From NCBI RefSeq assembly GCF_013694095.1, contig NZ_JACEFB010000010.1:62001-126000 (forward strand): DNA of 64,000 bases, given 5' to 3'. This document shows positions 1-64,000 of the stretch, piece after piece. Source of the stretch: Thermogemmata fonticola (GTDB lineage: Bacteria > Planctomycetota > Planctomycetia > Gemmatales > Gemmataceae). The position numbers and the translations under genes were made by a program. The notes under the pieces were generated by a model that saw nothing but the letters and a program-made list of their open reading frames with translations, made no database searches and was not told where the DNA came from. How positions within the stretch are numbered: position 1 is the first letter of the stretch; each line of letters begins with the position of its first letter.

Positions 1-72
1 TGGATAGTCATATCTGTCTGGCTATTTCTGACCATTATGGCTTGGAAATATGTTGAAGACCGAAAAGCATGA
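1..72 (+). CDS. 3' end of an unidentified membrane protein (partial)
   Basis: The frame starting at base 1 is open and ends with TGA at 70-72. It gives 23 residues, almost all hydrophobic up to a charged tail (YVEDRKA), which looks like the last transmembrane helix and cytoplasmic tail of a membrane protein. The stop lies 31 bases before the sulfatase start, a spacing that fits an operon. Too little is visible to name a family, and a chance open frame of this length cannot be excluded. Confidence 0.4.
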   Translation, partial: WIVISVWLFLTIMAWKYVEDRKA

Positions 73-103
73 TCGTGTTGATAGTGATGAGGAGGGCATC
101 GCT

Positions 104-1549
104 ATGAAGTTTCCCCAATTGTACTGGCTTGTGGGAGCGGTGTTGTGGGTCTGCACATGTCCGCTACTCGCGTCAGAAAAGCCGAATTTCGTCCTCATCA
201 CCTGCGAGGATATATCCCCGCATTTGGGTTGCTACGGTGATCCAGATGCTATCACGCCACATTTGGACCGCCTGGCTTCTCAGGGGGTGCGTTTTACCCA
301 GGCATTCACTCATGCTCCCGTTTGTGCACCGTCTCGATCAGGCATCATTACTGGTATGTATCCTACAACATTAGGAACGCATCATATGCGATCCAAATTG
401 GTAAAAACACCTCCGTTGTTTACGGATTATCTCCGCAAAGCAGGCTACCAAGTCGTTTGGCCTCCCGCCGCCGGCGGTATCGGCAAGACAGATTTCAACT
501 TTGACGTTCCGAAAGGTTGGGTCGACCTGCGGGTGGATTGGACGGCCAAGCCTGAGGTGTTGCGCCCTCCCTTTTTCGCCATCTACAACATCACGGTGAC
601 ACATGAAAGTCAGGTCCGCGCCTCTCGCTATCAGTATGTCCGTAATACAGCACGGCTAACTCCTCAGCAGCGTCACGATCCGAACAAAGTGCGAATACCG
701 CCATACTATCCGGATACTTGGGCGGTACGGGATTGCATGGCAGTTTATCATGATAATATCACTGCAATGGATTATATTGTCGGCGATATACTTAAACTGC
801 TGGATGAGAAATGTCTCAGTCAGAATACCATAGTGATATTCTACAGTGATCACGGAGCGGGTCTGCCGCGTGCGAAGCGCTGGCCATACGACAGCGGCCT
901 GCGGGTTCCCCTGATTGTTCGCTGGCCAGGAGTCATTCCTGCCGGCAGTGTGCGTGACGATCTGGTTGCTTTACTCGACCTGGCGCCTACACTATTGGCC
1001 CTAGCGGGAGTCGATATCCCCACCCACATGCAAGGCCGGGTGTTCCTCGGTCCCAAGACACAATCGCCGCCAGAGTTCCTCTTTGCAGCCCGCGATCGCA
1101 TGGATGAGGCCTATGATCGCATCCGTTCTGTTCGCGACAAGAGGTACCGCTACATCCGTAATTTTCATCCCGATTTGCCTTACATGCAATATATCAATTA
1201 TATGGATGAAATGCCTATAATGCGCGATTGGCGCCGTCTGGCCTTTGAAGGACGTCTCAATGCAACTCAAAAACTCTTTATGGCTCGTACTAAACCCCAG
1301 GAGGAATTATACGATATCAGCAATGATCCCTACGAAATTAAGAACCTGGCCCAATCTCCAGAACATCAGGAGGTTGTGCGGCGGATGCGGGAAGCACTGG
1401 AACGCTGGATTCGGGAGACAAAAGACCTGGGGGAGATTCCGGAGGCGGAGTTGATCCGCCGCGGAATCGTGCACGATGTGCTCAGCCAAGAGTACGAAGC
1501 CCGACGGAAATTGCATCCTCGGACCCCGCCGGTTCCTCCCGAGGATTAG
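104..1549 (+). CDS. Exported sulfatase (S1 family, N-sulfoglucosamine sulfohydrolase-like)
   Basis: Hydrolyses sulfate esters or N-sulfates, probably on polysaccharides, outside the cytoplasm. I chose the ATG at 104 because GGAGG sits just upstream and the protein then opens with a signal peptide (hydrophobic residues about 5-22, cleavage near LLA-SEK); an in-frame ATG at 50 lacks both. The protein is 481 residues. The formylglycine motif C-A-P-S-R is at residues 74-78, the N-terminal metal-site pair is Glu35-Asp36 where Asp-Asp is usual, and a second metal site S-D-H-G holds Asp249-His250. The overall order (PTTLGTHHMR after the motif, then GKTDFNF) recalls heparan N-sulfatase-type enzymes, but the substrate is not known. 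It converges on the next gene with only 18 bases between the stops. Multiple sulfatases are typical of planctomycetes. Confidence 0.95.
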   Translation: MKFPQLYWLVGAVLWVCTCPLLASEKPNFVLITCEDISPHLGCYGDPDAITPHLDRLASQGVRFTQAFTHAPVCAPSRSGIITGMYPTTLGTHHMRSKLVKTPPLFTDYLRKAGYQVVWPPAAGGIGKTDFNFDVPKGWVDLRVDWTAKPEVLRPPFFAIYNITVTHESQVRASRYQYVRNTARLTPQQRHDPNKVRIPPYYPDTWAVRDCMAVYHDNITAMDYIVGDILKLLDEKCLSQNTIVIFYSDHGAGLPRAKRWPYDSGLRVPLIVRWPGVIPAGSVRDDLVALLDLAPTLLALAGVDIPTHMQGRVFLGPKTQSPPEFLFAARDRMDEAYDRIRSVRDKRYRYIRNFHPDLPYMQYINYMDEMPIMRDWRRLAFEGRLNATQKLFMARTKPQEELYDISNDPYEIKNLAQSPEHQEVVRRMREALERWIRETKDLGEIPEAELIRRGIVHDVLSQEYEARRKLHPRTPPVPPED

Positions 1550-1567
1550 GAACCAAGGTAGCGGAGT

Positions 1568-3073
1568 TCAACCCTCCCGCCAACGGCGCAGCAGGTTGTG
1601 GGTGATTCGTTGGACGCGGGGATCCGGTCCGTGAGGCCGGCCATTGTGCACGTAAGGCAACCAATGTCCCGGAGGACTGCTCAACCCTTGTGCCCAAAAG
1701 ATCGTGGAGGCATTGAAGACGATGTTCCCTTTGGGGCCGGAATAAATCGTGGCTTCGTAGTGGCTCTCCGCTTCACCGGCCGTCCAGGTTTTACCCGAAG
1801 CGACCACTTGCAAACCCGGAATGTCAGCGGGGTCCCCGTGGAACTCCCATCCTACCAGACCGGGGATAGCCTCGCCGGCTCGCATCCCGGTCCCCTCGAA
1901 AATCCAATGCTGAGGCAAGCGGCAGATCCAATCGCCGGAACCGTTGAATGGAGAGACGGTCTGAGCACCAATGAGCGTTGCTTCATTGGGTGCCTGCACA
2001 GGCAGATCGGCCATATATTTTTCTTCTCCGGGACGGATGCCACCGTAGCGCCCCACCCGTTCGATGACCCGATGCGGCTGACCACTTTTTCCCGCGCTAG
2101 CTTCTAGGACAAAGCAGCAGGTGTTGCCGGAAAAGAAGCCAAAATGAACCCCCCGTCGGACCGCTTCCAAACAGTGGTCGAATTGCCGCCGCGTCCAATA
2201 CTCGTCGTGTCCTACGGAAAGGAAGGCTTTGCAGCGGAGCAAATTATCGAGAGAGCGATCTACATCTTCGTTGGCACAGTAGGTCACGTCATAACCGTGC
2301 TGTTCCAGCCAGTAAGAGAAGGGAAACTCGAAGAGAAGGAATTCGCCGGAACCAAGGGACAAGGGATTATCCGTAACTTGCCAATAGCGGGCGTAAGGCC
2401 GATCAAAGCTGACGCGGACCCCTGAAACCAGCGGTTTGCGATCAGGACGGTCGTTGTCGTAGAGTGAGTCGGCGGCGGGCCATTTGTTGTAGGCTTGCCA
2501 GGTGTTGGTGCTGCATTGAAACAGTAGGTCCGCCCGGCGGTTATCTCGAACGATAAAGATGCAATAGCTTTGGTAACGATGGTTCTTGGCGTTCAATTGA
2601 GCCAAATACACTCCGCTGAGCCAATCGGGGGGAATGGTGATCTCCACGGCGGGTTTCCATTGGCATTCCCGTAGCCGTTTGTCCCCTCGTGGTGGGATCT
2701 CCTGACTCCGACCCTCGAACGGCCCTAGAGTGGCCACTAAGCGTCCCCCGCTGCCACCATAATAACCGAGCCGGTAAATGGCGATATGGAAAGGAGTAGG
2801 TGGGTTGGTGCTAACGCAAAACCCAATCGTTTCCCCCGCTGCCACCGAGGTGCGGGTGCAATACCCCTCGATCAGAGATTGGCGCAGGCGATTGCCGGCA
2901 TCAAACTTGATGTAGGTGAGTTGCCACTGGTTGGTGCCAGGCCGCTGATTCTCCTCGATAATCGGATTGGCGCGCGGGGCGGCAGCATGAACAAAAAGGT
3001 GCGTGCCAGAAGCGAACGCGGTCGTTGCAATACTGCCGAGGAGAATGTCCCGGCGTGTGGGTTGATTCGACAT
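1568..3073 (-). CDS. Tat-exported N,N-dimethylformamidase large-subunit-like protein
   Basis: About 501 residues. The N-terminus has a twin-arginine signal (QPTRRDILLGSIATTAFASG), so export in folded form is likely. The rest resembles the C-terminal region of the N,N-dimethylformamidase beta (large) subunit: the stretch around SVGHDEYWTRRQFD, followed by FFSGNTCCF, is the family hallmark, and the N-terminal part (FCVSTNPP..IYRLGYYGG) matches its beta-sandwich domain. The open frame continues about 95 codons upstream, but the added segment is Arg-rich and non-conserved in look. ATG at 3073 has GAGAGG at good spacing; ATG at 3079 is an alternative. The true substrate is unknown, since planctomycete relatives are numerous and uncharacterised. 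The gene is divergent from hutH. Confidence 0.88.
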   Translation of the reverse strand: MSNQPTRRDILLGSIATTAFASGTHLFVHAAAPRANPIIEENQRPGTNQWQLTYIKFDAGNRLRQSLIEGYCTRTSVAAGETIGFCVSTNPPTPFHIAIYRLGYYGGSGGRLVATLGPFEGRSQEIPPRGDKRLRECQWKPAVEITIPPDWLSGVYLAQLNAKNHRYQSYCIFIVRDNRRADLLFQCSTNTWQAYNKWPAADSLYDNDRPDRKPLVSGVRVSFDRPYARYWQVTDNPLSLGSGEFLLFEFPFSYWLEQHGYDVTYCANEDVDRSLDNLLRCKAFLSVGHDEYWTRRQFDHCLEAVRRGVHFGFFSGNTCCFVLEASAGKSGQPHRVIERVGRYGGIRPGEEKYMADLPVQAPNEATLIGAQTVSPFNGSGDWICRLPQHWIFEGTGMRAGEAIPGLVGWEFHGDPADIPGLQVVASGKTWTAGEAESHYEATIYSGPKGNIVFNASTIFWAQGLSSPPGHWLPYVHNGRPHGPDPRVQRITHNLLRRWREG

Positions 3074-3397
3074 TGGCATGCCCTCTCTGACCGTGTGCCT
3101 GGTCCGTGATTTCCGGACCGAACGATTGATCGTTCGGCGGATTTTACCTTCGCATATTTCTGCTACAGATACAAGCAGGAGGCGGAAAAGTGTGTCTGAC
3201 CTCCCTCCAGGACGGTTAGACCGTCGGAAATAAGCTTTTCCCCCGAGATGTTCAACGCTCCTCAAGATGGTGGCCGATCGCACCAGCCGAGAAGCAGAGC
3301 TGATGGCGGGGATATGCAGGCACAGGATGTGGTAGGATGAATTTCCGGCCATCCGCACAATCGATGGTCTTAGGTGTGAGAAAGGGGATCAGGAGCC
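3074..3397. other. Divergent intergenic region
   Basis: About 320 bases between the minus-strand Tat protein and plus-strand hutH. It should hold both promoters. I see no convincing -35/-10 pair, riboswitch or repeat. AGGAG lies just before the hutH ATG. Confidence 0.5.
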
Positions 3398-4921
3398 ATG
3401 CCCTTGCCCCGACTACGCTTGGCTCAGTTGTACGAAGATCTGGAAGTCAGCATGGCTCAACTCTGTCAGGATGACAGTGCTGTAGCCGCGAGCCGTGCTC
3501 GTCTGGAAACCGCCTTGGCGAGCGGGGGGACGATCTACGGCGTCAACACTGGTTTTGGCGCGCTTGCACGCACGCGCATAGCCGCGGAACATCAGCAGTT
3601 GTTACAGCGGAATCTCCTGCTCAGTCACGCGGTGGGAGTAGGCGAACCTTTGCCGCCGGCGATCTCCCGCTTGATGCTCCGCTTGAAGCTCCACGCTTTA
3701 GGTCAGGGGTATTCCGGCGTGTCTCTGCCGACGTTCCGGCGGCTGCTAGATTTCGATCGGCGCGGACGGATTCCTGTGGTGCCCAGCCGCGGCAGTGTCG
3801 GCGCTTCAGGAGACCTGGCACCTCTGGCGCATCTGTGCTTGCCCTTGATCGGTCAGGGGGCTTTCTGGGACGAAACGGGCACGCGCTGCCGGCCCGCCGC
3901 CGAAGTGCTGGCCGAGGAAGGTTGGGAACCTCTGGAACTGGCCGCTAAGGACGGCCTGGCCTTGATCAACGGAACCCAATTCATGAGTGCGTGCGGAGCC
4001 TACGTACTCGAGAAAGCCCAGCGTCTCTTGGACCTATACGATTTGGCCGCTGCCATGTCCCTGGAAGCCTTACAAGGGAGTATCAAGCCGTTCGATAGCC
4101 GGGTGATGGAATTGCGTCCGTATGCGGGAGCCATACAGGTGGCGGCTCACATTCGTTTCCTGCTGCAAGAAAGCCAGATTCTGGAGTCCCACCGTCACTG
4201 CGGTAAAGTCCAGGACCCTTACTGCCTCCGCTGCGTTCCTCAAGTGCATGGTGCCAGCCGAGATGCCTTGACCTGGGCTAGCACGATTGTGGAGACCGAA
4301 CTCAACAGCATCACGGACAATCCACTTGTCTTGTCCGATGGCGATATTCTCAGCGCGGGTCACTTTCACGGTCAGCCGTTGTCAATTGCCCTAGACACAG
4401 CAGCCATGGCGCTGGCCACACTGGCCTGTATCGCGGAACGCCGAATCTATCTGCTTCTGGAAGGCCACGATGGACTGCCCCGTTTGCTCATGCGGCAGAC
4501 CGGCCTCAATTCGGGCTTCATGATCCCGCAGTACACCGCCGCTGCTCTCGTCAGCGAAAATAAGGTTCTCTGCCACCCCGCCTGCGTCGATTCCATCCCC
4601 ACGAGCCTAGGCCAAGAAGATCACGTCAGCATGGGAAGCGTGGCAGCGCTGAAACTGCTCCAAGTGTATGACAACGTGGAGACCGTATTGGCGATCGAGC
4701 TTCTCACCGCCGCCCAGGCCTTGGATTACCGCCATCCCTTGCGGCCCGGACGCGGGGTAGAAGCAGCCCACCAAAGGATTCGTTCCCATATCCCCCATCG
4801 CGAAGCCGACTACCTGTTCCACGAAGACTTGCAGCCGATGTTCCGTCTGATCCGCAGTGACGAGTTGCTGTTGGCCAGCGGGTTACGCGACAGGCATCGA
4901 CCGTCCCATGAGAATCCGTAA
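3398..4921 (+). CDS. hutH: Histidine ammonia-lyase
   Basis: Deaminates L-histidine to trans-urocanate, the first step of histidine catabolism, in the cytoplasm. The 507-residue length matches HutH (about 510). The MIO cofactor triad Ala136-Ser137-Gly138 lies in GSVGASGDLAPLAHL, the active-site Tyr is in YGVNTGFG (about residue 46-54), and the Ser-His pair in LLSHAVG is the HAL-type selector, unlike the Phe-Leu or Leu-His of plant and bacterial PAL/TAL. Near the C-terminus, SIPTSLGQEDHVSMG is the conserved segment that closes the active site. AGGAG precedes the ATG. No hutU, hutI or hutG is nearby, so the rest of the pathway must be elsewhere or the enzyme may serve another role (an MIO-type aminomutase is the main alternative). 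Confidence 0.93.
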   Translation: MPLPRLRLAQLYEDLEVSMAQLCQDDSAVAASRARLETALASGGTIYGVNTGFGALARTRIAAEHQQLLQRNLLLSHAVGVGEPLPPAISRLMLRLKLHALGQGYSGVSLPTFRRLLDFDRRGRIPVVPSRGSVGASGDLAPLAHLCLPLIGQGAFWDETGTRCRPAAEVLAEEGWEPLELAAKDGLALINGTQFMSACGAYVLEKAQRLLDLYDLAAAMSLEALQGSIKPFDSRVMELRPYAGAIQVAAHIRFLLQESQILESHRHCGKVQDPYCLRCVPQVHGASRDALTWASTIVETELNSITDNPLVLSDGDILSAGHFHGQPLSIALDTAAMALATLACIAERRIYLLLEGHDGLPRLLMRQTGLNSGFMIPQYTAAALVSENKVLCHPACVDSIPTSLGQEDHVSMGSVAALKLLQVYDNVETVLAIELLTAAQALDYRHPLRPGRGVEAAHQRIRSHIPHREADYLFHEDLQPMFRLIRSDELLLASGLRDRHRPSHENP

Positions 4922-5092
4922 GGTGGGATAGGGTGAATACTTTGATCATTCCGATGGTCGCGGCACCGGTTTCTGACAGTCGGCCCTGTGGGAAAGTCTG
5001 GCATCGTTCGTGTCAGCAGGCAGCCGGAGAAAGGGGACAAGGTGAGCAGCCATCGGGAAGGATTTCGTGGTAGCGGCTGGGCAGGAGACAAT

Positions 5093-6439
5093 ATGCGTGT
5101 CACCATTGCCAGTCTGGTAGCGCGGCGAGAACTGCGCGATCAATGGCGGGATCGGCGGACGTTGTTCCTCATCTTCGGTCTGCCGCTGTTGATGTATCCT
5201 CTGTTTGTGGGCGTGGGCTTGCTGTTCTGGGCTGCATTGCAAGACAAGCAGTATGTTATCGGCGTGGTGGGGGCTGAGCGCCTTCCCACCGGAGCGGCTC
5301 CACTAGGGGCTGCGGCGGGAATGGCAGCGGAGGCGATGTATGCCCGTCAGGTCTACCCCGCCTTGATTCAAGCCGGGCGGTTCCATCCACGGTATCTCCC
5401 CCTGACTAGCAATGGCGGTGGAGACCTGCTCCTGCGCTTTCTGAGTGAAGCGGATGAGGAACTCTTGGCCCAACGGGCCATCGATGCTCTGCTAATTGTG
5501 GAAGGAAACTGCGCTGAGGAACTCGAGCGCGGCGGGCAACCGGTTTTGCGCATTCTGGCCCGCGAAGGCGAGGAAAACTCCAAACTGGCTGTCCGGCGAT
5601 TGGCCGATGTCTTGAATCAATGGCAGGAGGATGTCAAAAAAGTCCGCTTCGCCCGCCATAATCTGCCGCCAGATTTCGACGAACCTGTCCGCGTCCACAA
5701 TCCTCTATCGGACAAACCCCTGGAAAAGCGCTTGTTCGATGAGTTGCGCGACACGCTGGTTAAAGTGATTCCCTTCCTGCTGATCATGTGGATGCTCACA
5801 GGGTCGCTTTATCCAGCCATCGATATGACGGCGGGCGAAAAGGAGCGCGGCACCATGGAGACGCTGCTGATCAGCCCGGCTTCGCGCAGTGAGATCGTCA
5901 CGGGTAAGTTTATTGCCGTAGCTGTGATGGGTTATGCAACGGCGGTGTGGAACGTGATCCTAATGGTCGGGGCAGTCCTGGTCGCGCAGATGTTTTTCCC
6001 CCACGAGTTGCTCTCGATGCCGGGCCTCATCGCCGGCATGCTGACAGCCATCCCCTTGGCCATCCTGATTTCTGCTGCTGCCCTCTCTTTGGGAATCTTC
6101 GCCCGCAGCACGCGTGAGGGGAATTACTACATGGTACCGATGTTCCTCGTGTTACTTCCCCTGGCGTACTGGAGCATGACGCCCGGAAACGAACTCAATG
6201 GACAAACGGCCTGGGTGCCCGTCGTCAACGTGCTGTTATTGCAACAACGTCTGTTAGCTACCCGGCCGGACCCATTCCCTTGGGCAACTGTACCCGTGAT
6301 TGTAATCTCTTTGATTATCTGCATCACCCTACTCCTGGCGGTGGCCATTGCACAATTCCATCGGGAAGAGGTACTATTCCGAGATGCCCAAGCTCCTGCT
6401 CGGGGTTGGTTCCGAAAAAATGCACCTTCACCTGATTAG
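5093..6439 (+). CDS. ABC-2 type transporter permease (NatB-like)
   Basis: Membrane subunit of an ABC exporter, 448 residues. I start at ATG 5093, which has AGGAG about 7 bases upstream; the frame is open to 4988 but that extension is polar and lacks a ribosome site. A first helix lies at about residues 20-45, followed by a large extracytoplasmic domain (about 50-250), then MTAGEKERGTMETLLISPASR, the ABC-2/NatB signature, and five to six helices to the end. The family pairs with a separate ATPase, often for Na+ or drug export; none is adjacent here, so the partner must be encoded elsewhere. It lies 171 bases downstream of hutH in the same direction, probably as its own unit. Confidence 0.9.
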   Translation: MRVTIASLVARRELRDQWRDRRTLFLIFGLPLLMYPLFVGVGLLFWAALQDKQYVIGVVGAERLPTGAAPLGAAAGMAAEAMYARQVYPALIQAGRFHPRYLPLTSNGGGDLLLRFLSEADEELLAQRAIDALLIVEGNCAEELERGGQPVLRILAREGEENSKLAVRRLADVLNQWQEDVKKVRFARHNLPPDFDEPVRVHNPLSDKPLEKRLFDELRDTLVKVIPFLLIMWMLTGSLYPAIDMTAGEKERGTMETLLISPASRSEIVTGKFIAVAVMGYATAVWNVILMVGAVLVAQMFFPHELLSMPGLIAGMLTAIPLAILISAAALSLGIFARSTREGNYYMVPMFLVLLPLAYWSMTPGNELNGQTAWVPVVNVLLLQQRLLATRPDPFPWATVPVIVISLIICITLLLAVAIAQFHREEVLFRDAQAPARGWFRKNAPSPD

Positions 6440-6517
6440 TTGCTGAAAAGCCAGCGCCTCTGGCGTGAGGCAGCGGGGTGAGATGCAGGGGGATCAGAGG
6501 AGCCGCATCGGGCCTCG

Positions 6518-7411
6518 TCAGGAGGGCCACGCCGCAAACAGCACTTGTACCAAGACTAGTAGGAAAAATCCGATACTAATGACGCCATTGACCTGGAAGA
6601 AGGCCTGCTGGACGCGGCTGAGGTCCTCCGGCCGGACGAGGTAGTGTTCATAGGCGAGCAAAGAGCCGACCAGGAGCAAGCCGAGGTAGTAAATAGTCCC
6701 TAGGGGTGGAGCCGCCAACGGGAGCAGGGCCAGTAATACGAGCATGATCAAATGACACAGGGCTGCCACGCGCAGGGCAGCGGCCACACCCAAGCGAGCG
6801 GGCAGACTCTGCAAGCCAGTACGGCGATCAAATTCTGCGTCTTGACAGGCATAGAGAATGTCGAAGCCCGCGACCCAGAAGGCGACAGCGGCTCCGAGCA
6901 AAAGAGGGGCGTACAGAGCTGTCAACCCTCGCAACGCGATCCAACTGGCCAGGGGTGCCAGCATCAACGCTGAGCCTAGCCAAAAGTGTGCCAGTGAGGT
7001 GAAACGCTTAGCATACGAGTAGCCGAGAATCCACATGAGCACCGGTCCGCTCAGGTATAACGGCCAGGGATTTGGCGGCTCCCTCCAGAGAAACAACAGC
7101 GTTCCTGCGACAAAAGCTAGACAGCAGAGCAAACAGAAGAGAACCACGGTGCGTAGGGACAATTGGCCGGCGGGAAGATGTCGTTGGGCAGTGCGCGGAT
7201 TCGCCGCATCGTAATGCCGGTCCACAATCCGGTTGAACGCCATCGCTGCGCTGCGGGCACTCACCATACACCAGAGAATGCCCGCCAAGTCCAGAAGCCG
7301 GAACGGCTCCTCCGTCCAGGCCAAGACTGCTGCCGTCAAAGCAAAGGGTAATGCAAACACCGTATGGCTGAACCGGATCAACTCCAGCAATCGGCGAACC
7401 AACTGTCCCAT
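6518..7411 (-). CDS. UbiA-family prenyltransferase (4-hydroxybenzoate / menaquinone-pathway type)
   Basis: Integral-membrane enzyme that attaches a polyprenyl chain to an aromatic acid in quinone synthesis. With the start at ATG 7411 it is 297 residues, the usual length, beginning MGQLVRRLLELIRFSHTVFA. The two Asp-rich motifs that bind Mg-diphosphate are present: N60-R-I-V-D64-R-H-Y-D68 and D184 ... D191-A-E-F-D195. Eight or nine hydrophobic segments follow. The sequence resembles the UbiA-like enzymes found with the futalosine menaquinone pathway (MqnP), which would fit a planctomycete, but no mqn gene is in the window to confirm it. The frame extends upstream to 7552 without a signal. Confidence 0.92.
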   Translation of the reverse strand: MGQLVRRLLELIRFSHTVFALPFALTAAVLAWTEEPFRLLDLAGILWCMVSARSAAMAFNRIVDRHYDAANPRTAQRHLPAGQLSLRTVVLFCLLCCLAFVAGTLLFLWREPPNPWPLYLSGPVLMWILGYSYAKRFTSLAHFWLGSALMLAPLASWIALRGLTALYAPLLLGAAVAFWVAGFDILYACQDAEFDRRTGLQSLPARLGVAAALRVAALCHLIMLVLLALLPLAAPPLGTIYYLGLLLVGSLLAYEHYLVRPEDLSRVQQAFFQVNGVISIGFFLLVLVQVLFAAWPS

Positions 7412-7952
7412 GAGATATCTTCCCCCCAGAGGGAGGGGTCTAATCCCACTCGTGTATCTTCTTGTCCTTATTTTGCGTTGTTGTCTCGTACCATTCGCTG
7501 TCTGTTGTTGTATTACCGCTGGAGTTGTCAGCTTCAGGTGTAACTCCAGCACCCTTGCTAGAAAATGCCGGAAGAGGTCCGCACCTCGAAGGACAGAATG
7601 ACCCCAGTCTATCGCCGGAACTCCTTTGGAACGAACGCCCGCCGATCAAGCAGTCTGGGAAAACTCCCGAGAGGTAGAGGCCGTGTACCGCCGTGGAAAG
7701 GTCTGCGGAAAAATTGGAATATAAGCGGGTTGAGGAATGTCGCAGGGTTCCAATCACGATCATCCTCTTCGAGGAACAATGTCGATGTACGGGATGGGTA
7801 GCAGTAGAATCGCCGGTTCTGCGGAAAAACATTCAGAGAGTATTTACCCAGACCGGAGAGTAATCGAAGTGGAAAATAGACCGCCTCGCGAGAGGATCAG
7901 GAAAACGTATAATGCCATCGAGGCATGATGGAGCCAAGATCCGGGACCGCGT
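7412..7952. other. Intergenic region with a lone -10-like hexamer
   Basis: Contains several short open frames on both strands that look like noise. A perfect TATAAT lies at 7908-7913, 40 bases before the next ATG, but no matching -35 hexamer is seen at 16-18 bases. An 8-base palindrome CTCGCGAG lies just upstream of it. No RNA gene is recognised. Confidence 0.35.
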
Positions 7953-8393
7953 ATGAATACCTCGCTCTACGTAACTCCAGCGGCGCCGATCACGTTGCCC
8001 GAACCGAATCCAGCGCGGGATAGTGTGGAGTTGTTGCGGCAGATGCTTCAGGTCCAGCAGGAGCAGTTACACCTGATGAAAGTCCAACTGGCAGCCCAAG
8101 ATCACGTGGCTAGATGCCGCGCCTTCCTGCAACGGTGGGAAGGAGACTATCCCGATTTGGGGGCCGCCTGCAAACGAGCGTTGCCGCTTCTGGAGCGGGC
8201 CTATGTCCATCTTCTGCGGGAGATGGCCGAGCAGATCGGCAACATGGAAGCGGATGAAGTCTGCGATGAATTCTGGCTCAGCGAGTTCATCGATCGCTAT
8301 GGGATGCGATTAAGTCAGTTGGGGAACATCGTCAGTCAGGTTGCACCGCTGGCCGAAGCGGCTAACACGGCCTCTGGAAATGGGGGGAATTGA
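7953..8393 (+). CDS. Conserved-looking hypothetical protein, helical
   Basis: 146 residues, not recognised. After a Pro-rich start, residues about 25-60 form an amphipathic, Gln/Leu-rich helix with coiled-coil character (LLRQMLQVQQEQLHLMKVQL), and the rest is predicted helical, with acidic (EADEVCDEFWLSEF) and hydrophobic blocks. No signal peptide or membrane segment. The ribosome site is weak (GGGA, about 9 bases). Codon use resembles the neighbours, which with the long clean frame supports a real gene. A cytoplasmic planctomycete-specific helical protein is the best description. Confidence 0.7.
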   Translation: MNTSLYVTPAAPITLPEPNPARDSVELLRQMLQVQQEQLHLMKVQLAAQDHVARCRAFLQRWEGDYPDLGAACKRALPLLERAYVHLLREMAEQIGNMEADEVCDEFWLSEFIDRYGMRLSQLGNIVSQVAPLAEAANTASGNGGN

Positions 8394-8676
8394 ACCGCCG
8401 GTCTGGGTAAAACATCATAAAGAAGGTGGTGATCTTCAGACTCGCGTTACTGTTTCCAAAAGCTCATCGCCGGTAGTGGTGGCCGGGAGTTAGGGGGCGT
8501 AATGAACGAACGGTAGGCTATGCCGGGTCGAAATTGCGTTTATGTGGAATTGGGCCGGTGCAGGGTGGTAGATGGAACCTGATGATTCTTTTGAGAGGTT
8601 CCCCTTAGGGGGGCTTGCACGGGATGAAGGTGCGGGAAGCGGTTGAGGAAATATCCAAGCAGCGGAAGGATTAGGC

Positions 8677-11600
8677 ATGGAACCCAGTGCTGCCGAAATT
8701 GCCCAACTGAGGGAATTGTATTCCCAAGGCCGGTACATGCAGGCCTGGGCGCTGGTGCAGCAGTTTGCTCCCTTGCGATCCTGGCGCGGGACCTCAGCCC
8801 GTTTGATCGGGGGCCGGCTGGCCATGCAGCTTGGGGCGCCGAAGCTGGGACGGCAACTGCATCTCTTGGCCTGGCGTCACGCTCCGGCCCATCTGGAAGC
8901 CATCTACTACCAAGCCCGGTATCTTCTGGAACGCTTCGGACCGGTGTCGGCCTGGCGCTTCGCCCGGCGGCATCCGGATTGGTCCGATGCCTCACCAGAA
9001 TTGCAGGCTGACTGGTGGAGCCTGCTGGGTTTCCTAGCGGGCCGCTTTCGGGATTGGGAACGCGCCGAGCGGTTGTTCCAAAAAGCCGAAAACCTGGCCC
9101 CGGATCACCCGTGGACGTTCGTCGAGCGCGCCGGTGTTTATGAGATGGCTGAGAAATACGAACAGGGCCTGGAAGCCGCCCAGCGCGCTTTGGAGTTGCG
9201 TCCCTGGTATCGACCGGCCGTACAGGCCGCCGCCCACCTTTTGTTCCGTTTGGGACGCTCGCAAGCCGCTCTGGAATTGCTCTACGAAGGGATGGAGCAT
9301 CTGGAATGCGGCCTCCTCGCTGCTCAAGCCGCCGTCATCCATTACGAACAGGAGCAGTACACCGAGGGTCTGGCGGCTTTGGAGCGCTTCGAAGCTCTTT
9401 CCCCCCTGATGGAGGATGAGTCGCGGCAATGGTTGGCCGCTCGGCGGACCGACATGCTCTTGCGCTTGGGGCGGTATCAGGAGGCTGTGCCTGTAGCCCG
9501 TTCCGTCAAGGAAGATTTCTACACGGCACTAGCTGATCGGGTATCCACGCTTGCGGAAACGATGCCCCAGCCCCGGAAGCTACTGTTATCAGAAGGAACA
9601 CGCTGGCAAGGCCGGCCATGGGACCGGTATTTGGAACAGTGGTGGCAGCAGCCGCCGCCCGTAGCTTCCTGGGATGCCTCGCCGCCGCCGCTCGATGGAT
9701 TACCCAACATCGAGGATCGTCTGCGCTGGCAGGCGGCCCATTGGCGGGTCCGGGACTTCCGTCTCACGGCCGAATCTGTCGCAGGCCTGATCGCGCGCGG
9801 ATGCCCTTTCATCGTTCATTTTGTCGAAGCTGGCTATACGCAGCCCCGCCTCGCTATCGGCTATGATCCGCTGCGCAACACCCTCCTGTGGGGAGATGCC
9901 GACGAACGACTGATAGGGGAAACACCCCTGGAGGCGATTCTCGAGCGCCAAGCAGCTTTCGGACCGCGAGCCACGGTCTATGTGCCTCAAGCGGCAGCGG
10001 ATCGCCTGGATTCTCTCCTGCTTCCTGATGCAGAGCTTTATGATGCTCTCGCAGCTATTCAGCAAGCATTGCTGGAGCATGATCGTTTCTCGGCTACTAG
10101 AGCTTATCAGCGTCTTCAGGCGGAGCATCCAGATCATCAGGTAACCCTGTTTGCCGCCCTGGCTTTGGCTCACTACGATGCCCACCCGTTGCGGCTGCTG
10201 GATTGCTATGAAAAGCTGCTGGCGCGCCATCCCCGTGAGACGACGTGGATACTGGGAAAAGCGGGTGTGCTAAGGGAATTGCATCGATGGGAGGAACGCG
10301 AGAGTTTTCTCATCCAACAAGCGCAGCAAGCAGATGTCGATCCACTGATCCTGTTGAATCTGGCGCAGACTTTGATGGTTCGTGCCCCGGAACGCGAGTG
10401 TGCCGCCTGGCTGGTACGCCGAGCCTTGCGCCTACGCCCTCTGGCACCTGCGGGGCACTTCCTCTCAGGAGCGTTGGCTTGGGATCGGCAGCGGTTTGCT
10501 GAAGCCGTTGAATGCTACCGCTTCGCCTGCACCTTAGATGACCGTGAGGAACAATTCGCCGAGGCTTATGCTCGCACCACGTTGGCCCAAAATCAAGCCC
10601 CGGAAGCCTTGCGCTTGTTTCAGAATAAAGGCCCGCGCGCGGAGATGCCTCAGCCGGTAGCCGTCCGCGCCCTCTACTACCTCCTTTGGGATCGGGGAGA
10701 ACGGGATCATGGGCTGGTTGCCTTGGACCAGGCTATCCGCAAATTGACGGAGCTGTGTCACCGGTCATGGGATAATTCAACGGGCAAGTATGTGTCCGCC
10801 ATTTCCGAGGCGGGTAGTGATGAATCCAAGATGGCTTTTCGGCTATCAGGCGCCAGCGATGCCGATCGCTCTCCGAGGCCCCAAGAAGCAGCCCCACCTT
10901 TTCCTAAGTCTCCCGCCGCGGAAGCCCTAGGGGAATTGTTGCTCTTCCGGGCCGAACAGCATGCCGCCGCTGGACAAGGTGACGCAGCCCGCCAGGATCT
11001 GGAGGCGGCACGCCCCCTTACCAATCCCAAGCAATGGCTTCGCACCGCCGCGCGCGTCGCACGGTGCCGGCCGAACTTCGCCGAAGCCCTCACCTTCCTG
11101 CGGGAATGGACGCGCCGCTGGCCGTTCGACATGGAAGGCCAGCAGTTCCTGATCAGCGTCCTCCAGGAAACAGAGGGGCGGGGTGCCGTGCGGGCTTACT
11201 TGGCTCAACAATGCCAACAGTTCCCTCATCACTATCCCCTGCACAAGCTCCGGGCAGAGTTTCTGAGCAACGATCCGGAAGGAGGCGGAATCGAGGCGGT
11301 GCAGGTCCTCCTGGAACAGTCCCAACAGGATGCCTGGGCTTGGCGGCAACTGGCCCTACTGCTCGCAGAACGCAAACGCTTCACCGAAGCGGAACAAGCT
11401 CTGGAGCGAGCTGCCCAACTCGAACCGAACCACCGCTGGTATTATGCCACGCGCGTGCAGGTGCTCAAGCGCATGGATCGGGTGGAAGAAGCTCTGGATA
11501 CGTTGCGGCAAGCTCTGCGCCGCGACATCGATCAGGAGTCGCTCATCGGAGAGCTGTTGGAGTTGAGCCGGGGCCGCGAAGAAAAACAGGCCGCTCTAGA

Positions 11601-14600
11601 TTTCATCGCGGAACAACTGCGGCGGCAACCGCACACCGGCGAGGGTTTGGTGGCGTTCTTGCAGCAATCCCACCAGCTTATCGCCGCACGCGAAGAACCC
11701 GACCCTGACGAACATCAGCACCTGTTGGAAACACTTCAGGAAATCTTAGAATGGCGCCCGGATTTATGGTACGCCTGGTCTACCGTGATCCACCAGATGG
11801 CTGGTTTGGGACGGCTGGAAGAAGCCGAGAGTCTGGTTCGCATTGCACTCCACCGCTTCCCGTTGGTCGGCAAATTGTGGTTAGATTACGCCCAGGTCTG
11901 CCAGGGATTGCATAAGAGTGAAGAACGCCTGGAAGCGCTACGCCGCGCCTTCATGCTGGCTCCCGGTTGGCCAATGGCTGCCCAGGCTCTGACCGAGGCA
12001 CTGGCGGAACAAGGAGAGCATGAAGAAGCTGTGACCATCTGGAAGTTGGCGGTGCCGCGCAATCCATTGGAGGGAGCAGTTCACGGCATGCTGGCCAACT
12101 GTCTCTGGGAAGCTGGACGAGCCGAAGAGGCTTTGCAGCGCGTCCAACTCGCTCTCCAGCACGACCCAGATTATGATTGGGCCTGGAATGTCTTGCAAGT
12201 TTGGTCCGAACGCCTGGATCAGCCGGAAATCCCCATTCAGTTCGCCCGGGAGTTGACTCGCCTGCGCAGCGGCAATCCCGAAGTTTGGTTACGCCTGGCC
12301 CGCTTGCTGACTCATCCCCAACATCACGCGGAAGCCCTAGAGGCGCTGGACCGTGCTTTGGTGCTCGATCCTTACCGTGTCGAAGCCTATGATCTGAAGG
12401 CGGAACGTTTGGCCGAAATGGGTCGCTACGAAGAAGCGCTTGCTGCGGCTCAGCCTCCCCTTCTGGCGGGCAATCTCCCGCTGGTGCTTCAAGGACGGGT
12501 TGCCTGGATCGAAGCCCGCCGTGGCAATTATGCGGCTGCCATTCCTCCCATGCAAGCCCTGGTTGCCATCGAGCCAACCTACGTGTGGGGATGGTACCAA
12601 TTGGCAGAGTGGTACAGTGCTACCGGACAGAACGAGCATTATTTAGAAGCCGCAGGGGAACTCGTGCGGTTGCAACCGGGCCATCCGATGCATTTGGCCA
12701 TGCGAGGGGAAGCTCGTCTCAAAACAGGCGACCGCGACGGTGGCAAGGAAGACCTGCGCGAGGCTTTGCGTATCGCTCCTGGCTACTCCTACGCGGCCAG
12801 TTTGCTTTTCGATGCCTGCTTGGCCGACGACGAGATTCGTGAGGCCCGCCAAGCCCTGGCTCTGTTGCAGGAGCATCTGGCCGGTCCCGAAGTCGCCGTC
12901 AAGCAACTGCAATTGGCCGTCCGTCTACGCGATCAGGATACCGCATTGAAAGCCTTCGGGGAAATCTGCGAAGGGACCGGTCAATCCGCCTACCCCTTGC
13001 AACTGGCCCTGCAAGAGTTGAGAAACGCCGGCTGGGAGCCGCAAGCCCTCCCCTTGCTCCGGCAAGCCTGGCAAGGGGGAGGACCGTTCCACCCTTGGGT
13101 ACCAATCCTGTGGATCGAATCGCCGGAGGGTCAAGCTGCGGATCCGGCGGATCGCCTGCGGGCTGTTGAAACACTTATCAAAGCCTATCCCAAATTCGCT
13201 CCCGGTTACGACGCCAAGGCGGAACAACTGGCTTTGCTAGGCCGTTATGAAGAGGCGCTCGCCGCTTGCCAGCCCTCCGAAATCAAACCGCTCCCCGTAG
13301 AACTACAAGCCCGGGCTGCTTGGATCGAAGCCCAGCGGATGCGCTGGCAGGAAGCGATCACACGCATGCGGCAACTAGCCAATGAACATCCAGAATTCGC
13401 CCCGGCCTGGCGCCACCTGACCATGTGGTATAACACCACAGGGCGCTATCGGGAAGCCCTGGAAGCCGCCGAACAACTGGTCCGCTTGGAACCGAAACAT
13501 CCCCTTTCGTACCTCCTGCGCGGAGAAGCTCGCCAGCGCTTAGGAGATGCCCGGGGCGCTCGCAGCGACTATCAACAAGCCTGGAACCTCGACCCGACGC
13601 TCGAAGGAGCAGGAGTCTTGCTGATCCCGGCCCTACTGGCTGACAACGAAATCGAAGCCGCCGTCCGAGTCCATGCCACCTTGGCGGAACATCATGACAC
13701 CCCTTGGGTCCGCCTGCGTGCATTGCAAATTGCCTGCCATCAGGGAAACCGTGAAGTCGCCCTTACCCGCTTCCATGCTTTGGCTCGTGATCCAGAAGTC
13801 ACCCTCGATATCCTTCGGGAGGCCGCCCAGAGCTTCGATCAACAGCAATGGAATCAAACCTTGACCGCCGAACTGAAAGAGATCGTCTCGGACCCTGCGT
13901 CCGTTCCCGCAGCCGCTACGCTTTGGGTCGAACGACTGGTCGATCTGGGCCAACCGCAACGGGCAATCGAAGCGATTCCTCACCTGCGAACGTCACATCC
14001 CTCTGCAGCCCGTGCCGCCTTATTGGCCTTGCTCATCACCCTCTCCCAGCGGGGACAGCCTGTCCAGGGATTGATCACGCATCATGCCGACCTGTTGCGA
14101 GCTGATACCGAAGCATGGGCCATTGCCGGCCATGCCTTGGCTAGCACCGGGCAGTTTGCCCATGCTGCGGCTTGGCTTGCGGACTGGCGCTCCCGTCCGG
14201 GTCTAACCCCCCAAATGCTCACTCCCTTGGCCTGGGCCTATCGCCTCCTCGATCAGGACCAGCGTGCCGCTGACGTCTGTTACGCCGCTTTGCAACTCCC
14301 CGCTTCCGATCACGAACTGGTCCATTTCCGCGCCTGGGCCGCATTGGACGCCGCGCTGGCCAAGCGGACCGACGAAGCCGCTCAACTTCTAGCCCGCCTT
14401 GAAGCCGGCTTCCTACCCGCGGAAGTGTTACCGTTGACTCAACTCACCCGCGCGCTACTACTCGTGCTGACAGCGGGAGAACAAGGACGATCTGTCGCCT
14501 TCCGCGAAGCCCGGCAACTCCTCCGTGCCACGATTCCCTTCCATGCCCAGATCCCCGGCTTGCTCCGCGCCTACCGCAAGGTGGTTCGCTTGCTCTCCCA

Positions 14601-14667
14601 GGCCACAGGCTCGTTCTCAGCTCGTTGTTGGGGACTCTACCTGCTGCTGCGCAGTTACCTGCGCTGA
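8677..14667 (+). CDS. Giant TPR-repeat protein with an internal degenerate C39-peptidase-like domain
   Basis: 1996 residues without a signal peptide or membrane helix, so probably cytoplasmic. Residues about 1-300 and about 450-1960 are tandem tetratricopeptide-like helix pairs (many copies of forms such as ALERAAQLEPNHRWYY, LDRALVLDPYRVEAYD, AAEQLVRLEPKHPLSY), a scaffold for protein partners. Between them, residues about 342-436 (NIEDRLRWQAAHWRV ... GCPFIVHF ... AIGYDPLRNTLLWGD) have the layout of a C39-like cysteine-peptidase domain, but I find no Q-x-x-x-x-C-G nucleophile and the usual H-x-V-V-V-x-G-Y is replaced, so it is probably inactive. The codon pattern is uniform and no frameshift is seen over 6 kb, which argues that local sequence quality is good. 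Confidence 0.92.
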   Translation: MEPSAAEIAQLRELYSQGRYMQAWALVQQFAPLRSWRGTSARLIGGRLAMQLGAPKLGRQLHLLAWRHAPAHLEAIYYQARYLLERFGPVSAWRFARRHPDWSDASPELQADWWSLLGFLAGRFRDWERAERLFQKAENLAPDHPWTFVERAGVYEMAEKYEQGLEAAQRALELRPWYRPAVQAAAHLLFRLGRSQAALELLYEGMEHLECGLLAAQAAVIHYEQEQYTEGLAALERFEALSPLMEDESRQWLAARRTDMLLRLGRYQEAVPVARSVKEDFYTALADRVSTLAETMPQPRKLLLSEGTRWQGRPWDRYLEQWWQQPPPVASWDASPPPLDGLPNIEDRLRWQAAHWRVRDFRLTAESVAGLIARGCPFIVHFVEAGYTQPRLAIGYDPLRNTLLWGDADERLIGETPLEAILERQAAFGPRATVYVPQAAADRLDSLLLPDAELYDALAAIQQALLEHDRFSATRAYQRLQAEHPDHQVTLFAALALAHYDAHPLRLLDCYEKLLARHPRETTWILGKAGVLRELHRWEERESFLIQQAQQADVDPLILLNLAQTLMVRAPERECAAWLVRRALRLRPLAPAGHFLSGALAWDRQRFAEAVECYRFACTLDDREEQFAEAYARTTLAQNQAPEALRLFQNKGPRAEMPQPVAVRALYYLLWDRGERDHGLVALDQAIRKLTELCHRSWDNSTGKYVSAISEAGSDESKMAFRLSGASDADRSPRPQEAAPPFPKSPAAEALGELLLFRAEQHAAAGQGDAARQDLEAARPLTNPKQWLRTAARVARCRPNFAEALTFLREWTRRWPFDMEGQQFLISVLQETEGRGAVRAYLAQQCQQFPHHYPLHKLRAEFLSNDPEGGGIEAVQVLLEQSQQDAWAWRQLALLLAERKRFTEAEQALERAAQLEPNHRWYYATRVQVLKRMDRVEEALDTLRQALRRDIDQESLIGELLELSRGREEKQAALDFIAEQLRRQPHTGEGLVAFLQQSHQLIAAREEPDPDEHQHLLETLQEILEWRPDLWYAWSTVIHQMAGLGRLEEAESLVRIALHRFPLVGKLWLDYAQVCQGLHKSEERLEALRRAFMLAPGWPMAAQALTEALAEQGEHEEAVTIWKLAVPRNPLEGAVHGMLANCLWEAGRAEEALQRVQLALQHDPDYDWAWNVLQVWSERLDQPEIPIQFARELTRLRSGNPEVWLRLARLLTHPQHHAEALEALDRALVLDPYRVEAYDLKAERLAEMGRYEEALAAAQPPLLAGNLPLVLQGRVAWIEARRGNYAAAIPPMQALVAIEPTYVWGWYQLAEWYSATGQNEHYLEAAGELVRLQPGHPMHLAMRGEARLKTGDRDGGKEDLREALRIAPGYSYAASLLFDACLADDEIREARQALALLQEHLAGPEVAVKQLQLAVRLRDQDTALKAFGEICEGTGQSAYPLQLALQELRNAGWEPQALPLLRQAWQGGGPFHPWVPILWIESPEGQAADPADRLRAVETLIKAYPKFAPGYDAKAEQLALLGRYEEALAACQPSEIKPLPVELQARAAWIEAQRMRWQEAITRMRQLANEHPEFAPAWRHLTMWYNTTGRYREALEAAEQLVRLEPKHPLSYLLRGEARQRLGDARGARSDYQQAWNLDPTLEGAGVLLIPALLADNEIEAAVRVHATLAEHHDTPWVRLRALQIACHQGNREVALTRFHALARDPEVTLDILREAAQSFDQQQWNQTLTAELKEIVSDPASVPAAATLWVERLVDLGQPQRAIEAIPHLRTSHPSAARAALLALLITLSQRGQPVQGLITHHADLLRADTEAWAIAGHALASTGQFAHAAAWLADWRSRPGLTPQMLTPLAWAYRLLDQDQRAADVCYAALQLPASDHELVHFRAWAALDAALAKRTDEAAQLLARLEAGFLPAEVLPLTQLTRALLLVLTAGEQGRSVAFREARQLLRATIPFHAQIPGLLRAYRKVVRLLSQATGSFSARCWGLYLLLRSYLR

Positions 14668-14833
14668 GTTCTTTCTGCCACCGTTGCGACCCAAAAAGTT
14701 TCTTTCTACCTCCCAGGCTCTGTTCCTGCTCCCTTCAGTAGCGCTCGCCTCTTTCCAAATCCCGCAGCGAAGATTAAGATGGCATACAGTGGACAGGATG
14801 GTTTGACACATACCGGCCAGATGACTGGAATTC

Positions 14834-14920
14834 GGAGAGGTGCCGGAGTGGTTGATCGGGACGGTCTCGAAAACCGTTGTACCCGCAAGGGTACCGAGGG
14901 TTCGAATCCCTCCCTCTCCG
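14834..14920 (+). tRNA. tRNA-Ser (anticodon CGA)
   Basis: 87 nucleotides. Acceptor stem GGAGAGG (14834-14840) pairs fully with CCTCTCC (14913-14919), discriminator G. The anticodon loop CTCGAAA gives CGA (reads UCG). The long variable arm (ACCCGCAAGGGT) is the class II feature of tRNA-Ser, and the T arm GAGGG-TTCGAAT-CCCTC is intact. No encoded CCA. Confidence 0.97.
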
Positions 14921-15160
14921 CTCATAGGACGGGGCAAAATCGTTTAGTTGATTAGCCACAACATCTTACTCTTTCTTTCCTCCGCCTTAGGCATCAACTT
15001 CTCTGGCTGGCAAAGCCTCCCGCTTGGCAATGCGACCGAGCACGAGGTATGTGTGGAGTTGCAGCAGGGGAAGGAATCGCCTCTGGGAAGGTAAGGTGGG
15101 CAATAATTCGGTGTTTGCAGTTTGCTACTTGAGCGAGGTTTGCGTCTTCCATTCACTCAG

Positions 15161-15250
15161 CGGAGAGGGCGGGATTCGAACCCGCGGAGGGGTTTTAGGC
15201 CCCTCGCCGCTTTAGCAAAGCGGTGCTTTCAACCACTCAGCCACCTCTCC
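15161..15250 (-). tRNA. tRNA-Ser (anticodon GCT)
   Basis: 90 nucleotides on the minus strand. Acceptor stem GGAGAGG / CCTCTCC with discriminator G, anticodon loop TTGCTAA giving GCT (reads AGC/AGU), long class II variable arm (GAGGGGCCTAAAACCCCTC), and T arm GCGGG-TTCGAAT-CCCGC. It shares its acceptor stem with the tRNA-Ser(CGA) about 240 bases away on the other strand. No encoded CCA. Confidence 0.97.
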
Positions 15251-15683
15251 GGAACCCTTTCTAGCCTTCCTTCCGATAAGCCAGCTCAGCAGTTCTACCA
15301 ACCTCTGCCCTCGCTGCAATTCGAAGGAAGAATAACTCCGTGTACTATACCATATTTTTACCTTCAGGATGCCGTAAGGACAAGGTCGAAACGGGTGACA
15401 TTCCCTTCGTGGATCGGAGATATCACCGGCCTGCCCGCAGGTAAATGTCCTAGCCAAGTAACCCAAAGCAGCACAGAAGGCAAGGATCGTCGTAGCCTGG
15501 AATCCCCATAAATGAAGGAATTGCAACTCATCAGGATCAATACGTGCTGCATTCTGCGATGAGACCGAATTGAGGTTATTCGTCAGTAATCAGTGCGGGT
15601 TTACGCCGACTGAGCGTAGCAACCCACGAGTGGAATGTCAGTCTACGGTGCGAAAGGGAGTTACTCGTGCGGCAGATTGTTTG
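15251..15683. other. Intergenic region
   Basis: About 430 bases between tRNA-Ser(GCT) and the permease gene. Short open frames here have no coding character. I see no repeat, hairpin terminator or RNA family that I can name. Confidence 0.4.
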
Positions 15684-17519
15684 TCAGGACTCATTCGGGG
15701 CAACAGTTCTGCCTAATGCAACGTCAAATTCACTCAGCAGTGGTACCAGCATAGCAGCAATTGCTAATCCGAACGCTCCAGCTAGTGCGAGGAACGGCAT
15801 CAGAGGTTCTGCGGATTCCTGCGTACCGGGTTTACCGATCAACACGGTGACCACGGCGTAGAACATCGCCAAGGGACATGCGACACTGGCTAGGCTCAGG
15901 GCTGCCGAGGGGCGGTCCGCACTGAAGACATACAAAAGCCCGCCGATCCCGACCGCCAGAAAGGCCACGAAGCTCAGCCACTGGTTTGCGAAGCTACCGC
16001 CGTTGATGATGATGAGGTAAATGGCGATCAAAGTACCTACGGAAAGGAAAAACACGGTTCCTAATGTTTGGACAATCGCTTGCCGGCTATTCGGAATACG
16101 GAGGGCCACATGCAACCCCAGAACCACAACAAATGCGAACAGGATCGATATCGCTCCGGAGATAGCCAAGAAGGGACCGAAGTTTAGCTCCAGTACAGTT
16201 CGCCAGTCGTGGGCGGGAGAAGGGGGAGCTAATGCTCCGACTATCGCGTAGTAAAGGGTTAGCAGAAGCGGAGGAAGTATATACTCTTTGCAATTGTAGA
16301 GAGCACCCAGAATTTTGCCAAAAACGAATTCATAGGGAGAAATATCTGTGACAAGCAGGATATCCAACGTCCCTCCATCCCGTTCGGATGTGATAGCAGT
16401 GACAGCTTGGGCAGCGACGAGGAGCAGGCTGAGGATGGTCAGAGGGACGAGTCCGTATGCCGCGGCGAAGGCAGGCCGGCCCCCCGGTCGAACCAACTCC
16501 GCATAGGCAAAATAGAGAATAAGCAACAAAACCACTGCAAAGGCGAATTTGACAAGGAGGGGGCGTCGTCCATAAGCCAGAGTGCGAATCTCGCGCCAGA
16601 GAATCGGATTATGCCAGACGTGGCGAACCGGACCAGGGGCAGCATGTGCTTGCGCTCGTTTCTCCAGTTCCTCGGACTCGTCCAGTTCTTGCACAGTGTC
16701 GGGTGCTTCTCGGGGAACGATCGGCTCGCCACTCGGATTCCAGCGGCGCAGTCCCCAAATACCTATCGTGTTGAGCAACACCGTCCAAGCCAGCATAACT
16801 ACTGCAAAGCCATAAGCCGGTGCCACACCGTTCCAACCCGCACTCGGCGGCGCCAGAACCGTTTGTAGAGCAGCAAATGGGTCCAGCCATGCCTGCACAT
16901 GACCCGCCGAAGCAGAAACCGGACTTTTGGGAACCAATAAACCGACGGCCTGGACTAAACCCAAGTACAAGGCCAGAAATAAGACGGACAAAGCCAAGGC
17001 TTGAAAGGTCCGCTCGCGCCACAGAGCGACCAAAGCTCCGAGAGAACCAGCGGCTATAGCCGTTGCAGCAAGGATCACCAGCGTCTGAAGCACCTGTTGT
17101 GGCGCTATTCCGCCCAGCAAAAGGAGCAACGCTAGGACTGGCGCGGTGATGGCCAGTTGGATCGTGATCGGTAACAAGGCACCGAGCATCTTTCCTAACA
17201 CAATTTCGTAGTCTCGCATGTCGGTGATCAGGAGCAGGACGAAGGTCCGACGATCTTTTTCCTGAGCCACAGCCCCCGCAGCCGACAGCGTGGCAAAAAA
17301 AAGAGTCAACAACAGCAAAACGTAAGATACGATCTGATACAGCAGCAATCCGAAGGCAGCCGTCTCGCCGAGCGAGGCTTCCCGGGTAAAACCGATACTC
17401 GCCTGCCAAGTGGTAATACCAAGCACAACTAGCAGCCCGATCATAGCCGCTCGGCTGGCATAGTGACCACTGCGGCGAGGCACCGTTACCACTTCACGAC
17501 GAAAGATAGGTCCCAGCAC
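15684..17519 (-). CDS. Two-unit ABC-2 permease fusion
   Basis: Membrane protein of about 611 residues built of two ABC-2 permease halves. Each half has the family signature before its helices: EKDRRTFVLLLITDMRDYE in the first and SERDGGTLDILLVTDISPYE in the second, each followed by a copy of F/VLGK(M/I)LGAL. About 12 hydrophobic segments are visible, with a charged linker (DTVQELDESEELEKRAQAH) between the halves. I start at GTG 17519 (VLGPIFRREVVTVPRR), which has GGGAGGGA upstream and resembles how relatives begin; GTG 17549 is the outer alternative. The protein would work with an ABC ATPase encoded elsewhere; substrate unknown. It is divergent from the next gene. Confidence 0.9.
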   Translation of the reverse strand: MLGPIFRREVVTVPRRSGHYASRAAMIGLLVVLGITTWQASIGFTREASLGETAAFGLLLYQIVSYVLLLLTLFFATLSAAGAVAQEKDRRTFVLLLITDMRDYEIVLGKMLGALLPITIQLAITAPVLALLLLLGGIAPQQVLQTLVILAATAIAAGSLGALVALWRERTFQALALSVLFLALYLGLVQAVGLLVPKSPVSASAGHVQAWLDPFAALQTVLAPPSAGWNGVAPAYGFAVVMLAWTVLLNTIGIWGLRRWNPSGEPIVPREAPDTVQELDESEELEKRAQAHAAPGPVRHVWHNPILWREIRTLAYGRRPLLVKFAFAVVLLLILYFAYAELVRPGGRPAFAAAYGLVPLTILSLLLVAAQAVTAITSERDGGTLDILLVTDISPYEFVFGKILGALYNCKEYILPPLLLTLYYAIVGALAPPSPAHDWRTVLELNFGPFLAISGAISILFAFVVVLGLHVALRIPNSRQAIVQTLGTVFFLSVGTLIAIYLIIINGGSFANQWLSFVAFLAVGIGGLLYVFSADRPSAALSLASVACPLAMFYAVVTVLIGKPGTQESAEPLMPFLALAGAFGLAIAAMLVPLLSEFDVALGRTVAPNES

Positions 17520-17609
17520 GCTAGTTCTTCCCTCCCCGTTTGTTCCCACTCCGCTTCCCGATATCGTTCATTCGAGCGATGTATCCCACCCCGAAATACC
17601 TGCAGAATG

Positions 17610-17615
17610 TATAAT
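17610..17615 (+). promoter_or_regulatory. -10-like TATAAT immediately before an ATG
   Basis: TATAAT ends only 8 bases before the ATG at 17624, so a transcript starting 7 bases downstream would be nearly leaderless. No Shine-Dalgarno sequence is seen before that ATG, which fits. No good -35 is visible. Confidence 0.25.
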
Positions 17616-17623
17616 GGGCCTTT

Positions 17624-18868
17624 ATGAAAGTCATTCTTTTCCTACTGCGGGGCTGCCATGCCGGCTGGCTGGGCACTTACGGAAACGAGTGGGTTGGTAC
17701 TCCCCACTGCGACCGCTTGGCTTATGAGGGTATCGTGTGGGATCGTTACTATGCCGATCAGGTAGACCCTTTGCACCAGCGACAGCGATTGATCTCCTTG
17801 GTCCGAACCTTGCGAACCGGCGGAGTTACTACAGCACTCGTCCGCGCACATGCCCCGGTCCATGACTTCCCTGCCTCATTCTACGAACCGTGGGAGTATC
17901 TGTTCGATGCTCGGCCGGAGGTTGGCCATTCCCCCTTACGGCCCTTTGTAGAACACTGGCCCAGCATTTTAAACCAACTGGCCAATGACCGTCACTTCTT
18001 TCTTTGTGTCGATCTAGGGCGATTACTGCCTCCTTGGGAAGTCCCCCTCGACGTCTTCACGGCATATCTAGATCTGGAAGAAGCTGCAGCCGCGGACGTG
18101 CGAGATGAGGCCGAGCAAGCTGCAGCCGGAGAAGATGTTCCTTCATCCACTTCTCCCCCTCAAGAACATGACGATGCTGCAAGAGTGGAAGATATTTCAC
18201 CGTGTACGGAACCCCCAGTAGGTCCGTTTGACACCACGGATGAAGCAGCTTGGCAGTGGCTGCATGCCTCTTTTGCCGCCGTGGTAACCACTTGGGATGC
18301 CGAAATCGGAGCAGCTTGGGACTATCTGCGCCAGCATCCGCTCCAGCAAGAAGCTCTTTGGATTCTTACCTCCGACCTCGGTTTTCCTCTAGGAGAGCAT
18401 GGACGGGTGGGTTGGGATCGTCCCTGGCTTTACGAAGAGGTTGTCCACCTGCCGCTGATCATACGCCTTCCTGGAGCGGATCAGGGAGGTCGCCGTGTCT
18501 CCGCATTGACGCAATCAGCGGACCTGTTAGCCACTTTAGCAGATGCCTTTCTGGGTTTGGTGCAGCCGTCCCTTGAAGGACAGTCCTTGCTTCCTCTGTT
18601 GCAGCGTCAGGCGTTCTCGGGCCGACAAGAAGTGATCAGTTATTGGGAAATGGAATGCGCCGCTGAGGTGGCCCTGCGTACAGATACATGGTCCTTTCTA
18701 TGGCCAATCAGGACGCCTGCGGGAGAAGAGCGCTGGCCTCAATTATACGCCAAACCAGAAGATCGCTGGGAAGTCAACGACTTACGATCCCGGCAACTGA
18801 CTCAGGCTGAGATTTACGAAGCCCGATTACGAGAATGGATTCAGGAACACATGCCGCACTTGGCATAG
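17624..18868 (+). CDS. Sulfatase-fold protein lacking catalytic residues
   Basis: 414 residues, no signal peptide. The alkaline-phosphatase/sulfatase fold is recognisable: start VILFLLRGCHAGWLGTYGN, then TPHCDRLAYEGIVWDRYYA, and a C-terminal half with LWILTSDLGFPLGEHG, LIIRLPGA and the closing 'ED-W-EVNDL' type segment (KPEDRWEVNDL). The catalytic parts are missing: the first metal-site Asp is replaced (LLRGCHAG), the C-x-P-S-R formylglycine motif is absent (ADQVDPLHQRQRL in its place), and the second metal site reads S-D251-L-G instead of S-D-H-G. An acidic, Ala/Pro-rich insertion fills about residues 150-205. A binding or regulatory role is more likely than hydrolysis. Confidence 0.85.
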   Translation: MKVILFLLRGCHAGWLGTYGNEWVGTPHCDRLAYEGIVWDRYYADQVDPLHQRQRLISLVRTLRTGGVTTALVRAHAPVHDFPASFYEPWEYLFDARPEVGHSPLRPFVEHWPSILNQLANDRHFFLCVDLGRLLPPWEVPLDVFTAYLDLEEAAAADVRDEAEQAAAGEDVPSSTSPPQEHDDAARVEDISPCTEPPVGPFDTTDEAAWQWLHASFAAVVTTWDAEIGAAWDYLRQHPLQQEALWILTSDLGFPLGEHGRVGWDRPWLYEEVVHLPLIIRLPGADQGGRRVSALTQSADLLATLADAFLGLVQPSLEGQSLLPLLQRQAFSGRQEVISYWEMECAAEVALRTDTWSFLWPIRTPAGEERWPQLYAKPEDRWEVNDLRSRQLTQAEIYEARLREWIQEHMPHLA

Positions 18869-18886
18869 CGCAAAATTGTCGTACAA

Positions 18887-18915
18887 TTGGCAATTTGTCA
18901 ATTGTATGCTATAGT
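18887..18915 (+). promoter_or_regulatory. Sigma-70-type promoter
   Basis: TTGGCA at 18887-18892 and TATAGT at 18910-18915 with a 17-base spacer, the best -35/-10 match in the window. It lies 64 bases before the ATG of the membrane methyltransferase-like gene, in AT-rich sequence. Direct repeats of AATTG/CAATT surround the -35 (18874-18904). Confidence 0.5.
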
Positions 18916-18979
18916 GGTCAAAAATATCATCTTGTGAATTGCTGGAATATACCACCAAAAGTAACCCTATGGGGTGATA

Positions 18980-21424
18980 ATGATTATGTTCAAGCGTCAT
19001 ACATGGGAGTTATTTATTATCTCATTTTTAGTTCTATTTTTGGAACTAGTATGTATTCGTTGGTTTCCAGCACATGTGTTATTTTTGACTTTCTTCGTGA
19101 ATCTAGTACTCATTGCATGCTTTGTTGGCATGTCAATCGGATGTCTATTGGCAAAATCTTCCATCAATCACATTTATAGTACACCATACTGGTTGACATT
19201 GTCATTGATTCTTGCTTTGGTGATTGATAGATATTCCGGTCTGCTCATATTTAACATATTGATGGGTGATCAAAGCCAGACCGATGTTGTATATTTTGGT
19301 GCCGAAGCAGCAGCCTCACCCAGGAATCGCTTGCCTTTTGCAATACCCATCGAAGCATTTGCGGCGGTGTACTTCGCTTTGATTGTGGCAATTTTCGTAG
19401 GACCTGGGCAGGAGATGGGGCGTGCTTTCAACCGTATTCCTGAACGAACAACGGCATACTCCGCTAATCTACTCGGCAGTTTGGCGGGAATTATCGCATT
19501 TGCTGTTTGTTCCTACTTCCGCATTCCGCCTCCTGCGTGGTTTGGCATAGCTTCCATCATTATTCTTCGTTGGATATGGATACAATGTTGTAGTTCAGAG
19601 AAAAATTTATCAAATAATATACAGATAACAAAAAATTATTTACCGCGTCGGATTATCAGAACATTATTTCTTGTCTTTTCGGTTCTGCTGACTATTCCCA
19701 CATCTGGTATACTGAACAATCAGGAAAGGTTGACTACATGGAGTGAATATTATAGAGTTGATTACATCCCTGCCAATCAAATGATTGTGACCAATTTGAT
19801 TGCACATCAATTGATCGAACCGCAATCCAGACCTCCCGAGGCTGCCATTCCCTATGCTCTGCCATATTTACTGCAACGAGAATTGCGTCACCAAAACGGC
19901 ACACCGGCTTGGCCAGACTTTCACCGCATCCTCATCATAGGAGCAGGCTGTGGCAATGATGTGGCTAGAGCCTTGCTCTTCACCTCTAATCATACTGATC
20001 TACACATCGATGCGGTTGAGATTGATCCCGTCATTCAACAACTTGGAGTGCGGTATCATACAGATAAACCCTACAGCGATCCGCGTGTACATGTCACAAT
20101 CAATGACGGTCGGAATTTCTTGCGTCAAGCACCCGATGCAACTTACGATCTAGTTATATTTGCATTAGTAGACTCCTTGGTATTACAATCGGGTTATACT
20201 AGTTTGAGACTGGAAAGTTATCTATTTACATTAGAAAGCTTTCGAGATGTAAGAAGGGTACTAAAACCTCAAGGTATAGCTGTAATATACAATGTATTTC
20301 GTCAAGGCTGGATTGCAGCCCGCTTACGGGAACAGTTGCGGTTAGCCTTTGATGGGTCCGAGCCGGTGGTTATCGCCACACCTCCGCGAAGCGAAATCCG
20401 TCTGAGCCATTTCCTGCCTCATACAGGCATCAGCTTCTTCGCCGGGCGAGAAGAGGTCCTAGCTCCTTTGCGGGAGGCCTTTGCTCCCGGCCCAAACCAA
20501 GCGGTACGTTTCTGGTATCCTTGGAATGTGGGAATTCAGGCAGAAGTTGATCCCAATGTGCCTCGCACCCGCAAAGCGCAATTCGGAGCAACGCCTCCCT
20601 CGATGCCACCAATAGGGGAAGAAATCGCCGACTCTCAACTAGACGACAAATCTAATAAAAGCCCGACATGGATTGGTCTTTATCCTGCCATTGTAGAAGA
20701 TAGTAATGGATCATTGAGGCTTGCTACAGATGACTGGCCTTTTCTTTATACACGTTTTCCAGCAATTCCTAACCTGACATTACGCAGCATGATATTAATC
20801 GCTGGGCTTTCTGTTGTCTTGTGGTGGCTCTATGGTGGCTGGCAAATGTGGCGGTCGGAAAGCCCCGACTCCAGAATTCAAGACGCTATGCGTGTTGAAT
20901 GGGGATTACTCGCTCGCTCATTTTTTCTCGGCGCCGGTTTCATGCTCCTCGAAACGAAAGCTGTGGTCCAGATGGCCCTACTCTTTGGCGGGACGTGGAT
21001 GGTCAACACGGCTGTCTTCGCAGCGATATTGCTGATGAGCTTACTCAGTAACCTATATGTTATCTGGGCTCAGCCAAAACGCTTGGAAATATACTATGGC
21101 GGATTAATGCTGAGTTTGTTAGCAGGTTTATGGATCACACCGGCAGTATTTTTAGGCTGGCCGGGAGGTGTCCAAGTACTAGCGGCATGTCTGTTAGCTT
21201 TCCTGCCGATTGCTTTTGCAGGTGTCATCTTTGCTACTACGCTCCGACGCACGGAGCAGCCGGATCGCCTCATCGGCGCCAACATCGCCGGAGCGATTCT
21301 CGGCGGCTTGAGTGAAAACACCTCCGTGATCTGGGGCTTTTCTGGATTACTCATAGTAGCTTGTGGATTCTATATGATCTCTATGTTGGGAAAGTATACT
21401 CGATCAAAAATAGAGCAGCCATGA
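18980..21424 (+). CDS. Membrane spermidine-synthase-like protein
   Basis: About 814 residues with three parts. Residues 1-240 hold seven or so hydrophobic helices; about 300-470 form a Rossmann methyltransferase / spermidine-synthase domain (IIGAGCGNDVARALL as the SAM motif, then VEIDPVIQ, DGRNFL, YDLVIFALVDS and the long LESYLFTLESFRDVRRVL helix); about 610-810 hold further helices. The spermidine-synthase fold without decarboxylated-SAM residues is common in large planctomycete membrane proteins; substrate unknown. Start choices are GTG 18974, ATG 18980 and ATG 18986; GGGG sits 5 bases before 18980. The first about 1.3 kb is clearly AT-richer than the neighbours, whereas 20.34-20.64 kb returns to normal, suggesting foreign or mosaic origin. 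Preceded by a good promoter. Confidence 0.85.
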   Translation: MIMFKRHTWELFIISFLVLFLELVCIRWFPAHVLFLTFFVNLVLIACFVGMSIGCLLAKSSINHIYSTPYWLTLSLILALVIDRYSGLLIFNILMGDQSQTDVVYFGAEAAASPRNRLPFAIPIEAFAAVYFALIVAIFVGPGQEMGRAFNRIPERTTAYSANLLGSLAGIIAFAVCSYFRIPPPAWFGIASIIILRWIWIQCCSSEKNLSNNIQITKNYLPRRIIRTLFLVFSVLLTIPTSGILNNQERLTTWSEYYRVDYIPANQMIVTNLIAHQLIEPQSRPPEAAIPYALPYLLQRELRHQNGTPAWPDFHRILIIGAGCGNDVARALLFTSNHTDLHIDAVEIDPVIQQLGVRYHTDKPYSDPRVHVTINDGRNFLRQAPDATYDLVIFALVDSLVLQSGYTSLRLESYLFTLESFRDVRRVLKPQGIAVIYNVFRQGWIAARLREQLRLAFDGSEPVVIATPPRSEIRLSHFLPHTGISFFAGREEVLAPLREAFAPGPNQAVRFWYPWNVGIQAEVDPNVPRTRKAQFGATPPSMPPIGEEIADSQLDDKSNKSPTWIGLYPAIVEDSNGSLRLATDDWPFLYTRFPAIPNLTLRSMILIAGLSVVLWWLYGGWQMWRSESPDSRIQDAMRVEWGLLARSFFLGAGFMLLETKAVVQMALLFGGTWMVNTAVFAAILLMSLLSNLYVIWAQPKRLEIYYGGLMLSLLAGLWITPAVFLGWPGGVQVLAACLLAFLPIAFAGVIFATTLRRTEQPDRLIGANIAGAILGGLSENTSVIWGFSGLLIVACGFYMISMLGKYTRSKIEQP

Positions 21425-21487
21425 TATTGAACGGACATAATGGTATTTCGTGATAATAGGTTGAGGTGCTTTTTGCGGGATATTTCG

Positions 21488-22300
21488 TTATTTGGCATCG
21501 TTTGACAAGTTTGTTCTCGTGGCTGAAAGTCGTGCGTCCTCATTGTATTTGCTGAGAAAACGTTGCATGAGCCTATCGGGAACCCACCGGCTGAGTTTGA
21601 CCATGAGATGAACATGCCAGGGAAAGTTGTAAACCTTCTTTCCTCTCTCGATAGCGCGGAGGATCCTCCGGGCCGCTTCCGAAGCATCGAGCAAGCCAGG
21701 CATGTAAAATGTGTTGTTCTCCGTCATCGGCGTCTTGATGAAGCCGGGGCAGACCGTTGTGACGCGTACTCCGGTACCACGGAGATGGATGCGTAAGCCG
21801 TCGAGATAAACATTGACCGCGGCTTTACTCGCGCAGTAAGCCGACTCACCCGGCAAACCGCGGTAACCTGCGAGACTAGAGATAGCTACGAGATGCCCAC
21901 GGCGGCGGGCTACCATGTCAGGTATAGCGACAGAGAGTGTGTAAATGACGCCGAGGAGGTTAGTGCGGATCATTTCCTCTACATCATCGAGGTTGACAGC
22001 CGGCTCCACTAACGTGGGCCGTCCAACGCCGGCATTGGCGATAATCAGCTCAGGCATACCAAGTTCTTCGCGCGCCATGCGATAGGCTCGCTCGGCTTGT
22101 TCGCGCTGTCCAACGTCAGCAGGTACAACCAGCGTTTGCCCCCCCGCCGCGGCGATCTTCTGGGCCAACTCTTCGAGCCGCTCCTTCCGGCGAGCCACCA
22201 AAGCCACCTTCCAACCTTGCAGAGCAAGTTGGCGCGCCAGCTCCCAACCGATACCACTGGACGCCCCTGTCACCAGAGCCACAGACGGGCTGTCTTTCAT
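21488..22300 (-). CDS. Short-chain dehydrogenase/reductase (SDR)
   Basis: NAD(P)-dependent oxidoreductase, 270 residues. Classical SDR motifs are all visible: cofactor glycine motif T11-G-A-S-S-G-I-G18, N-A-G at 89-91, structural Asn114, and catalytic Ser141/142, Tyr155, Lys159 (Y-C-A-S-K). ARRKERL after the second strand, with Arg in place of an acidic residue, favours NADP(H). The C-terminal tail (NFPWHVHLMVKLSRWVPDRL) resembles membrane-associated DltE/YqjQ-like SDRs. It lies 65 bases downstream of the TIM-barrel gene, probably in one operon. Substrate unknown. Confidence 0.93.
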   Translation of the reverse strand: MKDSPSVALVTGASSGIGWELARQLALQGWKVALVARRKERLEELAQKIAAAGGQTLVVPADVGQREQAERAYRMAREELGMPELIIANAGVGRPTLVEPAVNLDDVEEMIRTNLLGVIYTLSVAIPDMVARRRGHLVAISSLAGYRGLPGESAYCASKAAVNVYLDGLRIHLRGTGVRVTTVCPGFIKTPMTENNTFYMPGLLDASEAARRILRAIERGKKVYNFPWHVHLMVKLSRWVPDRLMQRFLSKYNEDARLSATRTNLSNDAK

Positions 22301-22365
22301 CGTCCCCTCCGCTGTGGATCGCCACGTTGTACCCAGCGGCTTTTACTCACCCAACGTCCTGGCGC

Positions 22366-23211
22366 TTAATTCAACTCCGCTAAGCATTGGCGCAGATAGC
22401 GGACACCATATTCTATGTCCCGGAAACGCTCCTCTTGTGTTCCGACCTCGCGTTCAATCAACAAAGGACCGGTGTATCCCAACTGCCAGAGTTTACGGAC
22501 GATGGCCCGCGTATTGGTTTGACCTTGTCCGAGAGGCACCTCGGTTCCCCAGGTCCGCGGAACGGTCGGCCGGCAGGCATCTTTCATGTGCACGCTGCGG
22601 AGATAGGGAGCGATCAGGTCTAAAGCCTGGAGGGGATCATCTTTGTCATACAGGAGCATATTTGCCGGATCAAAGTTTACCCTGAGATTAGGACATTGCA
22701 ACTCGTCGAGAGTGCGGCGTAGCAAGGCAGCCGTTTCCTGACCTGTTTCAAACGCGATGGTGACACCAGCCTGTCGTGCTAGATCCGCCACCTGAGCAAG
22801 AGTATCCAGGAAGGACTTGCGGCCAGGGTCGCCCACTTCGGGGATAAAACCCGCATGGAGCATCATGTCGGATAGTCCCAATTCGCGGGTGCGAGCTAGT
22901 CCCCAGCGGAAGCGCTCGATCCGCTCCGGTCGAAGAGCTGGATCACCAAAGCCGCCGGTTTTTTCGATGGTTTGGGGAGTGGTGTAATCTTCTCCCGGAA
23001 ACCCCAACATGGTGCCCCACATCCGGAACCCCGCCGCACGTGCCACTGTGGGCATATTGTCCCCTTCTACCCAGCTCGCATGGTGCGGGTCGCCACAGGC
23101 AATCTGCACCACATCTACTCCCAAACGATCTAGAAAACCCTTCAGCTCCGGAATGCTCGACACCTGCAACGACCAGCTACACACACCGATGGCCAACGGT
23201 TCGATGCTCAT
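22366..23211 (-). CDS. Sugar phosphate isomerase/epimerase (xylose-isomerase-like TIM barrel)
   Basis: 281 residues. Start at ATG 23211 because GGAGG stands 8 bases upstream; an in-frame ATG at 23229 overlaps that site. The AP-endonuclease-2 / xylose-isomerase-like TIM barrel is shown by GVCSWSLQ at the N-terminus and the four metal ligands in order: Glu in IAFETGQE, Asp in VNFDPANM, His in SVHMKDA, and Glu in LLIEREVG. Enzymes of this group isomerise or epimerise keto-sugars or inositol derivatives. In planctomycetes they often sit with Gfo/Idh dehydrogenases, one of which is encoded divergently about 0.9 kb away. Likely first gene of an operon with the SDR. Confidence 0.92.
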   Translation of the reverse strand: MSIEPLAIGVCSWSLQVSSIPELKGFLDRLGVDVVQIACGDPHHASWVEGDNMPTVARAAGFRMWGTMLGFPGEDYTTPQTIEKTGGFGDPALRPERIERFRWGLARTRELGLSDMMLHAGFIPEVGDPGRKSFLDTLAQVADLARQAGVTIAFETGQETAALLRRTLDELQCPNLRVNFDPANMLLYDKDDPLQALDLIAPYLRSVHMKDACRPTVPRTWGTEVPLGQGQTNTRAIVRKLWQLGYTGPLLIEREVGTQEERFRDIEYGVRYLRQCLAELN

Positions 23212-24099
23212 GAGCAGCCCCTCCTTCATCCAAGCAACGCTCCAGGATGCCGCAGGAAAATTGTAACCAACCCTGTAACTGAAAGCGAGGTGCCAAAAAC
23301 GGTGACACCCTGTCGATTCTGGCTACTGTCGGAAAGTACCGTCGGAGTTCCACGGAAAATGTCGATACTTTTCGCGTCCAGAGTCATTAGCAGTTCCGGG
23401 TTACCTTTCGGTTCAACAGTGTTTTCCCCCTATTTTCCGCGGGAAAAACCGGCTTGAAAGAATGGAAACAGCGATTGGCATGCCGAGTGCTATATCCCAC
23501 TCTGTCTTCTATCACACTGCGAGGAGTCAATGCTGGCGGGGACGTTGTGCAAGGGAGTGAGAGCCTCCATAGGCTGGGAACAGCTTCCCACCCAAACGTG
23601 ATGGCGGATACGTAGGCAATGCCGTTACAGCAGGATAGGCGCGGAACGACACGGTTCTCCTGGAACAGACGGAAATATCAATTGTCAAGGAGATGATACC
23701 CAAATCATGCTCCGCTTTCGCCCAAGGAGCGCGGCGCGAGGTTGAGGGCAACTGACGCCCGGGAGCCAGTTGTCCTCCCCCGCCAGAATAATTGCGGTGT
23801 CCTCTCATATCCAAGGATAGGCTGTCCTCAACTTCAGATGAGGCAGTCGGACAGTATTACTCCGCTCTTGTCTTCTGGTGTCCATTCAGTACCAATTCCG
23901 CCTCTCTTGCTGCGCCCATTTGTCTTGCGATTCCTGAAAAGATCGTCGGTCATGGGTTCCTGGAGTTATAAGTGGGAAACAGGGGGTTCGCTCTTGGCGT
24001 GTTCCAGTAACCGTCGATAATGCCAGAAATGCGAAAAGTGGTGATAGAGGAAGAGTGCCTAAACTTGGTCGATATTCAGTGCGAGGTGGAGGGACTGAC
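23212..24099. other. Long divergent intergenic region with a sigma-54-like site
   Basis: Nearly 0.9 kb without a credible gene. At 23476-23492 there is TGGCATGCCGAGTGCTA, with the GG-N10-GC spacing of a -24/-12 sigma-54 promoter pointing toward the plus-strand oxidoreductase about 600 bases away. Other short open frames lack coding character. No repeat or known RNA recognised. Confidence 0.35.
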
Positions 24100-25452
24100 A
24101 TGAGCCACGATCTGGGCTGGAATCGTCGAGAAGTGCTACAAGCGGCGCTGGCATTAGCGGCAGGATGGCGGGGGTTCCACAATGCCGTGCAAGGAGCACC
24201 CAGTGTATTGCGAAGTCGGGACTCGACCAACAAACTGAATCTCGCGATTATCGGTGTGAACAATCGCGGAGCAGCTAATCTCGCCGCCGTTGCCCAAGAA
24301 AACATCGTGGCGCTATGCGATGTGGACGAGGAATGGTCGGCCCAGCAACGTTCCCGCTTCCCTCAAGCTGCCTTTTTCACGGACTACCGTCGCATGTTCG
24401 ATCAGCTTCATCAGAAGATCGATGCTGTCATCATCAGTACTCCCGATCACCAGCATGCTTTGCCGGCAGCGATCGCGTTATCTCTCGGCAAGCATGTGTA
24501 CTGTGAAAAACCCCTGACACTCACAGTTCAAGAAGCGCGGCATCTTCGCCAACTCGCGGCAGTGAAGAAATGCATAACCCAAATGGGAACACAAATCCAC
24601 GCCGGAGAGAATTACCGTCGGGTAGTCGAATGGGTCCGCAGCGGGGTGCTCGGTCCGGTCCAGCGCGTCCTGGTCTGGAACTCCAGCAAGCCTGTCGGGG
24701 GCCGTCGCGTGAACAAACCACCGGTAACAAAAGTGAACCGCGATTTGTGGTTGGGACCTAATGAAAATGCCTTTTTTGAGGCCGAGATGCTCCCCTCTGG
24801 CTGGAAATTCCCTTGGCCGCACTTCCACTGGCGCTGGTGGTGGGAATATGGCGGGGGAACTCTGGCGGATTTAGGTTGCCATTACCTGGACCTGCCCTTC
24901 TGGGCACTGGATCTTTCAGCCCCGACCCGCATTGAAGCCTGCGGACGCAAAACCTATTCCGGCGACAACAACGTACCCGATGTCATGCAGGTGGATTATT
25001 ATTTTCCCCCTCGAGGCCAGCAGCCCGCAGTGCATCTCACGTGGTACCACGGCGTCCCCGGACCGGACCTGGAAGGCAAAGAAACGTACAAAGGTTATCC
25101 GGCCGGTGTGTTGTTTGTCGGCGAGAAAGGACGTCTCGTGGCCGACTACAGCAAGCATCAGTTGTTGCCGGATGAACTGGCCCGCTCCGCAACTCCCCCA
25201 CCCCGCTCTATTCCTCCATCCGTTGGCCACCATCGAGAATGGTGTGACGCCATTCGCCAAGGCTCTCTTCCGAGTTGCCATTTTGGTTATGCAGGACCGC
25301 TTACGGAGACAGTCCTGCTGGGCAATGTCGCCTATCGGGCAGGAAAAGCCATTTCCTGGAATCACGAGAAAGGAACGACGGGCGATTCCACCGCGGATGG
25401 CCTGTTGGGACGAAACTATCGCAAAGGCTGGGAACTGCCGAAGGTGGGATAA
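24100..25452 (+). CDS. Gfo/Idh/MocA family oxidoreductase, Tat-exported
   Basis: NAD(P)-dependent sugar oxidoreductase type, 450 residues. Start at ATG 24100 with GGAGGG 7 bases upstream; the frame extends to 24055. A twin-arginine signal is present (NRREVLQAALALAAG). The Rossmann fold begins LAIIGVNNRGAANL, the D in ALCDVDEE follows the second strand, and the catalytic lysine is in the C-E-K-P motif (HVYCEKPLTL). The Gfo/Idh C-terminal sheet includes WWWEYGGGTLADLGCHYLDL. Planctomycete genomes carry many exported Gfo/Idh proteins of unknown substrate. The nearby isomerase/epimerase and SDR could belong to the same sugar conversion, which is inference. Confidence 0.93.
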   Translation: MSHDLGWNRREVLQAALALAAGWRGFHNAVQGAPSVLRSRDSTNKLNLAIIGVNNRGAANLAAVAQENIVALCDVDEEWSAQQRSRFPQAAFFTDYRRMFDQLHQKIDAVIISTPDHQHALPAAIALSLGKHVYCEKPLTLTVQEARHLRQLAAVKKCITQMGTQIHAGENYRRVVEWVRSGVLGPVQRVLVWNSSKPVGGRRVNKPPVTKVNRDLWLGPNENAFFEAEMLPSGWKFPWPHFHWRWWWEYGGGTLADLGCHYLDLPFWALDLSAPTRIEACGRKTYSGDNNVPDVMQVDYYFPPRGQQPAVHLTWYHGVPGPDLEGKETYKGYPAGVLFVGEKGRLVADYSKHQLLPDELARSATPPPRSIPPSVGHHREWCDAIRQGSLPSCHFGYAGPLTETVLLGNVAYRAGKAISWNHEKGTTGDSTADGLLGRNYRKGWELPKVG

Positions 25453-25543
25453 CACATTTGGGATCGATCTCAAGATCGACGACAATGCCCTGACATCTGG
25501 ATTCGCTCCGCTGTCTCCGGCGTTCAGTGCTGGCTCCAGGACG

Positions 25544-26209
25544 CTAGAGGTGTTGTTTGTAAGCCACCCAAGTCCAGTGGCGGTCACTGGTTTGCTGGAC
25601 AGTTTCCGGTGAATAGCCTAATTGCTTCACACAATCCCGTACTTCCTCCACCGTCAGTGCAGCATGCAAGGAGGCAGCAAACATCGCCCGTTGATGCGCG
25701 TTGGCTCCCCCCGCGTAAAGATCGACCAACTCTTGCAAAGCTGCCCAGGATGATGGACGCAGCAAATCACGTACAAATAACAATCCACCCCTCTGACACA
25801 CCCGATGCATCTCAGCAAACCCCCTTTCCGGCTGCGGCAGATGGTGAATGATGCTATTGGACATCACGGCGGCAAAAGTGTTTTCCGCATAGGGCATTTT
25901 CTTGGCATCGATTCGCTCCAATCGAATACACTCTTGGAGCTGGGCCTGAGCCACATTGCGATCGGCCAGCAACAGCATCTGCTGAGCAAGGTCCACAGCC
26001 ACGATGCGAACTTGCGGACAACGGCGGGCTAACTCGATCGGAATCTGCGCTGTCCCCGTCCCCACATCCAACACCGGCGATCGACCGTCCCAGTGATGGA
26101 GAAAATCATCCACAAATAGGGTGTTGACCGCCTTGTGATCCATGGCGTCGTAATCGCGGGCCTCTTCGGGCGTATCCATGACTTCCTCTTCGAGCACGCG
26201 AGGTAGCAT
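25544..26209 (-). CDS. Class I SAM-dependent methyltransferase
   Basis: 221 residues with start ATG 26209 (GGAG about 9 bases upstream); the frame is open to 26293. Motif I is VLDVGTGTAQIPIELAR, motif II region IVAVDLAQQML, then AENTFAAVMSNSIIHHL as motif IV and GGLLFVRDLLRP as motif VI. This is a UbiE/Methyltransf_11-type small-molecule methyltransferase. The target cannot be told from sequence. It lies 109 bases downstream of the hypothetical gene at 26738 on the same strand. Confidence 0.9.
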   Translation of the reverse strand: MLPRVLEEEVMDTPEEARDYDAMDHKAVNTLFVDDFLHHWDGRSPVLDVGTGTAQIPIELARRCPQVRIVAVDLAQQMLLLADRNVAQAQLQECIRLERIDAKKMPYAENTFAAVMSNSIIHHLPQPERGFAEMHRVCQRGGLLFVRDLLRPSSWAALQELVDLYAGGANAHQRAMFAASLHAALTVEEVRDCVKQLGYSPETVQQTSDRHWTWVAYKQHL

Positions 26210-26318
26210 CGCAACTATCTCCGTCACGAGAAATCCTTCATCAGCCAAACACACCGTACTCCCGAAGTGGGTGGTTCTGCTGCACTGAAGCACATGCAGA
26301 AGGGGGAACCCTCTGAGA

Positions 26319-26738
26319 CTAGAGCCGGAAACTCGAACATCGCGCCGGCGTTGACGTAATTTCCCCCGAACCCCCCTTCACTAGCTGTCGTCGTCCACAC
26401 TCCTGATAGCACGCTTCCAGGAGCAAATGACACAGTTCTCTGTCAGCCAATCCATTCTGATCCCACCATGTCAGAAGGATCGAGGTGGCCGGATTGAGAC
26501 CCGCAACTTTCGTGAGCCAGACAACTCCTGCATCTTCCGTATCAAGGTTGGCAGTTCGTGGATGATGCCAGGCAATCTGGCTGGCCAAGCAGCCGCGTGG
26601 AAAGTCGGCGGTGAACTGTCCATGAATCAACAGCGGACTGCCTTGCTCCAATAGGGTAATCAGGTGCAGTAAACCTGCGTCTGTGACATGGGGCAGCCAA
26701 TGGCGGACAAATTCGTCACGGGCCTCATGGCGGGTCAT
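26319..26738 (-). CDS. Hypothetical protein, 139 residues
   Basis: Not recognised. Start at ATG 26738, which has GGGGGAGG about 9 bases upstream; ATG 26747 is in frame. No signal peptide; mixed alpha/beta with several Trp/His residues (RHWLPHV, IAWHHPR, LLTWWDQNG) and a helical Cys-bearing segment (ELCHLLLEACYQECGRR). Same strand and close to the methyltransferase, so perhaps co-transcribed. The clear ribosome site and normal codon pattern support a real gene. Confidence 0.65.
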   Translation of the reverse strand: MTRHEARDEFVRHWLPHVTDAGLLHLITLLEQGSPLLIHGQFTADFPRGCLASQIAWHHPRTANLDTEDAGVVWLTKVAGLNPATSILLTWWDQNGLADRELCHLLLEACYQECGRRQLVKGGSGEITSTPARCSSFRL

Positions 26739-27190
26739 GAGTTGCATCCTCCCCCATCCTGCCGAAACAAGCGTAACCGACCCTGGAGGCCAACGGATCA
26801 ATAGCCGCGAAATCGGTTCGTGCTCTCCGTACTAAAAGAAGCGTACTTGCTACCGCTGCGATGAACCCGCCGTGACGAACTCCACCGGCTATGACAGGGC
26901 GGCCAACGGCGGCGATCCGAATGCGGGGAAATCCTAGGTGTCCCCAATGCAAATCGTCAAGGGGATCGCTCAGTACACCTGCCCTCTCTTCCAAGTTGCA
27001 CCGAACGATATGCTCATAGTTTCTTACCGTAAAATAACTTACGGCATTCTCACTGAACACAACTTTGTAGCAACTTTATCTTAGCCCCTCGCTAGATTCA
27101 CAGAACAAAAAATGACGCGAAAAGTATAGGAGAACACTATCCCAGTACAATTCAAAAAGATAAAACCTAGCAAATACCATGCTCTCCTCG
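26739..27190. other. Region with no convincing gene; AT-rich toward the toxin array
   Basis: A 111-codon minus-strand frame (to 27060) lacks coding character. A perfect 6-base inverted repeat CCGTAA / TTACGG with a 6-base loop lies at 27027-27044, without a T-run. Composition turns AT-rich from about 27.05 kb, marking the left edge of the RHS region. Confidence 0.35.
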
Positions 27191-27193
27191 TAC

Positions 27194-27770
27194 TCATTTA
27201 GGCCTGTTCATCGCCCTTCCTCGTCTCCAAGTTATCGGCGCGCCCTCTTGTGCTGAAACGAAGTGAACCATCGAACAATTACGGGATGGGAACCACATTT
27301 TTTGAGTCACAGGTACAGTTTCGCGCAATGATGTCATCGTTCGGGAACCAACGCAAACAATATGATGTGATTGAGGGTATTCTATCGATGGTCCGGCCGC
27401 CCGCCTCCAGTTCCAGCACCAACCCCACCCGCTCGAACGTCTCCTCCACTTTCTTCCACGCCAACGGCCCGCTCGGATCATGCTCATCTCGTGACAACAC
27501 CTCGTCATCAATCGTGATCTCATCAATCCGCCGCCACCCCTCACCCCACGACCCCCGCGCCAACAGCCTGACATCCCCGGTGAAACAGGCCTTGAAAAGC
27601 TGAGTGAAGTTAAGGACCGAACCGGTGGCATCCAACGCCGCTGCGAGATAATTCCCCTGCTCCCATTGCTCCTGGGCACTCAACAGCCCGCTGACACCTT
27701 GGGCGGCCAAGTTGGTCGAAAAGCTTTGGACCCTTGCCTTCGCCTCTAAAAAACGGCTGACCCCCTCTCA
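27194..27770 (-). pseudogene. Broken RHS / polymorphic-toxin fragment with a Hint (intein-like) domain
   Basis: The minus-strand frame, open from about 27770, reads through a helical linker (SGLLSAQEQWEQGNYLAAAL) into a Hint domain start: A-C-F-T-G-D-V at the splice-type cysteine, then GWRRIDEITIDDEVLSRDEH, and VEETFERVGLVLELEAGGRTI. Normally a T-x-x-H-P-F-x-V block follows; here it appears only after a shift of frame (HHIVCVGS...TSLRE), so a frameshift lies at about 27370-27380. There is no RHS core upstream. Hint domains release C-terminal toxins in polymorphic toxin systems by autoproteolysis; this copy is a remnant. The downstream toxin, if it ever existed here, is gone. Confidence 0.6.
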
Positions 27771-27799
27771 TTTGAACCTCATTGAACACCCATGCGTTT

Positions 27800-28243
27800 T
27801 CAAGGTACAGTTAGGTGTTCCACTTTCCATTCTTGTTCTTCTTTCCGAAGGATCACCGTGCATGACAATGAAATGGTTGGATCGTTCACCACCAACTGAA
27901 CTGATGCTACGAGGCCATCGGGTTGATAGGTCAAGCGTACGCCCCTCACGGACCTGCTTGTGTGGGTCTTCAAAATGGGGCAAAGCTCGACCCGTTGGGA
28001 CCACTCTTCAAAACCGTATTTTGTTTGTAAGGTTGCCGACGTGCGTGCGTACGCCGACTTCATACGGTTACTTGCGAGATCGTCGAGGAACGCCTCAGCG
28101 GCTTCCTGAGCAGAAAGCATTTCATAACTGACTATTCGCACAATCTGAACGATAAGCCATCCACACAAAGGCACTAAAACCAAGATAGATATTAGTATAA
28201 TCTTTTTGATATTCCCATGATGAAGATTGTGTCTTTTAATCAT
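27800..28243 (-). CDS. Membrane-anchored small protein, possible immunity or accessory gene
   Basis: 147 residues from ATG 28243, which has GGAGG 9 bases upstream. One transmembrane helix at about residues 14-36 (IILISILVLVPLCGWLIVQI) is followed by a soluble domain: helix AAEAFLDDLASNRMKSAYARTS, then beta strands ending EWKVEHLTVP. This helix-then-sheet layout resembles NTF2-like / DUF4864-type domains. AT-richer than core genes. It sits between RHS pieces on the same strand, as immunity or accessory genes do, but a specific partner cannot be assigned. Confidence 0.7.
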   Translation of the reverse strand: MIKRHNLHHGNIKKIILISILVLVPLCGWLIVQIVRIVSYEMLSAQEAAEAFLDDLASNRMKSAYARTSATLQTKYGFEEWSQRVELCPILKTHTSRSVRGVRLTYQPDGLVASVQLVVNDPTISLSCTVILRKEEQEWKVEHLTVP

Positions 28244-28359
28244 GATCACGTACCTCCAAGGATAAACATTATCAATATCCTGAACAAGAATCCTAACATT
28301 CACGGAGCAAAATGCATGACTGAGGAAAGAATTACAAGAATGGGTAGCATCCTGTTCTA

Positions 28360-28503
28360 CTAAATCTTCGAGGTAGTTACCTTTCTTATAATCTCAAAGG
28401 ATGTACTAATCACACATATAACACATATAACAGAAAACACAAGCCCTACGACTAGTAAAATCCACGGTCGCTGTTCCAGCCAAGCATGGCAAAGCTTATC
28501 CAT
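28360..28503 (-). pseudogene. Severed third repeat unit of the neighbouring membrane protein
   Basis: 47 codons from an ATG at 28503. The sequence HAWLEQRPWILLVVGLVFS aligns with TWLEKQPWIALLLGFL and TWREKQPWLTLTLGLL in the two complete units of the gene just upstream. The two frames overlap by 8 bases at the break, so a frameshift cut the third unit off. It may be translated as a one-helix peptide, but remnant is the simpler reading. Confidence 0.55.
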
Positions 28504-29098
28504 CTCGGCTGGCTTCCTTGCGAACTTGTTTATACTTAATGAAAATGGAAAGTGAGATGATCAAGAAAAAGATAACTACAAAGAGATTTAGTAATGTATC
28601 AACCCATGCCACCATGAAAAACTTTCCCATATTAAAAGCTACGCTAACCGCCAGCAAGACACTCATGACGCACGCCAGAAGACCTAAAGTTAGGGTAAGC
28701 CACGGTTGCTTTTCCCGCCAGGTAGCCCAATACCTACACGAGTCGGCTAAATAACGTGCGAATTGCTTATACTGAACGATCATCATGACCATGTAAAGAA
28801 ATATGAATATGCTAACGACTCCTGCAATGAGGTTTATTAACATATCACGCCACCCCAATATGAAGAATTTTCCCGTAATCTCAAGGGTGGCACTAGTCGC
28901 TACTAAGGAGCTAATCCCACCCATTAGGAACCCTAGAAGCAGGGCAATCCACGGTTGCTTTTCCAGCCAGGTGGCCGACCGCCTCCAATAATCGGCGGTA
29001 CAGCGTGCCACGCGCTTATACGTAATTACCACGCGAAGGGAAATGATCAAGAAACCGATTCCTGCAATGAGATCTAACGTATCACGCCACCCTGGCAT
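28496..29098 (-). CDS. Membrane protein made of tandem ~80-residue repeat units
   Basis: About 200 residues from ATG 29098 (GGGAG about 8 bases upstream). Two complete units and the start of a third share the pattern W-R-D-x-L-x-N-L-I-A, a long helix ending Y-K-x-x-A-R, R-x-x-A-T-W-x-E-K-Q-P-W, a second long helix, and G-K-F-F. Each unit should contribute two helices, giving about five in all. The units are also repeated at DNA level (GGTTGCTTTTC-C-GCCAGGT near 28705 and 28955, decayed near 28475). Lies just downstream of RHS fragment C, in the position of an immunity gene, and membrane immunity proteins are common. No known family recognised. The stop results from a frameshift in unit 3. Confidence 0.7.
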   Translation of the reverse strand: MPGWRDTLDLIAGIGFLIISLRVVITYKRVARCTADYWRRSATWLEKQPWIALLLGFLMGGISSLVATSATLEITGKFFILGWRDMLINLIAGVVSIFIFLYMVMMIVQYKQFARYLADSCRYWATWREKQPWLTLTLGLLACVMSVLLAVSVAFNMGKFFMVAWVDTLLNLFVVIFFLIISLSIFIKYKQVRKEASRDG

Positions 29099-29267
29099 GG
29101 AAGACTCTCCCGTTAACAAACACTCGGCACGATGTGGGCGGTCTTGTAGGAGCATTGTACAACGCCCTTGGCCAGCAACACAAGGGACAAGGCACCAAGT
29201 TGTTCGGCATCAAAGTATGTATGACAGAGAATCATATAGTGATCCGGAGCTTATCACCAACTTCAAT

Positions 29268-30640
29268 CTATGCCAGGTCTCTCACCAGACCCACCACCCC
29301 CCCACTCACGCCGGGCGACCCGACGCCCACCTCCCAAAATGGACCGGCCCCGCACACACCGATCTGGAAGCCCAAAGGTAATTTTATTGGTAAGTAAGCA
29401 CTTGTTCCTACGTTAATACCCGGGCAGATGGTGCCGGTGGGCGCCCAGTTCACACTAACCCCGGGATCTTGGAGGCCTACATAAGGATGAACAGACGGAG
29501 CAAAGCCAAATGGACCCGGTGGGCCGGCTCCAATTTGAACGCCACCGCCAATAATAAAACCCACGTTAATATCAATGTACCCGGGGATCCCCCAAGGAAG
29601 AGCGGGAGGTGGTGGTCCAGGGGCGGGACCAGGGCCAGGAGGTAGCTGGGCCTGAGCTAACAGGGGAAGGAGGGGAGCGACACCAGCTATAATGGGAATG
29701 CGGTTGCCCCTTGGTGGTCCAGGGGCGGGACCGGAAGGGGGAGGTAGGCCGGCCTGAGCCAACAGAGGAGTGACAGCAGCCACAATGGGTACGCCATTCA
29801 ACCCGCTGCCTAGACCAGCACTTGTGGCGATGCTGACAATTGCGCCTCTGAAAATACGTTCCTGATAAGCCCACGAACTGCGATCGATGACATCGTCGTA
29901 GCCTAAGCCACGGCGGAAGTAGCCAGCCATTCCTCCTGTGGCGGCATCACTGAACCCCGCAAAGCCGTTACTGACTTGGGCGAACCAGCCGGTGCGGGGG
30001 TGGCCGAGGACCGAGTCCATCGCCAGGATGTTTTCTGGACCGATCCAGTTTGCAACGACATCGTACCAAGGGGTTCGGCGTGGTGGCCTATTGTAGCTGC
30101 TGAGGCCGGGCACTGGGGGAACATGATGGGGCAGGGGCAAAAGCGGTATCATGGATATCGCGACGACTCGTGGCGTCGAACCGGCCGCCCTGGTGCAGGT
30201 AGACCCAGGCGAAGGCGCTGCCGGCCAGGATGTTCCAGCTGGCGTCGAGCACCGTCGCCAGACCGAACGGGTCGTAGACGTAACGCTCGACCACCTCCCC
30301 ACTGTTATCCATCAATGCCGTCACGTTGAAATTCGCATCCTGCACCACCCACAAGCGCTCCTCCAGTGTCCAATCACCGTCACTGTCCCGATCCCGCAGG
30401 ATCAGGGCATCGACGTAGACCGGACTCCAGACGTACTGCACCGTGGTCTGGCCGCCGACCCGCTCCTCCAACACCTGCCACGAGGAGGAGTAGTAGAAGT
30501 CCGTCGTCACACCATCTGCTATCTCGCTGATTCGCCGATGCAAACCGTCGTAGGCGTACCGCTTCACCGTCTCACCGCTGTCATCCCGCACCTCCACCAA
30601 CCGGTCGAGGCATTGTACACAAATTGCCACTCCGCCTATA
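29268..30640 (-). pseudogene. RHS fragment C: truncated core with a Gly/Pro-rich C-terminal tail
   Basis: Two frames of one broken RHS gene. The first (30088-30612) carries YD-repeat core: LVEVRDDSGETVKRYAYDG, VQYVWSPVYVDALILRDRD, WVVQDANFNVTAL, YDPFGLATVLDASWN, ending at LHQGGRFDATS. The expected GLYHFR-RDYSP-LGRW segment is missing, and coding resumes in another frame (TPWYDVVANWIGPENI ...). The tail has two copies of a Pro/Gly block (PLLAQAGLPPPSGPAPGPP and LLAQAQLPPGPGPAPGPP), then a Gly-rich beta-like end (NVGFIIGGGVQIGAG). At the 5' side a one-base deletion near 30615 breaks the frame and homology stops at about 30640. No recognisable toxin in the tail. Confidence 0.8.
30165..30636 (-). 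repeat. RHS core repeat, copy 1
   Basis: About 470 bases closely similar at DNA level to 33030-33502, covering the end of the RHS core. Differences are mainly scattered substitutions. Such conserved core ends are the recombination sites by which RHS tips are exchanged. Confidence 0.8.
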
Positions 30641-31295
30641 TGTTATTCCATTCAACAAGGTAGACTCCAGATCCATCAGGCAGATTCAAGTATAGATAAC
30701 AAAGCCTGACTACCGCTGGATCAGGTCGTGTCACCCAACACAAACGCTTATCCACTGATTTAAGACACGGAGAATCCACGGGTAGCCAAAGTTCTTGTGG
30801 GAAAGGGAATTGAAGCTTTACTCGACCGATGACAATCTCGTCCCACCAAGGATTCTCCGCAGAGATCCCCAACTGATCTATAATTAGCGCCCACACTGCT
30901 TTCTCTCGAGCTAGTGGAACAAATATCGACTTAAGAGTGTCTGCAATTTTTTGCATTTGATTATCGGATTGATTGTCCATGTATAAATGTATTTTTACTG
31001 CAGCCAGTATTGGTTTAACAAAAATGATAAGATCACTATAGTCAAATGGATTCCACCAAATCTGAAAAGTCATCTTTTCATCATTTCTGCGAATGCGGGT
31101 TTCAAACTCAGTCACGGAAAGCGGAATGGGTTCCCCTGTTTCATCAATTACGTTCACAAGCCCTGTCCTTGGGTCAACAAGGGATATGTTGGCCGTCGAA
31201 GCGAAGCGTGACAACAGATCGAACACTTGAGAACTAGCATCGGCCTTCAGGTATAGTGCAGCGTATCGGCTTGAACGACTAAAAAAGATTTTCAT
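30636..31295 (-). CDS. Putative immunity protein to the upstream orphan RHS toxin
   Basis: 219 residues, no signal peptide or membrane helix, AT-rich. Family not recognised. The sequence is mixed alpha/beta with segments FQIWWNPFDYSDLIIFVKPILAA and NPWWDEIVIGRVKLQFPFP and ends LPDGSGVYLVEWNNI. The key evidence is position: when the one-base deletion in the upstream toxin frame is undone, the toxin's TGA (31292-31294) overlaps this gene's ATG (31293-31295) as ATGA, the arrangement of translationally coupled toxin-immunity pairs. Its end abuts the truncated RHS fragment C. The frame is intact although the toxin is broken. Confidence 0.75.
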   Translation of the reverse strand: MKIFFSRSSRYAALYLKADASSQVFDLLSRFASTANISLVDPRTGLVNVIDETGEPIPLSVTEFETRIRRNDEKMTFQIWWNPFDYSDLIIFVKPILAAVKIHLYMDNQSDNQMQKIADTLKSIFVPLAREKAVWALIIDQLGISAENPWWDEIVIGRVKLQFPFPQELWLPVDSPCLKSVDKRLCWVTRPDPAVVRLCYLYLNLPDGSGVYLVEWNNI

Positions 31296-32061
31296 GGAAC
31301 GACTCCATAATAAGCTCTGTAGTTAACTTGGAACATAATGACATTCTCTTTACCTAGCCATTTTTTCGCTAAATTAACCACGGCTTCAGGAGTGCCCTCT
31401 TCGAATACATCATTGCGCGAACATTCTGCTCGTCGGCCGCAGCTTTGAGTTTTTTTAGATGAAATCCAAGTCCAGCAAGATCTGCAGCTTTAGCGGGCCC
31501 TCCAACGCTGATATATGCCGTTCCAGGAACTTCCACATCAATTTGCACAGAACCCCACCGTGTCTTTCTTACGAGATGTGGCGTCACTTTGCCACCGGAC
31601 AGTTTTTCGACTTCAAGCTCCCTCACTCTACCCACCCATTCTCGATACTGTCCTATTAATCTCATTACTTCTGTTTCAGAGAGTACCCTGTTTTCACCTT
31701 TAATTTTGATTATAAATTGTGTACCACTTTTGACAACAGTATAACCTCGACTCACTGACCATCCGATAAAGACGTCTTCAGGGCCAGGGACTACCATGCC
31801 TAGCAAAACAAAGCCGGCCACCATCAACACCTTAGGGGCCGCATTTAGTGTTCGGTCGTACCACATCTTGTTGTCACGATCGATGCCGTCACCTATTCGC
31901 AGACCTGGCATTGGTTGATTAGGATCAAAGTTTCGTGGAATTGGTTTGTCCTCATCACCTTTAGAATACCACCAAAGTGCGAGTCTCCCAATGATCCCAT
32001 AAGGTCCTTGAGTCAAAGGGTCATCCCCTGCAAGTCCACTCGGATCAAGGGAGTTGGGGGG
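31292..32061 (-). pseudogene. Orphan RHS C-terminal toxin module, frameshifted
   Basis: The open frame starts just after a TAA at about 32061 with N-S-L-D-P-S-G-L, the hinge that joins RHS core to tip in this array, but no core precedes it: an orphan tip. It runs through a hydrophobic segment (VLMVAGFVLLGMVVPG) to a C-terminal domain with RWGSVQIDVEVPG, V-G-G-P-A-K and LGFHLKKLKAAADEQNVRAM. The frame then ends early. A one-base deletion at about 31401-31405 (TATTCGAAG for expected TATTTCGAAG) is the cause: the next frame continues EEGTPEAVVNLAKKWLGKEN and ends at 31292. From memory, V-G-G-P-A-K ... Y-x-E-E-G-T-P ... L-G-x-x-N-V marks a recurring RHS/CDI tip, probably a nuclease; that function is inference. 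Confidence 0.75.
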
Positions 32062-32094
32062 TTATATCGACAGTACAGGAGAGGTTAGCCGTGT

Positions 32095-32343
32095 TTACTT
32101 TTTCATGGACTCTCTAAGACCAAACAAAATTCCGACAAAGCAACCAATAAGGCATCCTATGAGTATCGTCCCTTGCAGGACTCCTACAGCATCTTCTACT
32201 TCTCCCTTCACTGCATCTCTGAAGCTCTTACCATCATGGATAAGCCATATCAACCAATATACTATACTAACTAAAGACCCAATGCTGATACAAATGACTA
32301 AAAGTTTTGATACCATGATCAATTTGCGAAATAATATCATCAT
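32095..32343 (-). CDS. Small two-helix membrane protein, possible immunity protein
   Basis: 82 residues, strongly AT-rich. Two transmembrane helices (about residues 10-35, LLVICISIGSLVSIVYWLIW, and 56-76, GTILIGCLIGCFVGILFGL) flank a short charged loop. It starts 80 bases downstream of the stop of RHS fragment B on the same strand, the expected place for its immunity gene. The ribosome site is weak. Internal starts (Met2, Met10) are possible. Confidence 0.6.
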   Translation of the reverse strand: MMILFRKLIMVSKLLVICISIGSLVSIVYWLIWLIHDGKSFRDAVKGEVEDAVGVLQGTILIGCLIGCFVGILFGLRESMKK

Positions 32344-32423
32344 AAGTTATACTCTAAAGACATATAATATAACTGCGATAATTGTAGTGAAATAAATTAA
32401 TATATCGTTGATAAAATATCATC

Positions 32424-33990
32424 TCATTTTGCGTACTTGGGTATATCTCTTTTAGTGAATACGCCTCCCCAATCACCATCATCAAAATAGAATACACTGC
32501 CATCAGGGAACTTAACTTGAATAGCAAAATGTCCGTCAGCAAGTAAACACCATAGATTTTCAGAACAAGGTACAAAAGTCCATGCAACTATACTAACATA
32601 AACTTTTTCAGCACCTATGACCTCCCCCGTAGGTTTCATGGGTGGCATCTTCGCGAAAGCAGTTTCAGCCCATATCTTGCATGGATTATACCACCGGGGT
32701 TTAGGTGTACTAGTGGTCGCGTCGAGAATTTGTTGCACGATTTTTGGGTCGATCTTGTTCCTCGCAGCTGCTGCTTTGAAGTCTCTTATTACTGTATCCT
32801 TACCTGGAATTTTCTTTTCCTTGTCTGTAATTCCCGCGAACGCTTTTCCCGCATGATAGGCTCGCTCCCCTAGATCTTGTAGCCCGTTGGGATCGAGGGA
32901 GTTGAAGGGGTTGTTGCCGACGGTGCGGTAGAGGTTGACATCTCCGGCGGCGTAGGAGAGCGGATCAAGGCTCGTCCAGCGGCCGAGGGTGGGGGAATAG
33001 TCGCGGTGACGGAAGTGGTACAGACCACTCGTGACATCGTACCGTCCACCCTGATGCAGATGGAGCCAATCATAGGCCACTGCCACCTGAGCGAACATTC
33101 CACTCCGCATCCAACACCGTCGCCTGGCCGAACGGGTCGTAAATGTAGCGTTCGACTACCTCCCCACTGTCATCCACCACCGCCGTCACGTTGAAGTTGG
33201 CATCCTGCACCACCCACAGGCGATCGTCCAGTGTCCCATCACCGTCACTGTCCCGATCCCGCAGCACCATCGCATCGACGTACACCGGACTCCACACATA
33301 CTGCACCGTGGTCTGACCACCCACCCCTTCCTCCAACACCTGCCAGGAATCGGAGTAGTACAGCTCGGTGGTCGTCCCGGCCGCAGTCTCCTGCACCCGC
33401 CGCTGCATGCCATCGTAGGCATACCGCTTCACCGTCTCACCGCTGTCATCCCGCACCTCCACCAACCGATTCCAGGCATCGTAGACAAACTGCCGCCCCA
33501 CTTCATCCCGCGTCAGATTGCCATTCGCATCATAGGTCGGTATCATCGCCCCACTGATGCCGGTGATCTCATTCTGGGCATTGTGCGTCCGTGTCTGCAC
33601 ACTCCCATCGGTGACCACGCTCTGCCAGTTCCCCTGAGCGTCATAGTCCCAAGATCGGCTGTGCTCACCCCGCGCGAAACCGATCAACTGGTTCAAATTG
33701 TCATGACTGTGGCTTTCGCTCAGTTCAGAGTTGAGCAGGTTCACTCGTGACAGCCGATTGCCATTGCGGTCGTAGGTGTACTGCAGGTGCTCCACCGCCG
33801 AGCCGTCGCCGCTCCGCAGCCAGCGTTGATCGACGATGCGGCCGAAGCGGTCCAGTCCGACATACGGGTCGCCGGCGTCGCCGTTCGCCTCGCCAGCCCG
33901 TTTGACGTAGGTCAGGTCCACGCCCGTGAAGCAGGTCGCCGCCAGCTACGGCCATCGGGCAGACGATCCCGGCGCAGGTCATGTTGCAGA
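32424..33990 (-). pseudogene. RHS fragment B: truncated core with a putative papain-like toxin tip
   Basis: Core part (33070-33921): YD-type repeats such as LQYTYDRNGNRLSRVN, YDANGNLTRDEVGRQFVYDAWNRL and YDPFGQATVLDAEWN. At 33077-33078 one extra G shifts the frame; the continuation (from 33110) gives AYDWLHLHQGGRYDVTSGLYHFRHRDYSPTLGRW, DAGDVNLYR and NNPFNSLDPNGL. The tip of about 150 residues follows. It has one Cys in NPCKIWAETAF and, 60-70 residues later, H in DGHFAIQVKFPDG and D in FYFDDGDWGG, an order that fits a papain-like Cys-His-Asp fold; this is inference. The 5' end is lost: DRLPDGRSWRR at about 33950 is already out of frame and homology stops near 33990. Confidence 0.8.
33030..33502 (-). 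repeat. RHS core repeat, copy 2
   Basis: Partner of the copy at 30165-30636. A separate exact 27-base match within this fragment (32962-32988) is shared with RHS fragment A (35540-35566) and encodes the LGRWTSLDP hinge, so at least two points of homology link the fragments. Confidence 0.8.
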
Positions 33991-34064
33991 ATTAAGAACT
34001 GGGAATTGCAAGTGAAAAAAGCTGCCAGGAAAGGTGGTCAGGCCGGCGCGCTAACTACCCCAGC

Positions 34065-34604
34065 CTATGTGCTTGATTGGGAGTCCGGTGTCAAAGTGGC
34101 GTATTTGTTCCATACCTCTGTTAGGAAGCGTTTTTCTTGGTCATTGTGATGGTCAAGGTTGACCCATTCAAAATACATGATCTTGGCCGTCTCCCAACGG
34201 GCTTTATATGCTTGAGAAACAAAGTCTGCAGGACCGCAGACAAGATAGAACCGATTCGCTTCATCCTTGAAATAGAGAAACAATTCCGCAGATGAGGTAA
34301 TGATTACATACCGCCAACTGTTGCTTCCATTGTAGGTCAGGATGTGATCTCTGCTGACTGGGACGGTCTCGACGTTTGGATCTCCATTGTATTCAAAAGC
34401 TACACCAATGGCCTCCTCGACACCCAGGCTGTGAATGGCATCAGCCAACCACTCGGCTTCCATCGGATTCAAGATGTCGGCCACTGGTAGAGCCAGCCAT
34501 TTTTTTGCTTTTAGAGTCTCCAGAGAGACTTGGTGATCTGAGTCTAGCCATCGACGTATAAGCTCACGTCCCCAGTCTTTCCAATCGCTCTTACCAAAGT
34601 CCAT
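34065..34604 (-). CDS. Putative immunity protein to RHS fragment A
   Basis: 179 residues, soluble, acidic, AT-richer than core genes. Not a family I can name. Segments include WLDSDHQVSLETLKAKKWLA, VSRDHILTYNGSNSWRYVII and FYLVCGPADFVSQAYKARWE. The ATG at 34604 lies 15 bases after the toxin-tip stop (TGA 34620-34622) with GGGG about 9 bases upstream, a toxin-then-immunity arrangement. The frame is intact although the toxin upstream carries a nonsense codon and a frameshift. Confidence 0.75.
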   Translation of the reverse strand: MDFGKSDWKDWGRELIRRWLDSDHQVSLETLKAKKWLALPVADILNPMEAEWLADAIHSLGVEEAIGVAFEYNGDPNVETVPVSRDHILTYNGSNSWRYVIITSSAELFLYFKDEANRFYLVCGPADFVSQAYKARWETAKIMYFEWVNLDHHNDQEKRFLTEVWNKYATLTPDSQSST

Positions 34605-34619
34605 CGAATTATCCCCATG

Positions 34620-35600
34620 TCAGTCATCGTACCGGATATCAATGCCTCGACCCTCCGGCCTGCGGATTTCAAGTGTCGGTCGCCCATCAGTACTCCCTGG
34701 CCGAACTGTGATGGAGCGACCATCGGGTAAAGTTCCTGTTCGCCCAGGACCATACCTTGTATTGATGTTTCTCACATTTGTAAGGTCAAGAGCATCAAAG
34801 TCGGCATTGGCTTGATCAAATCCTCCCGGTTTAATGTACAGGGTCGTCTTACCCTACGTCACGCGGCCTGGGGTTGCACCAGCTAGGATATCTTCCACGG
34901 TTCGTGGAGCGACCCCCGGCCGTCGGCGCACGACCCAACCACCGCCCAGGCCGAGCAGGCCACCGGCAAGGTCCGTTGCTGTTGGTCCAAGTCGGGCCGT
35001 GCAGCAGCATACCTTCCGACCATTCCCAGCGTACTGGCCTGCCGCGATGCCGCGGGATCTGTGGAACGTCCAGCAAACCCCGGCTCACTAACACTCCGTT
35101 TTGGATTGTGTCCAAGGCCAGCCCATAAGGTTGCAGCTTGGTCGGCAGCTTCCGCGTCAGCAGTGCCGCCTCCACTTCCCATAACGGACGGGACCCAGCA
35201 TAACCCCATTCATAGGCATCACGATACTCAGGAGGCACCGGCCACAATTCCAATCTATCGACGCCACCCAGCGCCACAGCCGAGACGACCGTATCGGAGA
35301 CGCTGTTCACGATGACTCGCGGATCGACACATACAACCCCCTCTGCCGCTGCACCCCAGATCTCGCTGCTGAAGGGAGTCCCAGTGCTCTGGTAGGACTT
35401 TCCGCCGATGTACAGCCCTGCACAGCTCAGGAGTCCACCGATGACGTAGGGAAGGATCAGTCCGCTCGGATCAGCATAAACCGTCGGGACGTTGAAGACG
35501 AACCGATAGAGGTTGGGATCGCCCGCGTCAAACCCAAGGGGATCAAGGCTCGTCCAGCGGCCGAGGCTTTGGAGACATATCGTCGAGCGCCTACCAACGG
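34620..35600 (-). pseudogene. RHS fragment A: truncated core with an LPDG..VRPGS-type tip
   Basis: Homology starts with LGRWTSLDPLGFDAGDPNLY at about 35575, where the frame is already displaced relative to the residues before it. A variable pre-tip of about 180 residues follows to HGPTWTNSN, where a one-base shift near 34980 occurs. The other frame continues TDLAGGLLGLGGGW, VAPRTVEDILAGATPGRVT, then TAG at 34854-34856 (probably AAG originally), and GKTTLYIKPGGFDQANADF. The tip ends GTLPDGRSITVRPG, GRPTLEIR and IDIRYDD. I recall the L-P-D-G-x-x-V-x-V-R-P-x-S ... P-T-L-E-I motif from many RHS tips; its function is not known to me. Confidence 0.78.
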
Positions 35601-35706
35601 TAATCGAAACAACCCGCCCCAAAAAGCAGACTGTCTTTCTTCGATTGGTAAAAATCGTGCAGGTTCAACTTGGCAGGCGGGGAAGCTATCGCTGTGGGCC
35701 ATCGTA

Positions 35707-35994
35707 TCAAGCTGATCGTTCAGTGAGCTTTTTCAACTGCTCGACAGGGTTCCATCCTGGTGGCGGTGGCGTGCTTCCATCGCTCCACGGCATGCCTTCT
35801 GCAATCCACTTGGCTCGCCATTGCTCGTAAGTATATCCAAGATCATCGTCTGTAACGTCGAACTGAAACCAGCACGACGGGCAGATTTCATAGGAAGGGC
35901 CACCCGTCTTCGCACTGCGCGGCGGTTCACACAACCCCGGAAAGCCACAAACGGGGCACGTAAATGCTCCGAAGTCTGGTAAGCCGTGAGCCAT
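35707..35994 (-). CDS. Zinc-ribbon CPCC-type small protein
   Basis: 95 residues. Start ATG 35994 with GGGAGG 10 bases upstream. Two cysteine pairs (C-P-V-C-G and C-P-S-C-W, about 24 residues apart) make a likely zinc ribbon, followed by FQFDVTDDDLGYTYEQWRAKW. The layout (Cys pair, YEICPSC, aromatic-acidic stretch) resembles the Cys-rich CPCC family that often accompanies polymorphic toxins as candidate immunity proteins. It lies about 100 bases upstream of RHS fragment A on the same strand, perhaps paired with a toxin now lost. Confidence 0.8.
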   Translation of the reverse strand: MAHGLPDFGAFTCPVCGFPGLCEPPRSAKTGGPSYEICPSCWFQFDVTDDDLGYTYEQWRAKWIAEGMPWSDGSTPPPPGWNPVEQLKKLTERSA

Positions 35995-36051
35995 GCTCTT
36001 TACCTCCCAAGCACAAAATGGGTGGCACAGCAGGCTGTCGTTCCCAGTACG

Positions 36052-36314
36052 CTAACCTGGTTTTGGCTTGAAAAAGGTTCTGGCAGTGCCATTGGCGTTA
36101 TAGGCACCGAAGGTGATGGTCGCGGGGTCGCCGTCGAATCCGGGCAGCGGGGCTGTTCGGTGACGTAACCTGCGGCCCGACACTGCCAGCCAGCGTTTCC
36201 GCCGGCTTCGACGTAGGAAGTCTCTTTCTGATAACTCAGCGTCAGGGAGGGAGTCAGTCGCTCATGGGCCTTCCCGCAAGGGGCTAGAGAGAGGGAGGCC
36301 AGTCCTGCCGCCAT
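36052..36314 (-). pseudogene. Remnant of a small secreted or RHS-linked protein, frameshifted
   Basis: The frame from 36314 gives ERLTPSLTLSYQKETSYVEAG, GWQCRAAGYVTEQP, then loses sense. In the next frame coding-like sequence resumes as LPGFDGDPATITFGAYNANG, TARTFFKPKPG and stops at 36052. One missing C in a C-run near 36150 would join the two. An S-L-A-P-C near the start could be a lipobox, but the signal peptide is very short. Family unknown; joined length would be about 87 residues. Confidence 0.4.
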
Positions 36315-36658
36315 TCCCTGCTGGCACGAGGTGTCTGGCGACCACTGACGGCGTGGCAGCTTATAAGGGTACGCTGCTGCCGGGCACTAGGACATTACCT
36401 ATAGCTAGTGACGTCAACTCGCAGACCTACGCATCGGGAATGATAATGCAGCGAGGCAGGAAATCGCCGCCTGTCTCCCTCTTTGGGGACAAGCAGTGGG
36501 ACCGCTCCCAACGGTGGGGATACGGGAGTGTTTGATACAGAGGTAGCCTAGCGCCGGTTCGTTCCTGCGCAAGAGGAGTCGCTGGGAATCAGTCGAGAGG
36601 GCAAGACAGGGGGCGTGAGTGGATCGCCGCAGAATCCACCGCCATTAGGAGAGCAACC
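36315..36658. other. Non-coding stretch at the right edge of the toxin array
   Basis: I see no credible gene, RNA or repeat. Short frames here lack coding character. The strand of genes switches from minus to plus across this stretch. Confidence 0.35.
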
Positions 36659-36862
36659 ATGCTCCGTTACGAGTACAAGGTTCTCACCTTTTATCCTCGC
36701 GGCTTACTGCTGGGGAGTAAGTTGGATACAGACAAGATGGAACAAGTTCTCAACGAATGGGCCGAAGAAGGTTGGCGGGTATTATCCATATTCACCACCC
36801 AACAACACTATAGTGGAACGCGGCAAGTCGTGGTGATACTGGAACGCCCTCGTTCCCTCTAA
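36659..36862 (+). CDS. DUF4177-like small protein
   Basis: 67 residues, start ATG 36659 with AGGAG 7 bases upstream. It opens YEYKVLTFYPRG and contains VLNEWAEEGWRVLSIF, then a closing strand QVVVILERP: the strand-helix-strand layout of DUF4177, whose members are about 60 residues and of unknown function. It stands alone between the toxin array and tRNA-Thr. Confidence 0.8.
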   Translation: MLRYEYKVLTFYPRGLLLGSKLDTDKMEQVLNEWAEEGWRVLSIFTTQQHYSGTRQVVVILERPRSL

Positions 36863-37136
36863 GTCCAGAGTATCCCCTGGATTCTCCTAAAAAATCCTCC
36901 CCTGGGTTGCTCATTAGCGTCAGGTCCCCCATTGGGAGGGTCTCCCGTATCTTGTCCCCTCCCGGATGAAGTAGTAAAATCCAACAACACTGGTTTCTCT
37001 AAGTCCTGCAATAGCTGGGAAGAATGGACCCCTTGCGACGGAGGTGTGGACGGGTTCACGGATTGGTAAGCGGAATTTTCTAAGGGGAACCGCTCGCATC
37101 GACTTGCTTAACTCGATGGATCCCTCCTCGTCGCAG

Positions 37137-37209
37137 GCCGACTTAGCTCAGCCGGTAGAGCGGCGCTTTCGTAAAGCGCAGGTCGTGGGTTCGAATCCCA
37201 CAGTCGGCT
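37137..37209 (+). tRNA. tRNA-Thr (anticodon CGT)
   Basis: 73 nucleotides. Acceptor GCCGACT pairs with AGTCGGC, discriminator T. The anticodon stem GCGCT / AGCGC encloses loop TTCGTAA, giving CGT (reads ACG). D arm and T arm (GTGGG-TTCGAAT-CCCAC) are complete. No encoded CCA. It lies about 0.8 kb from the edge of the RHS array; I found no attachment-site repeat of its 3' end. Confidence 0.97.
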
Positions 37210-37590
37210 CTCACCCCCCTTCATCAGGTTTAGCACTCAGTCCGACTGAATCGAGTCATCAACCACTCCTGTTTAGACCGATCTCTAATATCGTCTCGCC
37301 TCTTTCTCATAACGGCGCCCTCGTTATCTCCCTACCCGTTCTGGGTGTGTGATTCTCTCACCAACGCTGCTTCTTGACGCCCCAAATCCGACACACCTTC
37401 CTGTCGTCATCCGTCCACGATCGTATCGTCGCCGGTCTCTCTTGCTTTTTTTCGAAATGTTGTCCGGCAACATCGCTGCCTTTGCATGAGAGGAGTGAAC
37501 GGACACCCCAGCGAAAGGCAAGGCAGAGGAGGCAATACAAAAAGGAGACTTTCTCACCAAATCCTAACACCCTAATAAGGAGGCAGAGCC
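37210..37590. other. Upstream region of the RTX/protease gene
   Basis: About 380 bases, presumably carrying its promoter. Two purine-rich ribosome-site-like runs (AGGAGGCA near 37580 and GAGGAGGC near 37525) are present; the nearer serves the gene. No clear -35/-10 pair or hairpin seen. Confidence 0.35.
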
Positions 37591-38949
37591 ATGTTTCGAG
37601 CACTGCGCCAATGGCTGAAACAAAGCAATCCGAATCAGTCAAGTCCAGCCACGCCTATGCTTAAGGTCGAAGCTCTGGAAGACCGCACGGTTCCATCCGC
37701 CTTCATACGAGATGGGATTCTACATGTACACGGAACCGCTGCGAATGATATCATCCGAGTCATTGAAACTGAGGCAGACTACCAAGTTATCATTTGGAAC
37801 AACGAAGAATATTACAACCGCAGATTCAGCAAGTCTCGAGTCACAGCGGGCCGAGTTCAAATTGAGGGATATGCCGGCCACGATGAGATCCGACTCAACC
37901 TTCTCCGTTCATTACGCGGTACTGTGAACGGGGGCGATGGGAACGACCAATTGATTGGCACACGCAATAACGACGTTCTCAACGGTGGAAATGGCGACGA
38001 CTACATCTTAGGTGGTGCTGGAAACGACATCATATCGGGCGAAAATGGTGATAATGTGCTGGACGGTCAGGCCGGGAATGATCTGATCGTGGGTGGACGT
38101 GACATGGATGATATATATGGGAGAGAAGGTAACGATGTACTCTTCGGCGGCGAAGGAAACGACGAATTATACGGCGGGGACGGCGACGATCGGCTCTACG
38201 GCGGAGGCGGTAGCGACGTGCTCCGCGGAGAAAACGGAAACGATTTCCTGCAAAGTGGGCCGAACTCCAACCTGTTGGGCAGCGTTCTGAGTGGTGGCTC
38301 AGGAAACGACCGCTTGGTTTCCCGGAGCCGGAATGACTTCCTATTCGGCAACGCAGGTCACGACAGCGCTAATCTGCTAGCTAACACCTTCGTGAGACAC
38401 TGCGAAGTCGTTTGGATTTCCGTGCCTGGAGGAAGCCCTCAAACCGATAACTGGAGTTGCGGTCCGAACTCCGCCTCGCGTTTCCTGCGAGCCTATGGCA
38501 TCGAAGTTTCCTACGAAACTCTGCGATCGGTGGCCGCAAGCTGGCCGGACCTGGTTTCCCAATCCAACCTTGGCACGCGGCCTGGATCGTTGCGAGATAT
38601 GATCGCTAACTACCGCCCTGAAACCCAACTGGCCACAGGGGCAAGTTTTGAGACTGTTGTGAATCTGCTCCGTCAAGGCCGACCCGTCATCGCTCTGGTG
38701 GCTTCTGGCATCCTAAGCGACTTCTTGGGCAAAGTTGGCATTCTCCACTACGTGGTCCTCAACGGTATCGATGAAGCCACGCAAACACTCTACTACATGG
38801 ATACGGATGGCGTGCAAAGGAGTTGGTCCTATGCGGAGTTCCAAGACCGCTGGAATTGGGGCGGCAGTTGGTTTACGGGCCTAGCGGGAGATGCAGCTCA
38901 GGGGTTCCTCAACAGCCTCGGTGTGCATGAGCGCACGATCATCTTCTGA
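37591..38949 (+). CDS. Surface protein: LEPR-like N-terminus, RTX repeats and C39-like protease domain
   Basis: 452 residues, start ATG 37591 with AGGAGG upstream. Residues about 24-37 (VEALEDRTVPSA) match the planctomycete N-terminal sorting segment for surface or exported proteins, in place of a classical signal peptide. Residues about 110-260 hold hemolysin-type calcium-binding nonapeptides (GGxGxDxUx forms such as GGAGNDIISG, GGEGNDELYG, GGDGDDRLYG). Residues about 283-430 form a papain-like C39-type domain: Cys290 in NWSCGPNSASR, His386 in ILHYVVLNG, Asp404 in YYMDTDG, a complete Cys-His-Asp set. A calcium-dependent secreted peptidase or peptidase-like adhesin is likely. It converges on the PP2C gene across a strong terminator. 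Confidence 0.88.
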   Translation: MFRALRQWLKQSNPNQSSPATPMLKVEALEDRTVPSAFIRDGILHVHGTAANDIIRVIETEADYQVIIWNNEEYYNRRFSKSRVTAGRVQIEGYAGHDEIRLNLLRSLRGTVNGGDGNDQLIGTRNNDVLNGGNGDDYILGGAGNDIISGENGDNVLDGQAGNDLIVGGRDMDDIYGREGNDVLFGGEGNDELYGGDGDDRLYGGGGSDVLRGENGNDFLQSGPNSNLLGSVLSGGSGNDRLVSRSRNDFLFGNAGHDSANLLANTFVRHCEVVWISVPGGSPQTDNWSCGPNSASRFLRAYGIEVSYETLRSVAASWPDLVSQSNLGTRPGSLRDMIANYRPETQLATGASFETVVNLLRQGRPVIALVASGILSDFLGKVGILHYVVLNGIDEATQTLYYMDTDGVQRSWSYAEFQDRWNWGGSWFTGLAGDAAQGFLNSLGVHERTIIF

Positions 38950-39116
38950 GACAGGAGGAAACCAAGCCCCCGAAGATGCTTCCCAGTTTAGGTCTTTGCC
39001 TAGGCGTGATGATGGCGGAGCGACAGCAGAGAGAAACGTGCATGCCAATCGCGTTGTGCCTGAGAATGGCTGAGGAACCTGCAGCACCCTGACAAAGCCT
39101 TGGGAACAGTCCCCTT

Positions 39117-39148
39117 GCTCAGACATCGGTGAAAACCGTTGTCTGAGC
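39117..39148. terminator. Bidirectional hairpin terminator
   Basis: GCTCAGACATCGGT-GAAA-ACCGTTGTCTGAGC: 13 base pairs with a single T-T mismatch and a GAAA tetraloop, lying between the convergent ends of the RTX/protease gene and the PP2C gene. A short pyrimidine run follows on the plus side (CTTTC). Placement and stability argue for transcription termination on both strands. Confidence 0.75.
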
Positions 39149-39150
39149 TT

Positions 39151-40476
39151 TCAACGTTGTTGGGGCGAGGTCCAAGAGGGTTGGAAGGATTCTTGTTTGT
39201 GCCGGGCTTTGTGGAAGGCATCCGCCAGGAGCAGAATGGCTTCGCAGCGGAGGCGGAAGGCATCCCGAAGGTCGCCATCCTCAGCTCCAGCGAGCTGCGC
39301 ATGGGCCTCCCAATCCACCGGTATGTTATGTTCCTTGAGAGCGGTTATGAGCTGTTGTTCGGTCTCGGCGAATTGGCTGAGGCGTTCCGGCGTGATCGTG
39401 CAATCATGTTGGCGGTAGATGTTAAGGGAGCGGGGCTGTTCCAGTTCTGGGTCCGTGAGCGGAACGTTCGCCTCACCGGTGTCGGAGGGGGTACGGAGTA
39501 GGGAATGGACCAAACCGATGATGCCTACCAGGATAATGAGTGCTCCCAAGAGAAAGAGGGGAAGCGACAGCGTTTTGAGTTCCTGGAGGTGGAGGAAGAG
39601 GGAAAGTAGCGCACACACCGATCCCGTAAGGATAGTCCAGACCGGCCAGTGGCGGGAGAGGGTCTCTCGTAGGCGCGTGAAGGACGAAGAGGAGTAGCGT
39701 GGTGCACCGGGATCGTGAGGTCCCCCCGGAACACGAACTAGGATCACCGTGATATTGTCTGGTCCGCCGCGGAGATTGGCCAGATGAACCAGAAGGCGGA
39801 CGGCGGACTCCAAGGACAAAACATTTACGATAGCCCCGATTTCCTCAGGTTTGACTAGACCGGTCAGGCCGTCGCTACACAGCAAGAAGATATCCCCAGG
39901 CTGGACCGGATGAGGACCTTCGATATCCACTTCGACTTCGGGGTCCGGTCCCAGAGAGCGAATGATCACATTTTTCTTGAAATCGCCCAGTTCGTCCGGA
40001 TCGACACCTGTGCGCCGGGCAATTTCCCAGACCCAAGAGTGGTCGAAGGTGAGTTGTTCGACGGTGTTGCCCCGGATTCGATATGCCCGGCTGTCGCCGA
40101 CGTGGCCGATCCAAGCTCCCTCCGGGCGAAGAATGAGAGCGGTACTGGTAGTACCCATACCGCGGAATTCGGGGTTCTGCTGGCCGATCTCATGGATTCC
40201 AGTGTTCGTTTCGGCAAAAGCCCGGCGCAGAGCAGCAATCACCCCTTCGTGGACATGCTTTTGGTACAGATGGGGAATGTCCCGCACAGCCTTGACACTA
40301 GCCTTCTCACCAACCGCATGGCCTCCCATTCCATCCGCGACAATGAAAATGTGCCCACAACTGGCAAACGTGGCGGCATCGACGGCCGGCTTGGCGGCGC
40401 AGGCGTCCTGATTGTGGCTGCGCTTCACCCCCACATCCGTCAGAGTCGCATAACGAGGCGGTTCGAAAGCCGACAC
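39151..40476 (-). CDS. Membrane-anchored PP2C-family Ser/Thr protein phosphatase
   Basis: Removes phosphate from Ser/Thr of proteins. About 441 residues from GTG 40476 (GAGG 8 bases upstream); TTG 40497 is the outer alternative, without a well-spaced ribosome site. The PP2C domain fills about residues 8-245 with all metal motifs: RSHNQD, ADGMGGH (Asp48), VGDSRAYRI, CSDGLTGL and GGPDNITVILV. Two helices follow (about 275-325, WTILTGSVCALLSLFLHL and LFLLGALIILVGIIGLVHSL), then a C-terminal helical region of about 120 residues (TEQQLITALKEHNIPVDWEA). The extra C-terminal part is unusual. No kinase is adjacent. Confidence 0.93.
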   Translation of the reverse strand: MSAFEPPRYATLTDVGVKRSHNQDACAAKPAVDAATFASCGHIFIVADGMGGHAVGEKASVKAVRDIPHLYQKHVHEGVIAALRRAFAETNTGIHEIGQQNPEFRGMGTTSTALILRPEGAWIGHVGDSRAYRIRGNTVEQLTFDHSWVWEIARRTGVDPDELGDFKKNVIIRSLGPDPEVEVDIEGPHPVQPGDIFLLCSDGLTGLVKPEEIGAIVNVLSLESAVRLLVHLANLRGGPDNITVILVRVPGGPHDPGAPRYSSSSFTRLRETLSRHWPVWTILTGSVCALLSLFLHLQELKTLSLPLFLLGALIILVGIIGLVHSLLRTPSDTGEANVPLTDPELEQPRSLNIYRQHDCTITPERLSQFAETEQQLITALKEHNIPVDWEAHAQLAGAEDGDLRDAFRLRCEAILLLADAFHKARHKQESFQPSWTSPQQR

Positions 40477-40814
40477 GGACAACCCTCGATCTTCCAATTC
40501 CCTGTTGTTGTCATCATACGCTATGAAGCCGCGGTCTGCGTGAGCAAAATACCCGAAAAACCTCCTCCGCGGAAAATCTTAACGTTACAGATGGGAGGAG
40601 TGCATCGCTCCGGACCTGATGCCTCCATTTTTCTCTAGCTTATCCCAAACACTCATGGCCACCTACTACCCATAGTATGGCAACCTACCTGCCTTCCTGC
40701 TCTGCGTCAATGGCCACATGGAAAAACTGGCTTGATTCTGCATGGTTTCCCTGGTAAAGCGGCGTCCAGTGGGGGCACCTCCACGAATACGGAACCAGGG
40801 GAGAGCTAGAGCAG
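40477..40814. other. Divergent intergenic region
   Basis: Promoter region for the PP2C gene and the PEGA lipoprotein gene. No clear promoter hexamers, repeats or RNA seen. Confidence 0.4.
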
Positions 40815-41333
40815 ATGCGTCGCAGAACGGCCACGATGCTCGGTTTGAGTCTAGCCCTCTGCGGCTGCGTCGAGCGGCGATTTGTTATCGAAGCCAACGT
40901 TCCTAATGCGCAAGTCTACATTAACGAACAGCCGATTGGAGCCGCCCCCGCTCACATGCTGTTTGAATATTACGGATACTATACGATCACCCTGTCTCAT
41001 CCCGGCTATGAAACCTTACGCCAACGCGTCCACGTCGTCGCCCCCTGGTATGCCTATCCCCCTTTCGATTTTCTAACCGAGGTGCTCTGGCCCTTCCCCA
41101 TTCGTGATGTGCGAAGGTATTACTTCGAGTTACAACCTGCCCGGCAACCCAATCGGGAGGAGTTATTGCAACGTGCGGAAGAATTGCGTCAGCGGGGTCA
41201 GAATCTGCCTCCTCCTGCCCGACCGGCTACACCTCGCGATGTCAGCCCCGATGCTCCGCCTCACACGCCGCCACCTTCTCCAAGTACCGATCCCCTGATC
41301 CCCCCGGTGGGTCCAGTGCCCCCCTCTTCCTGA
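40815..41333 (+). CDS. PEGA-domain lipoprotein
   Basis: 172 residues. A short signal peptide (MRRRTATMLGLSLALCGC) ends in a Cys that could be lipidated, although the lipobox L-C-G-C is imperfect. Residues about 22-72 form a PEGA domain (VIEANVPNAQVYINEQPIG, then YYTITLSHPGYETLRQRVHV), a small beta domain frequent in surface proteins of planctomycetes. Residues about 110-172 are helical then very Pro-rich (PPPSPSTDPLIPPVG), suggestive of a periplasm- or wall-spanning tether. It converges on lysS. Confidence 0.87.
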   Translation: MRRRTATMLGLSLALCGCVERRFVIEANVPNAQVYINEQPIGAAPAHMLFEYYGYYTITLSHPGYETLRQRVHVVAPWYAYPPFDFLTEVLWPFPIRDVRRYYFELQPARQPNREELLQRAEELRQRGQNLPPPARPATPRDVSPDAPPHTPPPSPSTDPLIPPVGPVPPSS

Positions 41334-41371
41334 CTTGGGCGACTAGCAATACAGACGCCCCACGCGCGTAC

Positions 41372-42865
41372 CTATCGGCCAGGTGGAGCACCTTCAGGAC
41401 GTAGGAGGGGAAAGAGGATGACATCACGGATGGTCGGCGTATTAGTCAGAAGCATCACGAGGCGATCGATGCCGATACCCAGCCCCCCTGCCGGAGGCAT
41501 CCCGAAGCGTAAGGCCCGGATGAAGTCGCGATCCATCCGAGCCATGGATTCCTCCTCACTCAGACCAGCGAGCTGTTTGCTAAACGTTTCCTCCTGCGTG
41601 ATAGGATCATTCAGTTCGGTGTAGGCATTAGCAAGCTCCATGCCGTGAATGTACAGCTCGAAACGTTCGGCAATCGCGGGGTTGTCCCGTTTGCGTTTGG
41701 TCAGAGGACAGAGAGGAGCCGGGTAGTCGTAAACGAAGACCGGACCGACCAGTTTCTCTTCGACAACATCCTCAAACAATTCGTGAACCAGAACGGCGTG
41801 TTCCTTGCCGGTGGTGTCAATTCCTTCCGCCCGGGCAGCAGCGGCCACCTTCACCTCATCGGCCATATCGCAGCCCACATATTCACGGAATAGCTCAGCA
41901 TAGCTGACCCGCTTCCAAGGAGGAGTCAGGTCGAGAGTCTTGTCGCCATAAGGGATGATCCGAGTGGGATAGAGGGCATCCACACACGCTAGGATTAGTC
42001 CTTCCGTTAAGTCCATCATGCCGCGATAGTCGCTGTAGGCATGGTACAGTTCCAGCATGGTGAATTCGGGGTTGTGCCGGGGGCTGATCCCTTCATTCCG
42101 GAAGACACGACCGATTTCGTAGATTTTTTCTAATCCTCCCACCAGAAGGCGCTTGAGATGCAATTCCAAAGCGATGCGGAGATACAGATCGATATTGAGG
42201 GCGTTATGATGCGTGATAAAAGGCCGGGCGGCTGCTCCCCCGGCCACAGCCTGGAGAGTCGGCGTTTCCACTTCCATGTATCCCAAGCGATCCAGATAGC
42301 TGCGGATGGTCCGGATGATTGTGACACGTTGTTGGGCACGCCGCAGCGTATCCGGCGTGTAGATCATATCTAAGTAACGATGGCGGAGGCGGTATTCGAT
42401 ATCCTCCAAACCGAAAACATCCTTAGGATGCGGCTCCAGAGACTTGGTGAGATAGGTCAGACGGGTGACCTGAATGGTGAGTTCATCGGTTTTCGTCTTG
42501 CCCAGCTCGCCATCCACGCCGATGATGTCACCCAGATCAATCAGTTGGGCGACCTTCCACTCGGTTTCGCTGACTTTATTGACCCGGATCATCAATTGGA
42601 TGCGGCCTGTTTGATCCCACAACTCCAGGAACAGGAGTCGCCCCGCACTGCGGTACCGCAGGACACGTCCGGCAGCACGAACAGTGGGTCCCGGCTGGTC
42701 CTCCCGGAAATAATCCGCAGGCAGTCGGCGAATCTCAGCAATGGGCTGGGTGTTGTCGAAACGACCGCCCCACGGATCGATACCCAGGGCTTGCAACTGG
42801 CGAAGTTTGTCCAGGCGCGCTTGGAGCAATTCCGGGTTTGTCTCGGTCACGGCTGGTCTTCCCAT
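41372..42865 (-). CDS. lysS: Lysyl-tRNA synthetase, class II
   Basis: Charges tRNA-Lys in the cytoplasm. 497 residues, the usual length. N-terminal OB-fold anticodon-binding domain (about 60-160: VRAAGRVLRYRSAGRLLFLEL, IIGVDGELGKTKTDELTIQV), then the class II catalytic core: motif 2 at FRNEGISPRHNPEFTMLE and motif 3 at GLGIGIDRLVMLL. YDYPAPLCPL and MELANAYTELNDP are LysRS-specific segments that separate it from AspRS and AsnRS. Clean frame from ATG 42865. Confidence 0.97.
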   Translation of the reverse strand: MGRPAVTETNPELLQARLDKLRQLQALGIDPWGGRFDNTQPIAEIRRLPADYFREDQPGPTVRAAGRVLRYRSAGRLLFLELWDQTGRIQLMIRVNKVSETEWKVAQLIDLGDIIGVDGELGKTKTDELTIQVTRLTYLTKSLEPHPKDVFGLEDIEYRLRHRYLDMIYTPDTLRRAQQRVTIIRTIRSYLDRLGYMEVETPTLQAVAGGAAARPFITHHNALNIDLYLRIALELHLKRLLVGGLEKIYEIGRVFRNEGISPRHNPEFTMLELYHAYSDYRGMMDLTEGLILACVDALYPTRIIPYGDKTLDLTPPWKRVSYAELFREYVGCDMADEVKVAAAARAEGIDTTGKEHAVLVHELFEDVVEEKLVGPVFVYDYPAPLCPLTKRKRDNPAIAERFELYIHGMELANAYTELNDPITQEETFSKQLAGLSEEESMARMDRDFIRALRFGMPPAGGLGIGIDRLVMLLTNTPTIRDVILFPLLRPEGAPPGR

Positions 42866-43066
42866 AGATCTGGGGTATCATCCCTGTGTTGTTGACCCCA
42901 GTACGAATTCCCCTCAAACAGCATTCTCTCTTTTCGGGACTGATCATTTTAGGGTATGAAAGCGGAGTGGGAGGATAGAACTTCGATCGAAGTTTTACAG
43001 CCAGGTTCATCAGACCGTCCTAAAAGGGAAGTTGATGGGAAAAATCTTAGGAAGCAAAGGGACGAA

Positions 43067-43822
43067 ATGGATCGGGGATGGGAAGAGCAGCAATTCCATG
43101 ATCGGCAAGCGGCCCGCCGAGCAGCGGCGCTGGGAGATGATTCCCGAAAGTGGTGGGTAGACGAGGATGCCTACTTCGACCATGAGACTTGGCTGCGTTC
43201 GGCCTGGGCACGTCTCGAACCGAAGGCGGGACACAAAGTCCTGGATTATGGCTGTGGCCACGGGATGGCCGCTGTGATATTAGCCCGGCGGGGCGCGGAA
43301 GTGTTTGCTGTGGACATTTCGGCGGGCTACATATCGGAGGCGAGTCGCCGCGCCGCCTTCAATGGTGTCGTGGTACGATGCTTGCAAGCCGATGGCGAGG
43401 TCCTACCGTTCCCCAGTGCCAGTTTTGACCGCGTCTGGGGGCACGCCATCGTGCATCACCTCTGCGTGAAGCGCGCCGCTGCCGAGGTGGCACGCATCTT
43501 GCGCCCTGGAGGCGTGGCGGTATTCTGCGAACCCTGGGGTGGGAATCCGTTATTGGAAATCGCCCGGCGCTACCTGCCCTACCCCGGCAAGGAACGGACC
43601 CCCGAGGAGCGCCCCTTGACATCGGGCCGCTTGGCCCACCTGCGCCCCTACTTCGCGAACATCCACGTCGAGGGATTCCAATTGCTGGCCTTGGTCCGGC
43701 GACTGGGTTGGCGCAAGGGCATAGAATGGCTGCAACGTCTAGAACAAGGATTGCTTCGGCATTGGCCCGCGCTATGGCAATGGTGTCGTTACGTAGTCAT
43801 CACATGCCGCAAGGCCAACTAG
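43067..43822 (+). CDS. Class I SAM-dependent methyltransferase
   Basis: 251 residues from ATG 43067 (AAAGGGA about 6 bases upstream); ATG 42956 in frame would add 37 residues but has its AGGG only one base away. Motif I is VLDYGCGHGMAAVILARRG, followed by VFAVDISAGYI, ASFDRVWGHAIVHHL and RPGGVAVFCEPWGGNP. The early FHDRQAARRA resembles sugar or lipid methyltransferases of the Methyltransf_11 group. Divergent from lysS. Substrate not deducible. Confidence 0.88.
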   Translation: MDRGWEEQQFHDRQAARRAAALGDDSRKWWVDEDAYFDHETWLRSAWARLEPKAGHKVLDYGCGHGMAAVILARRGAEVFAVDISAGYISEASRRAAFNGVVVRCLQADGEVLPFPSASFDRVWGHAIVHHLCVKRAAAEVARILRPGGVAVFCEPWGGNPLLEIARRYLPYPGKERTPEERPLTSGRLAHLRPYFANIHVEGFQLLALVRRLGWRKGIEWLQRLEQGLLRHWPALWQWCRYVVITCRKAN

Positions 43823-43967
43823 CCGCAGTAGAACAGTTACGGGACGAACGATTGGCGTGTGCTCGAGACAGCTTCCACCCCAAGAACTCGGACCGGTGGA
43901 CTGGGGGCCTCCGAACATTGTCGGAGTTCGACAGAACTTCTAGTCTCACTGCCAGAGGAGCAGTGTT

Positions 43968-45623
43968 ATGAACGAAGCCGAAGCAGGACAAGCGTTACAG
44001 GGAACGGTTTCATCCAATCCTCGAGAAATGGGGAGCCATCAAGCTGGACCGCCAACCCCAGCTCCCACCGACCCGACAGAAGAAGGAAGCGGTGGTACGA
44101 GGCCGTCAGCAACTCCGACTCCTGAAACAACGGCCAACAGCTCCCGTGCCGTAGAACGGGTGAAAAAGCTGCCGCCACCGAAGCCTGGTCCGCCGCGGCG
44201 TCATGTGACCCGCCCCTCTCTGCCTCACCGGCAAAGAACAACAATCGGCGAGAGTGGAGACGAAACCTCATCGCCATCCCCAGGGATATCCGAGGCGCCC
44301 CGTTCAGCGAAGCAGGTGTCCTTCCCCGGAACCACTTCCCCCACCACCACACCGCTCAATCGCCGGGAATTGGATGCACTCATCGAAGCCGAACTACAAG
44401 CTGCTCTAGCCGGAGTGGACCTGGAAAAGAGCTTGAGCGCTCCAGGAAGCACTCAGGCCGGCCCATCCCGTGTATCGACTGAAGCCAGCCTCAAACCCGG
44501 TCAACGCATTGAAGGACGTATCGTCGCCATTCACGGCCGGGATGTGTTCGTGGATATTCCCGGCGAACGGAGCCAGGGCGTGCTTCCTTTGGAACAGTTT
44601 GAAGGACAAGTCCCTCGAGTGGGCGAGACCGTCCTGTGCCGGCTGGAAAATTACGATTCTATTCAGGGCTTGTGGCAACTGTCCCGCCAGGGAGCTGCTC
44701 AACAAGTTAGCGACTGGTCCCAGTTACAACCTCATATGGTAGTGGAGGCGCGGGTTGTCGGCGTCAACAAACAACGGAGTGGATTGCTGGTAGAAGTTGC
44801 GGGAGTTCGCGGGTTTCTACCGGCCAGCCAAATCGATCTGCACCGCGTCGAGGACCTGGAGGCGTGGGTCAATCAGCGTCTCAAGGTAGAGATCATCGAG
44901 GTACGCCCTGCGGAACGCAACCTGGTCGTGAGCCGGCGCGCGGTCCTGGAACGGGAGCGGCAGCAACAAGCCGAGCAGTTCTGGTCCCAGATTCAAGAAG
45001 GGCAGATTCTTCGAGGAACGGTCCGGGCGATCCGGCCGTTTGGCGCATTCATCGACCTGGGAGGGGCAGATGGATTGTTGCCCGCCTCGGAGCTGGCCTG
45101 GCAGCGGGTGGAGAAGATCGAGGACGTTTTGCGGGTAGGGCAGGAAGTGGAAGTCGCAGTAGTGCGCCTGGATCGGGAACAACGCAAATTGACCTTGAGT
45201 CTGAAGCGCCTGACCACAGACCCCTGGGCCGAATTCGCTTCCACGATCCGGCCTGGCACCGTGCTCAGCGGGGTGGTGACTCGCTTGACCGATTTTGGCG
45301 CATTCGTGGAAGTGGCGCCGGGCATTGAGGGTTTGGTCCACATCTCCGAACTGGCTCCCCACCGGGTACGGCGGGTCAGCGAAGTAGTTCAGCCGGGTCA
45401 AAAGGTCAATGTCGAAGTGCTGACTATCGAACCGGAAAATCGCCGTCTCTCCCTGAGTATGCGGAGTATCGCCCAACGACAAGCAGAAGCCACAGCAGCA
45501 GCCCAGGCCGAAGAGGAGCGGGTAAATCTCCAGGAGGCGATGGAACGCCTGGCCCAACGTAAGCCCAGCCGGCCTGGTCTGCGAGGCGGCATCGGTTCGG
45601 AACCATTGCCTCCTCTGGAATGA
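43968..45623 (+). CDS. S1 RNA-binding protein with four S1 domains (bS1-like)
   Basis: 551 residues. Start ATG 43968 with GAGGAG about 7 bases upstream. The first about 170 residues are low-complexity (Pro, Thr, Ser, Glu) and probably disordered. Four S1 domains follow at about 175-240 (GQRIEGRIVAIHGRDVFVDI), 252-322 (VVEARVVGVNKQRSGLLVEV), 342-408 (GQILRGTVRAIRPFGAFIDL) and 427-495 (GTVLSGVVTRLTDFGAFVEV). A helical tail rich in Ala/Glu ends the protein. Domains 3 and 4 are the most canonical, as in ribosomal protein bS1. Either the planctomycete bS1 homologue or a translation/RNA-decay paralogue. Confidence 0.9.
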   Translation: MNEAEAGQALQGTVSSNPREMGSHQAGPPTPAPTDPTEEGSGGTRPSATPTPETTANSSRAVERVKKLPPPKPGPPRRHVTRPSLPHRQRTTIGESGDETSSPSPGISEAPRSAKQVSFPGTTSPTTTPLNRRELDALIEAELQAALAGVDLEKSLSAPGSTQAGPSRVSTEASLKPGQRIEGRIVAIHGRDVFVDIPGERSQGVLPLEQFEGQVPRVGETVLCRLENYDSIQGLWQLSRQGAAQQVSDWSQLQPHMVVEARVVGVNKQRSGLLVEVAGVRGFLPASQIDLHRVEDLEAWVNQRLKVEIIEVRPAERNLVVSRRAVLERERQQQAEQFWSQIQEGQILRGTVRAIRPFGAFIDLGGADGLLPASELAWQRVEKIEDVLRVGQEVEVAVVRLDREQRKLTLSLKRLTTDPWAEFASTIRPGTVLSGVVTRLTDFGAFVEVAPGIEGLVHISELAPHRVRRVSEVVQPGQKVNVEVLTIEPENRRLSLSMRSIAQRQAEATAAAQAEEERVNLQEAMERLAQRKPSRPGLRGGIGSEPLPPLE

Positions 45624-45731
45624 AACTCGCCGGATACTTATTCCCCCCGCGCACGCAGAACTCCAGGATGTCGACGAGCGTAGAAACAGGGAACGTGTCG
45701 TTGCAGGATCGACTGCAGCAACGAGGTAGGC

Positions 45732-46688
45732 ATGGGTGAAACTGGGGACACATCCCTATCAGTCGCCCATCTTCTGGACCGCCTGTTTGCCAATGTAGGC
45801 ACAGTTTTTCTCGGCAAGCCCGAGATAGTCCGGCTGACCGTGGCGGCTCTCTTGGCGGATGGCCACGTGCTCCTGGAAGATGTGCCAGGGGTGGGTAAAA
45901 CCTTGCTCGCAAAAAGCCTGGCTCGCAGCCTAGGATGCCGCTTCCGCCGCATCCAATTCACTCCGGACCTGCTCCCTAGCGATCTCATCGGAGTCACGCT
46001 TTATCGAGAACATAACGGCGAATTTGTCTTTCAGCCCGGCCCCTTGTTCACCGAGGTGCTCTTGGCAGACGAAATCAATCGTGCCACTCCCCGCACCCAA
46101 TCCGCTTTGTTGGAAGCCATGAATGAACGCCAAGTCACGGTCGATGGGGTAACTCACCGCCTCGGTCCTCCTTTTCTAGTCATTGCGACCCAGAACCCTT
46201 ACGAATTCGAAGGGACCTTCCTTCTTCCAGAAAGCCAACTGGATCGCTTTTTACTGCGACTGCGCATCGGCTACCATGACCGCGCTACAGAACGAGCGAT
46301 CCTGCACCAGCACCGGAGTGGAGAACCGGGCGAGGACCTCCCCGCTGTTCTGACAGCCGAGCAGGTACGGCACTTGCAAGCGGTGACCCGTGCGGTACAG
46401 GTGGAACACGATATCGTCGAGTACATTCTGGACATTGTCGAGGCCACGCGACAGCATCGGGAAATCATTCTCGGAGCGAGCACACGGGCGGCACTGGCCT
46501 TATACCGTGCCGCTCAAGCCTGGGCCGTCATCCACCAAAGAGACTACGTGATCCCCGATGATGTTCAGCGCCTGGCCGTGCCTGTGCTCGCCCACCGCCT
46601 CATCCTTCGTAGCAGTACCGGAGTCTCGGCCACCACCGCCGAAACACTGGTACAACAAATTCTCCGCACCTTGCCCGTTCCGTCGTGA
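45732..46688 (+). CDS. MoxR-type AAA+ ATPase
   Basis: 318 residues. Walker A DVPGVGKTLLAKSLA (about residues 50-64), Walker B VLLADEINRATP, sensor IATQNPYEFEGT and arginine-finger region LPESQLDRFLLRL are typical of MoxR chaperone-like ATPases, and the C-terminal lid domain is complete. MoxR proteins assist assembly or activation of cell-envelope complexes. The next two genes on the same strand (DUF58, transglutaminase-like) form the well-known MoxR-DUF58-TgpA set. A VWA protein usually present in larger versions is absent here. Confidence 0.94.
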   Translation: MGETGDTSLSVAHLLDRLFANVGTVFLGKPEIVRLTVAALLADGHVLLEDVPGVGKTLLAKSLARSLGCRFRRIQFTPDLLPSDLIGVTLYREHNGEFVFQPGPLFTEVLLADEINRATPRTQSALLEAMNERQVTVDGVTHRLGPPFLVIATQNPYEFEGTFLLPESQLDRFLLRLRIGYHDRATERAILHQHRSGEPGEDLPAVLTAEQVRHLQAVTRAVQVEHDIVEYILDIVEATRQHREIILGASTRAALALYRAAQAWAVIHQRDYVIPDDVQRLAVPVLAHRLILRSSTGVSATTAETLVQQILRTLPVPS

Positions 46689-46828
46689 GAAGCGACGAGC
46701 CGGTTCAAAACCGATCCCTATTTCCCACGGCACTCTCTCCCCGGCGATGGTGCCACCTCAACGGAAAAGCCCGGTTACAATAGCTTCAGGGAGAATATAA
46801 TCTCCCAACTTCGATAGGGTAAACTGCT

Positions 46829-48058
46829 ATGTCTATCCTCCTAGCTCAGGAACTCCCTCCTAACAGGGATGCATCACCGGGGAGCGGTGATTATACGCCC
46901 TCCTCCCCCGTTCGAGGACAACAACCGCGTTGGCGACTGAGTGCGGAAGGTGCCACTTGGATCGGCATTTGTCTGGTCGTGGGACTAGTTGGGTGGTGGA
47001 AAAGTTTCAATGCCGTATTGCTGCTGGCCTATGTCATGACAGGATTGCTCGGAGGGCAGCTTTATACGCTGTGGCGCCGCCGGCAGGGTTGGCAGGCCCA
47101 TATGTCGGCACTTCCCACCCTCTTTGCTGGGGAACGTGTTCTAGGACAGATCGTGGTCACAAATTCGGCCCACATGCGTGCTGATTGTGTTGCCGAGATA
47201 CAGATCGGACCGCAAACCTTCCGCTGGTACTTGGAGGCAGCCCCACCAGGCCAACAGCAGAGCATTTCCTGGACGGCTATTCTGCGGCAGCGAGGCCGTT
47301 TCCCCATACAACTGCATCTCAGCGAGAGTGACGGATTCGGCTGGTTCCACAGGCGCACCGCGATTCCCGGCGGCGAGGTGATTGTCCTTCCTGCGGTGGG
47401 GGATATTGACATACCGAAGCTGCGCCGCTGGTTGGATCACCAGATTCCCGGCGCCATGATCACGCGGCCCTCTCAGCGGCGGATCACTCTGGAGCCGATC
47501 GAAGTCCGGGGCATACGTCCCTATCGTCCGGGGGATTCGCTCCGAGCCATCCATTGGCGCACCACGGCCCGGAGGCGGCGCCTGATGGTTCGCGAATACG
47601 ACACCGCCTGCGGTATGCCCGTCGTGCTGACACTTTTGCCTCCGGCCTCTCCTGGCCCCAAGGAAGTGACTGAGCGATGGGAAGCTACCCTATCATTTGC
47701 CGCAACCATGGCCTACTACTGGCCGCAGACAGCAGAACACACCCCGTTCGTCCTCGTGATTGCTGGAGCTTCCCCCCATATCCTCTATTTGCCTCCCTCT
47801 GGTCAAGGAATAAGGCACATCCTCCGTCCGCTGGCTGACCCCACAGCGTTCACTCCAGATCCGCCGCCACCGACACTTCTTCGTCGTATCGGCCGTTGCG
47901 TTCATCTGGTGCTCACCCCCAACACAATGCTCCCTGATCCGTCTCCGGAAGAGTTGCCCTTCGTCCCCCCAGGACAATTGCTCATCCCGCTGACCCTGGA
48001 GCAACTCCCGTCCTGGTACACTCCGCCAGGAACGTTAGCTCCAGCAATAGAGGGGTAG
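46829..48058 (+). CDS. DUF58-domain membrane protein
   Basis: 409 residues. Two helices near the N-terminus (about 35-75: ATWIGICLVVGLVGW, LLLAYVMTGLLGG) are followed by a beta domain and the DUF58 signature: EPIEVRGIRPYRPGDSLRAI, then HWRTTARRRRLMVREYD. The acidic DxxxxIHW motif is intact. DUF58 proteins work with MoxR ATPases; molecular role unsettled. It follows moxR by 140 bases and precedes the transglutaminase gene by 36 bases. Confidence 0.92.
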   Translation: MSILLAQELPPNRDASPGSGDYTPSSPVRGQQPRWRLSAEGATWIGICLVVGLVGWWKSFNAVLLLAYVMTGLLGGQLYTLWRRRQGWQAHMSALPTLFAGERVLGQIVVTNSAHMRADCVAEIQIGPQTFRWYLEAAPPGQQQSISWTAILRQRGRFPIQLHLSESDGFGWFHRRTAIPGGEVIVLPAVGDIDIPKLRRWLDHQIPGAMITRPSQRRITLEPIEVRGIRPYRPGDSLRAIHWRTTARRRRLMVREYDTACGMPVVLTLLPPASPGPKEVTERWEATLSFAATMAYYWPQTAEHTPFVLVIAGASPHILYLPPSGQGIRHILRPLADPTAFTPDPPPPTLLRRIGRCVHLVLTPNTMLPDPSPEELPFVPPGQLLIPLTLEQLPSWYTPPGTLAPAIEG

Positions 48059-48094
48059 TTAGGTTTAGGCCCAAACCACGAGGGGAGAGTTGTC

Positions 48095-50368
48095 ATGTTC
48101 TGGTACACTGCCTTTCGCCGAAGTTTCTACGCCACGTTAGGCAGTGCCTGTCTAGCTTTGGGTTACGCCGAGTACGCCCTCCTCCCGGAATCCTCTCTCG
48201 TCGCCGCGATGGTCCTTGTGTCACTGGTGGGTTTGTACTTTCGGGAATCCCGATGGGCGGTTTTATCCATCCCGGCAGCTAATCGCCTGGGTGCGCTGGT
48301 CGGCGTGCTCACCCTGTTCTGGGCCGCCTGGCGTATGGGACGCGAATGGACTCAACCTCAGTTGCTCAACACCGATTGGTCCTTACTGCTTGTGGCATTG
48401 CTCGGTCCGCTTACGATGGTATTGCTGCCTGCCAAACTTCTGCGGCGGGACAAGCACGTTGGGGATTACTGGTGGTTGCACGGCTTGGCTTTGGCTGCTG
48501 CCACTCTAGCCGCCGCGATGACGGAAGATGTTTTCGGTTTCGTTTTCCTCCTGCTATATGTGACTCTCGCTGTTAGCAACTTGCGTTTGCTTCATGTGGC
48601 GCACCGGATAGGTTGGCTGCCGCCGCTGCCAGGGCAGCCCTTCCATCGAGTCCGGTATATGATGACGACTCCGAGCATCCGTTGGGGAGTGGCCCACGGC
48701 CTCCTCCTCGTGATAGCAGCCCTCTTCCTAGCCCTTCCCCTCTATTTGCTGACCCCTCGTTCTCCCATACCGCCTGCCACGTTTGGAAAGCCCCGCATTG
48801 AGATCGGTTACGCCGCAGACCAGATGCTAGACCTGACACAAACAGGCTATCTGCACAGCAATCGGACGCCGTTGTTTGAAGTCACTGTGCAACGGCCGGA
48901 CGGTTCACCGGGCCAACTCTCACCGGAACAAAGGTGGCGGGGGAGAGAGTTGCGTTTGTACAACTCCGGTCGCTGGGAAGCCGGCAATACCCGCCTGCCC
49001 ACCATTGTGCCTAGCACCCAGACATCTCTGCCCTGGCAGTCCCCGCAGCTTGGACCGCAGCAACTGCTTTTAACCTTTCATCTCCGGCCTGGGAACCGTT
49101 CCTTTTTCCTGGCCGATCCTGTGGCCTGGCGAGCCAATCAGCCCACCCCTATTGTCAGCTTGCAGCAAGGCCGCCCCCCTCTACCGTGGCAATGGCTCGG
49201 CGATGGCACTTTTTATGCTGATTTGGAGGAAGCGGAACGGTTCCCTTATCAGCAGTACTGGCACCCCGCCGATTTACCTGATTTGAGTCCTCCTTTTGTC
49301 ATCGTGGAGCCAGACCCAGCTCCCTTGCTGCGCGCCTTGACCCAAAACCCTCTGCCCCGCTTGCAGGAGTACGCGGATGACCTCATCCGCCAGTGGATCC
49401 GAACAGGGCGTCTACCCGCGGACCTGATCGACCCTGTCCTCCAGCGGCCGCGCCGGCAGTATCATGGCCAACTCGCTCGACTCTTGTGTGAATATCTCCG
49501 CAGCGAAGCGGGGCTTCAATACACTACCAACTTGCGGATCACTCGTTCAGACCTGGATCCGATCGAGGATTTCCTGTTCCACAGCCAGGCCGGTCACTGC
49601 GAACGCTTTGCCAGCGCTCTGGTGCTCCTGTTACGCTCTCAGGGCATTCCGGCTCAACTGATCCTCGGTTGTAAAGGATGGGAACCCTTGGACCAACCGG
49701 GACGTTATCTGGTCCGCCATGAGCATGCTCATGCTTGGGTCGAATGCCTGTTGGAGGAATTTCAACCCCCTTTGCGACCCGGTATGCGACCCGTCAGCCG
49801 ATGGCTCAGCCTGGACCCCACACCTTCTGCTGATCCCTCTGTTTCCCCACCCGGCAATTACTGGCTCCAGCGCACACATCGGGAGGTTCAGCAATGGCTC
49901 CGCGACTACCTGGTCGAGTTCACGCCTGAGCAACAGCGGCAGGCCTGGATCGTCTTGAGATCGTATCTGGGCTGGCTGGCGCCTTGGATCGGCGTAGCAC
50001 TTGGAATGGCTCTGGCCGGTTCCACTCTCTACCGTCTCTGGCAACACCGAAGGCGGCCTGCAACGCCCCCATCCCGCCAACCCTGTGCTGAATTGTTGGC
50101 ATGTCTGAAACCTTTGGGTATCGTACCTCTTCCCGGCGAGACGATAGCCGCGTGGGCCGAACGTATCACCGCTCGCATGCTCCAGGACAACTGCCTCGCC
50201 CCTTATGCCGACTTGCCCTTGACTTGGGTCCACACTTACTACGCCGAACGTTTTGGCGGACGGAGCTTCAGCATCGAACACTGGACTGCCCTGCGGCAAC
50301 GCCTCCAGGACCTGAGCCACCAGCTCCGGCAACGGCCTGCCATCACCGCGAACTCGCCCACCTCCTAG
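48095..50368 (+). CDS. Transglutaminase-like membrane protein (TgpA/DUF3488 type)
   Basis: 757 residues, ribosome site GAGGGGAGAG about 7 bases before ATG 48095. About six helices in residues 1-235 (the TgpA N-terminal domain), then a periplasmic region with a transglutaminase core: Cys502 in AGHCERFASAL, His546 in HAHAWVE, Asp574 in SLDPTPS, a complete triad. A further helix at about 625-650 and a C-terminal DUF4129-like cytoplasmic helical domain (TIAAWAERITARMLQD) end it. Probably acts on peptides or proteins at the cytoplasmic membrane together with the MoxR and DUF58 partners. Confidence 0.93.
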   Translation: MFWYTAFRRSFYATLGSACLALGYAEYALLPESSLVAAMVLVSLVGLYFRESRWAVLSIPAANRLGALVGVLTLFWAAWRMGREWTQPQLLNTDWSLLLVALLGPLTMVLLPAKLLRRDKHVGDYWWLHGLALAAATLAAAMTEDVFGFVFLLLYVTLAVSNLRLLHVAHRIGWLPPLPGQPFHRVRYMMTTPSIRWGVAHGLLLVIAALFLALPLYLLTPRSPIPPATFGKPRIEIGYAADQMLDLTQTGYLHSNRTPLFEVTVQRPDGSPGQLSPEQRWRGRELRLYNSGRWEAGNTRLPTIVPSTQTSLPWQSPQLGPQQLLLTFHLRPGNRSFFLADPVAWRANQPTPIVSLQQGRPPLPWQWLGDGTFYADLEEAERFPYQQYWHPADLPDLSPPFVIVEPDPAPLLRALTQNPLPRLQEYADDLIRQWIRTGRLPADLIDPVLQRPRRQYHGQLARLLCEYLRSEAGLQYTTNLRITRSDLDPIEDFLFHSQAGHCERFASALVLLLRSQGIPAQLILGCKGWEPLDQPGRYLVRHEHAHAWVECLLEEFQPPLRPGMRPVSRWLSLDPTPSADPSVSPPGNYWLQRTHREVQQWLRDYLVEFTPEQQRQAWIVLRSYLGWLAPWIGVALGMALAGSTLYRLWQHRRRPATPPSRQPCAELLACLKPLGIVPLPGETIAAWAERITARMLQDNCLAPYADLPLTWVHTYYAERFGGRSFSIEHWTALRQRLQDLSHQLRQRPAITANSPTS

Positions 50369-50555
50369 ATTAACCGTGTGACCTTCGACAGGGCGTTGCT
50401 GACTCTGTGCCGCATTCTCGTTCTTTTTGTGATTTCCCGGAAGATTTATTGAAGCCAAGCGCAAGGGAGGCGGACGAGAGGTAGGCAGGAACAGGAGATT
50501 TCAAGCCCAAAAGGATGTTTTCCCAATCGACCGGCTCGTCCGAGGTGCAAACCCC

Positions 50556-51125
50556 ATGAGCAGCCAGGTTCGATGTTTACAAAGCCACGACAGCGTTCTC
50601 GTGGTCATCGACGTGCAAGATAAGCTGCTGTCCCGTATCCCAACAGCGCCTAGTTTGGTGAAGAACATCGCTTTTCTCCTGGACGTGGCCCAACTGCTGG
50701 ACGTACCGGTGCGGGCCACGGAACAATATCCCCAGGGTTTGGGAACTACGACTGCGGAGTTAGCCCGCCGCTTGCCACGTCCACCGGTGGCCAAGACTGC
50801 TTTCAGTTGTTGCGGAGCCGGGACATTTCTCGAAGAGCTGGAGATATTGCGCCGCCCGCAGATCGTGCTGACAGGCATGGAAACCCACGTGTGTGTCAGC
50901 CAGACCGCTTTCGATCTGCTCCAGGCCGGCCTTCAGGTTTATTTACCGGTGGATGCCCTCGGCGCGCGCTTTGCCATCGATCATGAAACCGCCCTGCGCC
51001 GGCTGGAACGGGCAGGAGCCATCCTGACGACAGTCGAGGCGATCGCCTTTGAGTGGCTCCGAGATGCCGCCCATCCGCAATTCGCTTCGTTTCGTCAACT
51101 GGTCATTGCCCGCAGCGCATCCTAA
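50556..51125 (+). CDS. Isochorismatase-family cysteine hydrolase
   Basis: 189 residues. The catalytic triad is complete: Asp19 (VVIDVQDKL), Lys80 (PVAKTAFSC) and Cys113 (GMETHVCV, with the usual cis-peptide G-x-E-T). The active-site length and spacing fit the YcaC / isochorismatase-like subgroup. Enzymes of this group hydrolyse amides such as nicotinamide or ureido compounds; substrate unknown. Start ATG 50556; ribosome site weak. Followed at 90 bases by the aminotransferase. Confidence 0.9.
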   Translation: MSSQVRCLQSHDSVLVVIDVQDKLLSRIPTAPSLVKNIAFLLDVAQLLDVPVRATEQYPQGLGTTTAELARRLPRPPVAKTAFSCCGAGTFLEELEILRRPQIVLTGMETHVCVSQTAFDLLQAGLQVYLPVDALGARFAIDHETALRRLERAGAILTTVEAIAFEWLRDAAHPQFASFRQLVIARSAS

Positions 51126-51215
51126 GCCAATCTTCATCGGTGGGGGAAAATCATCACGATTTCCCTTTGCAATCCCGTTGCTTAAGGGAACATCCTCCGG
51201 AGTGTGCGAAAACTT

Positions 51216-52412
51216 ATGACCTCGGCCTCAACACCCTCGTTACCTGGTCAGCTCAATCCGACGCCCCGTTTGCTGCTAGGGCCTGGACCCAGTGATTTGC
51301 ACCCCCGCGTGGTCGCAGCCATGACCACTCCCCTCCTGGGTCATCTGGACCCGCAGTTTCTTCTGCTGATGTCGGAAACCCAGGAGATGCTCCGGGCCGT
51401 ATTCCAGACCCGCAATGAATTGACCTTGCCGATTTCCGCCACTGGTTCTGGCGGTATGGAGGCCTGTTTGGTCAATCTATTGGAACCGGGGGATCGGGCC
51501 TTGATTTGCGTCGCTGGCTACTTTGGCGAGCGGATGGCCGAGATGGCCCGGCGGTGCGGCGCGGAGGTCCACGTAGAACAAGAAAGCTGGGGCAAGACTT
51601 TTTCGCCAGATCGGCTCCGGGAAGCACTCCGCCGAGTCCGACCGAAAGTCCTGGGAATTGTCAATGCCGAAACATCGACCGGGGCCTGGCAGGATATTTC
51701 TTTCCTGGGTGCCCTTTGCCGGGAATTTGACGCTCTTGCGGTCGTCGATTGTGTCACGTCCCTGGGTTGTACCCCTGTCGCCATAGATACGTGGCAAATC
51801 GATGCGGCGTTCAGTTGCTCTCAGAAAGGTTTGAGCTGTCCTCCTGGTTTGGCTCCGCTGACATTCGGCCCACGAGCGCTGGAAGCTCTCTACCGCCGCA
51901 AAAGCCCCGTCCGGAGCTGGTATTTCGACCTGACTGCCTTGCGGAGCTATTGGGGCACAGAGCGGGTCTATCACCACACAGCCCCGATCACCATGATTTA
52001 CGCCCTACGCGAAGGACTTCGTCTGGTTCTGGAGGAAGGACTGGAAGCCCGTTTTGAGCGTCATCAGCGGCATGCCCGTGCCCTGCGAGCGGGACTGGAG
52101 GCTCTAGGTTTGCGTACCCTTGCTGAGGAATCTTGCCAGCTTCCCCAACTTCATGCTGTTCTCTTGCCTGATGGCGTCAACGATGTTCAGGGGCGCAAAC
52201 GGCTCCTGGAAGAGTTTGGCATCGAAGTCGGCGGCGGACTGGGCGAATATAAGGGTCGTGTCTGGCGTATCGGGCTGATGGGGTACAACAGTCGGACCAA
52301 CTGTGTCTTCCAGGTTTTAGCAGCCTTGGAGAAAGTTCTCATCGATTGCGGCGTGCATTGCAGTCGCGGCAGCGGGGTGGCTGCGGCCGAAGCCTTCTAT
52401 GCCAGCAGTTGA
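51216..52412 (+). CDS. Class V aminotransferase (alanine/serine-glyoxylate type)
   Basis: PLP enzyme, about 398 residues, likely alanine-glyoxylate or serine-pyruvate aminotransferase. N-terminal LLLGPGPSDLHPRVV and GHLDPQFL are family hallmarks; SATGSGGMEACLVNLLEPGD follows; Asp in AVVDCVTSLGC binds the pyridine nitrogen; Lys204 in SCSQKGLSCPPG forms the Schiff base; WRIGLMGYNSR is the substrate-carboxylate segment near the C-terminus. ATG 51216 preferred; GTG 51204 in frame is the alternative. This enzyme class links glyoxylate, serine and glycine metabolism. It converges on the BBP7 gene. Confidence 0.92.
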   Translation: MTSASTPSLPGQLNPTPRLLLGPGPSDLHPRVVAAMTTPLLGHLDPQFLLLMSETQEMLRAVFQTRNELTLPISATGSGGMEACLVNLLEPGDRALICVAGYFGERMAEMARRCGAEVHVEQESWGKTFSPDRLREALRRVRPKVLGIVNAETSTGAWQDISFLGALCREFDALAVVDCVTSLGCTPVAIDTWQIDAAFSCSQKGLSCPPGLAPLTFGPRALEALYRRKSPVRSWYFDLTALRSYWGTERVYHHTAPITMIYALREGLRLVLEEGLEARFERHQRHARALRAGLEALGLRTLAEESCQLPQLHAVLLPDGVNDVQGRKRLLEEFGIEVGGGLGEYKGRVWRIGLMGYNSRTNCVFQVLAALEKVLIDCGVHCSRGSGVAAAEAFYASS

Positions 52413-52487
52413 ACAGATCGAGCAGGCGTAGGCAGGTGTTGGCCGGCCGGCGAGTCGGTACTCTAGACCCTTCCCATGAGCCAATCA

Positions 52488-54071
52488 TCAGTAGCGTATC
52501 TCTGCGCCCCAGTTGAGCATGGATACGTAAACTTGCGTTGTCCTCCCCGTGAGACTCTGACTGAGATTATATTGATGCTGTGCTCGTTGCACATTCCACC
52601 AGTACAATCCTGTATAGCCAAAGGTGAACTTCACATGCCGGGAAACACGCAACCCCACGCGAGCGTTGGCTTCGCTCACGACGGAAAAGTAGTTGATGCG
52701 ATTCCCACTGTCACTCAACACGAGCGGCAGGGTTACTCCCGCGGCACTGAGCAAGCGGATTCGGCTGAAGTCCGTGTCACAAGCGTTGTTACCCAGTGCC
52801 ACTGCGCCGCTGAGCTGCAAGGACCAAGGTCCCTCCGCCAAGGACATGAGTGAGCCGATCTGAGCACCGTAGAAGTTGTTGCTGGTACGGACATTATCTT
52901 CCCCCGTTGCTGTAAAAGCGGTTTGTACGGAAGTACTAACATAGTTCAGTCTCAATTCATCTCCCAAACGGAGTTGCCGATAACCTACAAATGTTTCCCA
53001 GCGTATATCATCTGTTGATATCCACACTCGTCGTAGTTGAATATCCCCTCCCACAAAACTTGTGCGCACAGAGGCCGCGGCAGAACCGACCGCCACTCCC
53101 GGAAAACTCACAAAAAACGGCAATTGGATGTTGGTGGCTGTATTGATCAAATTTGTTCCTGGAAACGCCGCAGTCTGGAACACGAGGGGGAACAAGGCGC
53201 CGAGGGTGTCTAAGCTTGGAGCCGTCAAATCTACCACCTGCGGCACCACCACCACATTGGTACCATCACCCAGCACTGTGAGCGGGTCACTCGTGGAGTA
53301 GAGGGAATAGTATCGTGCCGCCAGGCCCCAGTGGTGTTTCTCGCCGAACCACACCCCTACTTCGGCTCGCAGTCCAGGACGCCAATTGTCCAGCATTTTG
53401 CGTTCACCGAAGACGAAGGTGGTCGTAGGAACGCCGATGGCACCGGCCTGGGAACCGGCCGTTATCGGTCCACTCGTGATGAGAGGCGGCACATCCACGC
53501 CGCTCGTCGCTCCCAGCAGCAATTCCACATTGCCCCAGCTCCACATTCGTCGCGGACCCGTGGATTCCGCTAGCATAAACTGTTCCGGTGCTGGATACGC
53601 CGCAGGGTCAAAGGGACTGCCTCGCCCCCCAGGGATGTCCATCACAAACTGCTGACCCAACGGCTGCGCTTGAGGTGTAGCTGCGGGAAGAACTAGAGGA
53701 GCAGCCAACGGACCAGCAGGAAGAGCCACTTGCTGGGGCGCTGGCGGAAGGGGAGTTGCAAAGAGACTGCCAGAAAAACTGGCATCTGTAGGGACACGCC
53801 ACGCTCCGCCCGGACCTAGAGCATAATCGGGAGCTAGCGCCGCTCCTTTCTCCTGCGAAGTCGACGGTTTTGCAGTATTGCCCTCTATTTCTCCTAGAAC
53901 GCTGCGGTTCGCATTTTTTCCCACTCCAGAGAGAGCTGCGCCGTCTGCACTACCGGATGCTACCTGTCCGTAAACCGACACGGCTCCGAATAGCATCCAC
54001 ATCGCAGCATAACATCCCCGCACCATGGCCGCGCCACCCCTCACTCCGGCACGTTTCCGAGAATCCGCCAT
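52488..54071 (-). CDS. BBP7-family outer-membrane beta-barrel protein
   Basis: 527 residues. Signal peptide with an Arg-rich n-region and core AAMWMLFGAVSVYGQ; start ATG 54071, or ATG 54026 giving a shorter signal. A linker of about 150 residues rich in Pro/Gln/Ala precedes RRMWSWGNVELLLGATSG, the typical BBP7 opening, and alternating aromatic strands to the end (LRAEVGVWFGEKHHWGLAARYYSLY, VKFTFGYTGLYWWNVQ, MLNWGAEIRY). BBP7 proteins are restricted to planctomycetes and have the strand pattern of outer-membrane porin-like barrels. The Phe-poor C-terminal strand ends in aromatic Tyr, as barrels often do. Confidence 0.87.
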   Translation of the reverse strand: MADSRKRAGVRGGAAMVRGCYAAMWMLFGAVSVYGQVASGSADGAALSGVGKNANRSVLGEIEGNTAKPSTSQEKGAALAPDYALGPGGAWRVPTDASFSGSLFATPLPPAPQQVALPAGPLAAPLVLPAATPQAQPLGQQFVMDIPGGRGSPFDPAAYPAPEQFMLAESTGPRRMWSWGNVELLLGATSGVDVPPLITSGPITAGSQAGAIGVPTTTFVFGERKMLDNWRPGLRAEVGVWFGEKHHWGLAARYYSLYSTSDPLTVLGDGTNVVVVPQVVDLTAPSLDTLGALFPLVFQTAAFPGTNLINTATNIQLPFFVSFPGVAVGSAAASVRTSFVGGDIQLRRVWISTDDIRWETFVGYRQLRLGDELRLNYVSTSVQTAFTATGEDNVRTSNNFYGAQIGSLMSLAEGPWSLQLSGAVALGNNACDTDFSRIRLLSAAGVTLPLVLSDSGNRINYFSVVSEANARVGLRVSRHVKFTFGYTGLYWWNVQRAQHQYNLSQSLTGRTTQVYVSMLNWGAEIRY

Positions 54072-54376
54072 ATCACTCTTATCGACATTTCCCGCAAGAG
54101 AGGTTTAGTGCCGGGAACTTTCGGGGGGTGCAACCAGATTTTCTGGGGGTTCCCTGCCGGGCAGCTCTGCTAGTCTGGGGAAACATCTCGCGGGTTCAGC
54201 CCCCACCCCCAGAGAATCTAGTTACACCCAACTTTCGCCGCGGGAGAAGGAAGTTTCTCTGATGGGCAGGAAACTCCGGAACACGAGCATCTCCTGCTGA
54301 CTTAATGTTCGGCGAGCGAGGTGGAGGTGTGGTTTTCTTGGAGAACATGTTGGAGGAAGCCGAGGCTCATGAGTTT
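54072..54376. other. Intergenic region
   Basis: About 305 bases between two minus-strand genes. It should hold the BBP7 promoter; no clear hexamers, repeats or hairpins seen. Confidence 0.4.
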
Positions 54377-56050
54377 TCATGGCTTGCGCCACCGGAGAAC
54401 TTGGCCGCCGAGAACCCCATCTTGATATTTTCCATCCCGCACAGCGACATGGCCGTTGATCAGAACCCAGCGTACACCGGTGGGGTATTGATGAGGTTGA
54501 TCGAAGGTGGCGGTATCTCGGAAGGTGTTGGGATCGAATACGACCAGATCAGCGTAATAGCCTGCCTTGATGTAGCCGCGATCCCGGAGTTGCAAGATGT
54601 CGGCCGGCAGCCCCGTGGCACTCCGGATGGCTGCGGGTACCGGAAGCAATTTTTCCTGTATCGCATAGTAACCAATTTTCCGCGGGAATGTGCCATAACT
54701 GCGGGGATGCGGCACTGTCGGGCCGGGGTTCTGGACGCCTCCATCGCTGGCTGTAGCCACCCAAGGCTGACGCATGTATACCCGCACGTCTTCTTCATTC
54801 ATCCCGAAGTGGACAATTTGCGCTCCGCCCCGCCGCTCGATTTCCAGCACAATATCCAGAGGCTCCCGTTTTTCTGCCTCAGCAATCGCAGCGATTGTTT
54901 TGCCGTTCCATTGAGGGCGAGCGGCGAAATGAGCAATTTGTAGGCGGCGGGCACCCTCCCAACCCCCTAAGAGCCGGACCACATCGGCTCGCAACTGCGG
55001 GCCGATTTTCGGATCGTCCAGGCGTTTCAGAAAGTCTTGGGGCGTCCCCTCACGGTAGCGCGGCGGCACTACGGTTGCTCGTAACGAGGTACTGCTCGCC
55101 GTGTAAGGATATTGGTCCGCTGTCACAACTAAACCCTCTTTCCGCTGAGCTTCGATCAGGCGGACCGCTTGGGCTGATAAACCCCATGCTTCTTTACCGG
55201 AAGCCTTGATATGCGAGATATGCACGCGGCAACCGCTCTCCCGGCCAATTCGGAATGCCTCCTCCAATGCCGCGAGCAGGCCGGTTCCTTCGTTGCGGAT
55301 GTGGCTGGCATAAAGGCCGCCATAGCGACCTGCCACTTGGGCTAAAGCCACAATCTCCTCGGTCGCCGCGTAGGTTCCAGGATTGTAGATCAAACCGGTG
55401 GAAAGCCCCCACGCTCCATCTTCCATCGCTCGCTGCACCATCTGCTGCATCTTCTGCAATTCCTCCGCCGTAGGAGGACGATTGGCATTCCCCATCACGG
55501 CGGCACGAATGCTGTTATGGGGAGCTAAATGAATCACGTTGGTTCCGATTCCTTGTTCCTGGAGTGTTCGGAAGTACTTCGCCACATCGGTGGGGCCGGA
55601 ACCGCAATTGCCTGTCACGACCGTGGTACAACCCTGCATCACATAATTTTTGTTTGCTCGCCCGCCTTTATTGAGTAATCCAGAATCGCAATGGGTGTGC
55701 AAATCGATGAAACCGGGACAGAGCCACAATCCCTTTCCATCAATTACCTCCGCCCCCGATTCGGGCTGGATATCACCCACAGCGATGATTCTAGACCCCC
55801 GAATGTAAACCGAACCGACCTCCGCAGGCCGTCCGCTACCGTCGTATATGGTCACTTGGCGAAAGAGCAAGTGCGTGGTGGGTTCCCCTCCAGGAGAATG
55901 ACTTGACGAGGACGGCTGACCCCGCGAAACCTTCAAGCCTTCTGATGCGCCACCCGCTTGTATTCCTCTCCCATCGCCTGATGGCACTCCCATACCGACC
56001 ACGACCGCCAAACATCCCACCAATCCAAAGGCTCTCTTGTAGCTGGCCAT
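54377..56050 (-). CDS. Exported D-aminoacylase-like amidohydrolase
   Basis: 557 residues with a signal peptide (MASYKRAFGLVGCLAVVVGMG) and GGGGGA about 8 bases before ATG 56050. Metal-dependent amidohydrolase: FIDLHTHCDSG is the H-x-H site after strand 1, GNCGSGP holds the Cys ligand typical of D-aminoacylase, ASHIRNEG and HISHIKASG give the His ligands, TASDGG the Asp. Deacylates N-acyl-D-amino acids or related amides in the best-known members. A cell-wall or D-amino-acid-scavenging role outside the cytoplasm is inference. Confidence 0.92.
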   Translation of the reverse strand: MASYKRAFGLVGCLAVVVGMGVPSGDGRGIQAGGASEGLKVSRGQPSSSSHSPGGEPTTHLLFRQVTIYDGSGRPAEVGSVYIRGSRIIAVGDIQPESGAEVIDGKGLWLCPGFIDLHTHCDSGLLNKGGRANKNYVMQGCTTVVTGNCGSGPTDVAKYFRTLQEQGIGTNVIHLAPHNSIRAAVMGNANRPPTAEELQKMQQMVQRAMEDGAWGLSTGLIYNPGTYAATEEIVALAQVAGRYGGLYASHIRNEGTGLLAALEEAFRIGRESGCRVHISHIKASGKEAWGLSAQAVRLIEAQRKEGLVVTADQYPYTASSTSLRATVVPPRYREGTPQDFLKRLDDPKIGPQLRADVVRLLGGWEGARRLQIAHFAARPQWNGKTIAAIAEAEKREPLDIVLEIERRGGAQIVHFGMNEEDVRVYMRQPWVATASDGGVQNPGPTVPHPRSYGTFPRKIGYYAIQEKLLPVPAAIRSATGLPADILQLRDRGYIKAGYYADLVVFDPNTFRDTATFDQPHQYPTGVRWVLINGHVAVRDGKYQDGVLGGQVLRWRKP

Positions 56051-56332
56051 CTGTTATTCCCCCTCTTTATCCACGTGGTTGCCAACATTTGCCGGAGTCC
56101 AAGGGTGTAAAAGGTATATTCCCACCCTGGTGTGGCAGTCATTATGAGCATCACTCCAGGATTAGCAACAATAATCCTCTTCCCACCCTCAGCCACAAAA
56201 GGGGAGGATAGAGGAATAACCCCTTCTGCCAGTCCTGTAACATTTCCTTGGTCTGGTCCGGCCAGCCGCAAAGGGGGATCGGAAAGGTGGGCGAGCCAGA
56301 ATAGATGAGACGGTGGGCAAGGGGCCCAGCAA

Positions 56333-59300
56333 TTAGCCTTCGACCACCTCCTCCGAGGCCACAGTGGCCGCAGCTTCCAGTGCAGTGACTTCCACTCGTT
56401 CCTGCTGACCCTCCCCAAAGAACAGGAGCAAGGGACTAGCCACAAAGATGGAGCTGTAAGTACCCACGATCACACCGATGAGCATGATGAACGAGAAGAG
56501 GTGGACTCCTTCCCCGCCAAAGGCGTAGAGTACGAATGCGACGAGGAAAACGGTCAAACTGGCTAACACGGTGCGCCCCAGGGTCTGATTGACGCTGTCG
56601 TTGATCATTTGCGGCGTCAATCGCGGATCTTTACCACGGACTTCACGGATGCGATCGAACACGACGATGGTGTCATTGACGGAGTAGCCCACCAAGGTTA
56701 GGAGGGCCGCCACCGCCGCCAGGTCGATCTTGAAATCCTGGATGCCCAGCATGTTCATGCCCGGAATGACATGCAAATAATGGCAGACGGCGATCGCTCC
56801 CAAGGTAAAGCAGAGGTCGTGAATCAGGCAGAGCACTGCTGCCAGACCGAAGGTCCAGTTCCCGAAGCGGAACCACAGGTACAGGAGCATCGCTACCCAG
56901 CTCGCAAGGATGGCGAAGAGCGCTTGCTGGCGGGTGTCCGCTGCCAATTGGCTATCGAAGACTTCTAACCGTTCCGGTTCCGGAGCGTTATTGAAAGTTT
57001 GCTGGGCTGAACGCAGCACGCGGTCCAGGGTCTCCCGTTGAAGCTTCTGCTGTTCTGGATCAGGTTTAGCTGCCGCGAGTTGGGAAAACTCTGGCGAACG
57101 GCTAACGTCCAGGCGCATCTGGGTATAGCGCCCTTCGACAGCATCTCCTGCCCCCGTCAGGGTAAATACACCCCGCGGATCATGCTGGAGAACTACGTAA
57201 AATTCCCGCTCCAAGAGCTTTTCGACGTAGGAACGTGAGGTGGGGCGGGAAAATGTCAGATGGACAACGCCACCCTCGACGGTGTAATCCAGAGTGGCTC
57301 CATCGAGGATGGACCGGCCGTTGTCATCACGCAGGAGACGCTGCAAGCTAACGCGTACCAGGTCGTCTTCGCGTTCTGTGGTGCGAATTGTGAAGTAACG
57401 GCTCTTTCCATCGGGGTAACTTTCCCCCGAAAGATACATCTGTTCGACAGACACATCGGGCAAGGTCCGCGCGCGGGCCAGGACGTTCTGCTTCATCTCT
57501 TCGATGTCTATCTCTCCTGCCCGTCCTGGCTTCTGGCTCAGTGTGACCAAAGCCTGGGACGTGCTGCCATCCGGATTCTGATAGGTGATCTGATAGATAA
57601 AGACGTTGGCCGCCGCGGTTCCTCCCTCGGTCTGATTGATCCAGCGGGCATCGATAGCATTGAGCCAGCGTTGCTGATTCTCTTCACCGAGAAGATCGCG
57701 GAATCCCGCTTTGCCATCGGGGGTACGGGTTAAGGCCCGTTCCTCTCCCTCCTTGAGGCGGCCGGCAAACACCGTTCCGCCGCGGAAGTCCACGTTCAAG
57801 CCATCCTCACCACGATAGAGGAATAACCCCAAGCCTAGCAACGTCAGGATGGTCGTCACTGTGAAAAAGTAGAGGCGATACTTCATAGGATTGAAGTTGG
57901 GGCGATCAAACAAGCGGAGCATGCGGAGCTGGGTGATCCAGCGACGGACCATGCCGTAGTCAAAAATGAGCCGCGTCATGTACAGCGCCGTGAAAAGGCT
58001 GATCACCAGGCCTAAAGTCAAGGCAATGGCGAACCCTTTGAGCTGATCGTTGCCAAAGACATAGAGTACGATAGCCGTGAAGATACTCGTCAGGTGTGTG
58101 TCCAGGATGGTGGGCAAGACGCGGGAGTAGCCATTGCGGAGGGCCAAGGCCAGACTGGCCCCCTTGTTCCGTTCCTCGCGGATCCGTTCGTAAATAAGGA
58201 TGTTGGCATCAACGGCCATGCCAAGCGTCAGAACCAATCCCGCCAAGCCGGGCAGAGTAAAGGCAGCATTGACCGCCACCATAAAGCCCACTGTGAGCAA
58301 CAGATTGGCCAGAAGCGCTATACACGCGACCAAACCCGCAAAACGGTAGTAAATGAGCATGAACAGGAGAATTGTCACGAAGGCCGCAGCGATGGAAAAC
58401 GTTCCCCGGCGAATCGTGTCAGCCCCCAAGGTGGGACCGATGGTATTTTCACTCACCGGCTTTTCTCGTAATTCGGCAGACAAAGCTCCGCTGCGCAGGA
58501 TGTGCACCAGGCGTTCCACAGTCTTGCGGTCGAATCGCCCGTGAATCTGACCGTGACTGGTAATCTCCTGTTGCAAGGTCGGTGCGGAGACAATCCGCCC
58601 ATCCAGGAGAATGGCCAGGTGACGTTCGATGCCGGAGCTTGGCTTGTTCCGCCGAGTGATCCGTCCGAACTGGCGAGCACCCGCACTGTTGAAGATGAAG
58701 TCCACCGCGGGGTTGTAAGCCCGGTCCACACCGACGTTTGCTGTCAGCGTGATGTCGCCTCCAACTCGGAGGGCATCTTCGGGTGAGACCCGTGTCAGCA
58801 GGAAGTACTCGTACTTCTTGCGATCGACCAGTTTCTCCGCCTCGGCTTCGGATTTCCCTTCCCGGATCAACCGCTGTTTCTCGGCCTCTTCGCGAGCAAG
58901 TTGGTCTTCGTCGAGACATTCCCGGCTATACAGCACCATCGCCGCTTGGGAGATATCAAAGACAGGGTTGCGATCACGGCCGACGAAGAGGACTTTGCGT
59001 TCTTGCCGTGCCCGTGCTGCCTCAGCCCACAAGCCGCCGCTCCCCTCGAAACGATTGGACAAACCGAGCGTCTCGCGCTCCTCCGGAGCTAGCTCGGCCC
59101 ATTGGTAACGCACAGAGGCCCGCGTTTCACCAATGACGACTTCAAACTCACCCTCAGGTCCTTCCGGCGGCAAACCCTTGCGAGCACGAGCCTCCAGCTC
59201 TGCGGCGTCTTTCCGTTCGAGGGTATCCCGTGCAGCTGCAATCCCTTCGGCGTCATCGTGGCCATTGGCTAGGATGCGAAATTCCAGGACTCCCATCTGC

Positions 59301-59704
59301 GAGATGAGGCGTTTGATCTCTTCGATCTCTTCCGCCGTCAGATTTTCCCTCCCACGAGCCGAACCTCCTCCCACGGGCAAAATGATCTCGATCCGTGTCG
59401 TCCCTATAGGCCGAACAGTGACATTTTTGATATCCGTAGGGTCGATCCGCCGCTTGATCTGAGCCGCCAGTTGATTAACCTCTTCCTGGGTCAACCCTTC
59501 GCTGGCACCGCTCGTTCCCGACTGTTGCTCCCCCAATGCCTCCTTGCGGAGCTTGGTCCGCTCCAAGTTGATCTCGTAGACTAAGATGGTTCCTCCTGCC
59601 AAATCAATACCCAGTTTGTACTTATCAAAGCGGAAGGCGTAGAACGCGGCCAACAAACAGGGAACCAGGCAGATCAGAAAGCCACGTAGAAAGTTCCGTT
59701 GCAT
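56333..59704 (-). CDS. secDF: Protein translocase SecD-SecF fusion
   Basis: 1123 residues in one chain. SecD part, about 1-640: first helix, GIDLAGGTILVYEI (the SecD start), a large periplasmic domain, then ILLDGRIVSAPTLQQEI and the six-helix RND-like bundle with TLGMAVDANILIYERIREE. SecF part, about 640-1123: DFRGGTVFAGRL, another periplasmic domain, then LVGYSVNDTIVVFDRIREV and INQTLGRTVLASLTVFL-type helices. SecDF uses proton motive force to pull exported proteins across the membrane. The fusion and its placement directly before yajC (87 bases) match other bacteria. The periplasmic loops are longer than in the E. coli proteins. Confidence 0.96.
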   Translation of the reverse strand: MQRNFLRGFLICLVPCLLAAFYAFRFDKYKLGIDLAGGTILVYEINLERTKLRKEALGEQQSGTSGASEGLTQEEVNQLAAQIKRRIDPTDIKNVTVRPIGTTRIEIILPVGGGSARGRENLTAEEIEEIKRLISQMGVLEFRILANGHDDAEGIAAARDTLERKDAAELEARARKGLPPEGPEGEFEVVIGETRASVRYQWAELAPEERETLGLSNRFEGSGGLWAEAARARQERKVLFVGRDRNPVFDISQAAMVLYSRECLDEDQLAREEAEKQRLIREGKSEAEAEKLVDRKKYEYFLLTRVSPEDALRVGGDITLTANVGVDRAYNPAVDFIFNSAGARQFGRITRRNKPSSGIERHLAILLDGRIVSAPTLQQEITSHGQIHGRFDRKTVERLVHILRSGALSAELREKPVSENTIGPTLGADTIRRGTFSIAAAFVTILLFMLIYYRFAGLVACIALLANLLLTVGFMVAVNAAFTLPGLAGLVLTLGMAVDANILIYERIREERNKGASLALALRNGYSRVLPTILDTHLTSIFTAIVLYVFGNDQLKGFAIALTLGLVISLFTALYMTRLIFDYGMVRRWITQLRMLRLFDRPNFNPMKYRLYFFTVTTILTLLGLGLFLYRGEDGLNVDFRGGTVFAGRLKEGEERALTRTPDGKAGFRDLLGEENQQRWLNAIDARWINQTEGGTAAANVFIYQITYQNPDGSTSQALVTLSQKPGRAGEIDIEEMKQNVLARARTLPDVSVEQMYLSGESYPDGKSRYFTIRTTEREDDLVRVSLQRLLRDDNGRSILDGATLDYTVEGGVVHLTFSRPTSRSYVEKLLEREFYVVLQHDPRGVFTLTGAGDAVEGRYTQMRLDVSRSPEFSQLAAAKPDPEQQKLQRETLDRVLRSAQQTFNNAPEPERLEVFDSQLAADTRQQALFAILASWVAMLLYLWFRFGNWTFGLAAVLCLIHDLCFTLGAIAVCHYLHVIPGMNMLGIQDFKIDLAAVAALLTLVGYSVNDTIVVFDRIREVRGKDPRLTPQMINDSVNQTLGRTVLASLTVFLVAFVLYAFGGEGVHLFSFIMLIGVIVGTYSSIFVASPLLLFFGEGQQERVEVTALEAAATVASEEVVEG

Positions 59705-59791
59705 AGCAGTATCCGTTGCACGCTCGCTTCCGGGGTGGTTACCCCATCCCCAAGGACCAGTAGGTCGGTGCTCGCAAAGATCACACGGGTT

Positions 59792-60154
59792 TCAGTCTTT
59801 CTTACTCGCTTCTGCTTCGTCCGATCCCAGAATCTGCACAACTACACTTTTCTTGATTCGCAACCGAGAGTCCTCCGAGCGGATGACGATTTCATCATCT
59901 CCGTCCCGGATTGACACCACGATGCCGACAATCCCCGCGTTGGTCAATACCTTGCTGCCACGCTTGAGCGAGGCCATCAGCTTTTCCTGTTCCCGTCGTT
60001 GCCGCCGGCTTTGCGCGGGAAACACCACCAGCATCAGAAAGAGCATGAACAGAGCTACGATGAATAGGGGGGTCAGAGCATTCCCCCCCGGCGCACCGGC
60101 TGCCGCTTCCTCTCCTTCCTGCGCGAACAGCATCAATAGGCTTGCGATGATCAT
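59792..60154 (-). CDS. yajC: Preprotein translocase subunit YajC
   Basis: 120 residues from ATG 60154; the frame extends to 60226 without a signal. One long transmembrane helix (LTPLFIVALFMLFLMLVVFP) is followed by QSRRQRREQEKLMASLKRGS, KVLTNAGIVGIVVSI and the DDEIVI beta strands, all YajC hallmarks. An additional hydrophobic N-terminus (MIIASLLMLFAQEGEEAAAG) looks like a second helix or signal segment, common in planctomycete forms. Forms the accessory Sec complex with SecDF, encoded immediately downstream. Confidence 0.95.
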   Translation of the reverse strand: MIIASLLMLFAQEGEEAAAGAPGGNALTPLFIVALFMLFLMLVVFPAQSRRQRREQEKLMASLKRGSKVLTNAGIVGIVVSIRDGDDEIVIRSEDSRLRIKKSVVVQILGSDEAEASKKD

Positions 60155-60900
60155 TGTTTCACTCTGGTGCCACCGATCACCCCATCCCACCGTCAAAATC
60201 GCCGGAATCGTTGGATGGGCTAACACCCATTGTCGCTTTCCAATCCACCTTGGCTAGGGAACACCGAATTCCCAGTCACCTGATTCCCCCACCGGGACAC
60301 CCAACCGATCCCCAGCAGGACGCCATAGCAGGCGGCAAAATCTCCCTCGTCCTTTCTCCCGCGGGTACGGAATAATCAATCTAGGAATCCTTCTTTCAAC
60401 GGACAAGACATCGCTCCTTCTCGCCGCCCTTCCGGAATCTTCTTCTCTATTTTGACATTCGGTCGGGATATTTTGGTCATTCTTCTTCGGGATCTGGATC
60501 ATCCCATTGGTTCAAAAACCGAGATAGAGGCCCACCGTGATCATCGTCTAGCTTTACCACAGCTTTTCTTCCCCATTCGTTCTGATGCCAATCTGGTGCG
60601 TCTGAGGGGAGCAACCGGTGCAAAGCGCTCTTTACCTGACAATCGGAGCCTGGCATATAGCAGATCGCCTTGGGGAAAGAAACGACCGGGGGTCAAACAG
60701 GCGAGACGATAACAAAACAGGTGGCAGAACGTACAGGGAAGCTCCACCTATGAGGCTCTGAGCATCCCGTCCTCCGTTGTCCGCGGGAGTGGAGAACGTA
60801 AGGGGGTTGCAAATCCAAGAGCCGACTGTGACGCCAAAAGCTGGGGGGAGCGGACAGGGCGTTCGTCCTCTCGGCAATGGGATCTCAGAGGGAGGGGGAA
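60155..60900. other. Long divergent intergenic region
   Basis: About 750 bases between yajC and a divergent small exported-protein gene. Several 80-90 codon frames lie here on both strands, none with coding character. No repeat, RNA or clear promoter pair recognised. Confidence 0.4.
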
Positions 60901-61443
60901 ATGGTTCTACATCGGCGCACCGGGAAAGCATGGCTCGTGGGTTTAGTCCTGTGCAGTTGGGTGCCCACGGCGTGGGCCGAATCTCCACGGCCGCCTCGCA
61001 TGTCGCTCTGGGACAAACTTTGGAGTAGTCGCCCCAGCAACACGTGGAGTCCCACGGACCGCAGAACGGCAGGAGCGCGGGGACCGATCGTCATTTCTCC
61101 GCTGCCTCCCGAAGTCCAGGCCGAGGCTTTGCGGGCTGAGCAGGAAGCCTACTTGCGGCGGGTGGCTGTGTGTACCGAACTCCGCAGGGTCGCGGTGGAA
61201 CGCGGTGATGAGACCCTCTACCGCCAGGCCGACGAGCTGGAGCGCGAGGCAGAAGCCTTATACCGTCTCCGTGTCGGACGCCTGGGCATTCAACTTCCCC
61301 GTTCCCAAGACAAGTTGGCTCACAATAACACCCCACGACTGGACCAAGAGGAACAAATACGCGCAGCAGCTCGGCGTCTGTCCCCACCATCTCCCTCCAT
61401 GCCGGCCACTGCCGAGGTCCGTGTCCGGGAGGTGAAACCATGA
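60901..61443 (+). CDS. Exported hypothetical protein, helical
   Basis: 180 residues from ATG 60901 with GGGAGGGGGA just upstream; ATG 60877 is in frame. Signal peptide RTGKAWLVGLVLCSWVPTAWA with an A-x-A cleavage site. The mature part has a long charged helix (about residues 75-130: EAYLRRVAVCTELRRVAVER, QADELEREAEALYRLRV) and a Pro-rich, disordered tail. Family not recognised. Its stop overlaps the start of the next gene (ATGA), so the two are translationally coupled. Confidence 0.8.
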   Translation: MVLHRRTGKAWLVGLVLCSWVPTAWAESPRPPRMSLWDKLWSSRPSNTWSPTDRRTAGARGPIVISPLPPEVQAEALRAEQEAYLRRVAVCTELRRVAVERGDETLYRQADELEREAEALYRLRVGRLGIQLPRSQDKLAHNNTPRLDQEEQIRAAARRLSPPSPSMPATAEVRVREVKP

Positions 61444-61766
61444 TGTCAGTTTGGCGATGGCATTTACTATTGATGCTAGCGATCATCTGGTTAGGCGCGG
61501 GATGTACTCACGTCCGCCCTGTGGGTCCATTCGCCGCCCGCTGGTCTATCCCGTCATCCCAGGCCTCGTCACCGCCATCCCCTGTCACTGTGCCGGCTCC
61601 ACGCCCCACCCCACCGATGAATCTAGTGGCTGCCGACGATGTCTTGCCAGATAATCCTTACGCCGCCGTCGCCAAGCTGAAAAGCGAACTGGAAGCCGAT
61701 CGCCGCCACCTGCCGGACCCTCCACGCACAGCGGAAATATCCCGCATCCGTGGTCCCCTCCGTTGA
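61440..61766 (+). CDS. Small lipoprotein, coupled to the preceding gene
   Basis: 108 residues. Signal peptide MMSVWRWHLLLMLAIIWLGAG followed by C22 in a good lipobox (L-G-A-G-C). The mature part is Pro-rich (PAPRPTPP) then a helical segment with DNPYAAVAKLKSELEADRR. Family not recognised. ATG 61440 overlaps the upstream stop by four bases, so both proteins are probably made together and may interact at the envelope. Confidence 0.8.
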   Translation: MMSVWRWHLLLMLAIIWLGAGCTHVRPVGPFAARWSIPSSQASSPPSPVTVPAPRPTPPMNLVAADDVLPDNPYAAVAKLKSELEADRRHLPDPPRTAEISRIRGPLR

Positions 61767-61955
61767 CCTAAGAACTGGCTCCTCTCTGACTATCGACAAT
61801 CAGCCTCTTCCATAAACTGCCCGTGCCGGCGGAGGGAAAAGGCCCAAAGTTTCCGGGGTCACGAAGTCCTACCGCAATGCTCACGCCGTCGGGAATAGTT
61901 TCGGGAAAGGAATAGAAAGGGACGGTTAGAGTCTGAGTCAATTCGGAGGCTGGAG

Positions 61956-63560
61956 TCAACCTTTTTCGACAAATTCCGCAAGGCGCAGGACACGAGGAGG
62001 CCGACGCAACTTGAGCAAGGCACGCGCTTCGATTTGACGGATGCGTTCGCGCGTGATACCGAACTGCCGAGCGACCACATCCAGGGTCCGGCACTTGCCA
62101 TCCTTCAAGCCGTAGCGTAACTCGATGACCTCGCGTTCCCGGGGAGGCAAGCTCCGCAACACTTCCCGGACCCGCTCCTGTAACAGACGGCGGTCAGCAT
62201 TTTCTCCCGGAAAAGGATCATGATCATCCCGGAGAAAATCTTCCAAGGCATGATCTCCGTCCCCCCCAAGGGAATCGTTCAGGCTGACCGGTTGGCGACC
62301 CACAATCCGCAGGGAGCGCATCTCATCCATTTTCAAACCAGTCGCGGCGGCGAGTTCTTCATTACTTGGATCCCGTCCGGTGGCTGCGGACAATTCACTC
62401 CGCTTACGCTCCAGGCGAGCGAGTACCGAGATTTGATGGCATGGGACTCGCACGGTGCGGGCATGGTCGTGCAGAGCACGAGTGATCCCTTGGCGAATCC
62501 ACCAGGTCGCGTAGGTTCCAAACTTGAATTTCAACCGCCATTCATACTTATCGACTGCCCGCATCAGTCCTCGATTTCCCTCTTGAATCAGGTCGGAGAA
62601 GAGCAGCCCACGATTGCGGTACTTTTTGGCGATCGATACGACTAGGCGCAGATTAGCTTCAGCCAACTTTTGGCGCACCGCTTGGTACTGGTGGCGCCGT
62701 TTGCGGAGGATTTTCAGACTGGCGAACAATTCGGCGGGGGTCATCAGAGCACGCAGCATCACCTCCCGCAACGTTTTTTCGTGTTGGGCACGTTCAGTAG
62801 GAGACGTGGCAATAGCGCGGGCTAACAGAAGGTGGCTGACTTCATCGGCTACGTCGGCCAGTTCATCCATCCACCGTTCTAGGATTTCGGTCCGCGGAGA
62901 CAGCTCCTGGGCCAAGCGCCGGCACTTGCGTAAGCGGTACCAGCGATCACGCCGCCATTGTTCCTGGTCTCCCCGGAACTCGTCGCGAATTCCGGCGGCG
63001 AAAACCGCATGTTCCTGGTCCAAAAGATGACACAAGGTGGAAAGATTGGGTTTCAGACGGCTCAGAATCTGACTGCGGGATAGTCGCAATTCTTCCGACG
63101 AGTAAACATCGATGTGAGGGTCGATCGGCAGGCTCCCCGCCGCGATGCGCTCGAACATTTCGCGCACGCGGAGTAACATCAGAGGGCAAAGTAAAGCTGC
63201 GTTGCGGAATCGATTGCGGTAATACTCCAGACGCTGAGCCAGTTCTAACTCTTCCTCGCGGGTCAAGAGGGGGATAGACCCCATCTGCCGCAGATAGACG
63301 CCGAGCGTATCATCGGCACCGCTTTCTTCCTCGACTTCTTGGGCATTATCCTCGTCGAGGATGGTATCTTCCAGTTCCTCGTCCCGGAGTTCGTCGATGT
63401 CTGGTTCCACGGTGTCGTTCCAATCCAGTTCACACTCTTGAGGAAGGGGCAGTGGTGCTTTGGTAAGCTCCGTATTTTTGCCGCCATTCCCACTTGGAGT
63501 TGGGGTGGCCGCACACTCGGCCTGTGAGACGGTATCATTGGAGCTTGGGCGACTCATCAT
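61956..63560 (-). CDS. RNA polymerase sigma-70 factor, group 1/2 (RpoD/SigA-like)
   Basis: 534 residues, ATG 63560 with GGAG about 6 bases upstream. Acidic N-terminus (EPDIDELRDEELEDTILDED), region 1.2 as DTLGVYLRQMGSIPLLTREE, an insertion of about 180 residues rich in Arg/Leu, region 2 at LVVSIAKKYRNRGLLFSDL and FGTYATWWIRQGITRAL, region 3 at LERKRSELSAATGRDPSNEE, and region 4 with LPPREREVIELRYGL and GITRERIRQIEARALLKLR. All core-binding and -10/-35 recognition parts are present. It could be the primary sigma factor or one of several planctomycete paralogues. Confidence 0.93.
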   Translation of the reverse strand: MMSRPSSNDTVSQAECAATPTPSGNGGKNTELTKAPLPLPQECELDWNDTVEPDIDELRDEELEDTILDEDNAQEVEEESGADDTLGVYLRQMGSIPLLTREEELELAQRLEYYRNRFRNAALLCPLMLLRVREMFERIAAGSLPIDPHIDVYSSEELRLSRSQILSRLKPNLSTLCHLLDQEHAVFAAGIRDEFRGDQEQWRRDRWYRLRKCRRLAQELSPRTEILERWMDELADVADEVSHLLLARAIATSPTERAQHEKTLREVMLRALMTPAELFASLKILRKRRHQYQAVRQKLAEANLRLVVSIAKKYRNRGLLFSDLIQEGNRGLMRAVDKYEWRLKFKFGTYATWWIRQGITRALHDHARTVRVPCHQISVLARLERKRSELSAATGRDPSNEELAAATGLKMDEMRSLRIVGRQPVSLNDSLGGDGDHALEDFLRDDHDPFPGENADRRLLQERVREVLRSLPPREREVIELRYGLKDGKCRTLDVVARQFGITRERIRQIEARALLKLRRPPRVLRLAEFVEKG

Positions 63561-63940
63561 TTGCGTCTCCGGCTTGGGCGAAATCCGGAAGGTTCAGTAG
63601 GCGAATCCGTCCTTAGCTTGCTGGGAGGATAGCCTCATCTCGACACCTGTGCTCCTAAGATGCCGGCTTCAAGATACCGGGCGATCCATCACTCAGCTCA
63701 GGAACAACCCGAAGAAAAATGTCGAGGGTATCCGGAGGCCGTTCACTCCTTCAAGCTGTAGAACGTTCACTACTGAACCATACGCAAACACCACCGGAAG
63801 CGGACAGACGACCGAACGGTCATCCCCCCGCGACCGCACGGCTGACGCTCCATTATACCCGCTCCGAGGTCCCAAGGTGTCTGTTTCCTCCAATTTCTTG
63901 CCGATTTCTGCCCGTGTAAAATCCCCGCAACGGTTATAAC
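63561..63940. other. Divergent intergenic region
   Basis: About 380 bases upstream of the sigma factor gene and of a short plus-strand frame at the window end. Short frames here have no coding character. An imperfect inverted repeat GACGACCGAACGGTC lies at about 63806-63820. Confidence 0.35.
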
Positions 63941-64000
63941 ATGCTTGATCGGATCCCGTTGGTTATTGACGGCGTTGAGCGCTGCTATTGGCGGTGGGTT
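63941..64000 (+). CDS. Possible 5' end of a gene running off the window
   Basis: ATG 63941 opens 20 codons to the window end (MLDRIPLVIDGVERCYWRWV) with a protein-like mix of residues. No good ribosome site (GGTTATAAC before the ATG). Too short to classify. Confidence 0.3.
   Translation, partial: MLDRIPLVIDGVERCYWRWV

Follow-up and report, generated by a model that had tools for sequence, protein, structure and literature searches.

A predicted dead C39-type peptidase domain within a long TPR protein of Gemmataceae, and the small gene conserved upstream of it

Many members of the Gemmataceae retain, within a long TPR protein, a papain-like C39-type domain that appears catalytically dead from its sequence, and in most of them the gene has the same small gene for a neighbour. 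This pattern hints that what was once an enzyme is kept for holding something, not for cutting it. The example described here comes from a 64,000-nucleotide stretch of Thermogemmata fonticola DNA (the window, meaning the whole stretch analysed), taken from a genome of 4.81 Mb in 61 contigs. The reading we favour, and regard as reasonably probable, is that the domain is a pseudopeptidase that would bind instead of cutting, carried in a TPR scaffold and working with the small protein. Pseudopeptidases are already known; in this case intact and dead versions of one giant protein coexist in one bacterial family, together with intermediates in which the cysteine is lost and the histidine is still present. 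The gene pairing that accompanies the dead state raises the question of why a protease domain that cannot cut is kept, and the small protein offers a testable partner for a long planctomycete TPR protein. The existence of intact versions of the same protein and the conservation of the upstream gene go beyond a preliminary description of this DNA, and searches of the open-licence PubMed Central literature turned up no account of this protein or of a dead C39 domain within a TPR protein.

The gene occupies positions 8677..14667 on the + strand and encodes 1996 residues in one open frame, as the preliminary description had reported. That account also placed the domain between TPR arrays, which agrees with the Pfam TPR families matched on both sides of the C39-like segment and with a predicted structure of the first 600 residues (mean pLDDT 87.5), where helical arrays run up to residue 292 and from residue 452 with the domain between them. 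The TPR-like N-terminal array (residues 1-292; 8677..9552, + strand) is defined by the helices of this model, and the C-terminal TPR arrays (residues 452-1996; 10030..14664, + strand) by Pfam TPR matches and by the modelled helices at 452-599. The protein is probably cytoplasmic, no signal peptide being apparent by eye. Against the model of PrsT, a PEP-CTERM TPR protein (TIGR02917), it scored 162.3 bits, below the cut-off of 312.2.

Relatives of the segment spanning residues 271-467 were found at E 0.001 or better in 49 of 95 Gemmataceae genomes, and in 39 of the 66 best assemblies of the family; five named relative loci belong to MAGs of Gemmataceae, Fimbriiglobus and Limnoglobus. The frames of 38 of the 49 family matches span 1941-2152 aa and those of the other 11 are shorter, several of them ending at contig ends; one (G027) is only 1192 aa, though its contig is long. 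A broken gene was rejected as an explanation, given the lack of any stop within the matched segment in 49/49 family matches. A profile of the dead-type domain (alignment A1, comprising 26 rows that remained from 36 loci or window rows after duplicates and near-copies were dropped) matched 36 of 392 genomes sampled across the phylum. Three of these belong to the Gemmataceae and 33 lie outside it, the locus having been read in 27 of the latter and left unread in 6.

Alignment with intact relatives and structural modelling together identify the segment as a papain-like domain of C39 type, covering approximately residues 299-447 (9571..10017, + strand), that is catalytically dead by sequence. The preliminary description had recognized a C39 layout at residues 342-436; the fold type holds, and the range proves too narrow, since it begins after the helix that bears the cysteine in intact relatives. 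The sequence of the window protein alone gave no C39 match in Pfam or NCBIfam, even when the C39-like segment was submitted by itself, and in the whole genome only one gene, a different one, matches PF13529 (Peptidase_C39_2) with an E of 0.01 or lower. Homology to Peptidase_C39_2 was reached instead through the alignments: in hhalign, the dead-type alignment A1 matched the intact alignment A3 (20 rows out of 27 loci) with a probability of 99.9 and an E of 4.3e-36 over 134 columns, and 20/20 A3 rows match Peptidase_C39_2 in Pfam. An HMM comparison with C39 families, proposed earlier as a check, was therefore positive for the dead-type alignment and negative for the window sequence by itself. 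Outside the Gemmataceae, the intact relatives have an ordinary C39 domain set in a TPR protein of this kind, typically with the motifs 'FVRQHHxTCAPAT', 'HLQAVIGYD' and 'RDP'.

Structure prediction, for which the preliminary description had named an unrelated fold as the contrary outcome, returned a papain-like fold. The domain model, built by AlphaFold2 with four relatives, has a mean pLDDT of 77; in the model of residues 1-600, the least sure stretches (310-312 and 332-336) fall within the decayed catalytic end. A Foldseek search with the domain model returned AvrRpt2, PCAT1 and ComA as its first matches, with a best E of 2.4e-3 and none below 0.001. The matches in VIA-align 2 were mostly cysteine proteases and relatives of the papain-like fold, many of them at Z 8-10; the program's own note warns that top Z values of 7 to 8 often arise where no true relative exists. 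They included PeiR (10.3), the phytochelatin synthase Alr0975 (9.7), ComA (9.2), PCAT1 (9.2) and the C39-like domain of HlyB (3zua; Z 9.6, rmsd 2.7, 116 aligned). A search of solved structures with the dead-domain alignment gave a single match, at E 0.72.

Catalytic states were read in 76 aligned sequences, 49 from the Gemmataceae and 27 from outside. Gln, Cys and His are present in all 27 outside sequences, with Asp as the third residue in 24 and Glu in 3. Within the Gemmataceae, six of the 49 are intact (G038, G061, G063-G066) and 43 are counted as dead type, including two (G014, G021) whose Cys region lies past the contig end, so that loss of the cysteine from the catalytic position is seen directly in 41 of 43. 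The missing cysteine noted in the preliminary description is confirmed for the window protein, which has none at the aligned position. Its intact motif T-C-x-P-A is replaced and the oxyanion-hole Gln is gone, and by model and alignment the predicted helix at residues 315-323 (9619..9645, + strand) is the counterpart of the helix that carries the Cys in the intact proteins, and it contains none. Of the features of clan CA, the catalytic Cys with its preceding Gln is thus absent and the His position holds Gln389 (9841..9843, + strand); the third residue, Asp or Asn in the clan, is retained as Asp407 (9895..9897, + strand), and the predicted model has the papain-like fold. Across the 43 dead-type rows, the His position is occupied by Gln in 34, by His in 7, and by Tyr and Val in one row each, and the third position is Asp or Glu in 42.

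The relationships of these 76 rows were examined with the domain plus its flanks in a quick tree without bootstrap, in which many deeper forks are open. A single branch (SH-aLRT 100) separates the dead type from all other rows, and the same branch received SH-aLRT 99, again in a quick tree without bootstrap, after nine hand-picked outgroup rows were dropped (four flagged as long and five of a deep outgroup clade). The cysteine was probably lost once, one loss being sufficient on this tree. Placing the labels 'His kept' and 'His lost' on the tree calls for additional changes inside the dead side, so the histidine would have been lost later and more than once, or else regained; the nearest row to the window, from the same genus (G073), retains His where the window has Gln389. 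A tree holding all 49 family rows together scored 4.54 log-likelihood units above the free search (p-AU 0.646). This neither rejects nor proves a single family lineage, and because a better-scoring constrained tree does not show a clade, the dead type may have been acquired separately.

Conservation of the domain was gauged by mean column identity in 21 full-length proteins of the dead type. It is 0.46 for the core (336-447), against a mean of 0.48 (sd 0.08) for stretches of the same length elsewhere in the protein; the value is 0.28 for the old catalytic end (302-335) and 0.55 for the N-terminal array (1-292). Nei-Gojobori dN/dS was obtained for 12 pairs hand-picked for closeness, among which some genomes recur and some dS values are above 1, and for the domain it was 0.08-0.25 in all 10 dead-type pairs and 0.15 and 0.39 in the two intact pairs. 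Purifying selection thus acts on the dead domain, though less strongly than on its flanks in most pairs: the domain has a higher dN/dS than the N-side TPR flank in 10/10 dead-type pairs and than the C-side flank in 8/10. Framework positions that include Gly341, Arg348, Phe361, Leu371, Pro377, Phe378, Gly395, Asp397, Gly429, Pro430 and Pro437 are conserved in both types, and further positions, among them Gly386 (41/43), Pro417 (40/43) and Arg424 (43/43), are conserved solely in the dead type.

Several other readings of the domain can be weighed against these data. Chance resemblance to C39, with the segment belonging to some other type, would fit the lack of a Pfam or NCBIfam C39 match for the window sequence and a best Foldseek E of just 2.4e-3. 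We consider it almost certainly wrong, because the hhalign E of 4.3e-36 connects the dead-type rows to relatives whose C39 domain is intact and sits in a like TPR protein, and all 20 of the intact rows match Peptidase_C39_2; the VIA-align Z of 8-10 to many cysteine proteases also speaks against it. New chemistry or a migrated nucleophile is very improbable. It could draw on the third-position Asp or Glu, on the intact framework and on the 6 of 41 readable dead-type rows in which some part of the decayed stretch contains a Cys, but these stray cysteines lie at differing places, none of them the aligned position, and along the stretch of the former active site the dead-type rows have no position where Cys, Ser or Thr attains 80%. 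Cys376 of the window is present in just 1 of 43 such rows, and with the scatter of the stray residues this led us to reject a migrated Cys. A vestigial spacer, that is, a folded insert needed by the TPR superhelix and having no ligand, is possible though unlikely in our judgement: the decay of the catalytic end, the higher dN/dS compared with the N-side flank and the loss of His after Cys are what it would lead one to expect, whereas core conservation close to that of the rest of the protein, positions conserved solely in the dead type, and a His position that is Gln in 34/43 rather than drifting all argue against it.

Directly upstream of the dead-type gene, the window encodes a 146-aa protein (7953..8393, + strand; alignment A5) whose pairing with the TPR gene is conserved; between its stop codon and the ATG at 8677 there are 283 bases. 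The small gene lies directly upstream on the same strand in 36/36 genomes that have both genes on one contig, with match starts 1.3-1.9 kb apart. All 36 are dead-type and represent 14 genera, and a 37th pairing is given by G021, where the start of the TPR gene follows the small gene on another contig. It also stood ahead of the TPR gene in 16/16 dead-type loci initially examined. Unlike these, the intact TPR-C39 loci L107-L114 (8 loci) and L186 have no small gene near them; in the intact Gemmataceae genomes it was on a different contig in 5 of 6 and was not found in the sixth, and in two genomes outside the family that have both genes (G403, G415) these are on different contigs. Some dead-type genomes depart from the arrangement: two (G041, G068) have no small gene although their assemblies include the upstream stretch, two (G014, G055) have no small gene and a TPR frame cut by the contig end, and in two more (G018, G026) the genes are on different contigs and the TPR frame begins at a contig end. 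Overall, the small gene occurs in 80 of 95 Gemmataceae genomes, including 44 of the 49 with a domain match, and its presence in 36 family genomes without a segment match indicates that it has its own role. It is also found in other families of the class, so the small protein is older than the pairing. By eye it looks helical with an extended N-terminal tail, and neither Pfam nor solved structures gave anything usable for it.

The pairing may be due to descent alone, with an upstream gene that is simply a neighbour and two proteins that do not cooperate, a reading we find quite possible without leaning towards it. Since the dead-type genes group on the tree, one ancestral arrangement would suffice; the occurrence of the small gene without a domain match and in other families, and the 283 bases between the genes in the window, are also in keeping with this. 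However, the other flanking genes vary, no cluster besides the pair being common to more than 3 of 24 loci (and no neighbour to more than two of the 8 intact loci), and the pair stays adjacent and co-directional in 36/36; in some loci (L100, L101) its open frames, taken from stop to stop, abut or overlap. No promoter-like or terminator-like site on the coding strand came up when positions 7700-8750 were scanned, which is weak evidence.

Among known systems, the intact TPR-C39 proteins (Peptidase_C39_2) of other Planctomycetota share the architecture, in frames mostly of ~1450-2160 aa. The window protein matches L107-L114 (three from Gemmataceae) at E 9.3e-162 or lower in 8/8, values of a kind that TPR repeats inflate, and it differs from the proteins outside the Gemmataceae, 27/27 of which keep the catalytic Gln, Cys, His and Asp or Glu. 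The PA2778 family (NF033920, cysteine peptidase) is weakly matched by 18 of the 20 intact rows; against its model of 255 positions, with a cut-off of 150 bits, the window protein reaches 51.3 bits on a TPR stretch only, and because of where that match lies we infer the combination of C39 and TPR in one PA2778 protein. AvrRpt2-type Peptidase_C70 has a papain-like fold, its structure 6hqz being the top Foldseek match (E 2.4e-3), and its Pfam model is matched by 18 of 20 intact rows; it is described as an active cysteine protease and is not known as a TPR protein.

The preliminary description had drawn a comparison with the inactive, peptide-binding C39-like domains of ABC transporters, which is apt in kind given the match to 3zua; here the domain is not in a transporter and the His is lost in 36/43 dead-type rows. 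As described in a review (PMC8277102), the C39-like domain of HlyB forms the N-terminus of an ABC exporter, has lost its Cys while keeping a His stacked on Trp, and tethers or recruits unfolded cargo. The window domain shares with it the C39 fold without the catalytic Cys, and differs in lying inside a TPR protein, in having Gln389 at the His position, and in having Val383 where the HlyB-type Trp would stand six residues before the His; none of the 43 dead-type rows has Trp there. The window domain is at most an analogue of the HlyB domain and not a member of the HlyB group. The same review places the HlyA-binding pocket of HlyB opposite the peptidase cleft, so the binding surface of a dead domain need not be the old cleft.

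The sequences show an intact type, TPR-C39-TPR in layout, in which Gln, Cys, His and the third residue (Asp or Glu) are all present. In the dead type Cys and Gln are missing and His disappeared afterwards in most members, while the fold, the framework residues and the reading frame were retained under purifying selection. Under the binding reading that we favour, the cleft without its nucleophile may hold a peptide or protein tail uncut, and the TPR arrays could bring the held ligand to other partners. More tentatively, the ligand or co-subunit might be the small protein encoded just upstream. A narrower version, a peptidase turned receptor whose dead cleft holds the N-terminal tail of the small protein, would draw together the small-gene neighbourhood and the loss of Cys on one branch, and strikes us as distinctly unlikely.

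The tail of the small protein was compared in 38 dead-type rows, three of them (G018, G021, G026) with the genes on different contigs, and was unreadable in two (G026, G089). In dead-type genomes it is often like 'YVxPP'. A tail Asp ('QIDVS' type) occurs in 0/36 readable dead-type rows, against 8 of the 17 family genomes read out of the 36 without a domain match, two of which (G001, G029) show a weak match in a further search. The Asp is present in 4/5 genomes with an intact C39 and in 9/11 outside the family, where 2 more have Glu; this pattern is also explicable by shared descent. In a wider clustering of the loci, the second-largest cluster (30 loci) is taken as antisense frames of the small gene, judged from one frame that was read and that covers the small gene on the opposite strand.

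The 146-residue protein encoded directly upstream of the dead-type TPR gene (window 7953-8393, + strand) belongs to a protein family that reaches beyond the Gemmataceae, where 80 of 95 genomes have it, to other families of the same class. Among the loci L170-L180, a common neighbouring frame lies near the small-protein gene in eight (L172-L178 and L180), and the L176 copy of this frame reads by eye like a SNF2-type helicase. The TPR gene itself is flanked by genes for ABC-2 type membrane transporter proteins, one on either side (window 4988-6439, + strand, and 15684-17549, - strand). When 24 loci were compared, the former frame was shared only with the same-genus locus L096, and the latter had no counterpart at any of them.

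Within the TPR protein, residues 673-728 (window 10693-10860) have a mean occupancy of 0.48 across 21 dead-type proteins, and this stretch looks like an insert.

A distant match to the profile built from intact TPR-C39 relatives (4.8e-8) was found in a 591-residue frame of a further family genome, G029 (locus L188, 7043-8815, + strand), which does not match the TPR protein at an E-value of 1e-20. Elsewhere in the window, RTX calcium-binding repeats precede a C39_2 domain in a 452-residue protein (37591-38949, + strand), which is the sole match to Peptidase_C39_2 in the whole genome at an E-value of 0.01 or better; its C39_2 domain has an apparent Cys in the motif WSCGPNS.

Follow-up and report, generated by a model that had tools for sequence, protein, structure and literature searches.

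We identified, on the minus strand of a 64,000-nucleotide stretch of Thermogemmata fonticola DNA (the window), a membrane protein gene built of three tandem units of about 240 bases that lies behind an RHS tip. We favor, with a probability of about 0.5, the reading that this hairpin array is a candidate membrane immunity protein of a displaced RHS toxin/immunity cassette and that it originated by tandem copying of a mini-gene. The repeat itself is real, well bounded, and somewhat unusual; what is new here is that the similarity between units reaches into a region resembling a ribosome-binding site before the first ATG. The features of the locus are listed below in the order in which the minus strand is read.

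29912 to 29863, minus strand: conserved carrier segment of the RHS tip, 94% identical to a copy on contig C2 of the same genome
29862 to 29268, minus strand: unique Gly/Pro-rich end of the RHS tip, of which ~110 amino acids at the end are 52 to 57% identical to an RHS tip of another family
29116 to 29099, minus strand: region of unit 1 resembling a ribosome-binding site, and similar to codons at the two internal junctions
29098 to 28496, minus strand: main ORF, 200 amino acids from ATG 29098 (219 amino acids from the upstream ATG 29155)
29098 to 28862, minus strand: unit 1, 79 codons (ATG, transmembrane [TM] helix, basic loop with WLEKQPW, TM helix)
28861 to 28616, minus strand: unit 2, 82 codons in the same frame as unit 1, with ATA at the junction where the ATG would stand
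28615 to 28360 (end at 28360 approximate), minus strand: unit 3, first helix in the unit 2 frame up to the stop at 28496, the rest in a different frame
28503 to 28360, minus strand: latter half of unit 3, read in the shifted frame, a predicted 47 amino acids from ATG 28503 with one TM helix
28303 to 27800, minus strand: second small ORF of the cassette, with one N-terminal hydrophobic helix; alternative immunity candidate
27707 to 27383, minus strand: RHS pretoxin Hint remnant, 95% identical to the C2 copy

A preliminary description made from the sequence alone had proposed tandem duplication at about 240 bp, with units alike at the DNA level and sharing W-x-E-K-Q-P-W, and each of these points was borne out. 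All three units lie on the minus strand. A repeat search found direct repeats spaced by 237 to 249 and 486 to 487 bases, spanning positions 28382 to 29113, and autocorrelation without gaps agreed with it (peaks at lags 487, 249, 486, and 238). Local DNA alignments between the units scored 134, 102, and 94, far above the maxima of 30 to 35 obtained in 300 shuffles (z = 41, 29, and 26 over shuffled controls). At the protein level, units 1 and 2 are 50% identical, units 1 and 3 are 41% identical, and units 2 and 3 are 33% identical. When the whole window was searched with a degenerate DNA pattern for W-x-E-K-Q-P-W, allowing up to 2 mismatches, the pattern occurred three times, each time within a unit, compared to an expectation of 0.09. 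Across the units the motif reads W-x-E-[KQ]-[QR]-P-W. Estimates of dN/dS, which are rough given the few synonymous sites, were 0.44 for units 1 and 2, 0.62 for units 1 and 3, and 1.0 for units 2 and 3. Hence, constraint along the array is uneven, and it is weak on unit 3.

The two-helix pattern that had been read from the sequence was recovered by two approaches. Hydropathy predicts two TM helices per unit, joined by the basic loop that carries the W motif, and a single-unit structure model, built from a two-sequence alignment, is a helical hairpin (helices at residues 4 to 47 and 49 to 78; pLDDT, 74). The model of the 200-residue protein is likewise helical (pLDDT, 66), with an arrangement that is not reliable. 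Each W loop contains 5 or 6 Lys and Arg residues, compared to 1 or 2 in the short loop between units; by the positive-inside rule, the W loops would be cytoplasmic.

With the three unit starts anchored, similarity between the units begins not at ATG 29098 but abruptly, 15 to 18 nt upstream of it, placing the upper end of the repeat at approximately 29113 to 29116. ATG 29098 is preceded by GGGAGAG and is the likely start codon of the main ORF. The start region of unit 1 reads GGGAGAG-TCTTCC-ATG, and the equivalent stretch is coding at both internal junctions, where it encodes T-G-K-F-F and M-G-K-F-F; the ATG position is kept before unit 3 and is ATA before unit 2. Beyond this stretch, the DNA upstream of unit 1 has no clear similarity to the junctions. 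Of 63,800 window positions, just 3 attain the observed start-region score (offsets -15 to -1), which equals the number of unit starts. Because the similarity starts at the region resembling a ribosome-binding site, the whole small gene was apparently copied together with that site, and its start regions became codons upon fusion. In the simplest account, a complete small gene would have been copied in tandem, from its ribosome-binding site through the start codon to a hairpin of two helices (about 80 amino acids); in-frame fusion of the copies would have turned the internal start regions into ordinary codons, such as those for T-G-K-F-F; and the extra copies would have been redundant, with decay already begun in the third.

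We compared the surroundings of the array with RHS loci elsewhere in the same genome. In the RHS/Hint tip on contig C2, the carrier and Hint parts are 100 bp apart, compared to 2.15 kb here, and the segment from 29862 to 27708 replaces those ~100 bp. Identity between the flanks and these two parts of the C2 tip is 94% and 95%. Hence, a cassette made up of the tip end (as far as 29268), the hairpin gene, and ORF 28303-27800 was placed inside an older RHS tip, whose Hint region persists as a remnant. No DNA match to the segment was found in the other RHS loci of the genome that were fetched, and the GC content is 44%, compared to 61% in the RHS core piece. The position behind an RHS tip, another point of the preliminary description, is confirmed by the match of the flanks to the C2 tip and by an RHS-tip homologue of the tip end. 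Several RHS tip pieces lie between tRNA-Thr (37137) and 27.3 kb, and this region has no full RHS gene. Two RHS core fragments (33945-33070 and 30630-30088) are 80% identical in DNA. The genome has 20 Rhs_assc_core places, all but two of them on other contigs, with a longest frame of 2,406 amino acids. The RHS frame just upstream of the cassette is truncated and frame-broken; hence, the cassette is probably not delivered in its present form.

One clear relative of the Gly/Pro-rich tip end was found in 397 genomes of the class: it closes an RHS frame in a genome of another family (G242) and is 57% identical across 103 residues. No third clear copy of the tip turned up in plasmids, viral sequences, or further genomes. 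The ORF directly behind the G242 tip encodes about 112 amino acids (predicted TM helix, Arg-rich loop with W, predicted TM helix), and a second 2-TM ORF follows ~0.6 kb further on. The two ORFs (5380-5006 and 4375-4070 of locus L052) both have Arg-rich loops. In position and architecture, the ORFs behind the G242 tip are like one hairpin unit, but they share no detectable sequence similarity with it: a 2-TM ORF of G242 had no detectable relation to units 1 and 2, and its match to unit 3 was borderline (fraction of shuffles, 0.01 to 0.04, in one of several comparisons). A crude survey of the 20 RHS ends in the T. fonticola genome, which takes the longest ORF at each end and misses at least one 2-TM ORF (32343-32095), picked no 2-TM ORF. 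Together, the G242 layout and the survey lend modest support, from two genomes, to a membrane immunity protein.

Using the protein and a three-unit profile as queries, we found no homologue of the unit in 99 genomes of relatives, 95 of the family, 397 of the class, and 392 of the phylum, and none in genome contigs, viral contigs, plasmids, or phages. There was no convincing unit match in Pfam, PHROGs, NCBIfam, PADLOC, or PDB sequences. Weak matches to segments that we take to be prepilin peptidase-like, CPBP-like, and DedA-like, and to a kinase juxtamembrane stretch, were rejected as unrelated membrane segments or chance. A Ser/Thr kinase-like frame in another genome (G227, locus L009) has W-I-R-E-K-P-W-L before a hydrophobic helix and resembles the second half of the unit; this resemblance is probably convergent.

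Polyimmunity proteins, in which tandem or mixed immunity domains form one polypeptide, have been described previously, and Imm73 occurs in 2 to 3 tandem copies (PMC3482391). Like these proteins, the hairpin array has several unit copies in one polypeptide in a polymorphic-toxin setting. Two full units and half of a third share one ORF, but the unit is no known immunity domain. The described cases consist mainly of globular domains (SUKH and SuFu), usually without a linked toxin cassette (PMC3482391), whereas the hairpin array has a membrane unit, follows an RHS tip, and has a repeat that includes the ribosome-binding-site region. Two-TM immunity proteins are known from the families Imm-CdiI and Imm17, and it has been suggested that they keep toxins from being taken up at the membrane (PMC3482391). 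Imm17 (PF15562) resembles the hairpin unit in having two TM helices with Trp and Arg between them. However, this is resemblance only: the WxW form of its motif is absent as such from the hairpin units, which are also fused in tandem, and the Imm17 profile, reported to an E value of 10, did not match them. With membership defined as a profile match above 25 bits, the sole Imm17 match of the genome is at C7:204557-204718, away from the window; this ORF has 84 amino acids and scores just above the cutoff. Displaced (orphan) rhs-CT/rhsI modules are known from enterobacteria (PMC3967940). As in those modules, the locus has a fragmentary RHS tip with a linked small gene, pieces of other tips on its flanks, and no full RHS frame: of the RHS core, only the fragments 30630-30088 and 33945-33070 are present, without a full N-terminal RHS part, and a cassette has been exchanged behind a conserved carrier. 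It differs from them in its bacterial group, in the lack of any full-length RHS gene in the window, and in a function that is a candidate one. The cassette has the layout of a displaced or orphan toxin/immunity module as in enterobacteria.

The preliminary description had considered the array a candidate immunity protein. Its position in a displaced cassette and the 2-TM ORF behind the homologous G242 tip uphold the candidacy, and the immunity role itself is plausible. The hairpins would be embedded in the inner membrane, their basic W-x-E-K-Q-P-W loops facing the cytoplasm. There they may protect the cell from the tip encoded just ahead of them, either through binding of that tip at the membrane or, by analogy with the proposal for two-TM immunity proteins, through preventing its entry. 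Against this reading, the unit has no sequence homologue to support a conserved gene pair, the G242 ORF shows no detectable relationship to either full unit, the tip has no known toxin activity, and the pair may be dead given the broken, truncated RHS frame upstream. The same cassette also contains ORF 28303-27800, which could be the cognate immunity gene; the array would then be an accessory subunit of the cassette or a membrane gene carried along as a passenger. Immunity proteins include NTF2-like folds (Imm-NTF2; PMC3482391), and this ORF has weak NTF2-like matches (DUF4019/MecA_N), all below the cutoff. However, the first gene after the tip is the hairpin gene, and the homologous tip in G242 is likewise followed by a 2-TM ORF; we consider the second ORF unlikely to be the cognate gene.

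A further question is what the frame break in unit 3 means. That the third unit is cut by a frameshift, as first described, is clear: the main ORF takes in two complete units plus the first helix of the third, a one-base length difference lies near 28525, and the remainder of unit 3 is open in the other frame for 54 codons, to the stop at 28360. The whole array might be a pseudogene in decay: a membrane gene that was duplicated by chance among RHS remains and is now under little constraint. The frame break, the dN/dS values of 1.0 and 0.62 for comparisons involving unit 3, the truncated and frame-broken RHS pieces around it, and the lack of relatives are consistent with this; however, units 1 and 2 are fully open with a dN/dS of 0.44, and an equally open tail arose in only 2.4% of shuffled tails, which argues for a recent break or a tail still in use. 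We regard this pseudogene reading as rather improbable. The break could instead stem from faulty assembly or sequencing, or the tail could be a separate, coupled product starting at ATG 28503. The one-base difference and the open tail fit this explanation, and ATG 28503 overlaps the stop codon of the main ORF (ATGGATAA), with an AAGGA-like site upstream. The sequence at the break has no long homopolymer, and we find this explanation of the break somewhat doubtful; it is compatible with a membrane immunity protein, with immunity residing in the second ORF, and with a passenger gene alike.

If the hairpins are immunity units, membrane-type immunity proteins can multiply and fuse as globular ones do, and by a readable path in which a gene and its ribosome-binding site are copied in tandem and then fused in frame. 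If they are not, the locus is still a well-resolved case in which tandem gene copies within an RHS cassette fused and decayed. It is a single orphan hairpin gene in a decaying RHS array. The preliminary suggestion that copy number could tune specificity or dose fared less well: the frameshift and weak constraint in unit 3 (dN/dS, 0.6 to 1.0) fit relaxed drift better than tuning. It is unlikely that the array is a membrane polyimmunity protein in which each two-helix unit would neutralize RHS tips at the membrane, ribosome-binding sites and start codons would have become linker codons, and unit number would change by recombination.

Elsewhere in the window, the ORF overlooked by the survey (32343-32095) encodes 82 amino acids with two TM helices, about the size of one unit, and lies behind a different RHS tip of this locus (33110-32424); sequence comparison showed no relation to the hairpin unit. 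Within the tip, the Pro/Gly-rich stretch at 29610-29784 is likewise repetitive, an imperfect tandem repeat of 73 nt at a spacing of 102 with 77% identity. An ORF at 37579 contains a 'LEDRTVPSA' stretch, which may point to a planctomycete close to Gemmataceae. Contigs C2 and C1 of the same genome carry large arrays of displaced RHS tips with varied ORFs behind them, and the C1 array includes the RHS frame of 2,406 amino acids.
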